From Chloropicon primus (Eukaryota > Chlorophyta > Chloropicophyceae > Chloropicales > Chloropicaceae), in NCBI GenBank assembly GCA_023205875.1, contig CP060762.1, forward strand, positions 682,001 to 746,000: 64,000 nucleotides of DNA, given 5' to 3'. The notes under the pieces are model-generated. The model saw only the letters and a list, made by a program, of their open reading frames with translations. It searched no databases and was not told the DNA's origin. This document shows, in pieces, positions 1-64,000 of this stretch. The translations under genes and the position numbers were made by a program. How positions within the stretch are numbered: the stretch's first letter is position 1; every line of letters starts with the position of its first letter.

Positions 1-3000
1 CATGTTCAACTTTCTGTACGTGCTCTCGAAGACTGCGCTCACGACTTCGGGACTCATCTGCGGCGAGATCTTGACCTTGTCGAGAGATTGTGCGCTGGTG
101 TAGGGCGTCCCGTCGTGAGACAACAAGAGCCTGTACTCCCCCGGGTACTGAACCATGTAGGACAGCTGCACGTGCTCCCCGACGTGGCTCACGTTGGTGA
201 AGGAAGGCGCGCTAACGGCAGCGGCGGACGCGTCAAAGAGGAAGGTCACCAACTTGGACTCGACCTCGGCATCCGCGATGTTTCCGAACTTGTCCTTGAG
301 CAAGAAGCTCATCGTGGTGGCTTGTCCGGCGATCGCCCCGCTCAACCCGCTTCCACTGAGCACGGAGGAGTCCAAGTCGACGCTAGACGTTACAACTTGC
401 AACGCGAGGGCAGCTCCAACGTTAAGGCCCGTCACTTGCTCGGACATCACCAGCGAGTAGTTGCCCTTCTGGTACAGGGAGAAGGTGAGATGGTACTTTC
501 CGTCCCCCCTGTCCACGAGCTTTTGGTCGTACATGCTCGCGGGCTGAGAGCTCGAGGTCTTCAAGCTGATGTCGAAGGAAAGGCCTCCCGCAATCTGCAA
601 GTTAGAGTACGTGTCCCTTCCCTGAATGATTACGCTGTACTGCTCCCCTGCTTTCACGACCGTGCTCTCCGGCACGACCAAGGAATTGCTGGGCGAGAAC
701 TGCCCCGGGTTGATGGCAACCGTCAAATTGTTGGTGCCTCCGATCAGCACCCTCTCGTTTCCCGGCAGATCGAGGTAAATGACCATGCTGTACGAACCGG
801 ACACGGTGCTCAGGCAGCTCACGCTGTACGAACCGTCGAAGTTGTCGGTGGCCTTGCAACTCGCATCCGTGCTCATGGATTCGTCCCGTGGGTACAGAGC
901 AGCCCCAAAGCCCTCCGACCCGTAAAGGGCACTCTGGTTTCCTTGGGGGTTTCCAAACACGTCGTAGGCGCTGATGACGAACGAGAACGGCACCCCCGCA
1001 GTCAGCGCGGTGTCATAAAACGAGTGCTTGGACTGAGGCGCCGAGGATGGCCAACCCGGAAGGACCGTCAAGTAATACTCTGGCTGCGCCACCCCGTCGC
1101 TCTCGCCGAGGGCCACCCCCCCGGCAACGAAGGACAGTTTGTAATCCCCAACTTCGTCCGACAGGATCTCTGCCTGGTAGAAGCCAGGGGACACCTCCTT
1201 CAAGCTCGTCGACTTAACTGGAGGAACTGCCGTGATTTGGAGCCAGTCCTGGGCGGGTTCTTCGCCTTCCTTGGGCAGCACGTAGACGCCAAGAGCATCC
1301 GCGAGCTGGAAGGACACGACAAATGGAGCTCCTGCCGATGTCGTGCTGGTTGAGAAGGAGTCAAGTCCCTCCCCGTTGTCTTTGGTGATTACAGTGTTCG
1401 GGAACGAGGCCTCACCCGCTTCTTTGAAGACTGTGACGGTCGAGACTTGGATTTCCACGGCAGAACCGGACGCGGTTTGGAGACTCAGCTTCACCTGAAT
1501 GCTGTAATCCTCCCCGTGAACCGGTGGCGTGTACGCCGCCCTGTAAATTCCCTTCGAGAACGTCTCCACAATGGTGGACGACATCGCGTTCAGGGAGGGT
1601 CCGCTCCCCACCGATCCGAACTCGAGGCTCATCTTCTCCAGGTAGGGCCCGATGACAAGGTTATCGAACTTGTCAGAGAGCTTGATGTTGAAGCTTGCGG
1701 CTACTCCGGACAGAGCCTTTTGGATTCCCGTGCCGTAAGCAACGGATTTCGCCGCATCTGGCTCGCCTGCGAGCACCTGCCGCTCCCACCGCCTCTGCGT
1801 CGTCTGGTCGACCACCTCGGTGCCGCCGAGGACCAGCTTCAGTCTGACGACTCCCGCGAGCTCGGGCACAAAGGTGATTCGGTACTGCCCATCGTTCTCA
1901 GAGAAAGTCTTGTTGATCGCGTTGCCCGAGTAAATCACCGCGTTTTCCGAGGAGGTCAGGGAAAGCTCCACGACGGCCACGCTGGCGTCCAGGTCAGACC
2001 CCCCGTACCTGACGTTGTACCATTCATCCAACGTTTGGATCAAAATTGTGCAAGTCTCCCCGGCAATGAAGGAGCCTCCGCCCTGAGCGTAGACCAGCGT
2101 GTTTGCCCCCACGAGGCTCGCTGGCTTGAGCAGCAAATCTCTCTTCTCGAGGCTCTCGCCCTTGAGCGTGGCCTTGGCGATGTACTGGCCAGCCTTCTTG
2201 ATCGTCATGGACCCGGAGTACGTGCCGTCGCCCTCGTCCACGAGCGTGGAAGGAATGATGACGTCGCCGTTCTTCAACTGGAAGTTGAGGGTGATGTCGT
2301 CCTTCAGACCACCGGTGGTGAGCTTGTTCCCAAAGGAATCCCTTGTGACGACAAACACCTTCTGTGGAACCGGTTGGCTCGAAGTGTGCACCGTCGAGCT
2401 CGGGAAGACGGGAGAAACGATTTCCGAGTTGAACACGGTCGCCTGGCCCGGCTCCACCACGATCGTAGCCGAATAGACGAGCTCGCCCATCAGCCTGACC
2501 GTGAGCTCGACCGGACCCGCCGTGTTCGTGAAGAACGATCCCATGTACTGACCGGGCATCAGAATGTCCCTGAAAGTCGCAAAACTGGACTTGGAGAGCC
2601 CCCCGCCCACAACGGAATAGAAGAATTGGTCCGCGAAATCTGCCTTGTTGCCGCCAAACTGGTCCTTGGCCTGGATGTAGAACTGGCCCTGCTTTCCGAC
2701 GGGCAGGGACTCCAAGGGGCAATCAGTCTGACCGTCCTCGCAGTACACGACACTGCTCGCCGCGTGCGTGGGACCAGGCAAAACGCGAACCAGGAAGGGC
2801 GAACCAGCAATGCCTTCGGAACCTCTGGACACCTCGACATGGTAGTACGAGGCGAGCTGCAGGGTGTAGTCCACCGAGTACGAGCCGTCAAGGTTGTCGA
2901 TGACGACGGCAGACATGGTCGATTTGCCGTCCGGAACATAATTGATTCCATCCGTGGCGAGCACGACGCTCTGGATGACGACCTTGAAGACAGCTCCGCC

Positions 3001-6000
3001 GGACTGTATGGCATTGCCGTACGAATCCTTTGCCAGCACCTTGAAGTTCGCCTTATTTCCAGCCGACAAAGCTCCAGTCTGACCCACTCCGGGACCTTCA
3101 GCGGTCGTGCTGCTTGCCGATATGCTACCAGCAGTCGCCAGCGTGCTCACGTAACTGTCCAGCACCACCTCCTTGCCCATGATGTGCACCTTGAGATTCA
3201 ACACCCCGGTCTTGCTCGCAACGTAGACGCTGTTGAAGGCTTCGTTGACGGGATCGTACTCCAGCAGAGTCTGCCACGTGACGCTCGCCGGGGAGCCAGC
3301 AAATGCCACGGACAGAACGTCTAAACCGCTGAACGCGCTGGGGAGCAAGTCCTTCTGACTCTGGCTGTTCCCGACCTTGTTGGAGAACTGATCGCGAAGC
3401 TCAACCATGACTTCGCCAGGCTGATGCACCTCGGTGGAGTAGATTCCAAGCCCAGAGACAACACTCGTGGCGCTGTCTGGTATTCCTGGAAGGACCGCCA
3501 AGCTGAATGGCAGGGACATGGGAGTGATCCCGCCGACTCCAGAGTACCCGTGGTAAAGCTGCCCGCTGTACACTCCAGGCTTCCGAGGCACGTAGACCGC
3601 CTCGTGGTAGAAAAATGGAATGGAGGAAGTCGTGCTCCTTTTTTTCGCGAGAGTGGACGAGTACTCGAGGTAAGTGTCGGAGGTGTAGTTCACTTCGATC
3701 CTGTCCTCGATGGCCGAGACGTAGTCCTGGTTGTTTCCAAACTTGTCCTTGGGCTGAATTCGGAGGACAACGTTCTGCCCGCTCAGGGCCACGGAAGGAT
3801 AGCTCGCGACATTCAAGTCGGTGGTGTTCGACGAGAAGACCTTGATGACTTTGGTCTTGCCATCAGCAATTGCGATGGTGACGGTCTGGATCCACCTCGA
3901 GTCCAAATCAGGACCAACCTTCGTCTCCACGGTGTGGAGGCCCGAAATGCTGAATGCCATGGAGGCCGTGTACGTTCCCTTCCCGTCGTCGGCGATCGCA
4001 TTCACCTTGTTGCTGTCGGCGAGAACGGTCACGTACGAGTCCTCGCCAATGGTTTTGCTGAAAGGGTAGAAGACTCCCCTGCAGGCCGATGGCCTGCTTT
4101 GAATCTCGTCGTACCTCTGAGACGTCAGCACCATGAGCTTGCCCGTGCTCTGATCCGTGTAGCACGAGGGGTCCTTCGCCTCCGAGTAGAGCTGCACGGA
4201 AGACGTGCAAGTCTGGCCCACCACGCACGTCTCGTAGATCTCTCCGAAGTCTACGCACTGCGCGGGATCGATGGGCGGGTAAGAGGAGTACACTGGAACC
4301 TCCAGTGGACCACTGGAAGTGATGACGCTCCCGTTGTAATTGATGTCCACGAAGTAATTCCCGACGCTCGAGGCAGTCAGGCTGAACGCGAAGCCTTGGT
4401 TACCAGCCAAGGCCGCGACGCTCGAGGCCGTCATCCCAGTAGTTGGAGTGATGGTGACCGCAAACAGTCCTGCAGCACTCTCATCCAACTCCACGACGTT
4501 CCCGTACTTGTCCAGGGGCTCTATGACTATCGGCAGCGCCTCAGTGCTCGAGGAGCCGCTGGCCAGCACGCCTCCCTGCAGGCCCACCCCAGAAAACACC
4601 GAAGTGGTCATGCCCTGAGGCTTGGCGCCGAACCCGCCGTAAGGGCTGGCGCCAACGGCTTTCGATTGCACATCGTAGTTGCTCAAGTCACTCTCAACGT
4701 GCGAGCAGCTCATGCCCGGCTGCGGACACGCCGAGACGGTCGTGTGCACCTGCCCCGAAGTCGTGGACTTGAACATCACCCGGAAAGAGCCGGCCAGCCA
4801 CTTTTCTGAGCTGGAGGAGGTGCTCGCAGTCGCCTCGTACTTTGTCTGAACAAGATCAAAAGCTTTGTCCATCCTCGACCCCGTCTCCCTATCCCTGTTC
4901 CTGGATGACATGAAGACCGAAAGCAAGCCCAGGGTAGAGCCATCATCTTGCCTCGTGTTGCCAAACTTGTCCCTCGCCTCAATGTTGAAGTGGTACGTGT
5001 ACCCTACGACAACGTCCGACGTGATCCCCGGGCCGTACACGTTGAACTTGGAGAAGTCATTCGCTCCCGCGACGACGACAACGTTCGAACTCCCGCCCAC
5101 GTTCTGATTGCTGAGCTGCACCTGCAGCAAGTGGTTGCCTGCCAACTGAGCGCTGTAGAACATCTCGAACCTCCCGTCCGGGAGACCCACCACGGAGGTC
5201 GAGACGTTCTTGGCCCCGTCGACTTGGATCGCAAGCTTATTTCCTGACGAGGAGGCAGCCTCCTGGTTGAGGTCATTCCCGTAATCATCACGCAACTGAA
5301 GGAGGAACTTCCGGCCCACTCCCGCAACGGAGCCAAACTCGCCCAAACTCTCGTCGTAGTTGTAGTCCCCCGAGTAAATGTTGCTCTGCGCAGCCGATGG
5401 CTCGCCGGGAGCGACCTGGACGGGGAACGGGGAGCCCTTGATCGATTTGCCGCCAAAAGTCACATCGAGGAGGTAGCCCTCCGCGAGAACTCTTTTGGTG
5501 GTGAACCTAAAGGAGTACTTCCCGCTCGCGGAAGACGTTGCGGTATTGTCTATGACGGAGGCGAGGTACGCCGAGTCCGGAGATATGGAGACGCTGAACG
5601 CGTCCTGATCCCCTTGCTGCTGGTTCCCATCCTCTGATATCGCGACCACGCTGGACTCGATCACTGCACCAGCGGACACCCTGAACTTTGTACCGTCAAA
5701 GTATGAGCTTGGGCTGATGTAAGACCGGCCTGCACTGGTTGGGAGCGGGTCCACCTGCAACGTGTGATTCAGAAGCGGCGAAGCGTTCCCTTGCGAAATC
5801 ACCAAAAAGTTGTAGGCACCTGCAGCTTGGACTTGCAAGCGCGACCTGTAAGTCCCGTTGCCAAAGTTTTCCACGAAACCTGAGAAAGACTCGCTCGAGC
5901 CGCCAACCACCTCGACGCTGATGTCCGCGTCCCCCGACCCTATCGCATTTCCGAACTTGTCCGCAAGCGTGACTGTCGGGCTCAGCTTCTCGTTCACTTG

Positions 6001-9000
6001 CACTCCAGAGAAATCGATTCCCGTGGCCACCGCGGATGCGGGCGTCCCGGGATCCACGGCGAAGCCGAGCGGGCTTCCCAGGATGTGCTCACCGTCCAGC
6101 AGAATCGAGAGCGACTTGAGCCCGCTCTTTGCCGACGAATAATCGACGTTGAAGATGTTCTGCGCCGGATCGTACTGGCAGGACGAGGTCTGCTGTGTGT
6201 GGGCGGGCTCCAAGTTGACCGCGCAGCTCGGAGCAACGGAGAGCTCGGGGATGATGTTCCCAGAAATATCTCTTGGCTTGAACGACACCCTCGTGGTGGT
6301 GGTGGAATCAGAGACAACCGTGTCCATCTTGTTCGTGTCCAAGATGTACACCCGGGAGGGCGCGAGGCCTCCAGGAATTCCCTGCACAACCGCCTTGGAG
6401 AGCGAGACGATTTGACCTGCCAGAGTCCTCAGGCCCACGTCAATATTGTACAGCCCAATGTCAGGGAGCTTGAAAGACAGCTCGTAAAGCCCCTCGGTGG
6501 GCGACTTTTTCCTCGCGTACGCCACCTGCAGCGAAAGCGACGTGTTCACCGGCGAGCCCGTGATGACCCAAAGGTCTTCGACCCCATCCTTGTGAACCTG
6601 CTTGTTCGAGAACTGGTCGACAGACTGCACGAGGACGGTTTGGAAAGCTCCCGCTGGAGCCTTCGCGGGTATTCCTGGCGCAACGATGTAACTGTTCTCA
6701 ACGCTCGTGGTGCCAGGGATGCAATCTACGGCAATGGGGTAGCTCAACGACTTGGTTCCGACGAAGGAGAAGGTCGGCGGGTTGCCCGGCGATTTGTGTT
6801 TCAACTCCAACTGGTACGAGCCTGCCAACTGGCGCTCGTACTGAATCACGTAGGTTCCGTTCAAGTAATCGGTCGCTTCGAAGTCTACCTTGGTGGACAA
6901 GGACAGCCCGGTCTGGTACACGGAGGCGAAGAACTTCTCTCCTCCCGTCGTGAGCTGGAATCCCTCGGCGTCCAGGGCGACCACGCTTATGGTCTGCTGC
7001 ACCCCTGCTTCGATGACGGTGGAGAGACCAAAGACCTCTGACATCATGATGTTCACGTTTCCAGCGGTGTTCTTGCTCGAGACCACCAGAGGGCTCTGCA
7101 AAGGAAGAAGGCCCACGTCCGTCATGCCAAGCCTCACCTGCAACGTGAAGGTTCCTAGGGAAGGAAGGGCGTACCTCACATCGTACCTTCCGTCGTTCAG
7201 GTCCTTCACCTGCACGCTCGTGGAGGGGCACGGCTGGTTTGTGCACTTCACAGTCACCTCGAACTTCTCCCCGCCCACGGCTATCTCGTTGCCAAAGCTG
7301 TCCATGGATTGGATCTCAAAGAACGTCTCTTGGTTGAGAATGCCTCCGGTGGTTCCGGGGCCAGAGAGCACCGACTTGACGGGATCGATCGAACCCGGAG
7401 CCACGCTAATGGAGAGGGGGGAGCCCACAACCTGTGCCCCATCCAGCTTGATCTCGACGTAGGCAATGCCCTTTGGCTCTGACACAAACTCCACTTGGTA
7501 GAACGAGGTCGCCCCCTCCGTTTTCCAAGACAAGGACACTTCCGAGTCGAGCAACTTCTTGGTCGAAGTGCCTTGAGGAACGGACACGTCCACGGTGTAA
7601 TTGCCACCTGGCAGCGTCCTGGCATTCCCATACTTGTCCTTGCCATTTATGTAAATGACGTTCTTCTCGCCAGCGACGCCGAGACCGTTGCCTGCGAGGC
7701 GGGCAATCGTCGTCAAAGGGAAGGGCTCCTCCGGAACGAAGCTCACTGTGTCGTCACTGGTCAACCCGATGCCGAAGACTTGGATGGCCACAGAGTAGTC
7801 CCCAGCCACTGTGGTGGAGAAAGCCGCGCTGTACGTGCCGCCCGCAAAGGAGAGCGTGACGTCCCCGAGCGCGGACGACAAGACCTTTGAGGGGTTGGTC
7901 AGGACCACCCCAAGGTCCTTGCCAAGGTCGGTGCCCATGACGTTCTGGAACTGGTCCTTCAGGGTCACGTGAATGACCCCGGAAGATCCCACCGCAACTG
8001 TCGGGGTCCCCACATCTATCACAGTGTTCGAAACAAGGACTTCGCTGGGAAGGACCTCGACTTCCACCATCTTCCCACCCACCACGGCACCGTCCTGCTG
8101 CACGACTTGCATCTGGTACTTTCCCGCCGTGTTCAGGACATAGCTCGTGGAGTGGCTGCTGTCCAACGAAGAGAACGCGAGCTTCAGGGGGTCACCGACC
8201 TGGGTCGAGTTCGAGGCAAAGACGTTCAAGGTGTACTCCATCAGCTGGCTCTTGCTTTCTTGGGCGAGGTTGCTGTAAGTGTCCAGGGGCACCACTCTCA
8301 CGCTTCCTTGGATGCCAGCAACAATGGTTTTGCCGAGCCCGTTGCCCTCCAACAGAGAAGTGAGAGCATTCACGTCGCCCGGAAGTATCGTTACCGCTGG
8401 CGTGCAGGCTGGTTCCCCACCAATGCAGAGCTTGATTCCCTTGACGATTATTTGCACGCTGTAAGATGCGGAAAGCGTGAGCTTGGTCGACGCCACGTAC
8501 CCCACAGGCGTCTTGGCCACGTCCGCCTCAACGATCAGACCTTCGGGCAACTGGTAGTACTTGACACTGATGTCATTTGCGATGTCCACCTGAGCGAAGT
8601 TGTCGTACTGGTCGTAAAGGTCCAGGTGGATCTCGATCGTGTCGTCCGAGTAGTACGTGGTTTGATTCATCGGCTTGACGTTGGTCGTGGCGATCGGCCC
8701 AGGCGCGATTGTCAGGTTGTACGGCGAGGTCCCCACGTGCTTTCCTTCCAGAAACACATCCAGGAAGTAATCCCCCGATTTCGTCTCCACGAGCTTCAGC
8801 GTCCTCCTTCCATCGTTATCAGGGGAGGACATCGTCAGGTTGGCCACCGTTCCGTTCGACGCTCTCAGTTGAGCAACGATGACGGACTTGGCAGCAGCTG
8901 CCAGGTCCACTCCCTCGACCGGCTGGATCAAGATGGTGGCCTCCACGCCAGCACCAAGGCTCGCAGGAATAACCGCCTCGAAGTGCTCGGGCAACGCAAA

Positions 9001-12000
9001 CTCGAACTTGACGTCGAAGCTTTGGTTGAAGGCCCGGCCATCGCTCAGGTACCTGACCTCGAAGATGTACACCCCAGACCTCGCAGGAGAGAATTTCGCC
9101 TGGTACGTTCCGTCCAAGTTGTCCACGACCTCGTGGGGAACCACGTCCGTCTCGTCCGTCTCCTTGAAGATCCTTATCGCCATGCCCCCGGCCTCGCCTC
9201 CGGTGGAAATGAAGTTGTTGTACGAATCGTAAGCGTCAATATCCACGACAACCAACTGGCCAAGGGAAGTGGTTTCTGGGATCTTCGAGAGCTTGGAATA
9301 CTGCCCGATGTCCGCAGGAACGACAGAGGTCGTGGAGTTCAAGATCTTGGACTGGTCCACGACGACACCATCGTAGTAGAACTTCACCTCGTACTGCCCA
9401 GAAACGTTGACGGGCAGACCGAAGGGTACCTGGACACTTCCTCCGGCGGAGATGTCATAAATCGCCGACGTGGTCTGGGCAACCACTGGACCCACGTCAC
9501 CCGCCCCCGTCGCGACGAGGTCGAGCGAGGCCGACCACTTGCCCCAAAAGTGTGGAGACCTGTTGCCGTAGTCGTCGACACCGACGACCCCGAGAACCAC
9601 CTGGCCAGCTTTCTGCTTGTCCCTCACGTAGTACAGAGACTTGTCAGGGTTCGGGTAGGATCCACGGATGTCCAAGATGTTGGACGTCACCGGGGGCAAC
9701 ACAAACAGCGTTTGCTGGGGGTGAGTCTCGTTGAGGAAGGAGACCGCGAGCTGGTAGTTGTCCAGGGCATTCGTCGGAGCGGTGAAGTTGACAAGATACG
9801 TGCCGTCGCTCTGCAAGACAAACTCCTGCTCGTTCACGGTCTTGATGTTTGTCGCGAGGTTCTTCACCTCCAGCTTCAGCCGGTTCGCCACGGATCCGTG
9901 CGGCGAGCCGAACTCGATGGCGTTACCGAACGAGTCTTTCGGGTAGACCAAGAATTGCGTCTTGGTGCCCGCCAACGTCTGCACAGGATAGTCAGCCACC
10001 GACGTGTTCGTGAATTTGCCCGAGTACACCTGGAAGGTGAAGGGCGAGCCCACAGACTGGGCGCCATTGATGTTCAGGGTCACCTTGTACGAAGCCGCCA
10101 CCGTGGTGTTGACGACGACTTTGTACTTTCCGTTCTCCTCGTCGGTCAGGTTGTACCCCGAGGTGAGGGCGGGAACAAAATCAAGGGAGATCGTGGCCAC
10201 GTCCCCGCCCTTGGTGATCTTGTTGCTGTACTGGTCGTACGCCACCACGTGGAAGTAGGGCAGGGTCGTAACGTTCTTTGCCCCGACCTCCGGCTTGATG
10301 GTCGTGTTGAAGACCAGAGTGCTCCTGGTGCCAATTGGGTTCGTCGACACCGCCAGAGCGACGGGGTACGTCGCGTGGTAATCGGACCCGGGGCCGCCGT
10401 TCAGCGGGAGCCCGTCGAAATCCGCAGTCATGTAGAGGTTGTTGATGCCGCTCGTGAGAGTCAGTATGTCCAGCGAGTAGGTGCCGTTCGAGTTCCTGGT
10501 GAAGGTTCCCCGCCCAGGCACCGAGCACCCGGTTGCGGGGCCGCACCTGCAGTAGCCCTCGAACCCTGGCTCCGCCTTGGCCCTTGGATCCCAAGTCGTA
10601 TTCTGGGGGATGAAGTCGGGCGGGCAGACCAAGGCCTCCATCTGGGAAGGCTCGTACGTCAACCTCGTGTCCAGAATGATGTTGTCGAAGATGTCGTACG
10701 CTTGCAGCAGCAGCATCTCGGCGCCGGGCTGGGTGACGTAACCCTCCGTGGGCGGCCACACCCTCTTCGTGTTCTTCAAAGACATGGCCGCGTGAATGAC
10801 GTTGAAACCGACCTGGCTCACGGCGGACGCCCCGAGAAGCTGGACGAACTGGCTGTAAGCCTCCACCTTGTAAACGTACGAACCCACACCCTGGGGCGTG
10901 AAGGTCACAGGGATGTTCTTGCCGCACCTCGTGGTGGTCTTGGCGCCCCCGACGTCCGCCGCGCAAAAGTAATCGATGCAAGAGTACCCTGTCCCGCAAA
11001 GCCCACCTTTCGACAAGGAAAACGTGCTGGCCGTAACGCTCGTGCTTCCGTTAAGCGTGACCACGGGCTGGAAATCCATTGCGCTGATCGGGGCAAATTC
11101 GTTGCTCAGAGTGCTCAAGGCCGCGCCAACTTCCGCGTTCCACTTGTTCGCGTTCACCTCAAGGTTGAACGGCATCACGGTTCCCGCAACGACGTCCGCC
11201 GTCTTGTTGCTGTAGTCGTTCAGCTCGTAGTACTTTACCCAATGCGATGCGTCCGGCTCGACGGCACCCCGGACAACGTGGATCGTGTACACGGTCTGAG
11301 ATCCGTCCTCTGCCGTCACCGTCAACACGAAGGTGGTGGTCGAAGGGGTCGGGAAGCTCGAAGCCGGAGTCTCGAGCAGAGCCATCTGCGCGGACTGCAC
11401 GCTGTCCGCCAGAGCCGTGGAGCCCAAAGTCATCGTTGACACGGGAATGTCGTCCACTCTGGAGCTCACCTTTGCGGTGAAGGCGATGGCCTGGATGTCC
11501 GGGGAGACCGCCGCGCCGTGGTACATGTAACCGTGCTGGGACCTGACGTAGTACGTCAAATGATCCGCGGAAAAGGCCGCGTCGTACCCGGCCTGAGCTG
11601 GATCCCCTCCCTTGGCGGTCTTGGACAGCCAGCAACCCGCGATACTCGCGTTCATGGTCGTCTGGTACGCCGGCGGCACCAGGGACGGCAAGGGCGAACA
11701 GCTGATCGCCAGGGACTGAAGCTTCGAGTCCGACTGTGGGACCTCCCTGGTCACGGTCACCGTGTACGTCTTGGTCGTCGTCCCATCCTCGGCCGTCACC
11801 ACGACGTTGATGGTGTTCACCCCCGAGGAGAGGGTGTGCTCAATGACGTTGCCGCTCGTGCTCGTGGCTGCACCAACGGTGGTGGTGCACCTTGGCGAGT
11901 GGATCTTGTACGAAACAGGGCTCGCGGTGTCAGGGCACGTCCCCGTGATTTTCAGCTTGCCGATGTAGTACCTAACCGTCATCGCGTAGCCCGTGGTCGT

Positions 12001-15000
12001 GCCCGTGGCAAACGCAGGGTTGAACGCTGTCGTGACCCCGGTGCTCGGTCCGTCCACATCCATGGCAAGAGCGGACAGGCTCGCGTCCGTGGACTTGGTC
12101 CTTCGGAACACGTGAATGTGCGTTATGATTCTGGACCCCGTGCCATCCGTGCCCGCAGTCGTCGTGCTCGCGTCGTAGCCCTCCACGGATTCGTTCGGCT
12201 GGTACCTTTGGGAGAGGACTTCGACCTTCAACGTCGTCGTCGTTCCCGACGGCAGCGAGAGTGCCTGCGACTCCGTGTTATTCGCCACCGTCGACAAGGA
12301 CGCCGGGCTCAGCACCCCAACCTTCAAGATCGCAAAGGCGCTCTCGACCTGGGCCGTGATCGTCACGCTGCTCACCTCGTTCTCGACCTCCATCCAGTAC
12401 TCGTGGTGGGTCTTGTCGAAGGCCGGCAAGACGTCGTCCCCGGTGTTCCTGTGGAGGACACCAGAGGTCGGGAAACCCGAAGTTGCCGCATTGTTGACGA
12501 TCAAGGAAAGCAAGTTCGCGTTGTTGTCCTTCTTCTGCCGGATGGCATTCACCGTATAGGTCTTCTTGGTGGAGACCGAGGTAATCGCGTCCTCCGCTGT
12601 CACCTCGATCAAAATCGCGTTGGTAACGTCCGTCAAGGGATTTCCGTTAAGCTCGAGGGTGGTGAACTCTCCCGCCGTGGCGGTGATCCACCGGTCGCCC
12701 TTCGGCTCGTACATCCTGATCCCGGAGCACAGGACGTCGTGGCACGTCGCGTTCAACGAAATGTACTGGGGTCCCATGGCATCCGATTCCCCAGAGGCAG
12801 TGCACTCGAAGAAGACCTTTGAGGTGTACGTGTCCACGTCCTTGTCAAAGGATGGCTCCACGAGCCCCTGTGTCGTGCTGCTGCACGCCTTCGTGTCAAT
12901 GCTTCCCAGCCTCGCGTCCGTGCTCGCTGGTAGCCTCGTGAGGTTGATGACGTACGTGCTGGTGGAGACGCCATCCTGGCCAGTCACCTTGAAAGCCAGC
13001 ACGGACAATCCGACGGGAAGGCTCGCGGTGTACTGCCCCGTGGCTTCGTGGACCATCCCATCCGGCCCCTCGTAAGAAGCCCTGTCATTGTTCAGCGCTA
13101 GGTGGATTGTAAAGGTGTCGGTGTACCGAACGCTGGCGCTGTACGTGGTGGCCGAAGGACTGAAAGCGGGCGACAAGGCCTCCGTGGTGCCCCTTCCCGT
13201 TTTAATTTCGAGCGTCTTGAACGTCGTGTCCACGCTCGCTGCGGCTCTCGATACTGCAATCGCGTAGGTTTGAGACACTGTCCTGTCTTGAGCCAGAGAG
13301 ATCAGGGTGATCGTGTTGCTCCCGACGCCCAGATTCATGTTCCTGGAGTGCAGGCTCACCGCGTCCCCCAGGGTCACCTCATCCGATTTATCTGCGGCCA
13401 CCGATGCTTTCACGATCCCGTACCTGTCCTCGTGAGCCAGCGCCACGGTAAGATAAGGACTGTGGTACGGCACGGTGTCCGCAATGGAGTAGGACAGCGC
13501 CCCGGAGCTGAAGGAGGGGCTGAGCGCGTACGCAGTCCCATCGATGTCCGTCACGGTGATGGCGTCCAGGTCCATTGCCGTTCTCTGCGCGAGCCTCTGG
13601 ACTTGGACCTTGTACACGTTCGAGTAGAGGCCGTTCGACGAGTGCACCTCGATCTGGATCTCGTTCTGACCCACCACCAGCGGAATCGCGTCGCTCACCC
13701 CGAGATTCGGCACGATCACGCTGTCGACAAAGATGTTGCTGTACGTGTCAGCCCCAACCCCCCTGCAGTTCAGGCTGTGGACCTCGTAGTCCACCACAGC
13801 TGTGTATTCGTGAACGTCCATCTCGAAAGAGGGCTGGAAGCTCGTCGTTGCCACCTCCTCGCTCAAGTCTGGCAGCTCAGTGACCCGGAAGAGCTCGAGG
13901 CCTGACAAGATGGCCAAGCTGTTCATGGTGAAGTGCACACACATGTCTTCCCCGTACGGCGCGGTGGAAGAGAGCGAGAGTGAAGGCGTGACCGGCTGGA
14001 CCAATTCCACCGCAGGGATCGGCACCAAGGTGTCCACGAGGCCCTCGACCAGACCGTAAAAACCCAGTTTTTCCGTGGTGGTCTCCTCGTAACCGGCGGT
14101 GGTCTTGCCGGTCGTCATCATGATGCGCGAGAGGCCGAAATCGACCCCGTTGAACGACACGGAGACCTCCACCGCCGTGTCCTCCAGGTCCGTCGCCACT
14201 CCTGGCGCCGCGCACGTCACCTTCTGCGTGGAGTCGTCGAAAGAGCCCTGGGTGTCGATCTTTTGGCTCAAGCTGACCTGGAACCTGCAAACGCAGGACC
14301 TCGAGGAGATGCCGCTGATGTGGTTCGTCAAGCCTATCTCCACGGACGTTCCTCCTGCCGATGGAACTGTGGCAGGAGTGATGCTGGCCACGTCCAGGGC
14401 CTCGTGGTAGGTGTAGGTGAGCCCCGAGCTGGTGGCCTCGATTCCGTTCAGGCTCACCCTGACCTCCACGGCACCCACCGCGTCCGCTGGCGCCGCGCAT
14501 TGAAGAACATACATGTCTTCGCTGAAAGAATATGATACACTGGTAGCTTGGACGAAGTCGCTGCTCCCGAACACGCAGTAAAACTCCTCCTTCCCTTGCG
14601 TGATGCTCCCCCTTCCCCCGAGGGACACGACCGTTCCCCCGGAAACGGGCCCAAGATTGGTCGTGATTTTCGACAAGCAAAACTGAGCTTCGTGCCTCCC
14701 CAGGCTCGTCTCGTAAAACTCGTACATGTTCTCGTCATAAAATACCCCTGGAACGTACCTGCTGCCGGGGTACTCGAGCTCGTAAAATACACCAGGATCC
14801 TCGATCCCGTACATGTGCTCGCCCTGGTACAGGTGGCCGAGAGCCGGGCCCGTGATGACCGTGTAAGGCTCATAATTAAGGTCCTCGTACGTGAAGTGCC
14901 CCTTGTCCCAAAGGCGGTTGACCCCGTTCGGCGTCACCCCAACCTCGACCTTTCCCACGTCCTGGGAAGCGGGAGAGATGCAAACGAAGCAGCTCCTCTC

Positions 15001-15718
15001 GTAGCACCTCCTCCTTCGCAGGCCAACCGCCGCGTTGCCGTCGAACGAGCACTTGATGTTGGACAGCGCCGCCCTTCCCACCGCGTTCCTCTCGTAGAAG
15101 TCGTCCGATTTCTCGCCAAACGCCTCGGAGAATATGTCGTGAGACGTATACACCGTGACCAGCGTTCCTCCCTGCAGGTCGCTCACCGCTGGTGATATCT
15201 CGAGCACCTCGGGCTCGCTATAATAATAAAATCTTTGGCTACCCCTCGTGTCCTCGTGGAAGGACAGCTCGTTCACGGAGACCGACACCGGAACCGACCT
15301 CCCGGCCCTTCCGGGAGGTGAGTGGCAAGTGAACTTGATCGTCTGAACCTTGGAGGAGTGCCTCTTCGCCTGCGCGATCTTCACCGGCGTCGTTTTGCTT
15401 CCAAAGTGGCAAAAGGCCGTGTGGATCCCGGTGGGGAAAACTCCCTTCACTTGCACCTCCACCGGCGTCCTGCCCTTGGCAGGTCCAAAGAATGGGATGA
15501 AGCTGAAGTCGTAGCTCAGCACTTGGTCGCTCCGCCCCCCTTCGAACGTCGTGCTTCCCGAAAAGTGGGAGGAGTCCGCTCGCGTCGGAAGCCTATCCGT
15601 TTTCACTCTGTCCTTTCTATTCTTGGCCTGCAGCAGAGAAAGCAGGAGGAGGAGGTGGTGGTGGTGGTCAAGTTGAATTGAGCACGAGGACGGGGAGAGA
15701 ACAAGAGTCAGAACACCA

Positions 15719-15750
<32 letters not shown>

Positions 15751-16029
15751 GAGGGAGAAGGCGAGCCACACCGTGGATTGTCTCTCGGCCATCGCGGGAG
15801 CTCGGCTCGAGCCCGCGGCAGGTGCCGCGGTCCTCTCCCGCCCGCCCACGCGGCCCCGATCCTCGCACACTTCACTTACCTTGTACGCCGCCTCGTACAC
15901 CTCGCTCGGGTTCTCCAAAGTCGCCGCGTAGGTCCCCAGTATGCCCGCGTGAGGCAGAAGAACCAGAAGGCTCAGGACCCAAGCGAGGGCCAGCCCCCTC
16001 CGTTTCGTTTCTCCTCTCGAGGGAGCCAT
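1..16029 (-). CDS. Giant secreted/surface protein: IPT/TIG + cadherin-like + filamin-like Ig repeats (partial, runs off left edge)
   Basis: Model: exon 1 15880-16029 and exon 2 1-15627, both phase 0; the C-terminus lies beyond position 1. The visible product is about 5,259 residues. Residues 1-35 form a signal peptide (basic MAPSRGETKRR, then a Leu-rich core). Residues about 60-560 hold IPT/TIG-like domains, for example ISPAVSDLQGGTLVTV and ITPATVPSAGGTSVEI. Residues about 600-1500 hold cadherin-like beta-sandwich units ending in TAEDGTTTKTYTVTVTR-type strands. From about 1500 to the edge the protein is a tandem array of filamin-like Ig domains, each with a D-x-[FY]-x-N turn (DKFGN, DSYGN, DQYSN); at least 20 such turns recur about every 300-360 bases. 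No stop occurs in this frame from 16029 to 1, and no competing minus-strand frame is sustained. An extracellular adhesin or wall/matrix role is inferred from architecture only. Long plus-strand frames here are antisense shadows. Confidence 0.85.
15628..15879 (-). other. Intron 1 of the giant surface-protein gene
   Basis: The donor reads AAG|GTAAGT and the acceptor TTCTCTGCTGCAG|GCC, with a (CT)n tract inside. It separates the signal-peptide exon from the rest. Its length is 252 bases, divisible by three, and the frame through it has no stop. Retention would therefore insert 84 residues rather than truncate the protein. The consensus splice sites favour a real intron. Confidence 0.7.
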
Positions 16030-17009
16030 GGTCTCTGTGTGGTTGGCCGTGTTCCAATGTCCTTGCTTCCGAAGAACGTTTCGGGTCCCCTTCGCTACCT
16101 TTCCTGGGCGAGTCCCATCACCCGAGGAGGAATCAAAACCAAAATCACTGAGGTGTGGGATCACAGAGCCTCTCGCTTCGGGTCGCACGGCAATGCGACG
16201 CTTGAGCGCCCAAAAGTCACGAGGTTTCGTCCAAGATTGGAATCTTGGAAACTCCAGCACGTGTCAATGCTCCCGTCCCGTGTCCTCTCTTGTGTTCCGG
16301 TCAAAAAAGGCGACAAGGTCTTGGTCTCCCGATCGCTCCAAGCTCTAGCCGCGCTGACCTCCTCCTCGCCCTCTCGCCCCTCTCCCGCTCTCTGACTTTT
16401 CCACACAAAGGGGCCCGCAGCACGATCAACGTCTCACGAAGGAAGGAGCGCGACGGGGCCAGACTTCTCAACCCAATGTGACGTCTCACACGGGATACTT
16501 CGGACGCCAGGTTTGAATTTTTGGAAAGAATTTTGCAAGCTGGGATTTGTACTCCGGAGGTCAAAAGGGCGCGGCCTGGGGTACACCCATAAAACGAGTG
16601 TCCTTTAGGGTTTAGGGTTTTAGGGTTTTAGGGTTGAGCAGAGAGAAGGCAGCAGGGGAGGGAGAGGAAGGGAAGGGAGAGGAAGGTCCTTCCTGGAGGA
16701 TCTTGGTCCCCCCTCCCCACACACACACTCGCATGTGTCTCGACCTTTCCATCGCATCGGTCTCATTGGTGGTACGAGGAGGGGCGTCTTGTTCTTGTGT
16801 GGGAAGGGAAGGGGCGAAGACAAGACAAGCTTCGGAAGTGCGGAGACTTGTGACAGCTGTTACGGACGGGTCCACTCAAGGAGACCACACTGGAAGTCTT
16901 GGAGGTCTCGGAGACCGAAGCAAGATTCCATCTTTGGCCGGTCTTTGGCAAGTTTTAGTTCCAGGACAGATCCCACTGGAGAGGAGAGCTACACATCGAT
17001 ACACACGTG
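16030..17009. promoter_or_regulatory. Shared upstream region between two divergent genes
   Basis: About 980 bases separate the start of the giant minus-strand gene from the F-box gene on plus. I see no convincing coding frame. It holds pyrimidine-rich tracts, a telomere-like repeat near 16604-16633 and several short purine/pyrimidine runs. It most likely carries both promoters and both 5' untranslated regions. Confidence 0.5.
16604..16633 (+). repeat. Interstitial telomere-like repeat (telo-box cluster)
   Basis: Two TTTAGGG units are followed directly by two TTTTAGGG units. TTTAGGG is the common plant telomere repeat, and TTTTAGGG is the form known from Chlamydomonas. Short runs like this near plant genes (telo boxes) often act as promoter elements. 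It lies about 380 bases upstream of the F-box gene start. Confidence 0.75.
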
Positions 17010-18425
17010 ATGGCTGGAGCCCAAAGTTCTAACCAGGACCATGCGAGGAGCACGGAGGGCGAGCTCAGGGCTGCGGCTGCCGAGAGGAGGATGCGGCAGG
17101 GGGCCGGTGCCTCGCCCTCGAGGTCCTCCTCTTCCCTCCTCTCGCCCGTCGTGGACTGGTTCAAGGGGCTGGCCTTTGGCTCGAGGGCGGCGACGAGGGA
17201 GGGAGAGGAGAGAGCTGCGGCCCTGGAGCGAAAGATGGACGGGGAGAAGCATGGTGTGGGGGACCTCCCCGCCGACGACTGGCCTTGGAGTGAGAAGGAG
17301 GAGGCCCCGTCGCCCTCGTCCTCGTCGTCGCCCTCGTCCTCGTCGTCGTCGTCGTCGTTGAGCCACAAGGAGTGGAGAGAGAGAGACGTGAGTGAGGAGG
17401 ACTTTAGCGCGATGCTCGCCGACCTCCTGGAGGAGTGGCTGGTCCAGAACTGGTCGATCAGCCTGCCCACAGAAGTGTGGCTGACAATAACCGAGCAGGT
17501 GACCCATTACGACCGCCTGGCCCTCTCCCTCACCTGTAAGAAGTTCCGAAGTGCGGTGCTGAGGACTTACCCCGGCAATGAGCACAAGACGGACTTGGGC
17601 GACGCGAGGCTTGTGACGAGCTCGCCGTCCTTCGGCCTCGGGTGGTTCCAGTGGGTCTTCGGGTCGTTCGAGAGGCGGCGGGGGGAGGCGCCGGACTACG
17701 CCTATGGGGGCGACACCCTCGCCTACATTTACGACAGCAACCTCGTGTTCCTGGCGGGCTTTGTGGGGAGCACGGTCGCGATTCGGTGGCTGCGCGAGGC
17801 CAAGGGGGTCCCCCTGGGCACCAAGAGATGGCGCGGGGCCTTGGGCGCGGCTTTCGGGGGACAGAAAGCCACCCTCGAGTGGTTCCGGGGCGAGGGGTAC
17901 GCGTTCTGCCCGAGCACCTGCACCTGGGCGGCTTATGGTGGGCGCCTTGACCTCCTTCGGTGGCTGAGAACGAGCGAGGGGTGCCCCTGGGACGTTGACA
18001 CCTCCAACGCCGCGGCCTACTGGGGCCACCTGCATGTTCTCGAGTGGGCGATGAGCGAGGGCTTGGCGGTGGAGCAGGTCACCTGCGACGTTGCGATAAG
18101 GGCGGGGAACCTGGACGTCCTGCACTGGCTTGTCAGTCGAGGCTGCACGTGCAGGCTGGACTGGTCTTGCAGGGAGGCGATCGAGCACGGCCAGGTTCGG
18201 GTGCTCAAGTGGCTGAGGGCGGTGCCCGTGGACCCGTTCGGCCCTGAGGACCCGTGGCGCAAGGACGACCTCTGCGCCCTGGCGGCCGAGCACGGCCAGC
18301 TCGAGGCGCTCCGGTGGCTCCGGGACGAGGGGTTCCCTTGGTGTCCGAGGGATTGCAGGAAGCTCGCGGGGGGCGGGGGGCACCGCGGCGTCGCCAAGTG
18401 GATCGACCGGAACCGGTTGAAATAA
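17010..18425 (+). CDS. F-box-like protein with algal-type ankyrin-like repeats
   Basis: Single exon, 471 residues; the ATG at 17010 is used (the preceding GTG is not a start here). Residues 1-140 are low complexity with Ser/Pro runs from a (TCC/TCG)n tract. Residues about 150-185 (LPTEVWLTITEQV ... LSLTCKKF) look like an F-box, which in known proteins docks a substrate adaptor to SKP1-cullin ubiquitin ligases. Residues about 235-465 hold roughly seven degenerate ankyrin-like units of the pattern GxLxxLxWLRxxGCPWD, a type expanded in unicellular algae. Role inferred: substrate receptor of an SCF ligase. The F-box call is weaker than the repeat call. The 3' end faces the hydratase gene only 29 bases away. 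Confidence 0.75.
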   Translation: MAGAQSSNQDHARSTEGELRAAAAERRMRQGAGASPSRSSSSLLSPVVDWFKGLAFGSRAATREGEERAAALERKMDGEKHGVGDLPADDWPWSEKEEAPSPSSSSSPSSSSSSSSLSHKEWRERDVSEEDFSAMLADLLEEWLVQNWSISLPTEVWLTITEQVTHYDRLALSLTCKKFRSAVLRTYPGNEHKTDLGDARLVTSSPSFGLGWFQWVFGSFERRRGEAPDYAYGGDTLAYIYDSNLVFLAGFVGSTVAIRWLREAKGVPLGTKRWRGALGAAFGGQKATLEWFRGEGYAFCPSTCTWAAYGGRLDLLRWLRTSEGCPWDVDTSNAAAYWGHLHVLEWAMSEGLAVEQVTCDVAIRAGNLDVLHWLVSRGCTCRLDWSCREAIEHGQVRVLKWLRAVPVDPFGPEDPWRKDDLCALAAEHGQLEALRWLRDEGFPWCPRDCRKLAGGGGHRGVAKWIDRNRLK

Positions 18426-18454
18426 AATATCCTTTCCATACTTTTCCATTTTTC

Positions 18455-19291
18455 TTAGAGCTTGGACTTGAACCTGGCGAGCCTCTTGAAGTGGTCCGGG
18501 TCCATCTCCCCGTACGCGTTCCAGGCCACTCTCCTCTCCAGCTCCCTCCCCTCCTCGTACGTGCAGCCGTAGCCCCGGTTCAAGACGGATTTGTACGCCC
18601 GGACGGTCCCCTCGTCGTTCCGGCACACGCGCTGGCAGATGCGGAGGGCCTCCTGGAGGGCGAGGTCCCTCGTGCCGTGGACGCTCTGCACGAGCCCCCA
18701 GGCCAGGGCCTTCCCGGAGGACACCTTGCAGCTGGTGAGGCTGGCGAGCCTGGCGTTGTTGATCCCCACGAGCCTGGGGAGCTTCTGGGACAGCCCCCAC
18801 CCCGGCATGATCCCCCACTTGCAGTGGGTGTCCGCGAAGAAGGCGTCCTCGGAGGCCACCAGGACGTCGCAGGCCAAGGCGATCTCGAACCCCGCGGTGA
18901 TGGCGGCCCCGTGGACGACCCCGACGATGGGGAAGCTGCACCTCTCCATCTGGTGCACGACGTCGAACTCGTACGAGTCGGCGTAGGAGTCTCGCCGCTT
19001 GAACACCTGGCTCGCGGCCTTGAGGTCCACGCCGGCGCAGAACCCCTTGCCCCTGGCGCAGAGCACCGCGCAGCTCACGTCCCCGTCGTCCTCGAAGGAC
19101 CGGAAGGCTCCCGCGATCGTCTTGATCATGCCGAACGTCAGCGCATTCAGGGCGGAGGGGCGGTTCAGGGTAACCAGGCCCACGACCTTCTTCTGGTCAG
19201 AAGAAGAAGACGGAGAGGACAGGAGCGTCCTGCGCTCCACCAGGACCAACTCAGAGGAGTCGTCGTCGCTGGAGGAGGACGAGGCTGCCAT
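18455..19291 (-). CDS. Plant-type peroxisomal enoyl-CoA hydratase/isomerase (crotonase family, ECHIA-like)
   Basis: Single exon, 278 residues from the ATG at 19291, the first in-frame ATG and in good context (GCAATGGC). The family hydrates trans-2-enoyl-CoA in beta-oxidation. Oxyanion-hole segments are visible: GKGFCAGVDL and HGAAITAGFEIALACD; Glu of GFEIA matches the first catalytic Glu of rat mitochondrial hydratase. The position of the second catalytic Glu is His (FADTHCKWGIMPGWG), the same ADTH/MDTH pattern I recall in Arabidopsis ECHIA (At4g16210). The protein ends in SKL, a canonical PTS1 peroxisomal import signal. The N-terminal 30 residues are Ser/Asp-rich. Whether activity is hydratase or isomerase cannot be settled from sequence. 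Confidence 0.9.
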   Translation of the reverse strand: MAASSSSSDDDSSELVLVERRTLLSSPSSSSDQKKVVGLVTLNRPSALNALTFGMIKTIAGAFRSFEDDGDVSCAVLCARGKGFCAGVDLKAASQVFKRRDSYADSYEFDVVHQMERCSFPIVGVVHGAAITAGFEIALACDVLVASEDAFFADTHCKWGIMPGWGLSQKLPRLVGINNARLASLTSCKVSSGKALAWGLVQSVHGTRDLALQEALRICQRVCRNDEGTVRAYKSVLNRGYGCTYEEGRELERRVAWNAYGEMDPDHFKRLARFKSKL

Positions 19292-19300
19292 TGCGACCCT

Positions 19301-19620
19301 GCGATTGCGTTGCAGCAGAAACAAACCCAGCAACTATCACTGGGTCGGTGTGTGTATGCAATCAATCAATCAATCAATGAATCGATCAATGAATGAATGA
19401 ATCAATCAATCAGTGCGACTGCGTTTGCGACTGCGATTGCGTTGCAGCAGAAACAAACCCAGTAACTCGTCGGTCGTCGGTGTGTGTGTGTGTATGCAAT
19501 CAATGAATCAATGAATGAATCAATGAATCAATGAATGAATGAATGAATGAATGAATCGCTCGCTCGCTCGATCCATGAGTGCGACTGCGTTGCAGAAGCA
19601 ACCCCCCACCCAGCAACTCG
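19301..19620. repeat. Degenerate tandem duplication of a promoter/5' UTR segment with AATC/AATG repeats
   Basis: A 30-base block at 19301-19330 recurs without change at 19433-19462, 132 bases away. A third, decayed copy begins near 19577. Each copy is followed by a GTGTGT run and by (AATC)n/(AATG)n microsatellite. The first copy begins 10 bases upstream of the hydratase ATG. Confidence 0.85.
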
Positions 19621-20191
19621 TGTCGTGTATGTTCGTGTGTGTGTCGTGTATGTTGTCCCGGTCCCGTCGTCCTCGTCGTCGTCGTCCTCGTCCTCGTCGT
19701 GATGTCGTGATGTCGTTCTCCTTCTCCTGGAGATATTTTAGTGTCCCTTATCCGTCCTCCTCGTCGTTTTCCTTCTTTTGTTTCGCGGTCGGAATTTCTC
19801 TATTCAAAACCAAAGCCCCGTGACCCCAAACCTCACCGAGTAGATTTCCCCACGAGGCACACTCCACGTCAGCCTCGTGCGAAATCGCGTGACGAGACCA
19901 GGCCGGACCGGCGTCGCGCACGAGGGCACAAACCCAGAAGCACAACCGCGGCGAAGAACACCAAGACCGACACCGAGGAGGACGACGACGAGGAACAACA
20001 CACGCGCACGCGAAACACCATTGGGGTGAACCTTGGGGTTTGCTAGACTTGGAACACAGAGGACGAACACGGACACGGCGTCGACGAGGACACAACCACG
20101 GAAGACAGAACGACCCAAACCAACACCACGCCGACCAAAAGAGAACCCCTACCCTGACTCGAGTCGACGAGGAGGCACGGTGACCTCGGGT

Positions 20192-20223
<32 letters not shown>

Positions 20224-20254
20224 GCTATAGTTCGAACCACCGACGAAGAGGAGG
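19621..20254. other. Non-coding stretch upstream of the ACT-domain gene
   Basis: No supported gene. It contains (TCGTCC)n runs, a dense AC/CGA-rich tract and a (TTTTG)n microsatellite at about 20191-20219. The end of this pyrimidine run, TTTGCTATAG at 20221-20230, resembles a splice acceptor, so a 5' untranslated intron is possible. Confidence 0.4.
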
Positions 20255-21106
20255 ATGTTTGGAGTTGCGGTGAACAAAAGGTTGGCGGTTGCCTGCAAGG
20301 CGGCGATGCATACGAGCATGAGGGGGAGGACGCACGGACACTCCGCTGCGTCGTCGTCGTCGGGGTCTTCGATCTCACGCACGACGATGCCCTCTTCGAC
20401 GACGACGGTGTTGAGGTCCGTGCTTGCGGACATGCCGAGCGAGGTGGACAAGTCGGAGATACCGAGGCCGGAGGTGTGCATCAACAATGAGGCGGACGCC
20501 CTGGCGACGGTGGTGACGATCAAGTTCGGGGACTACCTCGGGGACCTGCTGGACACGTCCCAGGCGCTGAAGAACCTGAACTTGAACATCGTGAAGGCCA
20601 AGTTCGAGGTGGACGGCCCCAAGAACAAGTTCTACATCACTTGCTCGAAGACGGGGGAGAAGGTCTTCTCCTCGGAGCGCCTGGAGGAGATCCGCATGAC
20701 GATCATCAACAACCTGATGCTGTACCACCCGGAGTCCAAGGAGGAGCTCAGCAGCTTCCTGCACGCCAGGAGGGCCGCGGAGCCCCTGAGCGCCCTGGGC
20801 ATGAGGACCGCCCCGTCCGTCAAAACCCAGATCGAGCAGCGCCAGGACGAGAGAGGCATCAGGACGATCCTGGAGATCACCACCGCGGACAGGCCGGGCC
20901 TCCTGGTGGACATCGTGAGAACCCTGACCGACATCTCGGTCCAGGTGGTCTCCGCCAAGGCGGAGACCCTCGGCAGGGCCGCCCACGACGTCTTCGCGAT
21001 CACCTACCACGGGGAGCCCCTCACCCCCCCCATGCAGACCCTGGTCAGCAACGCCTTGTACTACTACTTGGCGAGGGCCGAGGTGGCCAAGGAGGAGTCT
21101 TACTAG
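20255..21106 (+). CDS. Plastid double-ACT-domain protein (ACR11/ACR12-like)
   Basis: Single exon, 283 residues. Residues 1-60 are basic and Ser/Thr-rich without acidic residues, as in a plastid transit peptide. ACT domain 1 starts near residue 84 (TVVTIKFGDYLGDLLDTSQAL) and ends in the region EEIRMTIINNLMLYHPE. ACT domain 2 starts near 207 (RTILEITTADRPGLLVDIV). The segments IRxTIINNLxxYHPE and TADRPGLLV, and the C-terminal SY, match Arabidopsis ACR11 and ACR12. ACT domains bind small effectors such as amino acids; ACR11 is reported to interact with plastid glutamine synthetase. A role in plastid nitrogen or amino-acid sensing is inferred. Confidence 0.9.
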   Translation: MFGVAVNKRLAVACKAAMHTSMRGRTHGHSAASSSSGSSISRTTMPSSTTTVLRSVLADMPSEVDKSEIPRPEVCINNEADALATVVTIKFGDYLGDLLDTSQALKNLNLNIVKAKFEVDGPKNKFYITCSKTGEKVFSSERLEEIRMTIINNLMLYHPESKEELSSFLHARRAAEPLSALGMRTAPSVKTQIEQRQDERGIRTILEITTADRPGLLVDIVRTLTDISVQVVSAKAETLGRAAHDVFAITYHGEPLTPPMQTLVSNALYYYLARAEVAKEESY

Positions 21107-21265
21107 AGCTTGGAGACCCGGGCGACCCTGGGCGCCCAGAGAGAGAGAGAGAGAAGGAAGGGGACCCAACAAACAACAAACAAACAAACAAAGGAAACGA
21201 ACAAAGTTTCTCTTCTTAGCAAAAAGCTTTGTACATTTATACATTTTATCGTCCCTCTTCCTGTC

Positions 21266-23462
21266 TCAGTACGACTTCTCCACGGAGCTCAGGAGGTAGC
21301 TCACCATGAACCCCTTGCCCTTCACCTGGACCTTGCGAGGCTCCCACGAGAACCCGAGCTTGTCGCACACCAATTCGTACGTGGACTGGGAGATCTGCAT
21401 CCGACCCGGAACCCCCGTGGACTCCATCCTGCTCGCCGTGTTCACCGTGTCCCCGAACAAGCAAAACCTCGGCATCCTACTTCCGACCACGCCGGAGCAT
21501 ACGTCCCCAGTGTGGATTCCGGCTCTCACTTGACAATTCTTGCCGTTCGGCATGACGAGCCTCCCGGCCGTCTCCAGCGCCTCCTTCCCGAACTTCACGG
21601 CCGCAAATGCGCTGGCGCTGGCGTGAAGCTTGGAGTCGTCCTTGAAGCTCATGGTCGCCATCGCACTGCCCCTCTCCTTCTTCCTCTTCTTCCAGGAGCC
21701 GGCGCTCGGCAGGCGGTCCAAGGACGGATGATCCCCCCCAGCATCGTCATCGCAGTCCTCGTCCTCCTCGACGACATCGAGGCCCGCGGCCACCATGAAC
21801 GCGTCGCCAATGGTCTCCACCTTCCACAGGTTCGTGTCCCTGTCGACCAAGCCGTCGAACGCCGTGAAGAGGTTGTGCAAGAAGGCCATGACCGAGTACG
21901 GCGGGCACTCGTTCGACATGCTTGTGAACCCGACGATGTCCGAGAAGAATATCGTCACCTCCTGGTGCATTCTCGCGACGGTGCGCCCGATGTTGTTGAA
22001 ATCCATGCCTTGGTCCCCTTCCCCCTCTTGGCCGCAGCCTTCCTCGCCCCTGACCGAGGCGTCCCTGATCGAGGCGCTCTCCTTGATGAGCTGCCTCGCG
22101 ATGACTTTCGGGAAGATTTGACTGATCAAGGCCTCCTGCCTCTCCTTCTCCCGAAGCAGCAGCTCCTCCCGCTCCTTTGCGCTCTTGATGGCGTGCTCCT
22201 GCTGCAAGTTGATGACTTCCCTGTCGCAGAACTGGTCCCTGCTCTTCTTGTCCTCGATGTACGACAGCGTGACGGTCAGCACGGCGACGGCCGTTATGTA
22301 GAACAACAGGCCGCACGTAGCGAAGTAGGCGTCCGCTTTGAGGGCCGCTGGATTCCCCCCGACTTCCTCATCGATGTTCAAGATGTAGTCGCTCGGCTCG
22401 ACCATAAAGATGCTGCCGGCGATCTGACCCCACTGGAAAGCCAACATCCAGGCGCAGACCTCCAAGGCATAGTAAAACGGCATCGCCGCAACGAGCACAG
22501 TGAAGTAGTAGCTCAGGAAAAAAAAGATGTTTTGCGCGATCCACCCATTCCTGCCGAAGAGGATCCTGAGCATGACGCCCACTGTCATCACGACCACCGA
22601 AATGGGGCTTCCTTGATACACTTCGTCCTCGTTCGATATGCCCATGTTGTCGGACGACATGTTGGGCATGGATTGGACTGCGATGGGGGAGGGAAACGAG
22701 GTAGAGTAGAGTCAATTGAACCGCAATCCCACGCGCGAGCGCGAGGTCCAATCGTGTCTTACCAAATAAAGTGGAGAGGCTCAGAGCGAGCTGCGTGACG
22801 TGATACACGTGGTTCTTGCTCTCGTACGTCTTGGACTCGTACATGTATATGCAGATGAAGTACCCAATGATCAGCGGCGCGGCTGCCGTCACGGAATAAC
22901 CCAGGCCTTTGAGCGCAGCGGTGCTTCCCAAGTACTCTGGGTCTCCGTCTTGGCTCGTTATCCCTTTGTAGATGGCCCAAAGCAGAGGCACAACGAGGGT
23001 GAGCAGCAGGGCGAGGGCGTAGGCCATGTATACCCTCGCCCGCTGCGTGGAGGCCAGACAACCCAAGTACTTTCTCTCGAGATTCCTGTCCTTGAAGGAG
23101 GACAGCCTGAACCGCTTGGGCTCCACGAACCTGGACCAGCGAATTGAGGAAAGGCGTCAGAAAGGAATGCAGTGCAGTGCAGGCTGCTGAGCACAAGACG
23201 ACGATTGAGCTGACAGCCTCCATCTCTAGGGCCATGGACGAGCGCTCCTCCTCGTGCCTCTCCTCCTCTGTCTCTTGTCTCTGTCACACACCCACACACA
23301 CGCACGCACGAACACACACACGCCCACGCCACAAGTTCCGTTCCATGGTGTCCCCACTCACGTTCCCTTGTCAAAATCGATGTTCTCCTTGAAGTCGTAA
23401 TCCTCCTTGTGCATGCACCGAAGGCAGCACGGAAGCTGCTTGACCAGATTCACAAACGCCAT
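21266..23462 (-). CDS. Multi-pass membrane guanylate cyclase (class III)
   Basis: Exons 23362-23462, 22763-23130 and 21266-22677 (phases 2 and 1; GTGAGT and GTAAGA donors) give 626 residues. The N-terminal half has about five hydrophobic segments (for example residues 55-78, 95-120 and a final one near LLFYITAVAVLTVTL), followed by a coiled helix (EREELLLREKERQEAL) and the catalytic domain. Metal-binding Asp residues lie in FFSDIVGFT and in VETIGDAF. The base-selecting residues are Glu (KVETIGD) and Cys (FCLFGD), the guanylate-cyclase pair; VNTASRM supplies the transition-state Asn and Arg. Homodimer activity making cGMP is expected. An insertion of about 60 residues after VAAGLDV is unusual. 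The ATG at 23462 is 199 bases from a divergent permease gene. Confidence 0.9.
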
Positions 23463-23660
23463 CTCAAGACACGCTTCCGACTCCGACACAACCCACCAGG
23501 TTTGTCCACCGTCCGTCGCGTTCGGTACCCGGTCAACCGAAACCCCGCCCCATCGCCCTCGTCCTCGTCGTCGTCGTCCTCGTCGTCGTCGTCCTCGTCC
23601 TCGTCGTGGTGGTGGCGGGAAAGTGACACTTTCCGTTACGTAAAAAATTCGCGGGAAGCG

Positions 23661-25500
23661 ATGGCGAAGGCGGCGGAGGCGATGGCGATGGAGGACGAGG
23701 ACAAGGGAGGGCAAGGGATGGCTCTGGAGGTGGAGGGTGGGGACCTCGAGCCGCAGGGGGAAGGGATGAAACCCTTGTCGTGCGCGAAACTTGTGGGGGC
23801 TTGGCTCTGGGAGGTGGGTGGTTCGGCCAAGGAAGGAAAACGAGGGGAATGGGAATGGGAATGGGAGGGGGTTGGGTTGCGGGACGAGCTGAGCTGACTT
23901 TTGTTTTCTTCTCGCTCGCGACGGCAGAACATGGGCATTGCGTTTGACTCCGGTCACTTTAACAAGAAAGATCCCTTCTGGATCAAGGAGAAGGGGGTGA
24001 GTGAGCCACATCTACATCTTCGTCCATCTTCCGCCGTCGTCTTCCTGTCGAACACGCTCGTAGCAGTCGCCAGGCAGTTGTGCTGACTGAGGCCCACGAT
24101 GGCGTCCTCGACCTCTGCAGTCCAACTGGTTCACCGAAATCCGAGCAGGCTTGGTGACGTTTCTCACGATGTCGTACATATTGCCGGCGAACGCGGCTAT
24201 CATGGCCATTGCCATGGGCCAGGACAAGAGGGGCGATCTTGTGATAGCAACCGCGTTGGTCAGTGCCGTCGCGTCGGTCCTGATGGGCCTCATGGCGAAC
24301 TTTCCCCTGGGTGTGGCCCCGGGGATGGGCCTGAACGCGTACTTTGTCTTCACGGTCGTCCTCCAAAAAGGTTTGAGCTGGCAGGAGGCCCTGACCGCGG
24401 TGTTCGTCTCGGGCTGGCTGTTCTTGGTCACAACGGTCCTCGGGCTGAGGTGGTTCATGCTCAAGCTGATCCCTCACGGAGTTCAGCTCGCCCTGAGCGC
24501 GGGGATCGGCTTGTTCCTGGCCTTCTTGGGCACCCAGGCGGGGGGAGGCATGGGCATCATCGTGGGCGACGAGGCCACGCTCGTGAGGCTGAACGAGCCC
24601 TTGTCCGTGGAGGGGAACTACGACGCTCACAAGATGTGGATCTCGGCGCTAGTCTTCACGGTCACCGTGGTGATGATGGCCATGAACGTCAAGGGAGCTC
24701 CGCTTGTTGGAATCATTTTCGGCACGATCATCGCCTGGTCCGAGTGCTGGGCTCAAGGTCCCACGAGCAGCGTGCTGCTTTACCCCTTCGGTTCCTGTAG
24801 CGACGTCGCCGCGAACGGGCTCAATGGCACGGAGTGCTTCTGCTACGCCCCGGAGAAGGTCGTTGACGTGCCTCGAGTGGCGACCGCGGGGAAGCTCAGC
24901 TTCGACATCTTGGAGAAGAAACAATTTTGGATTTCGGTCGTCACCTTCTACTTCAACGACCTGCTGGGTTGCGCCGGCACCCTGATTGCTGTGACGAGGA
25001 AGGCTAGCATCATGGACAGGCACGGCAACATCCCAAAACGCCAGGCCAACGCAGCATTCGTGGCGGACAGCGTGTCCACAATATTGGGAAGTGTGCTGGG
25101 CACGAGTACGGTCACGACGTACATCGAGTCCGCTGCAGGGATCGTGGACGGCGGACGGACCGGTGTCGTGGCAATTGTGGTCGGGATCTGCTTCAGCCTT
25201 TCGATCCCGTTCGCACCCCTCTTGAGCAACATCCCCGATTTGGCGACAGGGCCAATCGTCGTGATTGTTGGTGCAATGATGATGACCAGCGTCGAAGGCT
25301 TTGAGTGGAGCAATGTGGAAGACGGCCTTCCCGCCTTCCTGACCCTTCTGCTAATACCTCTGACCTTCAACATCGCCTATGGGATCATCGCGGGCACCAT
25401 ATTTTGGTTCATCATACAAATCTTCCTCATTCCCTACAGGCTGGTCAAGAAGGAAGACCCTCTCAAGAGGCTGAAGAGCATCGTCATGACTAAGCCGTAA
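23661..25500 (+). CDS. AzgA/AZG-family purine (adenine-guanine) permease
   Basis: Exons 23661-23813, 23928-23996 and 24121-25500, all phase 0, give 533 residues. The family (NCS2, AzgA branch) imports adenine and guanine by proton symport; plant AZG members also carry cytokinins. The conserved entry segment WFTEIRAGLVTFLTMSYIL lies across the exon 3 start. Later signatures include PGMGLNAYF, ALSAGIGLFLA, FYFNDLLGCAGTLIAV and LGTSTVTTYIESAAGI, all typical of the family. About 12-14 membrane segments are visible. The first exon encodes a Met/Glu/Ala-rich tail of low complexity, and the exact first Met is the least certain part. The gene is divergent from the guanylate cyclase. Confidence 0.93.
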
Positions 25501-25723
25501 TAATCCAGAAGGATCGTTCATTTTTTCATGACAACCCCACCAAGCCCGGGATCAGCCTTCGCAATGCGATCACGCCGACCCTGATCCTCCCACTGACCGC
25601 CCCCACCCCGCCTCAAACCCTCCAATGGCTTGCTTGGTATCGGTGTCCCCCCTGCTTTCCCTCCTCTCCTCCCTCTCTCCAGAGGTAACTGATAACCGCC
25701 CGAGGAGAGAAGCAGAAGCCGCG

Positions 25724-26619
25724 ATGTTCGCAAACGCAACACGATCGACATCGACGGCGAGGTATGGCGCGAGCGGGAGTGGGAGGACGAGCGGGAGGGC
25801 GCCAAGGCGCTTCGTCAGACGCCTCGGCGCCTCCCCGGCGGCGACCACGGAGGGCGCGACCAGCTCGGAAAGGCTTCTCCGATTGGTCCTAAAAGTCTAT
25901 GAAACAGTAGCAGGATCTGACCGCGGGTTCTCCTACAGGAACAACGCGGACAAGAGGAGAAGCGTCGTCGAAGCCGTCGACGACCTCCTCCGTAGCTCAC
26001 CTGGCGACAGGTGCACCGTGGACTCCGGGCTGTGGAGGCTCGTGTACTCCACAAACTTTGGTTCGGACGAGATCACCAGGGTACGTCGTTTTGGATTATT
26101 CCTCGGTCCGCTTCCCCTCTCCTGACGCCGTCTCTTCTTTTCGCTTCAGGGAGGGACAAGCTCGCAGCCTCCGGGGCTGGGGCAAGTTTACCAGAGGGTG
26201 GACAGGGAGCGTTCTCAATTGGATAACTTAGTCGAGGTTTCCCTCCCCCTCGTGGGAACGAAGGTGACGCTTTGCTTGCAGCACGAGTTGCGTATCGTAG
26301 AGAGTGTCCAGGGCGGGGAAGAGTTCGTCATTACATTTTCAGGTGAGTCAGACGATCGCCCTTTGATCGACTCTGGCTAACATCCGTGTGTGTGTGCGTG
26401 TGTGTGTGTGTGTGTGTGGTCGGCGCAGGCACCAAGGTTTCAGGCGGGGGAATCGAAGTTCCAACGCTGCCGAACGTGCTTCAGATGTTGCCCGACTCCC
26501 TCAGGCCTCAGCAAGAGTTGTCCAGTGCATCCTTCGAGAACGTCTTCTCTGAGGAGGGCCTCAGGATCAGCAAGGGGGATAGGGGCGAGCTTCGCATCTA
26601 TTGCAAAGAGGAGCCATGA
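25724..26619 (+). CDS. Fibrillin / plastid lipid-associated protein (PAP family)
   Basis: Exons 25724-26080, 26150-26342 and 26429-26619 give 246 residues. The start at 25724 (GCCGCGATG) begins a basic, Ser/Thr-rich transit-like peptide. An in-frame ATG at 25625 would add 33 residues but would leave only 125 bases to the upstream stop. The mature part shows the PAP pattern: KVYETVAGSDRGFSY near the start, DSGLWRLVYSTNFGS, GQVYQRVDRERSQLDNLVE, and C-terminal LRISKGDRGELRIY. Known fibrillins sit on plastoglobules or thylakoids and carry lipids or prenylquinones. That fits with a prenylquinone-pathway gene elsewhere in the window, but the two are not linked. A (GT)n run lies inside intron 2. Confidence 0.88.
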
Positions 26620-27014
26620 GCGTCAGTGGTGTGTGTGTAATTTTATGGGCCTCCGCAGCCACCGTGCGGCAAAATCCATCGCTGATATTCCTTCATTCGG
26701 TGCAGTCACCCTTTGAGCATTCCTCCCGAGCATCCCTTCCAATCCACCGTTTCCTTGCTGCCTCCCCGCCCTTGCATCCGAGCAGGAAAGCGAGCGAGCG
26801 AGATCCCGACATCCAAAATCAAGATCCATCAAGAGAGAGCGAGAGTTATCAGTGTGGATTGGAGTCCTCCTCTCCCTCCCCTTTGTACCTCCTCCTCCTG
26901 CCCCATCCATCCATCCATCATCCACCCCTGATCCTCGAGCAGCAGGGGAGAGAGAGAGAGAGAGACGGGTTCGTCTTGGAGCGCGCGCTTTTGCTTTGGG
27001 AGGAGAGGAGAGGT
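26620..27014 (+). other. Intergenic, no gene seen
   Basis: It holds the 3' end of the fibrillin transcript and the promoter of the next gene. It contains (CATC)n and (GA)n short repeats and nothing coding that I can support. Confidence 0.4.
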
Positions 27015-28107
27015 ATGGTGTTGCTGGGTTTGGCGAAATGGTTGGCCGGGGTATCGACAGTAGCCTGTGATGGGAATGGTACGGCCGCGGCGTCCGTCAA
27101 GAAGACCGGAGCGAACGAGGACTCCGCGGGAAGCTCTTTCTTCCTCTACGGTGCTGCGGCTGCGAGTACCTTGGCCCTGGCGATCACGGCGGGTTACCAC
27201 TATTATAGTGAAGCGGAGGAGGGATCAGAAGGCTTGGGGCAGGATGCCAAGAACAAGGCGGAGGAGGAGGCCGGAGCGGAGCAGGCCCTCCTGCAAGCAA
27301 GGGAAAGCCTTCACATGGAGTGGACGCAAACCAATGAACTCCACAAGGCGAGCAACGGGCAACTTGGTTTCGAGGCTTGGTACGTGTTGGATCCGGATTC
27401 CTCCTACCACGAATCCATTTCTCGCCGCAATGTCCCGCCCCGTTCTTCGCTTCCTCTTTCTGGACCACCTGCTGCTCTCTCAGGGCCAGGGGCTCACTGA
27501 TCACGAATATACTAATGCTATCCTTTGGTTTCGTCCTGCGCTTGCTCATCGCAGGTGGACAGCTGCTGACGGGAACTCCAAGAAGGCTCTTTTGCAGAGC
27601 GCTCGGGACTTGATGCGCCAGCGCTTGCTGGAGCACCAACCGGATGCTGCGGTGGCTTTGGACGTCCTTTGTCCTGAAATAGGTGATGCCAGGTGAGTCC
27701 CACGACGAGTCTCGCCTCCTGTCTCGGTCAGGGTGGGGTGGGGTAGAGGGGAAATTGCACGGGGCTCGACACTGAACAACGCTTCTCTCTCTCTCTCTCT
27801 CTCTCTCTCTTGCGCGTGGACCAGGTTGGATAGGCTGATTCGGGGGAACGCGCTGGTGGCACTGATAAAGCTGAGGATAACACAAATCGACGCGGTGAGG
27901 AAACACGACGTGAGCTTTGTGCAGGAGAACTTGGCGCAGCAGAATCTGGACGGGAAGATCCAAGGAATTGATGCCGTTGAGGTCTTGTGCGACAACAGGC
28001 AGCTTCTGATGATGACCTTCTTGTGCGATGTGCTCATCCTTTGCAGGCACATGGGGAACTTTCCGAAGATGCTCTCGGAAGAGTCCAAGCATGAAGCTCA
28101 GCAGTGA
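27015..28107 (+). CDS. Unknown single-pass membrane protein
   Basis: Exons 27015-27379, 27555-27692 and 27825-28107, joined in phases 2 and 2, give 261 residues. Residues 1-25 are hydrophobic (VLLGLAKWLAGVSTVAC). A second hydrophobic stretch near residues 42-64 (FFLYGAAAASTLALAITAGY) looks like a membrane span. It is followed by an acidic and helical region (EEEAGAEQALLQARESL) and a helical C-terminus with Asp/Glu and Leu repeats (LDRLIRGNALVALIKLRI ... LLMMTFLCDVLILC). I do not recognise the family. Splice sites are well formed (GTACGT, GTGAGT, pyrimidine-rich acceptors), so the gene is real even though the function is unknown. Confidence 0.75.
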
Positions 28108-28226
28108 GCCAGCCGATTAGTCAGTCAAGTTTTTTTTGAGTTTACAGAAAATATTTACACAAACGAATTTACAATCCATCCACAAAAATACATACAACAG
28201 TTAGGAAGACACGCGCGCGTGGCCGT

Positions 28227-29485
28227 TCACTCGCGCTTGAGCTTGGCCTTCTGGGATCTCAGGAACTCCGCCGTGGCCCTCTTCATTCTCTGGCCCTTGT
28301 GCAGCATGTCCCTGTTCGCCTTCTCGATCCTTTCGAACCTGTCCGCCGCAAACCTGCCGAGGGAGCGAGCGGACGTCCTCAGCCTCGCGTGGATTTGGCT
28401 CCCGTCGAACCTCTGCCTGTACGACAGGATCTGGTTCCTCATTCTCGCTCCGAGCTTCTTGCCCCTCTGCTTGCCCACTTGGTAGGACTTGGTCATGATC
28501 CTGCTCATGGTGGGCCACGCTTTCACCCGCTTGCTCTTCCTGCTGCGGTGAACTTGGAAGCTGTACTTGAGCCTCCGCCTCTTCACAGACTTCCACCAGG
28601 CCAGCAGCCAATACATGTTCATCAAGAAGGACAAGGTGCAGACCTTCCAGTACCAGCCTAGGTTGTCGTCCTTCCTCCACAGGAACAAGTTGTACTGCAC
28701 GTAAAGGTGAAAGATGATCCTCGTGACGATGAAGCTCAGGCCAAAGGCGAAGTCGAAGCCTCGATCAAAACTCCCGAGTCTCCCGACCCCGAGAATGAGC
28801 GTGGGAAGCTCCTCGACCAGAGTCATCGCCAAAAGGTTGGTCCTGTTCTCCACCACCAGGTGGATGGACAGAGCCAAGTAGGACACGTGGTGCACGTACC
28901 CCATGACGAGAGACACTTGCTTCCTGTAGTCCAGGCTTCCCACCACCAGTTCGCAGGCCAAGTACGCCATGAAGAACAGCGTGCAGAACCTGCTCGACCT
29001 CGAGCCTCCGGCTACAAAGCCGTACTCCCACTGGTTGTTGACGATCCGGAACAGGGACCGGAAGGACAGCAGCGGGGTCACCACGGAGTTCAGGCACGTC
29101 AGCACCCAGCAGCGCTGCTTCGGCGTTTTGTAGAGCGACCTCCTCGCTGCAAAGTACAGGATGAGGAGGACGGCGCACGAGCAAAGAAAGCTCACGAGGT
29201 CCCACAGGGACAGGCACAACCTCTCCCCCTCGCTGCATCCCACGTCCTCGTACGGGTCGAAGTACTTCCTCCTCGTCCACTCGTCTTCCACTTGAGTCCT
29301 AGTCGCAGCCAAACCAAAACAAACCAAAACGCACGACACGACGTCGTCCGCGCGTCAGTCAATGACAAAGGGGATGGGGATGGAGCGAGGCGCTTGGGGA
29401 TGAGAGCTTACCTCGGGGTGAAGAGAGCCTTGAGGGACTCCCTTGCCGCCCCCACGGCCGCTGTCGTGGCCGCTTTCACCGTCAT
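28227..29485 (-). CDS. TLC (TRAM/LAG1/CLN8) domain membrane protein
   Basis: Exons 29412-29485 and 28227-29298 (phase 2; GTAAGC donor, GACTAG acceptor) give 381 residues. About seven hydrophobic segments follow an N-terminal soluble part. The segment MGYVHHVSYLALSIHLVV carries the paired His of the TLC core. The order resembles TLCD/CLN8-type proteins rather than ceramide synthase, because no homeobox-like region or long LAG motif is seen. The C-terminal 100 residues are strongly basic (Lys/Arg clusters such as RSRKSKRVKAW and QRMKRATAEFLRSQKAKLKRE), probably cytosolic. TLC proteins act in lipid sensing, trafficking or synthesis at the ER. The exact role is open. Confidence 0.8.
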
Positions 29486-29657
29486 GAGCCGCCCATCGTG
29501 GTCATCACCCAACTCGGTTTTGATCCGCTTGGGAACTCGACTCGCTGAGAGCTGATCAGCAGGGGATGGGGGGAACACGGACGAGGAGCAAGGAGGAGGA
29601 AGGAGGTGTTCCGGATGTATTTTTGTTGTATGTTACAATGTGTATGTTGGGATGGTA

Positions 29658-32600
29658 TTACATGGAGGAGAGTTGCCCAGTCAAAGAGGATGCAGTTGTA
29701 GTTTCGTCCTGGATCTTGGCCTCGATGGACTTCAACTCCTCCTGGAGCTGGTCCTTCTTCAACAGCATTTTCTTCAATGCGGCGTTCTGGAGCACGCCCA
29801 AGGTGCTCACGTGACCTTGGTTGATCCAACTGTTCGTATGGGCCCTCTTGATGGGGTCCTCGTTCCCCTGGTGGCCCGAGTGTTTTGTGTGCGAGTACTC
29901 GGACAAGGAAAGAGCCCACTTCAGGTCCTCCTTCTTGGTGAAGGACAAGAGCAGCCTCCTTGGGATATCCAAGATTTTGGAGAGGGAGTAAGGAGGCGAT
30001 CCCGCATCACCATCCTCGGCCGAGCCGTCGTTGCCACCGCCCTCCTCCACCAACTCCGCGATCCAAGGCAAGCATTGCGTCTTTCTGATCTCCAGCAGGC
30101 GCTGAAGATTCTCGCGGGTCGTGCTCCCCAGGGCCTCGAACAGCAGAGACCTCGGGAGGAGGAGAAGCTCTTCGACGCTCGCCAAGTTGTCCCCACAGAG
30201 CTCGGACATCCAAATGAGGTGCTTCTCTTCGACCGCGACCGCGACGTCCACAAAGGCGATCATCTCCTCCTCCGGGCGAGAGGCCAGGAGTTCCGCGAGC
30301 ATATCGAAGAGGTGCAAGGGGTCCTGGTGCGGGACGCTCAGGGAGACTTTCTTCCATGACAGCAGCATGGCGCGCGGCCTGTCCAAAACATCTTGGAGAG
30401 TCTTGCTCTGCAAGATGTCGGCAAAAAAGCGGCTGAACCTTTCATCACTCTCGTCGTGCAGGGCGAGCAACTTCAAAAGCTCGTCCTCGGTGTCGACCTC
30501 ATCCAAGATCTCCCTTGATATTCCCCGAATCATGGCAAAGTAGTCGCACTTTGCGTCGATGACGGACGACGGAGAGGATTTGGTGCTGACCACTTCATCC
30601 AGCAGGAGCGGAATTTGCGTCTCCTCCAGCTCAACAACGAGGCGGGCGTCCTCGATGGACTCCACGTGGCGCCCAAGTCTTGTTGGGAACCGCTCCACCG
30701 ACCCGATGTCAGCTTTCAGCTCCTCAAGCATCACCAACAACTCATTGTCATGCTTCGCGATCTGGTAAAAGGCGTCGCTCGTAAAGATTCGCCTCGAGAT
30801 GTGTTCGAGTTGGCCAATCCTCAAGATCTCGTCCAACTGGACGCACTGGGGTTCGCTCATCATAAGCTCTTCCACGAGGGCGAGAGGGAGGCCGCACTCG
30901 ATCAATCCCTCGAGATGCTCTTTCTTTTCAACTTTCTCCAGCAACGCCCCGAGGGCAAGAATGTCTTGCAGGGAGATCTCGTCATTGGATTGGAGGACTT
31001 GCTCACTCAGCTCCCTGACCTCGGGCTTTAGTCTCGCCACTGCGGCCAAATCCTTCTCCGTCTCTGCCTGCTGAACAAAGGTGCTCGGAATGTCCTGCAA
31101 GTCCTCCAGCTTGGACCCGGCCGCCATCAACGAACTCATCCAGTTCAGCAAAAGGATGTGGCCAGGCGGTCGCAACCAGTAAGTCCGCATGATTCCTTTG
31201 CCCTTCACATTGGCCTCCCCCCTGTACTGGGTCTGCAGAGCTGGGTCTTGGATTTCCAACCTTTTCTTCGTTTGGCTTGATATCTGGATCATTCCCGATT
31301 GGCTGGTGCTCTCCATCCGGCTCGCAACGTTTACGGAGTCTCCGAACAGGGTATATCTGGGATTCAAATCTCCTACGACGCTCGCCACGACAGGCCCCGA
31401 ATGGATCCCCAACCTGATGTTGATGTAACCAAAGGATTCGTCGAGGGTGGACACTTGGATCGTTCCTGCCACCTCGACCATTTCAAGGGCCATCCTGCAG
31501 ACTCTTGCGGCGTGATCGCTTTGGGCCGCCGGCACTCCTCCTACAACCATGTAAGCGTCCCCGATGGTCTCCACCTTGAAGAGATTGTGCCTTCTCGTAA
31601 GGGCGTCAAAGGCGCTGTAAAGCCTGTCCAGCATCGACATGACCTCCTTCGGAGCAAACGCCGACGAGATCGTCGTGTAGCCCACGATGTCGGAAAACAG
31701 AATGCTGACATCTTCAAAGTGTTCCGGCTCGACTGGCCTTCCCTCTTGCAGCGCAAGGGCGACGTGCTCCGGGAGCATCTTGTTCACCAACTGGACGGAC
31801 CGGTGCAAAGCTCCACCGCCAGAGCGACTCTTTGGGTTCTGGTCCAACCAGGTCTGGAGCTGACCCAAAATTGACCCAAAATCTGGTCGGTCCTCGGGAT
31901 TTTGCGACCAGCACTTTTCCATCAGAACCTGCATCGGGGCAGGGCAGCTTCCGGGCAAAGGAGGTCTAAGACTGCCGTCCTTGATCCCGTCCAGGACGCT
32001 CTCCTCGTCGAAGCCATCGTAAACGTCCGTCCTGGAGAAGGTCTCCCACATTAAGATTCCAAAGCTATAAATGTCGCTCTTTGTCGTGTTGGGCTCCCCC
32101 ACAAGAACCTCTGGCGCGCACCAATAGGGAGTTCCGATGCGGTTGCTCTCGCCCATGGCATCAAGAATTAAGGAATGCCCAAAGTCTCCCACTTTCACCG
32201 TCCATCGATCATCCAGAAGCATGTTCTTGCTCTTGATGTCGGCGTGAATGATTGGCGGCTTCTGGTTGTGGAGAAAGGCCATTCCCTTTGCCACCTCGTG
32301 CAAGAAGGTAACCTGCTGCACTTGGTCTAGGATAACCGTCGGGTTCATCAAGGTGTCCCACAAGGTGCCCCGAGACATGTACTCACTGACGATATAAATC
32401 GAGTCCAAGGGATGCTCACCAAGAAGCGAATCTTCTGTGTGCATGGAAGGAAAGCTGCCCGTGCTCCCATGGGCGCTCCCATTCACCTCTCTCGACTTCG
32501 ATCTCGCACTGAGGGACGACATGCTGCCCCACGTCCTCGTTCTCTTCTTTTCGAGGCCGATGAACGCCCCCATAAATAGGCGGATGTTCGGGTGCCTGAG

Positions 32601-35303
32601 CTTAAAGAGCATCTGGATCTCGTGCTGCAGGACTGTTGCTCCCGATGATCTGTTGCTCTTCCCGCTGCTTCCTGTCCTGCTATTTCGAGAGCCGTCCGCC
32701 CACTTCTTTTCCTCCCGGTCAATTTGTTTGATGACCACGTTCGCTCCTTTGTAAGTGCCTTGAAAAGTTTGCCCCGAGGCGCCCGAGCCAAGCAGTCTAT
32801 GAAATTCCAAATCCTCGAAGTTGATTTTCCACGTGCTCATCAACGCGTCCTCCTTCGTCTTCTTCAAGCGGCTCCAGACAACAAATCCCCCAAGGATGGA
32901 GAGAAGCAGAACTGCACCAAGTATTCCTCCGATTATTCCCCCCAGCTGCCTTTTGTCCTGGAAGGCACCGTTGCCCTCAGCTGCCAACTCAGGTTGAACT
33001 CCGCAAGTTGTCCAAGAAAACTTCTCGAGCTCCTCCGAGTCCGTTCGCAGCCACAAGTTGCTCGCTCCTGAGTTGCAGTAGCCAGGCCCGTCAAGGTAAG
33101 GTCCAAGCTGCAAGCCGTCGATGTTAAAGTATTCCTGGGCGTACACTGTTGAGATGAAATTCTCCCTTCCCTCTTCGATGCCTTGGGGCCTCCCCTCGTT
33201 CAGGTACGCACTCGACAGGACCTGAACCACGAACTGGCCTTGAATGTATCCAAGGAAAGAGGCTTCAGAAGGAATCATTCCCGGGTCATAGCTTTTGAGA
33301 GCAAACTGGAAGCCCTTTACCAAAAGGCTGTCATCCCCCGTGGATCGATTCAAAGCGGGCACGGGACTTGTGGTGACAACTTGACCAGTCCCGTTCAGCA
33401 AGCCAAGCTCCTCCTCGCTCAAAAGGGGTACTCCCACGAACTGAATGCCTGGCGCGGAGCCGAGCACATTGATGGTCTGCTCAACGGGGCACGCGATTAT
33501 GAGTGCCTCCGATCCCTGGACCTTCGCGACGTCCGCGTCAGTGACGCCAGAGGCTGGGGCTGCGGACAAGTCCACAGATGCCCACGCTCCATCGAGTTGG
33601 ATGGATTGAAAATCCCTCGAGCAGAACACAAAACTGGTTTTCTTCGAGTACTCTGTCGAAAAGAGGTGGTACAACGCATACACTTCGTCGTCGCTGGATG
33701 GCTCGATGTTGATCACGTTTTCACAATTCTCTGCGCAATCTCTAAGCTTCATCGACGAGGTGCGTGGCGCAATCAACGGGATCTTCCCGCCGAGGAGAGG
33801 CAGCACTGCCAGAGACGTGTTTGTCCCCACCCACCCGATCAATCCGACAACCCTGTCCTCTTCCAAAAGCTTGAGCGTATTGTCGACAGCCAACTCGGGT
33901 TGATTTTGGTCATCATAAGAGATCACCTCGAGGAGGAATCCCCCCACGCCGCCCGCTAAATTCGCTTCCTGGAAGGCAGCACGAATGCCCGATTGGATTC
34001 CCTCCCCAAGAGCTTTTCCTTCCCCAGACAGGACTGCAGACTGGCCGAACGAAAGGACTTCGGGCTTTGGGGCCTCGTACCCACAGGTTCCGAACTGGAA
34101 ATTGAAGTCAAGCAACTGGTATTCTCCCGACTGGGCGTTCATGTCCGTTAGCCAGATCTCCCTCATTCCCTGGTTGCACTGGCATCCCGTGGATATCTGA
34201 GAGCAGTTGCCGCCGTACGGGCCAAGTCTGAAACTGTCTTCGCCCTCACCGGCGCCGATGTCCACTACCCCGTCATAAATCGTTTCCAGGAAAGCGCCCA
34301 CGTCGTCTCGCATCAGCGAGTCCTCGTCCATCTTCTGAAGGCTCGTCACAGCAAGCCGTCCCGCCATATATCCTTCGTATTCTACGAATCCGGGGTTCAA
34401 CGCGGGATCCAGGGCCTTCAAGGCGCTCTGGAACCTCCTGGTGAGATCCAAGGAGCGGTCCGTCGGCAAGGGCACGACCTGGGACACGACGACCCCCTCC
34501 CTCGAGTTTGCACTGCCCAGCGCCTCGGAGAAGGCATCGGCCCCGACAAAGCTGACTGTGGAGAAGCTGATGTCGTCGTCAGGATACATTTCTTTCGTCT
34601 CGTTGACGAACTTGGCAAGCTGCGTGTACGTGCCGATCATCACGACGGCCTCCGGCGGGATGGGTTTGCTGAAAACCGCGTCGAATCCCCCTTGGATTGA
34701 ATCCGAGTTCCTCTCGTACGTGCCCTCCGAGTACAGCTTGAGGGAGACACCATCGAGCGCCTGCTGCACGCCGGCCAAACCCGCGCCACCGAAGCTGTCG
34801 TTCTGATAAAATATCGATATTCTTGCCTTCTTCTGCTTCTTCACGAAATACTCGATCATAGCGGCCGTCTCGTCGTTGTAACTGCCCCTCACGTTCACCA
34901 CGTCCTCCTTCCAGGGCTGTCTCAGGAACATGGCTCCCGTGAACGGCGCAAGGAAGGGGACGCCGTAGTCCTCCACCAAAGGCAGCACGCTCGCGCTGGT
35001 CGGCGTCCCGACTTCTCCGATGAGAGCGAAGACTTGGTCGTCCTCGATGAGCCTCCGGGTGTTCGCGAGGGCGGGGCCCGGCTCGTAGCCGTCGTCGTAC
35101 GAGATGAGCTCGAGCTCTCGACCTCCGACCTCCCCCGCCTCCTTGAACGCTGCAAGGATGCCGTTTCGCATTCCCTGGCCGAGCGCCCTCGCCGGCCCCG
35201 TCAACGCGCAGCTCTGTCCGAACGTGATCGTCGTCTTGTTCGATGCTCCGGCACAACCCCCCAGGAGCATCAGCAGCACCAGGACCAAGGCCACCCCCCT
35301 CAT
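29658..35303 (-). CDS. Receptor kinase-cyclase: two solute-binding-protein-like ligand domains, TM, kinase, class III cyclase, helical repeat tail
   Basis: One exon, 1,881 residues from the ATG at 35303, which opens a signal peptide (MRGVALVLVLLMLLGGCAG); the frame continues upstream only through a GTG and an ATG at 35375. Ligand domains lie at residues about 25-400 and 416-780, each with FGQS, LSG/LTG and a YDD segment, like type I periplasmic binding proteins. One TM spans about 786-810. The kinase, about 828-1153, keeps GSGASG, the Lys of VVIKQ, HADIKSKN (catalytic Asp), DFG and APE, and resembles the TKL class. The cyclase, about 1200-1376, has FSDIVGYT and VETIGDAYM metal-binding Asp residues; the nucleotide selectors read Glu and Thr (RYTLFGD). 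Residues about 1377-1881 form a helical repeat tail. Confidence 0.92.
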   Translation of the reverse strand: MRGVALVLVLLMLLGGCAGASNKTTITFGQSCALTGPARALGQGMRNGILAAFKEAGEVGGRELELISYDDGYEPGPALANTRRLIEDDQVFALIGEVGTPTSASVLPLVEDYGVPFLAPFTGAMFLRQPWKEDVVNVRGSYNDETAAMIEYFVKKQKKARISIFYQNDSFGGAGLAGVQQALDGVSLKLYSEGTYERNSDSIQGGFDAVFSKPIPPEAVVMIGTYTQLAKFVNETKEMYPDDDISFSTVSFVGADAFSEALGSANSREGVVVSQVVPLPTDRSLDLTRRFQSALKALDPALNPGFVEYEGYMAGRLAVTSLQKMDEDSLMRDDVGAFLETIYDGVVDIGAGEGEDSFRLGPYGGNCSQISTGCQCNQGMREIWLTDMNAQSGEYQLLDFNFQFGTCGYEAPKPEVLSFGQSAVLSGEGKALGEGIQSGIRAAFQEANLAGGVGGFLLEVISYDDQNQPELAVDNTLKLLEEDRVVGLIGWVGTNTSLAVLPLLGGKIPLIAPRTSSMKLRDCAENCENVINIEPSSDDEVYALYHLFSTEYSKKTSFVFCSRDFQSIQLDGAWASVDLSAAPASGVTDADVAKVQGSEALIIACPVEQTINVLGSAPGIQFVGVPLLSEEELGLLNGTGQVVTTSPVPALNRSTGDDSLLVKGFQFALKSYDPGMIPSEASFLGYIQGQFVVQVLSSAYLNEGRPQGIEEGRENFISTVYAQEYFNIDGLQLGPYLDGPGYCNSGASNLWLRTDSEELEKFSWTTCGVQPELAAEGNGAFQDKRQLGGIIGGILGAVLLLSILGGFVVWSRLKKTKEDALMSTWKINFEDLEFHRLLGSGASGQTFQGTYKGANVVIKQIDREEKKWADGSRNSRTGSSGKSNRSSGATVLQHEIQMLFKLRHPNIRLFMGAFIGLEKKRTRTWGSMSSLSARSKSREVNGSAHGSTGSFPSMHTEDSLLGEHPLDSIYIVSEYMSRGTLWDTLMNPTVILDQVQQVTFLHEVAKGMAFLHNQKPPIIHADIKSKNMLLDDRWTVKVGDFGHSLILDAMGESNRIGTPYWCAPEVLVGEPNTTKSDIYSFGILMWETFSRTDVYDGFDEESVLDGIKDGSLRPPLPGSCPAPMQVLMEKCWSQNPEDRPDFGSILGQLQTWLDQNPKSRSGGGALHRSVQLVNKMLPEHVALALQEGRPVEPEHFEDVSILFSDIVGYTTISSAFAPKEVMSMLDRLYSAFDALTRRHNLFKVETIGDAYMVVGGVPAAQSDHAARVCRMALEMVEVAGTIQVSTLDESFGYINIRLGIHSGPVVASVVGDLNPRYTLFGDSVNVASRMESTSQSGMIQISSQTKKRLEIQDPALQTQYRGEANVKGKGIMRTYWLRPPGHILLLNWMSSLMAAGSKLEDLQDIPSTFVQQAETEKDLAAVARLKPEVRELSEQVLQSNDEISLQDILALGALLEKVEKKEHLEGLIECGLPLALVEELMMSEPQCVQLDEILRIGQLEHISRRIFTSDAFYQIAKHDNELLVMLEELKADIGSVERFPTRLGRHVESIEDARLVVELEETQIPLLLDEVVSTKSSPSSVIDAKCDYFAMIRGISREILDEVDTEDELLKLLALHDESDERFSRFFADILQSKTLQDVLDRPRAMLLSWKKVSLSVPHQDPLHLFDMLAELLASRPEEEMIAFVDVAVAVEEKHLIWMSELCGDNLASVEELLLLPRSLLFEALGSTTRENLQRLLEIRKTQCLPWIAELVEEGGGNDGSAEDGDAGSPPYSLSKILDIPRRLLLSFTKKEDLKWALSLSEYSHTKHSGHQGNEDPIKRAHTNSWINQGHVSTLGVLQNAALKKMLLKKDQLQEELKSIEAKIQDETTTASSLTGQLSSM

Positions 35304-35964
35304 CCCTCTGCGCTGCTGAAACGAAACTCTATCGCGTTCGTCGCGTCCTTGCCGATTCCTGGTCCAGCAATCCATCCCCAAAGCATCCACCCAACACCAA
35401 GTCTATCCAAACAAAGGAAGGAGAAGAAGGCAAACGTGTTTTGGCCCAAGACAGTGGGCTGCTGCTGCTGCTGCTGCTGCTCCTCTCCTCTGTCGTCCTA
35501 GTTTTCGCTTCGTGGGTCGCGTCGTTGCCGAACCCAGCAGTCACAAAGGGAACGGCAATGGCAATGGCAAGGGGAAGCGCAAGGGGAAGCGCAAGGGGTA
35601 GGGCTTGAGGTTGTTCCTCCGGCCTCTTCCTCTCCTCTTCCTCGCCTCTCCATCGGTTACGACCGGGGTGGTACGAGGAGTGTACGCCCCATTACACCGT
35701 TGACCCTTGATCCCAAGGAAAGGATTAGGATTCAGAAAATTAACAGGCGAGTACGAAGACGAGGACCAGGACGTTGGCGAGGACCTTGGCCGGGAGGGAG
35801 GCAAACGCATTGGCTTGAAGGAAGGGAGGGAGGGATACCCGACCAATCCACGCACCTGCCCGGCCGCCAACTCATTGGGACTTTTTTTTTGTGTTGTTGT
35901 TGGTTTGGCGGAACCTGACCCTGACCCTGACCCTGACCTGACCCTGACCCTGAGGTGACGAAAG
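35304..35964. promoter_or_regulatory. Divergent promoter region between receptor cyclase and LRR gene
   Basis: About 660 bases with no gene I can support. It carries a (CTG)n run near 35460-35482, a (GCAAGGGGAA)-type short repeat near 35560-35605, a T run at about 35882-35890 and a CCTGAC hexamer array at 35913-35953 that ends 12 bases before the LRR start codon. Confidence 0.5.
35913..35953 (+). repeat. CCTGAC/CCCTGA hexamer array
   Basis: Six to seven consecutive copies of CCTGAC (one unit with a missing C) sit directly in front of the LRR gene start codon, probably in its 5' untranslated region. Confidence 0.85.
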
Positions 35965-37551
35965 ATGGTGGAGGAGCTTCAGGACTTGGCGGTGGAGGGG
36001 GAGACGAGTGGGTTTATAAGGGAGCAGCTCCTGATGCAAAAGAACAGCGGGGTCCTGGCCTCCAGCACGGACGAGGAGGAGCTGTTGAACGAGGTGCCGG
36101 AGCCAAGGGAAGTGAGCAGCAGGGACTTTATTAGCGACGGGGAGGTGAGCGCCTCTGGAAGCGGGTTGATCAACGGGTTCACGATTCTGGCAGCGGCGAG
36201 GGCGCGCCTGCCCGAGGAGGTCCACGTTGCGGACCTCTCCGGCCAGGGGTACGACACCTTCGAGGAGGAGGACCTGGAGTACTTCCACAACTTGAGGCTG
36301 CTGGACTTGAGCGACAACCGCCTCGGGAGCGTGGAGGAGCTGAGTCGGCTGAGGCTGACCGAGCTCAGGGCTCCCGTGAACAACCTGAGGGAGCTCAACG
36401 TGAGCTTCAGAGGGGCCTTCGCCAGCCTCAAGGTCCTTGACGTGTCTTACAACGAGCTCGGGCCAAAGGCGCTGGAGGAGCTCTCGACGCTGTCCAGTCT
36501 GACCAAGCTGGACATGTCAGGGAACAACTTGGGTGGGCTGGAGAGGCTTGGGCTCAAGCCCCTCTCCGGATTCCCCAGACTCCGCACCCTCGTCTTGGAA
36601 CAGGCCAAGCTTCGGTCCACGGACTTGACCAAGCTGAAGCAAATCCCGTGGCTGTCCGAGCTCAAGATGGCCAACAACCCCATCGAGGAGATCCCCCCGC
36701 AGTGCGAGGGCGGGTTTGCTTCCCTTGAGGTCATCGACTTGAGCTTCTGCGCCTTGCTGATGCTCGACAGCGTCGCCGTGGCGCAGGACTTCCCCAAACT
36801 GCGCAAGGTGCTGATGCACGGCAACAACATCTTGCCCCAAGGCAGGCTGTCGCGCCACCCGCTGAGTTCCAAGGTCTCCCTGGAGAAGGAGGACAAGGGC
36901 CTCGGCCTTGCCGCGAGGAAGAAGGGCTTCACCGTGTCGCAGATGTACAACATAAACATGAAGAAGGCTGACCTGGTGACGCCGAACTCGAGGATGCAAG
37001 CGTTTTGCAACTTGACGGAGGAGGAGATCGACGAGGCCTTTGAGAGGCTCAAGGACCCAATGTCCATCTTCAGCGCGGAGGACTACGAGACGGTGGAGGG
37101 GGCGAGCACGAGCCAGGGCGAGGGGGAGAAGGAGGAGGAATCTTCGACTTTCTTGACGAGCCTGGTGGAGGAGGAGGACCAGAGCGAGTCGGAGGCCCAG
37201 GAGGAGCTGGATCCGTCCAGCAAGCTCGCAAAGGCGTTTGGCCTCGACCCGGGAAAGATATTTTCGGTGGATCACTTGGGTCTGGACGCGACCGCGGCAA
37301 TCAATGCCCTCAAGTTCGCCCTGAACCACCCTCTGGTGGACTACAACGACACGGGAAAGATCGAGCATCACATGAAGCTCACGGAGAGCGCGCAGAGGAG
37401 GAAGCTCGAAACGAGGAGGATAAGCTCCGCGGTGACGACGAGCAAGCCCAAGGCCTCGAAGAGGAAGGAGGCAATCCAGGACATGCTGGCGCGGATGAAG
37501 GAGAAGCTTGCCATCGCCAAGGAAAAGATTGCCGCTGTTCCGGCCTCCTGA
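35965..37551 (+). CDS. Leucine-rich repeat protein, XRRA1-like
   Basis: Single exon, 528 residues, ATG at 35965. Residues about 85-310 hold around eight to nine SDS22-like leucine-rich repeats (LRLLDLSDNRLGSVEEL, LKVLDVSYNELGPKAL, LTKLDMSGNNLGGLERL). The layout, with a first unit VHVADLSGQGYDTFEEEDLEYF that closely recalls the SNQLLSSVKEEDF strand of animal XRRA1, suggests the XRRA1 family. That match is from memory and only moderate. The C-terminal third is acidic, then ends in a basic helix (RKEAIQDMLARMKEKLAIAKEKIA). No catalytic domain is seen. LRRs bind partners; cytosolic or nuclear location is likely since no signal peptide is present. Confidence 0.8.
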   Translation: MVEELQDLAVEGETSGFIREQLLMQKNSGVLASSTDEEELLNEVPEPREVSSRDFISDGEVSASGSGLINGFTILAAARARLPEEVHVADLSGQGYDTFEEEDLEYFHNLRLLDLSDNRLGSVEELSRLRLTELRAPVNNLRELNVSFRGAFASLKVLDVSYNELGPKALEELSTLSSLTKLDMSGNNLGGLERLGLKPLSGFPRLRTLVLEQAKLRSTDLTKLKQIPWLSELKMANNPIEEIPPQCEGGFASLEVIDLSFCALLMLDSVAVAQDFPKLRKVLMHGNNILPQGRLSRHPLSSKVSLEKEDKGLGLAARKKGFTVSQMYNINMKKADLVTPNSRMQAFCNLTEEEIDEAFERLKDPMSIFSAEDYETVEGASTSQGEGEKEEESSTFLTSLVEEEDQSESEAQEELDPSSKLAKAFGLDPGKIFSVDHLGLDATAAINALKFALNHPLVDYNDTGKIEHHMKLTESAQRRKLETRRISSAVTTSKPKASKRKEAIQDMLARMKEKLAIAKEKIAAVPAS

Positions 37552-37905
37552 GCGGTGTCACCACAAGGTAAGCAGGTTTTGAGAAGATCCAGCCTCGGGG
37601 AAAGAATCTCTCTCTCTCTTTCTCTCTCTGCCTCCCTCTCTCTCCATGCCAGGTTCCAGCTCCCGGAATGAAAAACAAAGCGTGTGTTTTGGGTTCCTGA
37701 AAACTTGGCTAGATCTCCCTCGGGTACAATACCTATTCCTCCCTGTTTGCGATTGACTTGGTGGAAGAACTCCCGATACATTTTTTGTCCCTCTCTGCAA
37801 GACCTGTGGAGCTGACCCATCTTTGCTCTTCCGCCTCTCCCAGTGGCAGGAACTCGTCGAGTTTTACTTGTTGTATATTGTAACGCACAAAGAAGATTTT
37901 GTCAT
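37552..37905. other. Convergent intergenic spacer
   Basis: It holds the 3' ends of the LRR gene and the ABC gene. A (CT)n tract lies near 37606-37640. Short frames here have no coding character I can support. Confidence 0.4.
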
Positions 37906-39942
37906 TTATTTCGAGATCGCGGTCATCTCCTCCTCTTTCAACTTCTTCTCCTGAACCCTCCACATCTTGTTGTACATCGTTCCCGGGTCTGACAGGAGCT
38001 CCTCGTGGCTCCCGGTTTCCACGATCTTTCCCTCCGACAGCACGTAAATCCTGTCGCAGTGCTGCACCGTGCTCAAGCGGTGTGAGATGAAGAGACAAGT
38101 CCTCCCCTTGGCCACGCTCTGGAGAGTCGTCATGATCTCCGCCTCGGTGGCAGAGTCCAGGCTGCTCGTGGCCTCATCGCACACGAGGAGCCTCGGCTGC
38201 CTCAGGATGGCCCTCGCGATGGCAATCCTCTGCCTTTCCCCCCCACTCAGCTTGATTCCACGCTCCCCCACCACAGTCTGAGCCCCGAGGGGCAAGGAAG
38301 AGATGAGCTTGTCCAGCTGGGCACCCTTCATTGCCGCCAAAACCTCGTCCCTCGAGGCTCCCTGATCGCCATAGGCCACGTTGTTGTAGATCGTGTCGTT
38401 GAACATCAATGTGTCCTGTGGAATGAGTGCCATCGAGGGCCTCAGGGTCGAGAGCTGGTAGGACTGGATCGGCGTGCCGTTGACCAGCACATCGCCGCTG
38501 TCCACGTCGTACAGCCTGAGAATCATCCGCAGAAGGGTGCTCTTTCCAGAGCCGGACGCTCCAACGACCGCCACGGATTCTCCAGGATTCACCCTGAGGT
38601 CCACTCCTCGGAGTATCTTCCTGTCCTCCTGGTACGAGTACTCGGCGTTCCTCATCTCGATGGAGAGGCCCGACCGAGAGGCGATGGACGACGACGACGG
38701 CGGCGCGAGAGCAACGCTCCCGTCTTTCAGGTTGCTCGACGTCATCAGGATCTCGAGCATCGCCTCCAAGTCCACAAAGCAATTCTTCAAGCTCGAGTAG
38801 TACCAGCCCAAAAACTGCAGGGGTTCCAGGAGCTGCAGCAAAAGAGCCTGAACCAGGACGATGTCCCCGACCGACATGGTCCCCTGGAAGCAACCCAGAA
38901 CAGTCAAGACGAGAGAGGAGGTGATCCCCATGGCAATGATTGCGCCCTGACCCGCATTCATGGTGGCGCTCGAGTACACGTTGAGCAAAGAAAAGTGCTG
39001 GTACTGTCTCAAGAGCTTGTTATAGCTGCTCAGCTCCGTCCCCTCGTTCCCGGTGAGAACTACTTGCTCGTAATTCAAAAGGGTGTCAGCCAACTTGGCG
39101 GAGACCTGGATGTCCTTCTCTATGCTCTCCTTCCTCTGCTTCGCGGCGACCTGAGTCCAGTGCACCGTCCAGCAAAAGTAGCCGACGAACGTTAGGACCA
39201 AGATGCTCGCGAGCTGCAGGGAGAACTGGTTGGCCACGTAGCCGCACACCAGCGTCCACTCCACGAGTGTTGGAATCAGGGTCAGGACCGACGTCCTGAA
39301 GAAGGTGAGAATCGCTCTGATTCCTCTCTCCACTATATTGATGACGCCCCCCGTCTGCCTGGACACGTGGAAAGTCGAGTCCAAGCTGAACAAGTGGGCA
39401 AACACTTTGAGGGCTAGAAACCTTGAGAGCTCTTGGCTGAGCGGAGCGAAGATGACGTGGCGCGCCTCGCTCGCCAAGGACTTGAGGGCCTTCAGCAGTC
39501 CGGAAGCCAGGAGAATCGCCACGGCGACCTTCAAGCCCCCCGCCGCGGTTATCGAGCTCCCCGACCCCTCCTGGATCACGCCGTCCACCGCCCTCTTGAA
39601 GAGGATGGCGCTCTGAATTCCCGCAAACTTGCCCCCGAAAGTCAGCAAAAAGGCCGGCAGGAGTCTCCAAGTGTGCCTATGCCCCGTGAATAGCAGCTGG
39701 AAAAGCCAAAAGCCTATGTCCCTCCCCGAGTTGGACTCCGGGAGAAGGAGCTCCTTCGCGTCCCTGAGCTCCCGCTCCTCATACTCATCGCCCCGCCACT
39801 CCGCCACCGCCCTCACCCCCCTCTTCCTCCAACCTCCTGCTGATGCTGCCCTGCACCCCCGGCACCACACGCGTTGGCTCTGCGAACTCTCCGTACTCTT
39901 CGCCCTCCTCGTCGTGGCAAAGGCCTCCACCCTCCTCGGCAT
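37906..39942 (-). CDS. ABC half-transporter, ATM1/HMT1-like (ABCB subfamily)
   Basis: Single exon, 678 residues from the ATG at 39942; an in-frame ATG at 40185 would give 759. The membrane domain matches ATM/HMT types: FHVSRQTGGVINIVERGIRAI, LADTLLNYEQV and VGDIVLVQALLLQLLEPL. The nucleotide-binding domain shows Walker A GASGSGKST, Q-loop ALIPQDT, signature LSGGERQR, Walker B LLVCDEATSSLD and switch His in FISHRLST. One membrane plus one ATPase domain means it works as a homodimer. Mitochondrial ATM1 exports a glutathione-linked sulfur compound; HMT1 moves phytochelatins into vacuoles. Which applies is unclear. The first 80-130 codons are low complexity and a different, acidic frame is open beside them. 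Confidence 0.85.
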   Translation of the reverse strand: MPRRVEAFATTRRAKSTESSQSQRVWCRGCRAASAGGWRKRGVRAVAEWRGDEYEERELRDAKELLLPESNSGRDIGFWLFQLLFTGHRHTWRLLPAFLLTFGGKFAGIQSAILFKRAVDGVIQEGSGSSITAAGGLKVAVAILLASGLLKALKSLASEARHVIFAPLSQELSRFLALKVFAHLFSLDSTFHVSRQTGGVINIVERGIRAILTFFRTSVLTLIPTLVEWTLVCGYVANQFSLQLASILVLTFVGYFCWTVHWTQVAAKQRKESIEKDIQVSAKLADTLLNYEQVVLTGNEGTELSSYNKLLRQYQHFSLLNVYSSATMNAGQGAIIAMGITSSLVLTVLGCFQGTMSVGDIVLVQALLLQLLEPLQFLGWYYSSLKNCFVDLEAMLEILMTSSNLKDGSVALAPPSSSSIASRSGLSIEMRNAEYSYQEDRKILRGVDLRVNPGESVAVVGASGSGKSTLLRMILRLYDVDSGDVLVNGTPIQSYQLSTLRPSMALIPQDTLMFNDTIYNNVAYGDQGASRDEVLAAMKGAQLDKLISSLPLGAQTVVGERGIKLSGGERQRIAIARAILRQPRLLVCDEATSSLDSATEAEIMTTLQSVAKGRTCLFISHRLSTVQHCDRIYVLSEGKIVETGSHEELLSDPGTMYNKMWRVQEKKLKEEEMTAISK

Positions 39943-40233
39943 CCTCGTCCTCGTCCTCGTCCTCACCCTCATCCTCATCCTCGTCGTCGTCGTGGTTCTC
40001 ATCCAATTCTGCGTCATTTCTTCCAAGCGACCGGTCAAAGGAAAGAGCAAGAGACCCTCTACCTGATGACACCGCGTTCCTCTTCCTCTTCCTCCGCCTC
40101 CGCCTCCGCCTCGTCCTCGAAGGTGGCGACGACGCTGGTGACGACGACAGCCAAGATCGAGATCTCCAGACTTATCCTGAACCATTTAAACTAACGGGAG
40201 GTGTTGTGTGGTGTTGATAGGAGGAGACAACCA

Positions 40234-40878
40234 ATGGGGCCTCGTGGCGTCACGAGGAGGGACGGGGGCGTGATGAGGGTGGAACCGACGGATAGATCGT
40301 CTCGTCCTCTTTCGACAGAGCACTCGTTCGGCCGTGGTGGCTCACGAACGCGGCGAAGGTTTCGGGAAGGACGTCTGTGCTGCTGGGGCCAGAGTAGGGT
40401 TGAGGATTTGGATCTGCTTGGACTCCGTGGCGACAGGAAGGTCTCGAGGGCAGAAGTCAGTCGAGCGTACAGGGATTCGATGAAGAGGTGGCACCCCGAC
40501 CTTCCGGGGGGGAGTCTGGAGCGGGCCACCGCCATAAACGAGGCTTACGAGCGGATTATGGAATCCGTCGTCGTCGATGTTGATGATGTTGTTGTTGTTG
40601 TTGTTGATGATGATGACGTTGTTGTGGACTCGGAAGAGGGGCCTTCTTGGTCCGGGGCGTCCACGGCTCCGGGGGATCCCACGGCATTGTTTGAGTGGGA
40701 GGGCGAAGCGTACTGGCTGACGCCCGGCCAGGTGAAGGAGTGCGAGTTCATCGCGAGCAAGGGCTGGGTGGACGAGTGCTTCGTCATGCTGCGTGAGTTT
40801 CGTTACGCGAATGATCGCTGGTGGGGCGCGCGCGAGAAAAGGCAGAGGGAGCGGCGTGGCCCGGACGAAAGCGCATGA
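40234..40878 (+). CDS. Small J-domain protein with an extra conserved-looking C-terminal region
   Basis: Single exon, 214 residues from the ATG at 40234. The basic, Arg/Ser-rich first 45 residues could target an organelle. The J domain spans about residues 58-110 (LDLLGL ... VSRAEVSRAYRDSMKRWHPDL ... AINEAYERIM) and contains the HPD motif, which triggers Hsp70 ATP hydrolysis. A Val/Asp linker (about 115-135) encoded by a (GTT/GAT)n tract follows. The last 70 residues (FEWEGEAYWLTPGQVKECEF ... WVDECFVMLREF) belong to no family I recognise. A donor-like GTGAGT occurs inside that region, but the frame stays open. The start lies 48 bases from the upstream limit of the divergent ABC frame. Confidence 0.78.
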   Translation: MGPRGVTRRDGGVMRVEPTDRSSRPLSTEHSFGRGGSRTRRRFREGRLCCWGQSRVEDLDLLGLRGDRKVSRAEVSRAYRDSMKRWHPDLPGGSLERATAINEAYERIMESVVVDVDDVVVVVVDDDDVVVDSEEGPSWSGASTAPGDPTALFEWEGEAYWLTPGQVKECEFIASKGWVDECFVMLREFRYANDRWWGAREKRQRERRGPDESA

Positions 40879-40917
40879 ATTTGGCCTGCTGTTGTACACT
40901 ACTACTACATGCATGTA

Positions 40918-42319
40918 CTACACTTCCTCGTCCAACCACTGGTTCAGTGTGTTTGTAGCTCCCCTGGCCCCGGACTCCCTCACCTCCTTCCTCTTCCGCC
41001 TCTTCTTCTCCTTGGCGTACTCTTTCAGCACACGTTCCCTTCTCAAGATGTAAGCATAACGGAACCTCTCTGCGATGGGGATCTGGTCTTTCAAGCTCAG
41101 CCTCGCCGCGGCAGCCTCGAGTCCTGGAGGGTGGTCCCCTGGCTCGGCCCTCGCCTCCCACGGCATCATCTTTTCCCCCGTCTTGTTCCAGCTCCTCCTT
41201 GTGCTGAACACCTCGCCTCTCAGGGATTCCACCCCCATGGAATCGAGAAGATCCTCCAGGTCCTTCGGCGACAAGTCAACCTCCCCGTGAATCACTTGGA
41301 ACGTCGTCGGCTTCCTCGATTCCCTGAGAAGCCTTGATGGCGAAGAGCTCTTGGGGTCAGCAAACAAAACGGATGATTGACTGTTGCATCCCGTTTCGGG
41401 GGAGCGGCCAATGTTACGCCGGTGGTGGCGGTGGTTCGGTTTCGCTGACTCAGACCAAGTGTTAAATATTTATCCAGTCATGTTTGGAAAAGTCCAGCAG
41501 AAGTTCCAATCATCGTCAACGAGCACCTCTCACTATCGTCCACCCCAGAAGAAAGAAAACACGCGCGGCAAGACTTACCTTGTTCTCGCGCAGTGCGTTT
41601 TGACCCACTCCTCGACTTCCTTTGGGCAGTCTGGCCAGACCAATTCAGACAGCTGGGCGAGCTTCCCCTCCTCGTCCTCGAAAGAAGAGAGGTGATCCTC
41701 CCAGGAATCGATCGAGGAGTCCCTGAGCGGAGGAGAGACAATCAATCACCGCGAAGAAACGCGCGAGGAGTCAGTTCTCCCCGTCGCCCCCCAACCACTC
41801 CATTCCACACGTGCACAACTCCTTCGTGAGTTGGACTTACCCTTGGTCCTCCAGCCGGGGCAACACAGCTTTGAGCTGGTTCAAGTGCAGGCGGTAGCGC
41901 TCTTGGCTGACGTACTTGTCCAGGTCGCGGAGCTCCAGGTGCTCGAGGTCTCTGCAGTGTCGCGCCAATAGCGGAAAGACGTCGCCTTCGAGAACGCACC
42001 CAGCCAGGTTGATCGCTCTCAGCCTTGTCAAGCTTCCGAACACGGACTGGGCAAAGTTCTCCACCCTTACGAGCTCGCTACCAGTGGAGGCCAAGTCCAA
42101 ATATGACCAGTCGTTGGTGTCCACAAGACACTCCACCGCTCGGCCAAGCAGGGCCTTTCTCTTCGCCCCCGCGAACAACACCGCCCTGTGCCTCGCCGAG
42201 AGAACGTAAACCAGATGCTCTCCTGCAGCATCCAGGACCTCGTCCAAATGCTCCACCAGGTGCCGGAGCACCACATCTTGCAGCGTGGGAACCATGTGTC
42301 CATCCACCCGCCCCGTCAT
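40918..42319 (-). CDS. Leucine-rich repeat protein of unknown role
   Basis: Exons 41841-42319, 41579-41722 and 40918-41332, both junctions in phase 2, give 345 residues. Residues about 70-150 contain LRR-like strands of the F-box/RAD7 cysteine-containing style (WSYLDLASTGSELVRV, LRAINLAGCVLEGDVF, LEHLELRDLDKYV). No clear F-box precedes them. The middle part is acidic. The C-terminus is a long basic helix (LRRERVLKEYAKEKKRRKRK). The third exon acceptor (branch-like TTGCTGAC, then CATCAAG|G) was chosen because it keeps phase; it is the least certain junction. A nuclear or nucleolar binding protein is possible. The 3' end faces the J-domain gene 39 bases away. Confidence 0.7.
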
Positions 42320-42573
42320 GAGAGGTCAAGGTCAAGGTCTGGCCTCGGCAACGGCATCCCTCTTGCGTTCCCTTCCGTGGCGCACGTCATTGGAAAGCCC
42401 TCGCGACGACGAAGAAGAAGAAGAAGAAGGAGAAGGAGAGGGATGAGGAGGAGCGCCGCCCGTTCCTCCCTCGCGGTCCTCGCGGTCCTCGCGTCGTCGC
42501 GTCGCGTGTGCGTGATTGATCGCGATCGCGATGGAGACAAAACAAAGGGATCGATCGTGGGATCGCGCGCGCG

Positions 42574-43904
42574 ATGGCGCTCATGGGGGTCGGCAGAGGG
42601 CGGATGGCAGGGGCGAGGCGTGGGTTGGGGGCGAGGGCGAGGGCGACGAGGGGGTTTGCGGGATGGAAGCCTCCGCCGGAACGAGAACGGGAGCAAGGAC
42701 TGCACGAGAGGGTGAGGCGGAGGAAGGGGAAAGGGCGGAAGGGGGAAAGGGATGGGAGGGGGAGGGCTTCGGGGGAGTCGCTGAATGCGGGGAAGGCGAG
42801 GCCTCTGAGGGGGGACGCGGAGCCGCACATCAAGGAGGTCAAGGCGAGGGGTGAGGCCGGGGAAACGGAAAAGGAAAGGGCGAGGAGAGTCGTGGACGCT
42901 TTCGTGAGGTTCACCAGGCCACACACCATGATGGGGACCGCCATAAGCGTGACCTCCGTGTCCCTTCTGGCGCTGAGGAACTCCGCGGACATCGGAGGAG
43001 CCTTCGTGGCGAGCGTGGTCATCGCTTTGGTCGCGGCCCTGGCCATGAACATCAGCATCGTGGGCCTCAACCAAGTGTACGACGTGGATATTGACAAGGT
43101 GAACAAGCCGTACCTGCCCTTGGCGAGCGGCGAGTTCTCTGAGGGCACCGGGAAGGCCATCGTCTTAGGCACCGCACTGTTCAGTCTTGCGATAGGTAAG
43201 TCCAGAGACCAAGGCGCGCGACTGAGCCAGGAGACTCACTGCTGCTCTTCATTCCACTTTTTTTTTTGACTCCTCTCTCTCCAGGTGTTGCCTCCGGGTC
43301 TCTGCCTCTGATGCTCACGCTGGTCGCGAGCTTGCTGCTGGGGATCTTTTACTCGGCAGACTTGCCCTTGCTGCGCTGGAAGAGGTTCCCAGTCCTGGCT
43401 GCCATGTGCATCCTGGCGGTGCGGGCGGTGATCGTGCAGCTCGGGTTCTTCAATCACGTCAGGTCGGCCTTGACTCTCCACGTGGGATCCGTCGTCAAGG
43501 ACCGCTTCGAGTGGGCAAGCTCCTTGGGTTTGGTGTTTGGAACCGGGTTTATGGTCCTCTTTTCGGTCGCCATTGCGCTGTTCAAGGACCTTCCTGACAT
43601 CGTGGGGGACGAGAAGGCAGGGATCAAGACCCTGAGCGTCGTCCTGGGCCGGGACTTCGTCTTCAGGGCCTGCAACGCCCTGTTGATGGCGGCCTACGCC
43701 TCGGCCGTGGCGGTGGGTCTGTTCTGTACGAACGTGTGGTGGAGCAAGGCGATCACTGTGGGCGCCCACTCTATTCTCGGGCTCGCCCTGGTCCGCCGGT
43801 CCCGCGACGTCGATCTGTCGAGCTCGGACTCCCTGTACTCGTTCTACATGTTCATCTGGAAACTCTTTTACGCGGAGTACTTGCTTCTTCCGTTCATACG
43901 GTGA
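42574..43904 (+). CDS. VTE2: Homogentisate phytyl/prenyltransferase (tocopherol or plastoquinone pathway)
   Basis: Exons 42574-43195 and 43285-43904 (phase 1; GTAAGT donor, TCTCTCCAG acceptor) give 413 residues. The UbiA-type enzyme condenses homogentisate with a prenyl diphosphate in the plastid inner envelope. Both Asp-rich, Mg-binding motifs are present: NQVYDVDIDKVNKPYLPLAS and KDLPDIVGDEKAGIKTLS. The sequence around them matches plant HPT. Eight or nine hydrophobic segments are visible. Residues 1-105 are basic with many Arg/Gly/Lys, as in a plastid transit peptide, and longer than usual. Phytyl (VTE2-1) versus solanesyl (VTE2-2/HST) specificity cannot be decided by eye. A 58-bp minisatellite begins about 145 bases downstream of the stop. 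Confidence 0.93.
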
Positions 43905-44049
43905 GGTTCCGCGCGGTGCATCCTCGGTCCATGGATGCTGCTGATGGATCCCACGTCCCTCCTCAAAATAAAACCCAAGTTCTTCGTTGGCATCACTGAT
44001 GTCTTCTGTATTCTATCTATGTTTCATCCCCTCCTCCTCCTCCTGTCTC

Positions 44050-44400
44050 TTTATCCCGTTCCAAGGATCCGATGGATGTTGCCTTTGGTTCCTCCTCCTG
44101 TCTCTCCCTCTTTATCCCGTTCCAAGGATCGGATGGACGATACCTTTGGTTCCTCCTCTTCCTGTCTCTTTATCCCGTTCCAAGGATCGGATGGACGATA
44201 CCTTTGGTTCCTCCTCTTCCTGTCTCTTTATCCCGTTCCAAGGATCGGATGGACGATACCTTTGGTTCCTCCTCTTCCTGTCTCTTTATCCCGTTCCAAG
44301 GATCGGATGGACGATACCTTTGGTTCCTCCTCTTCCTGTCTCTTTATCCCGTTCCAAGGATCGGATGGATGATGCCTTTGGTTCCTCCTGTCTTTGTCCT
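44050..44400 (+). repeat. 58-bp minisatellite, six copies
   Basis: The unit begins TTTATCCCGTTCCAAGGATC and repeats at 44050, 44111, 44169, 44227, 44285 and 44343. The four from 44111 to 44342 are nearly identical at exactly 58 bases; the first and last copies are variant. Because 58 is not a multiple of three, three plus-strand frames stay open across it, giving false repeat proteins. It follows the prenyltransferase gene and may sit in its 3' untranslated region. Confidence 0.95.
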
Positions 44401-45036
44401 CGTCCAGTGTCGCTCCAGTGGAGTCGAGTCCAGTGGAGAGGTCACCCTGTGGTCTGAGGAGCCACGCCTGGCCGTCCCGGGGTTGGGAACGGGTTCCCCT
44501 TTCCTCCATGTTGCCGCCCTCTCCCTCGACCGTTGATTTGTCCGTTGTTCATTAACTTAAGAAAATACGACACAACGAAATTGAAATCAAATCCATCCAG
44601 TGACAGACAAGATCCAGAGGGGAACCATCAGAGCGACGAGGACGGCGACCAGGACGACGGCGACGAGGACGGCGAGGACGACGAGGACGACGGCGACGAG
44701 GAGGAGGACACTGGCCAGTGGCGTGACGGGCAATCCATTCAATCGACACTCTGCGATACGAGTTGGGAGGTTGGAAATAAGGACGGTGGAAACCCTTCCC
44801 TTTGTACGACACGACACAGGGGCACAGGGCGGCACGAGGAGGAACACGAAGCTACGGTTATACGACGAGAGGTGGTGGACAGGGAAAGGGTAGGGAGGGG
44901 ACGAAGACAGGAAGGTGTGGACGGGAGGGTTTCGATTGCGGCAACAGGACGCACACACACACGCACACACACACACACAGAGGAAAGGCGTGTGGTTCGT
45001 TGAACAGATAGATAGCTAGATAGAACTTAGTTAGGG
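44401..45036 (+). other. Intergenic with GACGAG-type microsatellites
   Basis: No gene supported. A purine-rich (GACGAG/GACGGC)n tract lies at about 44634-44708 and an (AC)n run at about 44950-44980. This region must hold the promoter of the HARE-HTH gene. Confidence 0.45.
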
Positions 45037-45364
45037 ATGAGGAGCTTGCACATTGACTGGGACGATGAAAACCTTGACAAGGTGAGTTGAGCGTGAAGAC
45101 AGAAGATCGATCGGAGAAACAAGATCGTGAGCGACGGCTTTCTGACTCTTACCGCTTTGCTCTCGACTTTTTAGGACGAACTGAAGGAGGTGGACAGCTA
45201 CTTCAGTTACCAGACGGATGACAACGAATCCGACGGGACGGAGTACTGCGTGAACAGCGTCGATTACACCACGATGCCACTGCAGGTGCCCGAGAGCTTG
45301 TCACGCAAAGGTGAGCCAACCTCTGCTCCGATCCTTCCTCACGGCACCGGCCCACTGACACAAG

Positions 45365-45397
<33 letters not shown>

Positions 45398-46271
45398 CCT
45401 TGTTGCATTCCTGAAAGATTTAAACTTGGACCTCTTCTGCGAGCCGGAGGGGTACAGAGACTGGCTGACGACGGCGTACGACTCGCCGGTGTCCACCCTG
45501 ATCGACATCGACATCCACGGCGAGTCCGTTGCCGACCAGCGTGTCTCCCCGTACTACACGGAGTACGGCATGTCCTTTGACGGCTTCGGCATATCTTATG
45601 TACCGTACGGGGAGGCTCAGGGCAGGCTGCTGGTGGAAGGAGACTTTGACGGAAACTGCAGCAGCCTGCGGTCCGAGTACAGCGACAGCCGAAGGGGCGG
45701 CAAGGCGGGCAGGGAGCACGACTGCACGGCCACCAGTCCGGTGAAGGGCGAGCTGAAGCGGACCAAGTCCGGGAACTACATCTGCAGTAGGGGCTCCATG
45801 TCCCGCAAGAGGGAAAGGGAATCCAAGGCAGAGGACTTGGATTACGGCTCCGGGGGCGAGAACTCCACCTTTGACATGAGGAAGCACACCGCCAAGACCA
45901 ACAGCCGGGGGGACAGCCACGGCAGCGTGGTCAACACTTCCATCCTCGAGCAGGACCGCGCCAAGTTCAAGCCCCACAGCATCAAGGCCTCCATCTTCCA
46001 GGTTCTGGAGGAGGCCGGGCCTCGCGGGCTCCAGGTGGCTCAGATCGTCGAGGTGACCCAGGAGAGGGGCATGAAGGACTGGCGGGGCGTCCTGACGCCC
46101 AAGTGCACGGTCTCCGCCTCTTGCTCCACTGACCCCGTCTTTGTCCGCGTGGCCCCGGGAACCTTTACGCTCCGCGCCTTGCTGGACATGAGCAGCATTC
46201 CTGTCGCCAAGTCCACGACGCTCAGGAAGAGGAAGAGGACGAGGACGTCTTACCACCAGTGCTACGCCTGA
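45037..46271 (+). CDS. HARE-HTH (winged helix) domain protein
   Basis: Exons 45037-45081, 45175-45310 and 45418-46271 (phases 0 and 1) give 344 residues. The C-terminal part, about residues 240-325, reads as a HARE-HTH domain: SIKASIFQVLEEAGPRGLQV, AQIVEVTQERGMKDWRG, TPKCTVSASCSTDPVFVRV and PGTFTLRAL. In known proteins (plant HB1-type, animal ASXL, some bacterial nucleases) this winged helix is linked to DNA or modified-DNA recognition in chromatin. The N-terminal 150 residues are acidic and aromatic with many Tyr/Asp. The centre is Ser/Lys/Arg-rich with a possible nuclear signal (SRKRERESKAED). No partner domain is seen. A nuclear DNA-binding role is inferred. Confidence 0.8.
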
Positions 46272-47055
46272 TTGAACGACCCCAAGAGGATTGAAGACCG
46301 CGAATGATTTTTTCTCTGGTGGTACCTGGGAGTGCGAAAGACAGTCAGACAGAGAGAGAGAGAGAGAGGCTCTCGTTGACGTTGACGGCCTTGCCTTTCT
46401 GAAAAAAAAAAACCATCACTTATGAAACGTATAAATATTGCTATAAGTACAACCACGAAACACGAGAAGAACGTCCCTCCTCCCTCCTCCGTTCCCCTTT
46501 TATGCCACCAGGAGAGAGGCGAGTGGAGTACACACCCCATTCCGGGGAGAAGGCTTTGGTCCCAAAGAGAAGACATCCATCGCGTTGACGCATCGCATCG
46601 CATCGCATCGCATCGCATCGCAATCACCCCATTGCCCTTTGTCCCTGTCTTCCCTGCCTTCCTTTCCGGTATTCTGTGAGAAACGTCACGACTTTGTCCG
46701 TCACGGCTTTGTGGCTCTAAAGCTTCCAGCGGGATCAACGTTTGAGGTGGAGAGGTGCGCCACTGCTGGCACAGCCTCCGCGACTCAAGCAGAGGGAGAA
46801 ACACGCCGCATTGAACGAATCGAAGATCTAAACAATCCACTGGTTTGTCCTCAACCTCCAAACAGACCAAGGGTTAGGTGCGCTTGACGGACACGGGACC
46901 TCAACCACATCATCTTCTGGACAACCTTCCTCTGATTATCAACGTCATCATCATCATCATCAGCAGCATCGTCGTCGTCAATAGACCCATCACGTGGAGG
47001 TGAGAGAGGTTGGTTGATTGGTTGGAGGTCGAGGGATAGCAGGAGCGGTTGTGGC
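46272..47055 (+). other. Intergenic with (GCATC)n and (ATC)n repeats
   Basis: About 780 bases without a supported gene. A pentamer array GCATC lies at about 46592-46622, an A run at about 46402-46411 and an (ATC)n/(GTC)n tract near 46944-46982. The WD40 gene promoter should lie at its right end. Confidence 0.45.
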
Positions 47056-48435
47056 ATGTGCAAGGTGGTGGGCACGGGGGAGGGGTTCATGCTGACTCAG
47101 AGGAGTTGCGACGCGTCGCAGTGCCTGCTGTGCTCGAGGCGAGGGGATGAGGTCTTGAAGAGGTACGTGGGGGACGCGGACTTGGAGAGGCCGTCGGGAC
47201 AAGATGCCCTGTCTCACGTGTTCAAGTCGCCCCCGGCCTCGCCCACGAGGACCGGGGTGGACCACTCGGTGGCCCGGGATGTCCCGGAGCACGAGAGCTC
47301 GAGGTTGCTGGAGTTCCTCCCGGAGCTTTGCGGCGAGGGGGACCTCTCTGGGGAGAGCAGTTTCCGGGACCACGTCGTGCCTCAGCTCTCTTGCAACAGG
47401 AGGAGGGAGACGTACGAGGTGAGGGAGAGCACGAGCGACAAGAGGGACAAGGTGATTGCCAAGATGGACTTTCGGTCCGCGGGCGGGTTCTTCGCCACGG
47501 CCACCTCCTGCAAGGAGCTCTGCATTCACAATATAGCCGACCGCGGCGTCGGTGGGGGCGGGGGTGGCCAGGACGAGTCTCGGGAGACCGACTCCATCGA
47601 CCCTCGCTGGGTTCACAGGTCCAGCGCCAAGCTGAGCTCCTTGGTGTGGAACAACCATTCGAACATGATCACGGTGGGGGACCACTACGGGGAGCTGACC
47701 CGCGTGGACGTCGAAACGTGCCACATCGTGAGGGAAGTCGACGAGGGGAACGGGTCTCCCGTCTTGGATCTCAAGAGGAACAGGCACTTCGACACGATGT
47801 GCCTCCTCACTTCCACGAAGAGCGGGACCGTCAAGCTTTGGGCGGAAGACCTTAGCGACAGTCTCTCCATCACGGACGAGACTCACACCATCCCAGTTTG
47901 CGGGGTCGCATTCTCCCCCTTGAACGTCAACTGGATCGCCATGGCGAGGTCCGACTCGACGGTGTGCGTCTACGACGTGAGGTACGTGACCGCACCGCTG
48001 TGGACGACCAATGTGGGCGGGTCCGGGAGCGCCGTGGCCCACGTCGACTACTGCGGCGACGGGGACGTCGTGTGCTCCTCCTTGAACGACGGGATCTCCG
48101 TGTGGGAGAGCCAGAAGGTCAGGGAAGGGCACCTCAGCATGGCCAAGAGGCCCCCCCTCACTTTCGACAGCCATCAGCTGACCAAGCACTTTGTGGGCCT
48201 CTCCGTGAGCGAGGGCGACCTGATCGCCAGCGGCTCGGAGGACGGGAAGGCGTACGTCTACAGCCGGACCAGCAGGATGCCGGTTACGGTGTGCGAGAGC
48301 CTAGCCGGGGACAAATGCGTCACGGCCGTGGAGTGGATTCCAAAGGGCCAGTCCTCTGGCCCCTCGCTTGGCCTCCTGGTGGCCCAAGGGTCCTCCATTC
48401 GCAGGTTCGAGATCGATCCCCCCGCGGCTGTCTGA
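47056..48435 (+). CDS. COP1/SPA/RUP-type WD40 protein
   Basis: Single exon, 459 residues from the ATG at 47056 (the upstream TTG is not a start). The beta-propeller begins near residue 145 (VIAKMDFRSAGGFFATATSCKEL) and runs to the C-terminus with about seven blades. The blade KHFVGLSVSEGDLIASGSED with YVYSRTSRMPV is highly like the FVGL-x-V ... CGSE ... VYH segment of COP1, SPA and RUP proteins. No RING finger or coiled coil precedes it, so the shape is closest to RUP, which in plants inactivates the UV-B receptor UVR8. The N-terminal 140 residues contain CLLCSR and acidic stretches. A light-signalling role is inferred from family only. Confidence 0.82.
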   Translation: MCKVVGTGEGFMLTQRSCDASQCLLCSRRGDEVLKRYVGDADLERPSGQDALSHVFKSPPASPTRTGVDHSVARDVPEHESSRLLEFLPELCGEGDLSGESSFRDHVVPQLSCNRRRETYEVRESTSDKRDKVIAKMDFRSAGGFFATATSCKELCIHNIADRGVGGGGGGQDESRETDSIDPRWVHRSSAKLSSLVWNNHSNMITVGDHYGELTRVDVETCHIVREVDEGNGSPVLDLKRNRHFDTMCLLTSTKSGTVKLWAEDLSDSLSITDETHTIPVCGVAFSPLNVNWIAMARSDSTVCVYDVRYVTAPLWTTNVGGSGSAVAHVDYCGDGDVVCSSLNDGISVWESQKVREGHLSMAKRPPLTFDSHQLTKHFVGLSVSEGDLIASGSEDGKAYVYSRTSRMPVTVCESLAGDKCVTAVEWIPKGQSSGPSLGLLVAQGSSIRRFEIDPPAAV

Positions 48436-49334
48436 ATGGTTGGACCCCCCCCCACGCACCCACGCACGCGTGTAGTCCGCAGCATTCTTTATTGTTCTTC
48501 TAATGTTATAATGATACCCCAATTCGTCGATCGAGCGCGCGGCGCGTCACTGTTCCTTCCCTTCGGAGCAACCCCCCCCCACACGACAATCACGGGGTGC
48601 AGTGGGATTGCTTGGTTCGGAAGAACGCGGTGTCACACATCATATCACCCATCGTGCTTCCATGCCCTTGACCTCCTCCCCGGCATGGACAACAAGGCGA
48701 TGCCATGATCCTCGCCCTCCTGTGTGCGTCGTGGTCCCTCCCTCCTCTTGCTGACTCCTCAGGCCACCAGGAGAGAAGAGAGAAGAGAGAGAGAGAGAGG
48801 TGAACAATGGTGCAAAGGATTGATTCCTTGGATTGGTTCCAACTCATCGATCCATCCCCTCTCCCTCTCCTCCCTGGCCTCGTCCTCCACCTTTGATCTT
48901 TGATCCTCAGAAGATCTTGATCTCTGCCTTATCCAATGAACGAACGAACGGGAGACGGAGGACACGGGGACTGGACTGGAGACAAGGACCAAGAGGTAAG
49001 GAGACGGCAGCGACGGCGACGACGGAGGTGGAGAGCGGGGGCGCAAGGACGACGCGAGAGGGAACACACCCAGTTTACCCTCAAGGGAGTCTCGAGGAGT
49101 CACGGGGTACGGGACGCGCGCTTTGTCCTCCCTAGGGAGAAGGAGAAGAAGAAGTGGAGTGGTTTGGGGGATGGATGGATGGGCTTTGCTTCGTCTTGGT
49201 CCTGTTGCTCTGTTCGAGGTCTGCGTCGTGTGCTGACTCTGTTACTCTGTGTTTGTCTTGCTCCCCTCCTCCTCCTGGATGGCGGCAACGTCTTGGCGAC
49301 GACGGACGGGTACGGATGCGATAGTAGCGAGACG
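48436..49334 (+). other. Intergenic, no gene seen
   Basis: About 900 bases. It holds C runs after the WD40 stop, a (GA)n tract at about 48775-48800 and a purine-rich (GACGGC)n tract near 48990-49030. An in-frame extension of the next gene back to 48936 exists, but it is Arg-rich and low complexity, so I left it out. Confidence 0.4.
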
Positions 49335-50053
49335 ATGGCATTGAGTTTGAAGAGCGGAGCGAGAGCATGGTCAGCAACGGCTGGGGCCGCGAGCCAGAGG
49401 GGCAGCTTGTCCACCGCCCTGACGAGGGCGAGGCCGGCGAGGGAGGAAAGCGGGATCGTGTCGTTCCCGCACCCCAAGCTCAGCTTGGGGGAGAGCTTGG
49501 CTCTTGTGGCGACGACGGCAGTTGCTCTGGGGTGCGCCTCCTCTGCGGAGGCCAAAGTCGTCATGAAGAAGATCGATTCTCAGAAGGTTTTCCAGCCTGA
49601 GGTGACGCAGAGGCAGCCCAAGGGCCCAAGGAAGCCAAGGGCCAAGAGCGGGGGAGGAATGAGCATGCCTGCCCTCTCCGCGCCCTCCGTCTCCGTGCCT
49701 ACTATCGGAAGCGGGCCCGTTGCATCCATAGCTCCCATCGCATTGAGCGTGGGTGCTCTTGGGGCAGCCACAGTGGTGAGTCACCCCGTCCTCGTGCCGT
49801 CCCCTCGGTTCCTTTCTTGAGAGTCGTCTTGAGCGCAACTGACCGTGGAGTCGCCAATCCGCTTCTGTTTTTTTGCTCGCCTTCCCCTCTCCCTCTCCCT
49901 CTCCTCCCTCTTGGCTTGGCTGGAATCGAAACCCAGGCCGCCTCTAAAGCCGACGATGGCTTCTGGGATTTCATCAACGAGGGCATGGCGAAGGATGTCA
50001 GCTCCTACGTCGGCGGCGAGGAGGGTTTGAAGGACTCGGAGTTTTTCAACTAA
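49335..50053 (+). CDS. Small plastid-targeted (thylakoid-type) protein of unknown function
   Basis: Exons 49335-49775 and 49937-50053 (phase 0; GTGAGT donor, ACCCAG acceptor) give 185 residues. MALSLKSGARAWSATAG opens a transit-like peptide. A hydrophobic stretch with an AxA end follows (ALVATTAVALGCASSAEA, about residues 55-72), as in thylakoid-transfer signals. A Pro/Lys/Arg segment (RQPKGPRKPRAKSGGG), a Gly/Ala/Pro/Ile-rich second hydrophobic stretch (about 115-147), and an acidic tail (DDGFWDFINEGMAKDVSSYV) come next. Longer starts at 49179 or 48936 are open but less natural. I do not know the family; a small thylakoid membrane protein is likely. Confidence 0.7.
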
Positions 50054-50424
50054 CTCCTCGATAACCCACCCCTTTAGAACAGCAAGCATTCATTCCTGGA
50101 TTCCGTACTCCGATGCAATAAAGTGGGGTGGCTGGCCACCATCCACCACCCGTCATCACCTATTTGTCACTAAATACGATCCGATACACATACACACCAC
50201 CACCTCCACTCGGTGGCCTCTCCTCCCCTCTCCCTCTCCCTCTCCCTCAGAGAGATGCCTCCCGAGGATCGTCCAATCGTGCGCAAAACCTGAAACTCCA
50301 TCCAAGTCCCCGCCTGATCTTTCAGCCTGGCCTGTCCCTCCAACCTTCCCCTCGTTCCCTCCATCCCCTCCATCGCCTCCATCGCCACATCGCTCGTTCC
50401 CGCGCTCCATTCATCATCGGCACC
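50054..50424 (+). other. Intergenic, no gene seen
   Basis: It contains an AATAAA at about 50119 that may serve as polyadenylation signal for the previous gene, and (CTCCCT)n and (CCATCG)n pyrimidine tracts near 50220-50390 ahead of the RAB5IF start. Confidence 0.4.
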
Positions 50425-51172
50425 ATGGCGTCGTCTATGAGGAGGAGGGTGGCCAGGAGCGACAAGAGCGGGGACGAGGTGGACCACGAGGGCGCTGGGA
50501 TCGAAGGCGAATGGGACAAGGTCAGACCAACAACACAAGAAAAACAAAAACAAAAACAAAACAAAAAAACGAACGATAAACACAAACGAGAAGGGAGGTC
50601 TTTCCTTTCCCAAAGGCGATGCGCATCTCTCTGTGTGTGTGTGTGTATGTGTGTGTGTGTGTTCTTCATGTGGAGATTCGCGTCAGTGGTGCTGACCCTC
50701 ACTCGTCTCTTCGGTTTGTGTTTGCTTGTGGTTTTTCTCTCTCTCTCTCTTGGGATGGAACGGAACAGGACAAGCTCCTTGATGCGCTGCATTGGCTGAA
50801 GCAGATCATGGGCGTAATCTGTGGTGTCGTTTTTGGGTTTTTGCCCATCACAGGTTTCGTTGGGGCTGCCGCCTTCGCTGCAATCAATGCAGCCAGCTCG
50901 CACACCTTTTACCACTCTTACCTGCAGTGAGTATACAAGCCGATACGGCATCCTCTGTCTAGTCTCCTTCCCTTCCCTCTCTGGTGTCTCCCTCCAACGC
51001 CAAGCTAACCAGCATCACTATTCATTGGTTCTTGCGGTTTCTTTTCTTTGCGAACAGGATTGACGAGGACGACTATGGCGGCCACAGTGCGCTCCTGGGC
51101 GAAGGATTCATGCCCTCCGTCTTTGTCTTCCAGCTCTGTTGGATCTTGACGTACTCTTTGGTCCACTACTGA
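50425..51172 (+). CDS. RAB5IF: RAB5-interacting factor family protein (RAB5IF/C20orf24)
   Basis: Exons 50425-50520, 50769-50926 and 51058-51172 (phases 0 and 2) give 122 residues. The product aligns along its length with the RAB5IF family (Pfam Rab5ip): WLKQIMGVICGVVFGFLPI, FHSYLQ-type loop HTFYHSYLQIDEDDYGG, EGFMPSVFVFQLCWILTYS and a terminal HY. Three hydrophobic helices are visible. Animal members act in ER membrane-protein insertion and respirasome assembly and were first found as RAB5 partners. The N-terminal 30 residues are charged and probably cytosolic. Long CA/GT-type repeats fill the first intron. Confidence 0.9.
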
Positions 51173-51252
51173 GGAAGGGAAACGAAAATAAAGATACCAT
51201 TACTTTTTTCTTGAAACCACGAATCATCACCGGCAATGCTTAAGCCCCCGAC

Positions 51253-52171
51253 TCACTCCTGGGCCTGCTCGTTCTCTTTCATCTCCCGCCTTGCTTGCTC
51301 CAGGAGAATCTTGGCCTCCCCCGGCGCAATACCTCCTCGGGCGATCTGCTTCACCAACTCCTTCGCCTCTGGCCTCCTGAGCAGGCCCCTGACGTTGTAC
51401 ACGCCCGTTCCGAAACAGACTTGGCACACGAGCGTCCCCCTGCCATAGCACTGGGGGCACTCTGTGTACTGGTAGCTGTCCTGCGGTCGCTTGCGTTCCA
51501 GGGCCTTCCACTTGCCGGTGCCACCGCACAAGTCACCTGGGGTCGATCAAGAGGGAAGAGCAGAGCGCCATGCACGACACTGTCAGGGCAAAGCACAACC
51601 GAACGCGGAAGAAGAAGCGAAAGAAGAAGCGAAAGAAGAAGAAGAAACAGGAGAGAACAAGCCACCCTCTTCCGCCGTGTCCGTCGTGCACGGAGCGGAC
51701 CGCTTCCACTGATGCCAATCACTTACAAGTCACGATTCCTGTTCCAAGGCATTCCCTGCATTTTTTGAGGGGTTCATCGTCTCCCTCCGCCGCTTTCGCC
51801 TCCGGGGAGCTCAAGCCCGTGGACAGCATGGGAATGAAGAGGCCGCACATCCCAAGCAACCTCGCCGTCGCGGCCCTCCTCCCCTCCCTCCCTTCTTCTC
51901 GCTCCACCCCCCCGGTGGTGGAGGAGCTCTCTCCCTCAGCCCTCTTCTCCTCCGCCCCTCTCCTCCGCCCCCCCTCGCAACACCCGCACCCCCCCTCTCC
52001 CCTCTCCCCTCGGCATCCCCCCCCCTCCAAGCTCTCCTTCCCTCTCGCTCTCGTCCTCCCTCTCCCTCTCCCTCTCCCTCTCCCTCCCGCTCCCGGCCTC
52101 GCCACTCTCTCCGGCAGAGCCACGCACGAGGTCGCCCCCCACTTCGTCCCTCCCGCTCTCCCCTCCGCCAT
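51253..52171 (-). CDS. Lumen-targeted DnaJ-type cysteine-rich zinc-finger protein
   Basis: Exons 51727-52171 and 51253-51536 (phase 1; ACTT|GTAAGT donor, CCCCAG acceptor) give 242 residues. Splicing rebuilds [19 protein letters not shown], and with [19 protein letters not shown] this gives four CxxC units of the DnaJ cysteine-rich type, without a J domain. A twin-Arg then hydrophobic segment ending AKA ([15 protein letters not shown] ... SSPEAKA, about residues 105-139) looks like a thylakoid Tat-type transfer signal after a Gly/Arg-rich transit region. Plant relatives help photosystem assembly or repair through thiol chemistry. The C-terminal [12 protein letters not shown] also recalls plant members. 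Shares an inverted-repeat promoter with the next gene. Confidence 0.83.
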
Positions 52172-52305
52172 CGCCTTCGCCTTCGCCCTCGCCTTCGCCC
52201 TCGCTCCGCTTCTGTGGCTCACAAGCCTCCGCTAATGGATAACGCCGCGATGGCGAAGGCGATGGCGAAGGCGGAGGCGATGGCGGGGGGGAGAGCGGGA
52301 GGGAC
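52146..52305. repeat. Inverted repeat at a divergent gene pair
   Basis: Arms 52146-52204 and 52247-52305 are reverse complements at 55 of 59 positions, with a 42-base spacer. Each arm encodes the N-terminus of one of the two divergent genes, in the same frame: [10 protein letters not shown] on minus and AMAGGRAGGT on plus. Confidence 0.9.
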
Positions 52306-53200
52306 ATCGCATGCGTCCCATGAATCGCGGGGGGATCATTCGTCCAGGGCATCGTGCTCACGAGGTTTCACGCCACGACACCGTGTGGTGGTGCGAAAGA
52401 GAGGGAGAGGGAGGCCATCCACTTCGACTTCCAGGAGGTCCCTGCCGAGGACTTACGAGCAGGCGCTGGCGCAGGCACACGGGGCGGTGAGGGATGCTCT
52501 GAAAGACGGGGAGAAGCTGATCGAGGTGGAGTTCCCGCCCCTGTCGCTGGGAGCGGTTTGTGGGGACGGGGAGGGGTCGGTGGAGATGGACGCGAACCTC
52601 GGGCATGTCCTGGAGCTCTCGGCGATGCTGGTCAAGGAAAGCAAGCAAAAGAACCTCAAGGTGTTGCTGCCGGAGGAGAAGGAGGAGGAGGAATTGTTGA
52701 GCCTCAAGGAGGCGCAGTACCCTAACGCAAGCTTCGGGACGGGGTTCCTCACGAACCCAAGCCTCCTCGGTGACGTCGGCCTCGACTTGTTCCAAAAGCC
52801 TATCACGGAATGCATTGACCCGGAGGACTCCCTGTTCCTAGCAGCCTACCCCTCCTTTAGTGTCAACGAGATGCTCGCCGTGGAGGAGTTGCACGTGGAG
52901 GAGCCGGGCACACCCATCGTCGTGGTGAACGGCGAGCTGGATCGGTTTCGCAGCGGGTACTACCCGAAACTCTTTTACAAGAAGGTTGCGGCGATGTCAA
53001 GCTCCTTCATCCCGGGGTTCGTCGGGGCGTTCTACTTGCACAATTTCAAGGGACGGAAGCCTGGCTCTCTGTTCAGGCGTTATCCCGGGCCCTGGCAAGT
53101 GTTCCGGCGCGATGCAGACACCACCGAGGTTCGCGAGTGCATTCACGAGCAAGACGAGCGGCCAACCTTGAGAGAAATAGCGTTGGAGTACTTTGTCTAG
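52235..53200 (+). CDS. DUF1995 (LPA3-like) plastid protein
   Basis: Single exon, 321 residues from the ATG at 52235 (an upstream GTG is ignored). Residues 1-75 are low in acid and rich in Arg/Ser/Ala, as in a plastid transit peptide. The DUF1995 domain starts near residue 76 (YEQALAQAHGAVRDALKDGEKLIEVEFPP) and continues through VVVNGELDRFRSGYYP and PGPWQVFRRD near the end. In plants, family members include LPA3, which helps photosystem II assembly, and other plastid proteins of unknown action. The gene sits head-to-head with a lumen zinc-finger gene, 63 bases apart, so co-expression for thylakoid work is plausible. Confidence 0.85.
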   Translation: MDNAAMAKAMAKAEAMAGGRAGGTSHASHESRGDHSSRASCSRGFTPRHRVVVRKRGRGRPSTSTSRRSLPRTYEQALAQAHGAVRDALKDGEKLIEVEFPPLSLGAVCGDGEGSVEMDANLGHVLELSAMLVKESKQKNLKVLLPEEKEEEELLSLKEAQYPNASFGTGFLTNPSLLGDVGLDLFQKPITECIDPEDSLFLAAYPSFSVNEMLAVEELHVEEPGTPIVVVNGELDRFRSGYYPKLFYKKVAAMSSSFIPGFVGAFYLHNFKGRKPGSLFRRYPGPWQVFRRDADTTEVRECIHEQDERPTLREIALEYFV

Positions 53201-53284
53201 AGTACTTTGTGTAGACTACAAATTATGTAACAAAATCGTTGTACAGCATCACAAGCATACCTCGCGCGCCCCACCGCCCGTTGT

Positions 53285-55570
53285 TTATTCCTTTTCACCC
53301 CTCCTTCTGAACTCGTTTACTTTGACAAAAATGCTTCTCCCCTCCTTCTGGACGTTCAGCTTGAGGTCGTTCTCCAGGAGACTGCACACGACCTGGTAGT
53401 CCAGAGAGGATCCCAGATTCAATTTGAGCTCCCCGACGTGGGGCTTCTTCTTCAAGCTATTGAGCACGGAAAGAACTTGGAACCTCACCTCCTTCACGGT
53501 GCCGTGGTGGATGCTCATGGAGAACGACGAAGAGTCTTGCCCGTCCCCGGGCTCGCTTCTTCCGCCGGCGCCGGCAGTGCCACCGAAGTCTTCCTCGGTC
53601 AAGTTCAAGAGGCACAGGTCGCCGTGGCTCATCCTGTACTCGACCAAAGCATTCTCCAGCGAAGAAATCTGCTCCTCCGCGGGCTTGTGACCCAGCCCCC
53701 TCATGTGCTTCACCACCGAAAAGGCCCTGGAGAACTCAGAGGAAGAAATTGCTGCTCTCAGGATGAGGTTGAATACCTTGGAGTCGCTGCTTTCCGTCCA
53801 CTGGAACCAGAACTTCTCGTACAGCTCCCACACGCGGCCCAAATCCCCCTGGTTCACGTGGAACCTGGTGACCTCCCTGGACAGCTCCTCCAGAGCCTCT
53901 TGCCCGTGCTCCTCCACCATCAGGCCACGGAGGCGCTGGAACTTGCCCGTGTCCCTTACGTCACAAGCGATGGAAATCAGGAGCCTCAAGGTCTCCTTGT
54001 CCGGGCTGAGGCCCTCCTCCTTCATGGCCTCGAAGTACCGCCAAGCTTTCCCGAAATCCTCCGCCGTGAAAACCCTGTTGGAGGCCAGGTGGGCGCAAGC
54101 CTGGATGGCAAGGCAGTAGCACTCGGCATCCAGGTCAAAATCGCTCTGCTTCGCCTGGTGCAAGGCCTCGAACACCAGGTGGCCCTCGTCCGGAATCATG
54201 CAAGACCTCATGAGAACTTTGAACATCTCCAGCGAAGGCTTTTGGGAGGTCACCGACAGGTTCCTCTGTATCTTCATCCACATTCTTTGCGTCAGGTTCG
54301 CGTCTTTCTTCCTGGCAGTCACCTCCAAGAGGGACCGCCAGACCCCCTCGTTCGGGTGGAGGGAGAGGGACTGCATCTGGTTCACCACGCTTTGGGCCCT
54401 CACGTACTTGCCCTGCTTTCCATACGACTCGATCAGGAGGGAGAACGTTTGCATGTTGGGCACGAGTCCCAGCATCCTCATGTAATCATACAAGTCCTCG
54501 CACTTTTCGCAGCGGTCGGCCATGATCGAAGACCTCATCACGGTGTTCATGGTCTCCACGTCGGGCACGAAGCCCCCCTTCACGAAGTTCTCGAAGAAAG
54601 AGACGCAGGTCTCGTGGTTGGGCGCCACAAGGTCGAGCACCGCGTTGCAAACGGCGACGCTGCTCACCCCCGCCGCCGCCGCGGCCGACTCCTTGCCCCC
54701 CCCCCTCCCGCTCTTCCCCTCCTCCCCCTCCCTGACGGACTTGACGTAAGCCTCGAACGCCCGGAGGCCCTCGACCTCCTCCCCTTGGGCTGAGCACCCT
54801 TTGATGTACTCGGCGTACATCAAGTCGTCCGGTCTCTGAGAGGCGAACTGCCTCCCGTTCCTCACGAACAAGGACACGCACTGGTCGAAAATTCTTTTGG
54901 TCGTCTCGAAGGGGCTCCCCTCCCTGACGCTCCTCCTCAGCAGCTGGGTGTGCACCTTCCTGTTGGCGTGCTCGGGGAGAGCGTCCAGGTACCTCAGAGC
55001 CAAGTCCAAGTCTGCAAACTTGGCAACGTCCTTCAAGATTATTCCAGCGGGCAACACGGCCTTCGCCTCCTCCGACACCTCCCCTCCGCACCCGACCTCG
55101 CCGTCGTCCCCCCCTCGAACGACCTCACAAAACTGAAGCAGGCTCTCGAACTCCCTCCCTTTGAGCAAACTCCAGCACTGCCTCTTGAGAAAATCTTCCC
55201 ACGCCGTGTTGGACGACGACGACGTCGTCGTCGTCGTCGTCGTGTCCCGACTCCTTTGCACGATTATCCGTCCCATCACCGCGGATTCCCCTGCTCCTCG
55301 CCTCCTTATCTCCCTCTCCCTCACCGAACTCCTCCCCTCCCTCCCTCCTCCTGCCATCCTCGTCCTCATCCTTATCCTCATCCTCAACCTCAACCTCATC
55401 CTCATCCTCATCCCTCCTCCGGAACCAGCCACCGCCGCCGTGGCCCCTGCCGCTTCCCACGCGGAAGTGGATGTTGTGTTGTTGTCGGTGGTCCCCTGCC
55501 CCCTCCTCCTCCCGGACCAGGCCTCCGCCCCCTTCGCCTTCGCCTTCGCGGCCGTCCACACCGGCGCCAT
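53285..55570 (-). CDS. Pentatricopeptide repeat (PPR) protein with Smr-like C-terminus
   Basis: Single exon, 761 residues from the ATG at 55570 (the upstream GTG is not a start). PPR-like helical pairs run from about residue 160 to 610 (DVETMNTVMRSSIMADRCEK, NMQTFSLLIESYGKQGKYV, NEGVWRSLLEVTARKKD, DKETLRLLISIACDVRDT). The last 85 residues (SIHHGTVKEVRFQVLSVLN ... GRSIFVKVNEF) have the outline of an Smr domain, as in plastid PPR-SMR proteins such as GUN1, pTAC2 and MRL1. Such proteins bind organellar RNA. The first 110 residues are low complexity: a (ATGAGG)n tract gives Met/Arg repeats, and a competing acidic frame is open beside it. The real start may therefore be nearer residue 130. Confidence 0.83.
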   Translation of the reverse strand: MAPVWTAAKAKAKGAEAWSGRRRGQGTTDNNTTSTSAWEAAGATAAVAGSGGGMRMRMRLRLRMRIRMRTRMAGGGREGRSSVREREIRRRGAGESAVMGRIIVQRSRDTTTTTTTSSSSNTAWEDFLKRQCWSLLKGREFESLLQFCEVVRGGDDGEVGCGGEVSEEAKAVLPAGIILKDVAKFADLDLALRYLDALPEHANRKVHTQLLRRSVREGSPFETTKRIFDQCVSLFVRNGRQFASQRPDDLMYAEYIKGCSAQGEEVEGLRAFEAYVKSVREGEEGKSGRGGGKESAAAAAGVSSVAVCNAVLDLVAPNHETCVSFFENFVKGGFVPDVETMNTVMRSSIMADRCEKCEDLYDYMRMLGLVPNMQTFSLLIESYGKQGKYVRAQSVVNQMQSLSLHPNEGVWRSLLEVTARKKDANLTQRMWMKIQRNLSVTSQKPSLEMFKVLMRSCMIPDEGHLVFEALHQAKQSDFDLDAECYCLAIQACAHLASNRVFTAEDFGKAWRYFEAMKEEGLSPDKETLRLLISIACDVRDTGKFQRLRGLMVEEHGQEALEELSREVTRFHVNQGDLGRVWELYEKFWFQWTESSDSKVFNLILRAAISSSEFSRAFSVVKHMRGLGHKPAEEQISSLENALVEYRMSHGDLCLLNLTEEDFGGTAGAGGRSEPGDGQDSSSFSMSIHHGTVKEVRFQVLSVLNSLKKKPHVGELKLNLGSSLDYQVVCSLLENDLKLNVQKEGRSIFVKVNEFRRRGEKE

Positions 55571-55753
55571 GTTCCCGCCAACTCTGCACACCACGAGCCT
55601 GGCGCGCGCTGGCGGGAACCCGAGCGGAGGACGAGAGCGGAGGACGAGAGCGAAGGCGAGGGAGACGGAGGGGTCGACCGATCGGAAGGGCGTCTCGCGA
55701 GCTTTCCGTCGGTGCCTCACTCGAAGGGTTTCGCCGAAAGGCCAGGACAGGAG

Positions 55754-55791
<38 letters not shown>

Positions 55792-55882
55792 GACCGACAG
55801 AGGAGCAAGGCGAAGGGAAGGAATTCGTTTCAGGGTTTTAGTGCAGAGACTCGGCTCCCTGGGGAGGTTCACGGAGAGATCG
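55571..55882. promoter_or_regulatory. Divergent promoter with (GATT)n microsatellite
   Basis: About 310 bases between the PPR gene and VPS20. A (GATT)n run of about nine copies lies at about 55753-55790. A single AGGGTTTTAG telo-box-like word occurs near 55832-55841, about 45 bases before the VPS20 ATG. Confidence 0.5.
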
Positions 55883-56629
55883 ATGGGTTCTGCATTCAGC
55901 AAGAAGAAGTCCACGTGAGTTCACGAAGAGGTTCCTTGGTGCGTGTGTGGAGAGCGGAGCCACTGACTCGACCGTTTCTTACTCTCATCAATCGTTTGGG
56001 CGTGGAGCAGGAAGGCTCAGCCGAGTGAGGTCGACAAGGCCATCTTGTCTCTCAAGACACAGAAGCGGAAGCTGACCGAGTACCAGAAGCAGGTCACGGT
56101 CAAAATAGCGGCAGCGCAGGAGCAAGCCCAGCGATGCGTGAGGGAGAAGAACAAGACCAGGGCCATGTTCAACCTGAAGCAGAAGAAGATCTTTCAAGTG
56201 AGACTGCAAGAGATTGACCAGTACCTCATGAATGTGGAGGAGACGCTGTGCAACATCGACACGGCGCGGCAGAACAACAAGGTCTTTGAGACCCTCAAGG
56301 CCGGAAACGAGGCCCTCAAGACCATCCAGTCGAAGGTCAGCATATCTGCCCTGCAGGATTTGGTGGCCGACACGGAGCAGGCCAAGGAGCACGAGCAGCA
56401 AGTGAACATGATTCTGGAGAGCGAGAGCATTGATATGTCGGAGGTCGAAGGGGACCTGACTTTGTTGGAGGCCGAGGTTCTGGGCGAGAGCGCGGCGGCA
56501 GACGATCTTCCGGATCTTCCGGATCTTCCGGACGTGCCAAAGAATCTCCCCGTTGCGAAGGAGGAAGAAAGCAAAGGGACTGGAGAGCCTGTCGCCAGCA
56601 GAACAGCAGAAGAACCGATGCTGGCGTGA
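55883..56629 (+). CDS. VPS20: ESCRT-III subunit VPS20/CHMP6
   Basis: Exons 55883-55914 and 56011-56629 (phase 2) give 216 residues. MGSAFSKKKS has Gly2 and a basic patch, fitting N-myristoylation as in CHMP6/VPS20. SEVDKAILSLKTQKRKLTEYQKQ aligns with the first SNF7 helix of CHMP6. A basic N-terminal half and acidic C-terminal half give the ESCRT-III charge pattern. VPS20 bridges ESCRT-II to SNF7 polymers in endosomal sorting. The segment DLPDLPDLPDVPKNLP near residue 178 comes from three tandem GATCTTCCG units and may lie in the MIT-interacting tail. The gene is head-to-head with the PPR gene. Confidence 0.93.
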
Positions 56630-56706
56630 GCCGCGAACTAGCAAATGAATCCCTAACCATGTGTCTAACAATACCTATTCTTTTTTTTACACATCTCCGC
56701 GCCTCC

Positions 56707-58422
56707 TCATGACGACTCTTTCAAGGCTTTCTTCTTCACTTTGAATCGCTCGGATGCGAACCACATGTTCACCTGTGTCGGCGTGAGACCGTACTCCTTC
56801 GAAAGGCCCTTCCTCAACTCCATCGCGGGCGTCGGGGTCTCCGCAAAGATCGTTCTGAACCTCTTCACGGCGTCCTCAGGGAATTTTGTGCGCTTGATAC
56901 CCGTTTTCGAGGCCTTCGACTTTTTGGAGCCTCCTGACTTTGAGGGCTTTTGTGGCGTCGGGGACCCGCGCAACGGATCCCATTCGTTGTCTGACACGAG
57001 CTCCCCCTCGTAAGCCTCCGTCTCCCCGAAGAGCGCCTCGTTCAGCTTCTTGTAGTCCACCCTCTTGCGCCTCCTCTTGCCTTCTACCAGCTCTACCACC
57101 TCCTCCTCCTCGTCAATGTCCGTGTACTCCTCGTCCGAGGGCAAAGGGGGCGTCCACTCATTCCTGATACCGCGCCTGCCATCCGCCTCGCCCTCCTCGG
57201 AAGAGGAAGCACCGCTCCAGTGCCCCCGGCTGTCGTCGTCCGAGGAGCTGCCACCAAAACTCATTGCATCCCGGAAGGTCCCAGGGGTCTGATCGCTGGA
57301 GCTTGGCTCGAAGTCCTCGTCCTCGCTCTCTTCTGAGGGCAGATCCATCTGCAAAAAGTCGGGGCCGCCGTTTCCACTCTCGCCGCCCCCACTGGATCTG
57401 CCTTCCCTCCTCGCCTTCCTCCCCGGCGCAGCGTCCGAGTCCGAGTCCTCCGGCTTGGCGCTGTAAATCGCGTGCCAGGGCACCTCCAGAGGCATCGCAG
57501 TTCCCATGAGGTTGTTCAAGTAGTACACGCAATCGGCCTTGGCGCAACACGAGGGGCACAGCCAACCCTCGTCATCAGGGGGCAAGTCTTCCAGTTTCAG
57601 CGGGGGGTCTAGGCACTTCTGATGGTACGCCCTGCCGCAGAAGCCGTCACACAGGATGATGTCGTTGCCGTCGGGGGCGTCTACCCCGAGGCACTTGGCG
57701 CAGAAGATGTCCTTCTCGTCCAGCTGCCCGCTGGCGGTGTACTTCTCCCTGGGAATGGCCATGAAGCCGCCGCCCTCTTCGATGAACTTCATGTTGTCCT
57801 GTATCACGGTCTTGGCCTGCTCGATAGCGTTCCTGGCCCTCTCGAGCTCACCCTTGGGCTTGAGCTTCTCCTTGCTCGCGCCTCGCCAGCCCTCCATCTC
57901 GTAGGTCTCCAGCAGCCAAGTCTCTTTCTTGATTCTAGAAATCTGGCTCATGACCCTCCTCTTCGCCTTCTCGAAGGGGTTCACCTCCTCCCGAGGATCG
58001 TCCTTGGCGGCGCGCTTCACGCTGGTCCTCTTCCTCCCCTCCTTCTCCAGCTGCAGTTGAAGCAGGGTCTCGTCGGTGTAGTATCCGCACGCGCTGCAGC
58101 CGTTGGGCGCGCGCCTGCACTTTGCACAGCCCAAACCCCTTTCCCCCCTCTTCGCCACCCGAGAAAGCTTCACCTTCTTGTTGGAAGTCGATGCCCAACC
58201 CGAAGTGGACGCGCTCCCGTGCTGCGTTCTCTCCCCCGCGGGCTCGGCCGGTCTTGCACCATTCGCCAGGCTCGTTCTCCCTTCCCCTTGGTTGTCCATC
58301 CCTCCCTCCTCCTGCCCCCCGTTACCCATCGAGGGGATCGGGACGTCCACACTCCTCCCGTTTCCCTGCGTCCTCCTCGCCCACTCCACCGCCCCTCTCA
58401 TCTTCTCCGTCATCGTCCTCAT
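56707..58422 (-). CDS. PHD-finger homeodomain protein (HAT3.1/PRHA type)
   Basis: Single exon, 571 residues, ATG at 58422. A Cys cluster at about residues 98-112 (CAKCRRAPNGCSACGYY) may be an extra zinc site. The PHD finger, about residues 235-293 (DIFCAKCLG ... DIILCDGFCGRAYHQKCL ... GWLCPSC), has the Cys4-His-Cys3 pattern that reads histone H3 tails. A plant-specific PHD extension follows with Cys and YYLNNLMGT. The homeodomain, near the C-terminus (about 506-565), ends in TPTQVNMWFASERFKVKKK; the recognition helix reads W-F-A-S-E-R where most homeodomains have W-F-x-N-R-R, so DNA contact residues differ. The acidic Ser-rich middle is typical of the family. A transcription regulator is inferred. 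Confidence 0.9.
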   Translation of the reverse strand: MRTMTEKMRGAVEWARRTQGNGRSVDVPIPSMGNGGQEEGGMDNQGEGRTSLANGARPAEPAGERTQHGSASTSGWASTSNKKVKLSRVAKRGERGLGCAKCRRAPNGCSACGYYTDETLLQLQLEKEGRKRTSVKRAAKDDPREEVNPFEKAKRRVMSQISRIKKETWLLETYEMEGWRGASKEKLKPKGELERARNAIEQAKTVIQDNMKFIEEGGGFMAIPREKYTASGQLDEKDIFCAKCLGVDAPDGNDIILCDGFCGRAYHQKCLDPPLKLEDLPPDDEGWLCPSCCAKADCVYYLNNLMGTAMPLEVPWHAIYSAKPEDSDSDAAPGRKARREGRSSGGGESGNGGPDFLQMDLPSEESEDEDFEPSSSDQTPGTFRDAMSFGGSSSDDDSRGHWSGASSSEEGEADGRRGIRNEWTPPLPSDEEYTDIDEEEEVVELVEGKRRRKRVDYKKLNEALFGETEAYEGELVSDNEWDPLRGSPTPQKPSKSGGSKKSKASKTGIKRTKFPEDAVKRFRTIFAETPTPAMELRKGLSKEYGLTPTQVNMWFASERFKVKKKALKESS

Positions 58423-59497
58423 CTTCCTCGACCTCGATCTCGATCTCGATCTCGATCTCGATCTGGCCCGTCCCTCCGAAAGAACCTCTCCCCCACTCCT
58501 TCTTCGAACAATTCCGCACGCCAGCGAGCGAGTCCTCCCCCTATCGACCCGCCTCGTCCCCTCTCCTCTGGCCGCCTTCCCCTCGTTCCGTTCCGTTCCG
58601 ATCCGATCCCCTCTCGATCTGGCCCCGCCAATTCAATTGGCCTTGCTCGACCCCACCGCAACAAAAAGAGCTCGAGCGCGCGCGCGAGAGAGAGGGAGCG
58701 TGTCCAGCTCCAAGCGCTTCCTCCCTCGTGCGTGTCCTCCTCCTCCTCCTCCCTCTGGCGCGGTGCGATTGATCGCCCTGCTCCGCCCTCTCAGGTGCGC
58801 GCGAAGCGAAGCGTTGTTTGAGTGTCCAGTGTTTTGACCGTTTAGAGGCCAAACGAAGGAAGGCCAAGGTGGCAGGGTGTCCCTGGAGTCAAGACAACGA
58901 CAAGGCAAGACATACCGCACAAGAAGCAAACAAGGTAGCGTGCCAGGAAACACCACAACAACAACACACACACACACACAGCAGCAAGAACAACAACAAC
59001 AACACCGCTATACCTCGCTTGGGTTGGCTTGGGTTGGCTTGGGGACCAATAAACAGAAAACCAAGATACCAGGAGCGAGGCCAAGAGGAGGCCTGGGGAG
59101 TCAAGGCAAGACACACCGAACAAGGCAGCCAGCCAGGAAGCACACAACACCACAACGACAATCACAACAACAACGCCAGGGAAGGGAACACGCTGGCTTG
59201 GGTTGGCTTGGGTACCGAGAATACCAAGGGGGCACAAGGCCCAGAGGAAGTGGAAGTGGACAACCTGGAGGGGTTCACTTTGGTGGGGTGACCTGAGGGC
59301 GAGGAGGAGAAAGCGAGGGGACGCCACCTTTGGTATTGGCCTGGGAAGCGGAGAGGAAGGAGGTGGTGGGAATTCAGAGACGCCACGCAAGGAGTCTGAC
59401 CCTGCCCTGCTGGAGAAGGAGAACCCGGGGGAGTGAGCGAGTGTCAGAGAGTGGGCGGTCCAGGCAGAAGGGGACCTGAGTGAGTGAGTGCGCAAGG
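58423..59497. repeat. Divergent intergenic region with (CGATCT)n and duplicated tracts
   Basis: No gene supported. A (CGATCT)n run lies near 58431-58463. Two degenerate direct copies of a tract of about 170-180 bases begin near 58888 and 59099; each starts with GTCAAG, passes through CACAACACCAC-like and AACAACAAC runs, and ends in GGCTTGGGTTGGCTTGGG. The right end carries the promoter of the GYF gene. Confidence 0.6.
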
Positions 59498-60862
59498 ATG
59501 GAGGAGGACTCGCCGGAAGGGTGGTACTACCTCGGGACGGACGGTGCCGAGAATGGACCGCTTAACTTTCGGATTATCAGGGCCCACCTGAGGCTGGGCA
59601 CGCTGCCTGTAGACATACCCGTGTGGAGGGAGGGGCTCCGCGACTGGACGGAGGCCAAAAACATCAGCTTGTTCCGCAACATGGGCGGAGGGGTCGCTGG
59701 AATGCAGGCTCCGAGCTCTCCCCTCGTGGAGGAGACGGTGAGGGGGGTGGCGAACGGGATATACGACGCGAAGACGAACTACGTCACGGAGGGGGGGACG
59801 CCCTTGTTCCCCAGCACGCCGGAAAGGAGGTTCCTGTTGCACCAGGACAGGCACGACGGGAAGAAGTATCCCTCCACGAGCACGTCCAACTTGGCCAAGG
59901 GCTCTGCCGGCAAGCGGCAGGCGAGAGGGGGCGCGAACAGTTGGGCCACAATTCGGGGCGGCGAGTGGTTTTACTGCAGCAGGGAAACGAAGGAGCCCAG
60001 GGGGCCGGTCTCCACCGCCAAGTTGATCGAGCTGGCCAAGAAAGGGATCTTGACGCACGCCTCGTGGGTGTGGAGCGAGGAAGAGCAGCCTTTTTGGGTC
60101 AAATTCAGCGAGTGCACCAAGTTCAAGGACCTCGGCGTCGTCACCGCGACTGGCGGTGGTCCCAGGGAAAAGGGGGCCTCCCAAGCAATGCCAAGGGGGG
60201 CGGCGGCGAGGAGCTACAGGTCGCACGGCCGCGACAGCGATGCAGAGAACGAACCTCCTGCGTCGCAGCCACTGCAGCAGCAGCAGGCCAGGAAGAGGCA
60301 CGCCAGGCACAAGAAGAGAGGCTCCGGCACCTTGAAGCACAAGCAAGCCTCCGGCTCGAGCGCGAAAAGGGGCGGGCGGGGGAGGTCGTCCCATCGGGCG
60401 TCCCCCGACGGCGGCGGCGGGAGCGGTTCGTTGGGAATGGACAACGGCATCTTTGAGGACCTTGCCGCCTTTGAGCGCGAGAATGAGCTGGAGCGGGCAA
60501 ACTCCGAGCTCCAGAAGGCCCTCTTCAACGCCGGTACGAAGGAGTCCAAGCTCCGAGAGTACAAGAGCAAGATCAAGCTCCTGAAGGAGGAGCTCAGGAT
60601 CCGGGACGAGCAGATCTCTAGCATCTCGGTGGAGAAGAGCCAGGGCCACCAGGGCGAGAACGGGGAAGAGTCGAGCCTTTTGCGCGCTCAGCTGGACATG
60701 GCCGAGCTGAAACTCCGCGAGCAGGACCGCGTCCTGGAGCAGAAGAACGAGGACATCAAGCGGCTGGAAATCACCGTGGCGGAGACAGACTCCGAGCTCA
60801 CCAAGGCGAGGATTGCCCTGTCCAAGGAGCTCTCCTGGCTGCTGGAGGAGAACGCTCAGTAA
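59498..60862 (+). CDS. Protein with two GYF_2 (DUF4339-type) domains and a coiled coil
   Basis: Single exon, 454 residues from the ATG at 59498. GYF_2 domain 1 spans about residues 9-60 (GWYYLGTDGAENGPLNF ... IPVWREGLRDWTEAKN). Domain 2 spans about 155-210 (EWFYCSRETKEPRGPVSTAK ... SWVWSEEEQPFWVKFSE). Such domains bind proline-rich or helical ligands. The centre is basic with Gln/Arg/His/Lys (QQQQARKRHARHKKRGSG). The last 130 residues are a coiled coil (ELERANSELQKALFN, KLREYKSKIKLLKEEL). A scaffold or adaptor role is inferred. No signal peptide or membrane span is seen. Confidence 0.78.
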   Translation: MEEDSPEGWYYLGTDGAENGPLNFRIIRAHLRLGTLPVDIPVWREGLRDWTEAKNISLFRNMGGGVAGMQAPSSPLVEETVRGVANGIYDAKTNYVTEGGTPLFPSTPERRFLLHQDRHDGKKYPSTSTSNLAKGSAGKRQARGGANSWATIRGGEWFYCSRETKEPRGPVSTAKLIELAKKGILTHASWVWSEEEQPFWVKFSECTKFKDLGVVTATGGGPREKGASQAMPRGAAARSYRSHGRDSDAENEPPASQPLQQQQARKRHARHKKRGSGTLKHKQASGSSAKRGGRGRSSHRASPDGGGGSGSLGMDNGIFEDLAAFERENELERANSELQKALFNAGTKESKLREYKSKIKLLKEELRIRDEQISSISVEKSQGHQGENGEESSLLRAQLDMAELKLREQDRVLEQKNEDIKRLEITVAETDSELTKARIALSKELSWLLEENAQ

Positions 60863-61191
60863 CAGTAACGGTTGTTCAACAGCGTTGTCGTTGTCCTCAC
60901 CGGAACCTGACGTCAAACCACTTTATCCCGCCAACGTATTGGACCTTCTATTTCTCCATCCCATCCCTTGTAAGACGTTGAGAGTATTCCACCCCAGTTC
61001 CCCTTCCCCTCCCCCTCCCCCCCGTTCCCGTTCCCTCCTCCTGTCCCCCCTTGCCCTTGCCCTCCATTGTCCCCCTTGCCCCTCCATCCTTGTCCCTCCT
61101 CGCGATTTAGGGTTCGGCCGCGGCGCACGAGAGAGAGAGAGAGAGGAGCGCACGAGGAGGACAGGAGAGACAGAGACAGAGAGCAGAGACG
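60863..61191 (+). promoter_or_regulatory. V-ATPase subunit D promoter with telo box
   Basis: About 330 bases. Pyrimidine-rich (CCCTTC)n sequence is followed by TTTAGGGTT at 61106-61114, a single telo box (AACCCTAAA on minus) about 78 bases before the ATG, and then a (GA)n tract. In plants telo boxes are common in promoters of growth-related housekeeping genes. Confidence 0.5.
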
Positions 61192-61487
61192 ATGAGCGGT
61201 GCCGGGAACAGGTACGTCGTCGTCCCGACTGTCACCGTCTTGGCGGTCATAAAGAACCGCCTCACGGGGGCGAAGAAGGGTCACCAGCTCCTCAAGAAGA
61301 AAGCAGACGCACTCAATATGAGGTTCCGGCAAATATTGAAGAGAATTATGGAAACAAAGGAAAAGATGGGAGTTTCTCTCAGGGAGAGTAACTTCGCACT
61401 CACCGAAGCCAAATACACCGCAGGTGATTCGGTGAAGCACACCATCGTGGACTCCGTCAAGGTCAGTCAGTGATTCCCATCATCATC

Positions 61488-61518
<31 letters not shown>

Positions 61519-62167
61519 TCGTGATACCATTATCCATTATCAAATTATCGTTCTCGCTCTGCTTGTCTGTCGCTGCAGGCGAACTCACGCGAACTCGACT
61601 TGTTCTGTCTGTCCGTGTGTTGGTTTGCGCTCGTCTGTGCAGGAGGCTAGCGTGAGGGTTGCCGCCCGGGAGGACAACGTGGCCGGTGTGAAGGTTCCCG
61701 TGTTCGAAAGGAATGACTTGGACAGTTCTCAGGAGAAGAACTCGGAGCTGTTCGGACTCAGCAAGGGTGGGCAGAAGGTTTCCAGCGCAAAGGACTCTTT
61801 CCAAAAGACCATGGATCTGATGATCGAGCTCGCGAGTCTTCAGTGCGCCTTTGTGACCTTGGACGAGGCCATCAAGACCACCAACAGAAGGGTGAACGCG
61901 CTGGAGCACACTATTATACCGAAGCTGGAGAACACCATCTTGTACATCAAAGGGGAGCTCGATGAGCTCGAGAGGGAGGAGTTCTTCCGTCTGAAGAAAA
62001 TTCAGGGAAAGAAGCAGGAAGCGAAGGAAAGGCAAGAGAAGGAAGACAAGGAGAAGGAGTTGGCGACGCTCTCCAACGGGAAGCAGGTCGACCCTTTTGC
62101 TGGCGCGGGCAACCTCGGGGACCTCCTTTCTAGTCCAGGCCTCACGGATAACGACATCATCTTCTGA
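61192..62167 (+). CDS. VHA-D: V-type H+-ATPase subunit D
   Basis: Exons 61192-61461 and 61643-62167 (phase 0; GTCAGT donor, GTGCAG acceptor) give 264 residues. The product matches eukaryotic V-ATPase D (VMA8) throughout: [40 protein letters not shown], then the C-terminal helix region [21 protein letters not shown] and [21 protein letters not shown]. Subunit D is the central rotor stalk that couples ATP hydrolysis in V1 to proton pumping by V0 on vacuolar and Golgi membranes. The tail ([20 protein letters not shown]) is lineage-variable. The intron holds a (CAA)n run near 61486-61518. Confidence 0.96.
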
Positions 62168-62375
62168 GCGCGTGAGTGAGGGGAGAGAACACAACCACCG
62201 AGCGAGTGCCGCTGGTCATTGTATATTTAGGAATTGAATTGTGATACACGTTACTATACTCTTACTTTGTCAAAACAGTTTAGTACACCACTAGTATATA
62301 AGAATGAGGCTCGGCCGAGCACGAGGAGTGACCTCCCTCTCCCTCGGGCCGAGCCGAGACCGCCCGCTTCCCTTG

Positions 62376-62756
62376 CTACCTCTTCTCGTGCCTCTTGAGG
62401 CGATCAAAGTGGAGCTCCTTGAGCACCTGGTTGATCTGCAAATATTCCTGCAAGTGCCGGAGCTTGTCCTCAAAGGGGGAGGCTTGGTAGTTGTTCCCGC
62501 TCGCCGCTAGCGGCGGCGTTCCAACGTTCGGACTGAGTTGGTCGAAAGATTCCGAGGCGTGGAGTCTCTGCACCTTTTGCGTGAGGTGTTCGAGGGAGGT
62601 CTCCTTGTCCTGTTCGTGTTGCCTCGTCCTCTTCCTCGCCCCGGGCTGAGGCGAGGTGAGCGTCGCCGTCGTCATGGACCCCTCCCTCCCAGAGCAACCC
62701 ACCTCCTCCTTCCCCTTCCCTCCAACAGAAGAACCAGAAGAAGAGTGTCGCACCAT
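62376..62756 (-). CDS. Small hypothetical protein
   Basis: Single exon, 126 residues from the ATG at 62756; an inner ATG at 62675 would give 99. The N-terminus is Ser/Gly-rich. The C-terminal 35 residues form a probable amphipathic helix (FEDKLRHLQEYLQINQVLKEL) and end in a basic RLKRHEKR. I do not recognise it. Gene status rests on codon character, position between two convergent/divergent neighbours and frame length, so it is moderate. Confidence 0.5.
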   Translation of the reverse strand: MVRHSSSGSSVGGKGKEEVGCSGREGSMTTATLTSPQPGARKRTRQHEQDKETSLEHLTQKVQRLHASESFDQLSPNVGTPPLAASGNNYQASPFEDKLRHLQEYLQINQVLKELHFDRLKRHEKR

Positions 62757-63023
62757 GCAAACAATCCTCCTCCTCCTTCTTCTTCTTCTTCTCCTGTACG
62801 CGTATGCTCAAGCACCGTGCCAAGCGCAGCGAGCCCGAAGCGAGGCTCGTCTCGTGGAGGCTCGGATGCTGATGCTTTCCTTTCGTCGTCCCGTCCTTCC
62901 TGTCCTTCACTCGTCACTCGTCACTGGCCTCCTGCCTTCAGGCTCGACTGGTTCGCGCCGAAAAGGGAAGGAAAAGGAAGCGGCAGAGCGGAGGACGACG
63001 ACAACGACAACGACAACGACGAC

Positions 63024-63563
63024 ATGCAGGGTGGCGCGCAACTCCAACTCCCTTACGACGTGTACGTCACGATAGCCAGTAAACTGGCGGAGACCGCAAC
63101 CCGGCAGGAGTGCGTGGACTATTCCTTGGTTTGTAAAGCATTTCGTCAGGGGTTCCAGGTAAGAATCCGCAACATGAAATCAGACCATGCATGGGATGTA
63201 TGGGGAGAGAACCGTGACGAGACAATGGAGGAAGCAGAACGGAAGTTTGAAGAACTGGTCGATTCACTCGAACCACGGCAAGGCCTAGAGGGTTATGAGG
63301 CGGACGACATACTTTACGAAGCATACCAATCCTCGTCGGATGGCATCGACAAGGAGTGGTTGGATTGGCGGGTAACGGCAGCGGGTAGGGACTTTTTCAA
63401 GCTCTACTGTTCATTTTGTCAGAGGTGTTTTCACTACTTCGTCAAACACGAGGTCTATTGGTACAAGAGAGCGTGCGTTCCAACAAATTTGTATTCCGCA
63501 TGCGCCAATTGCCGAGAGATCCCTGAAGTAATGGATGCTGTTGCGGGTGAAGAACACTTGTGA
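63024..63563 (+). CDS. F-box-like protein with a Cys-rich C-terminus
   Basis: Single exon, 179 residues from the ATG at 63024. Residues 6-42 (LPYDVYVTIASKLAET ... DYSLVCKAFRQGF) have F-box spacing. The middle is acidic and helical. The C-terminal part has spaced Cys/His residues (YCSFCQRCFHYF, KHEVYWYKRAC, SACANC) that could bind zinc. Codon choice is visibly less GC-rich at third positions than in the neighbours. A donor-like CAG|GTAAGA lies within the gene at about 63156, but the frame remains open past it. Substrate-receptor function in an SCF ligase is possible, not shown. Confidence 0.55.
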   Translation: MQGGAQLQLPYDVYVTIASKLAETATRQECVDYSLVCKAFRQGFQVRIRNMKSDHAWDVWGENRDETMEEAERKFEELVDSLEPRQGLEGYEADDILYEAYQSSSDGIDKEWLDWRVTAAGRDFFKLYCSFCQRCFHYFVKHEVYWYKRACVPTNLYSACANCREIPEVMDAVAGEEHL

Positions 63564-63624
63564 TTTAAGATCTCTGGAGTCGAGGAATGGATGACGCAAC
63601 GCAAGGCATGGGCTGAGGAGGCGA

Positions 63625-64000
63625 TTAACTTGGCTTGTTGGTGTTCTGAGACTCTTCTTTAAGCTCAATCCACCGGGAGAAGTACTCAGTGGAACGGAGA
63701 GTGTTGTGCCAAAAGGCGTTTCCCGTGTAATCGTTATCTCTCATTTTCTGCAGCGTGGCCCGCCTCTCCTCGATGGCCTCCCCCACCACCGAAAGGTTCG
63801 CACGCCTGTCGAAGTTTTCGGACAGGATTCGAAGGCCATCCTGGCTCGCCTTCTCCCAAGTCTCCTTGTCTTCGTGCAGCAGCACCGCGGACTCGGCAAA
63901 CTCGGAGGCCGTGGTGGCGGAGCCGAGCCCGCCCCAGCCCCCCGAGTCGAGGAGGCCCTCCGAGCCCACGGGCGTCGTGCACACGGGCGTGCCGAAGGAC
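63625..64000 (-). CDS. GT4-family glycosyltransferase, C-terminal part (partial, runs off right edge)
   Basis: The frame is open to position 64000 and the start lies beyond the window. The visible 125 residues begin in the second Rossmann domain of a group 1 glycosyltransferase: FGTPVCTTPVGSEGL is the conserved segment that follows the nucleotide-sugar-binding Glu. It is followed by a typical final helix (ESAVLLHEDKETWEKAS). In such enzymes this part binds the sugar nucleotide donor. Donor, acceptor and location cannot be judged from this fragment. Confidence 0.78.
   Translation of the reverse strand, partial: SFGTPVCTTPVGSEGLLDSGGWGGLGSATTASEFAESAVLLHEDKETWEKASQDGLRILSENFDRRANLSVVGEAIEERRATLQKMRDNDYTGNAFWHNTLRSTEYFSRWIELKEESQNTNKPS

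Follow-up and report, generated by a model that had tools for sequence, protein, structure and literature searches.

A predicted receptor of the green alga Chloropicon primus joins tandem bacterial-type ligand domains to an intact-looking kinase and a guanylate-type cyclase

Active kinase–cyclase proteins were reportedly described in mimivirus by Biswas et al. in 2009. For the receptor guanylate cyclases (rGCs) of animals, the kinase homology domain (KHD) is stated to have no kinase activity (PMC1435932), and a signalling helix downstream of a Ser/Thr kinase is described in PMC1592074 only for animal receptor cyclases, in which the kinase is apparently inactive. Chloropicon primus is a chlorophyte of the class Chloropicophyceae, and the first genome paper for this species, on strain CCMP1205, gives 30 guanylyl cyclases (PMC6731263). 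The assembly of strain RCC138 has a haploid size of 17,584,162 bp in 20 chromosomes, the longest being 1,855,637 bp; it is chromosome-level and short-read polished, and a single chromosome end, on chromosome 1, lacks telomere repeats (PMC12301720). Herein we describe a gene from a 64,000 nt stretch of C. primus DNA (the window; C9:682001-746000), for which an earlier, sequence-only reading had proposed that a single chain carries tandem bacterial-type ligand domains, a cyclase and a kinase with intact motifs. Pfam searches and alignment bear this architecture out.

The gene lies on the minus strand, within a single stop-free frame of 1914 codons (window 29658..35402). Amongst the six possible frames, this one is preferred by codon usage in each of the seven segments into which the chain beyond residue 33 was divided, whilst residues 1–33 show no such preference; the start is therefore likely to be Met34 (window 35303), at which a hydrophobic, signal-peptide-like run begins. 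A Pfam search with the whole protein returned Peripla_BP_6 in two stretches (E 1.6e-56), PK_Tyr_Ser-Thr (E 1.6e-43) and Guanylate_cyc (E 5.1e-58), with both Peripla_BP_6 stretches recovered again by a whole-genome profile search. Beyond the signal peptide, hydropathy reveals a sole strong hydrophobic helix in the chain (Table 1). Read from the sequence, the protein has an export signal, two periplasmic binding protein (PBP) domains, D1 and D2, on the outside, one membrane helix, and the kinase, linker, cyclase and tail on the inside. The opposite-strand neighbour upstream (window 35959-37551, plus) is a frame for a leucine-rich-repeat protein of 530 residues.

Table 1. Features of the receptor gene (window positions) and of its two paralogues (positions within their own loci)
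Feature	Position	Strand	Evidence
Whole coding frame, Met34 to stop, 1881 residues	29658..35303	-	Single open frame; codon preference
Signal peptide, residues 34-53	35244..35303	-	Hydrophobic run after Met34
D1, type-I PBP domain, residues 55-446	34065..35240	-	PF13458 at 58-374; 4kv7 E 2e-61; bacterial relatives; fold model
D2, diverged second PBP domain, residues 447-818	32949..34064	-	Second PF13458 stretch; 31% to D1
Transmembrane helix, residues 820-844	32871..32945	-	Highest hydropathy in the chain
Protein kinase domain, residues 860-1184, interrupted by two long inserts of low complexity; HAD loop, DFG, APE	31851..32825	-	PF07714, PF00069; paralogue alignment; CTR1 and NPR1 matches
Kinase–cyclase linker of the rGC type, residues 1187-1224	31731..31844	-	NPR1 cyclase match starts inside the linker, at residue 1203
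Class III cyclase domain, predicted guanylate type, residues 1225-1411	31170..31730	-	PF00211 E 5.1e-58; ETIGDAY, RYTLFGDSVN
C-terminal region, residues 1412-1914, probably helical, with a probable terminal coiled coil	29661..31169	-	No Pfam match; coding by codon preference; very-low-confidence model
C8 paralogue: ANF_receptor (93 bits), kinase, cyclase (Glu/Cys)	L015 2872-6597	-	Pfam
C4 paralogue: kinase, cyclase, ectodomain without any Pfam or PBP match	L022 1886-4867	-	Pfam

At least three kinase–cyclase receptors are present in the C. primus genome, each with a different ectodomain and all with the catalytic Asp of the kinase retained; this count covers frames that hold both kinase and cyclase, and further members with introns may exist. 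The sequence-only reading had recommended seeking homologues with the same order; both paralogues share the succession of membrane helix, kinase and cyclase. The frame of the C8 paralogue lacks the part that would match the opening third of the ANF_receptor profile, which probably lies in upstream exons. The cyclases of the three receptors group at 95/99 in a tree of 16 domains, in which the 13 others derive from 10 of 13 loci, several being partial and one spanning a stop read as X, with matches below approximately 120 residues dropped; an earlier tree, for which the pattern missed 8 of 12 loci, gave 75/82 for the same group. Their kinases group at 69/76 among 13 (66 % of bootstrap trees). 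The simplest reading is that one kinase–cyclase module is used with three ectodomains. Three further PBP-bearing frames occur in the genome, two with 7tm_3 (C9:45720 and C10:720134) and one with ANF_receptor and no 7tm_3 match (C5:376597). A PBP-like domain is joined to 7tm_3, the membrane domain of class C receptors, at L017 2675-5254 (plus) and L018 1226-3937 (minus).

Alignment of the kinase with those of the two paralogues identifies Lys892, Glu928, His-Ala-Asp1055, Asn1060, Asp1073-Phe-Gly and Ala-Pro-Glu1098, in agreement with the earlier claim that the Lys, the HxD Asp, DFG and APE are kept. The contrast drawn there with the kinase-like domain of animals also holds, NPR1 reading HGNLKSSN and DYG against HADIKSKN and DFG in the alga; as aligned, Asp1055 stands where animal rGCs have lost the catalytic Asp. 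Amongst PDB entries with a kinase but without a cyclase, the best match is CTR1, at 142 bits. The Arg of HRD is missing in all three algal receptors (HAD, HGD and HND), whereas each of the ten other kinases in the same tree reads HRD, as does L047, which was missed by the pattern and left out of the tree. In addition, the C8 paralogue has Asn at the place of the αC Glu, and the kinase of the receptor itself carries long inserts. Such features would suit a domain that keeps its motifs but serves chiefly as an ATP-sensing regulator, as in animal rGCs, with the cyclase as the sole output. Set against this, the receptor retains Lys, αC Glu, catalytic Asp, Asn, DFG and APE, and of these all but the αC Glu are common to all three paralogues, a state that would not be expected to survive drift; moreover, non-RD kinases can be active. 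A kinase confined to regulation is possible, then, but we regard it as doubtful.

The first ligand domain is, judged by its matches, bacterial in kind. The whole protein scores 192.9 bits with Peripla_BP_6 against a family cut-off of 31.7, and in the same Pfam search the eukaryotic ANF_receptor model gave no match to it at E ≤ 0.1. Compared with the PDB, D1 matches 33 distinct sequences at E ≤ 0.001, the best being 4kv7 of Rhodopirellula (E 2e-61), with no eukaryotic receptor named amongst the 33. A pattern search of species genomes yielded 40 stretches, of which 20 encode a relative of D1, 19 at 37–44 % identity and one at 24 %. Within the phylum Pseudomonadota, 38 of 299 genomes, the Roseibium genome of L024 (G001) included, match D1 at E ≤ 1e-40 with identities of 34–51 %, these counts being lower bounds as up to six candidates were scored per genome. 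Foldseek with a model of D1 and D2 (mean pLDDT 65.6, D1 being mostly of high confidence) returned 955 matches at E ≤ 0.001, led by 4kv7 with a TM-score of 0.84 on the length of the target and 0.42 on that of the query; nearly all of the best 50 of these 955 are named solute-binding proteins. From these identities and match lists, with the C. primus genome and PDB entries forming the eukaryotic side of the comparison, we infer transfer of the ectodomain from bacteria. The sequence-only reading had suggested a small ligand such as an amino acid, a proposal that the matches do not establish: D1 reaches only 39 of 477 bits with the branched-chain amino-acid subfamily model, amongst the structures retrieved by fold similarity are binders of urea and aromatic acids as well as of amino acids and other solutes, and no ligand turned up for the near relatives. 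In viral contigs, 34 pattern stretches contained no relative from giant viruses, which is a weak test given that it employed two short peptide patterns. Two candidates for tandem PBPs in one bacterial frame were rejected: a 1293 aa frame in genome G022 appeared to be open by chance around a PBP gene of the usual kind, the separate frame beside which was read by eye as a membrane sensor, and a neighbouring PBP pair in G252 comprises two frames rather than one.

The genes that accompany the bacterial relatives of D1 hint at their role. Nineteen frames downstream of the PBP, from 20 bacterial loci, were scanned, giving 12 matches to HisKA, 12 to HATPase_c, 3 to MCPsignal, 1 to GGDEF and 1 to EAL. 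One of the loci (L032) has no downstream frame, and at two others (L038 and L039) the second downstream frame was scanned, the first looking, on reading only, like another solute-binding protein. By our reading, up to 16 of the 19 neighbours are histidine kinases, chemoreceptors or one GGDEF/EAL protein, a figure which assumes that the HisKA and HATPase_c sets are the same 12, that GGDEF and EAL sit in a single protein and that no protein falls into two groups; most of the 12 histidine kinase neighbours come from close Nitrospirales relatives, and hence are not independent. The remaining neighbours include one N-6 DNA methylase and one DUF4175 protein. At several loci the PBP frame abuts the next frame. 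Taken together, this suggests that the bacterial relatives of D1 are PBPs that serve signalling, and hence that part of a sensor rather than of a transporter was taken over by the alga.

The second domain is a diverged copy, 31 % identical to the first. Across 76 columns that are invariant in six hand-picked bacterial rows, D1 keeps 63 and D2 keeps 37, with the disparity falling unevenly: in the first block D1 retains 34 of 36 and D2 26, in the middle block 13 of 18 and 2, and in the last block 16 of 22 and 9. The sequence-only reading had recommended modelling of both pockets; in the model most of D1 is of high confidence, whereas D2 reaches moderate confidence over roughly the initial third and one short stretch further on and is otherwise poor. 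The tandem arrangement in that reading stands, but D2 has lost most of the conserved residues of the middle block, so that the ligand binding by both domains which it implied, through two equal pockets, is doubtful. In PBP trees, from both of which the relative at 24 % identity (L043) was left out, D1 and D2 join on long branches with support of 91/75 and 64/64, the former from a tree in which one row (L024) overran its natural stop by a few residues, the latter with that row cut at the stop. Since the trees join the two domains, tandem duplication after capture is likely. Alternatively, D2 rather than D1 might be the specific sensor, having diverged for a new ligand whilst D1 was kept for the fold or a second signal. 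D2 adjoins the membrane and retains most of the first-block columns, but its losses in the middle and last blocks, where D1 keeps more, make such an exchange of roles unlikely. The assignment preferred here remains D1 as the sensor.

With respect to the output, the cyclase appears by its purine-specifying residues to be of the guanylate type: Glu is present, and the second place is held by Thr, whereas NPR1 has Cys. That Thr could be taken to mean that cAMP, alone or along with cGMP, is formed instead of chiefly cGMP. Thr, Cys and Ser are, however, all given for the second position of guanylate cyclases in PMC4215837, the Glu of such enzymes is in place, and the C8 sister cyclase has Glu with Cys (the C4 copy has Ser at the second position); synthesis other than mainly of cGMP is accordingly judged rather improbable. 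A cGMP route is plausible in this organism because seven PDEase_I matches are found in the genome and cNMP-binding domains are joined to kinases in frames such as those of 981 aa on C4, 935 aa on C7, 879 aa on C11, and 928 and 1359 aa on C9. The Guanylate_cyc profile gives 49 matches in the genome, several being partial or lying together in one frame. One such cyclase lies in the window itself (21266-22711, minus), where a 481-residue frame holds a second class III domain (Guanylate_cyc at 246-475, E 9e-48; RFCLFGDTVN). Two cyclase domains per frame were found by profile search at L020 2675-7438 (plus) and in L019 (minus), and cNMP-binding matches occur in frames of the same two lengths, 1588 and 1998 aa. 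Repeated cyclase matches of equal score at C7:767811-778951 and C15:362595-374588 suggest recent tandem copies.

The C-terminal region, which was absent from the sequence-only reading, is coding by codon preference. Neither Pfam (E ≤ 0.5) nor the rest of the genome (E ≤ 1) offers a match to its approximately 500 residues, and the model of the region is of very low confidence (mean pLDDT 38.6), a coiled coil being suggested at its very end. Internal repeats are suggestive only, as the best segment pair scores 47 where the best of shuffles reach up to 51 (mean 37.6), although the mean over the ten best pairs, 42.4, exceeds the highest such value, 37.4, in 30 shuffles. Whilst the want of relatives for these last residues, by Pfam or genome search, would agree with a long frame that joins two or more genes or hides introns, including the exon joining two separate genes which the sequence-only reading had itself raised, such an unreal fusion is highly improbable and is rejected in view of 1914 codons without a stop, codon preference in every segment from residue 34, the membrane helix–kinase–cyclase order repeated in two paralogues, and a chromosome-level, short-read-polished assembly (PMC12301720).

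The locus thus probably encodes a receptor-type kinase–guanylate cyclase in which D1 would be a sensor of bacterial derivation, D2 a spacer or dimer surface, and the kinase a means of tuning cGMP output. A bacterial sensory PBP would have been captured, doubled and placed on a kinase–cyclase module. In the resulting receptor, D1 may close around a small organic solute, much as its kin in bacteria would, and this closure would rearrange a homodimer in which D2, most likely, is not a sensor on a par with D1 but a spacer or dimer surface. The signal would then pass from the membrane helix through the kinase and the linker to the cyclase dimer, which would make cGMP, with the kinase phosphorylating its dimer partner, and perhaps other proteins, so as to set the gain of the cyclase. 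More tentatively, Chloropicon may keep an ancestral, kinase-active state of rGCs, one copy of which captured a bacterial sensory PBP and so came to produce both phosphorylation and cGMP from a bacterial-type cue. A receptor of the same order whose kinase looks intact offers a means to test whether phosphorylation and cGMP synthesis formerly cooperated. If the proposal is true, a eukaryotic receptor of a marine picoalga gained a new sense by way of the ligand portion of a sensory system from bacteria.

A literature search, by titles and the starts of abstracts amongst the matches listed, did not find this architecture in a green alga, and the receptor can be set beside several described systems. 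The bacterial TOMM kinase/cyclase fusion (TIGR03903) is alike in being named as a fusion of the two enzymes, and the algal protein reaches 92.3 bits with its best stretch in the kinase, but this is far under the family cut-off of 705.75 bits and places it outside that family. Bacterial PBPs beside histidine kinases and chemoreceptors resemble D1, at up to 44 % identity in the species genomes and 51 % in those of the phylum; there, however, the PBP occupies its own frame by the sensor gene, whereas in Chloropicon ligand domain and output form one chain. Receptor kinase–cyclases of Acanthamoeba and some giant viruses likewise combine an extracellular domain, one membrane helix, a Ser/Thr kinase and a cyclase in one chain, but are described with two kinases flanking the cyclase, in contrast to the single kinase before the cyclase in Chloropicon (PMC4053784). 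The receptor adenylate cyclases of trypanosomatids share two Venus-flytrap domains, one membrane helix and a class III cyclase, although the scheme given in PMC6027212 has no kinase domain and the enzymes are of the adenylate type. Animal rGCs such as NPR1 (GC-A) show the same plan, and over kinase and cyclase taken together no PDB entry matches better than NPR1: the extracellular PBP-I fold (here of a bacterial subtype, and doubled), the single membrane helix, and the kinase, linker and cyclase follow in the same order. Unlike them, the algal receptor has two Peripla_BP_6 ectodomains, a catalytic Asp, Thr as the second purine residue and a tail of 500 residues. It is named rGC-like here because a feature of the animal family, a kinase domain without activity (PMC1435932), does not apply to it as predicted. 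What appears to be new is the joint set, in a green alga and in the animal order, of bacterial sensory PBPs, an intact-looking kinase and a guanylate cyclase, the parts of which are known elsewhere.
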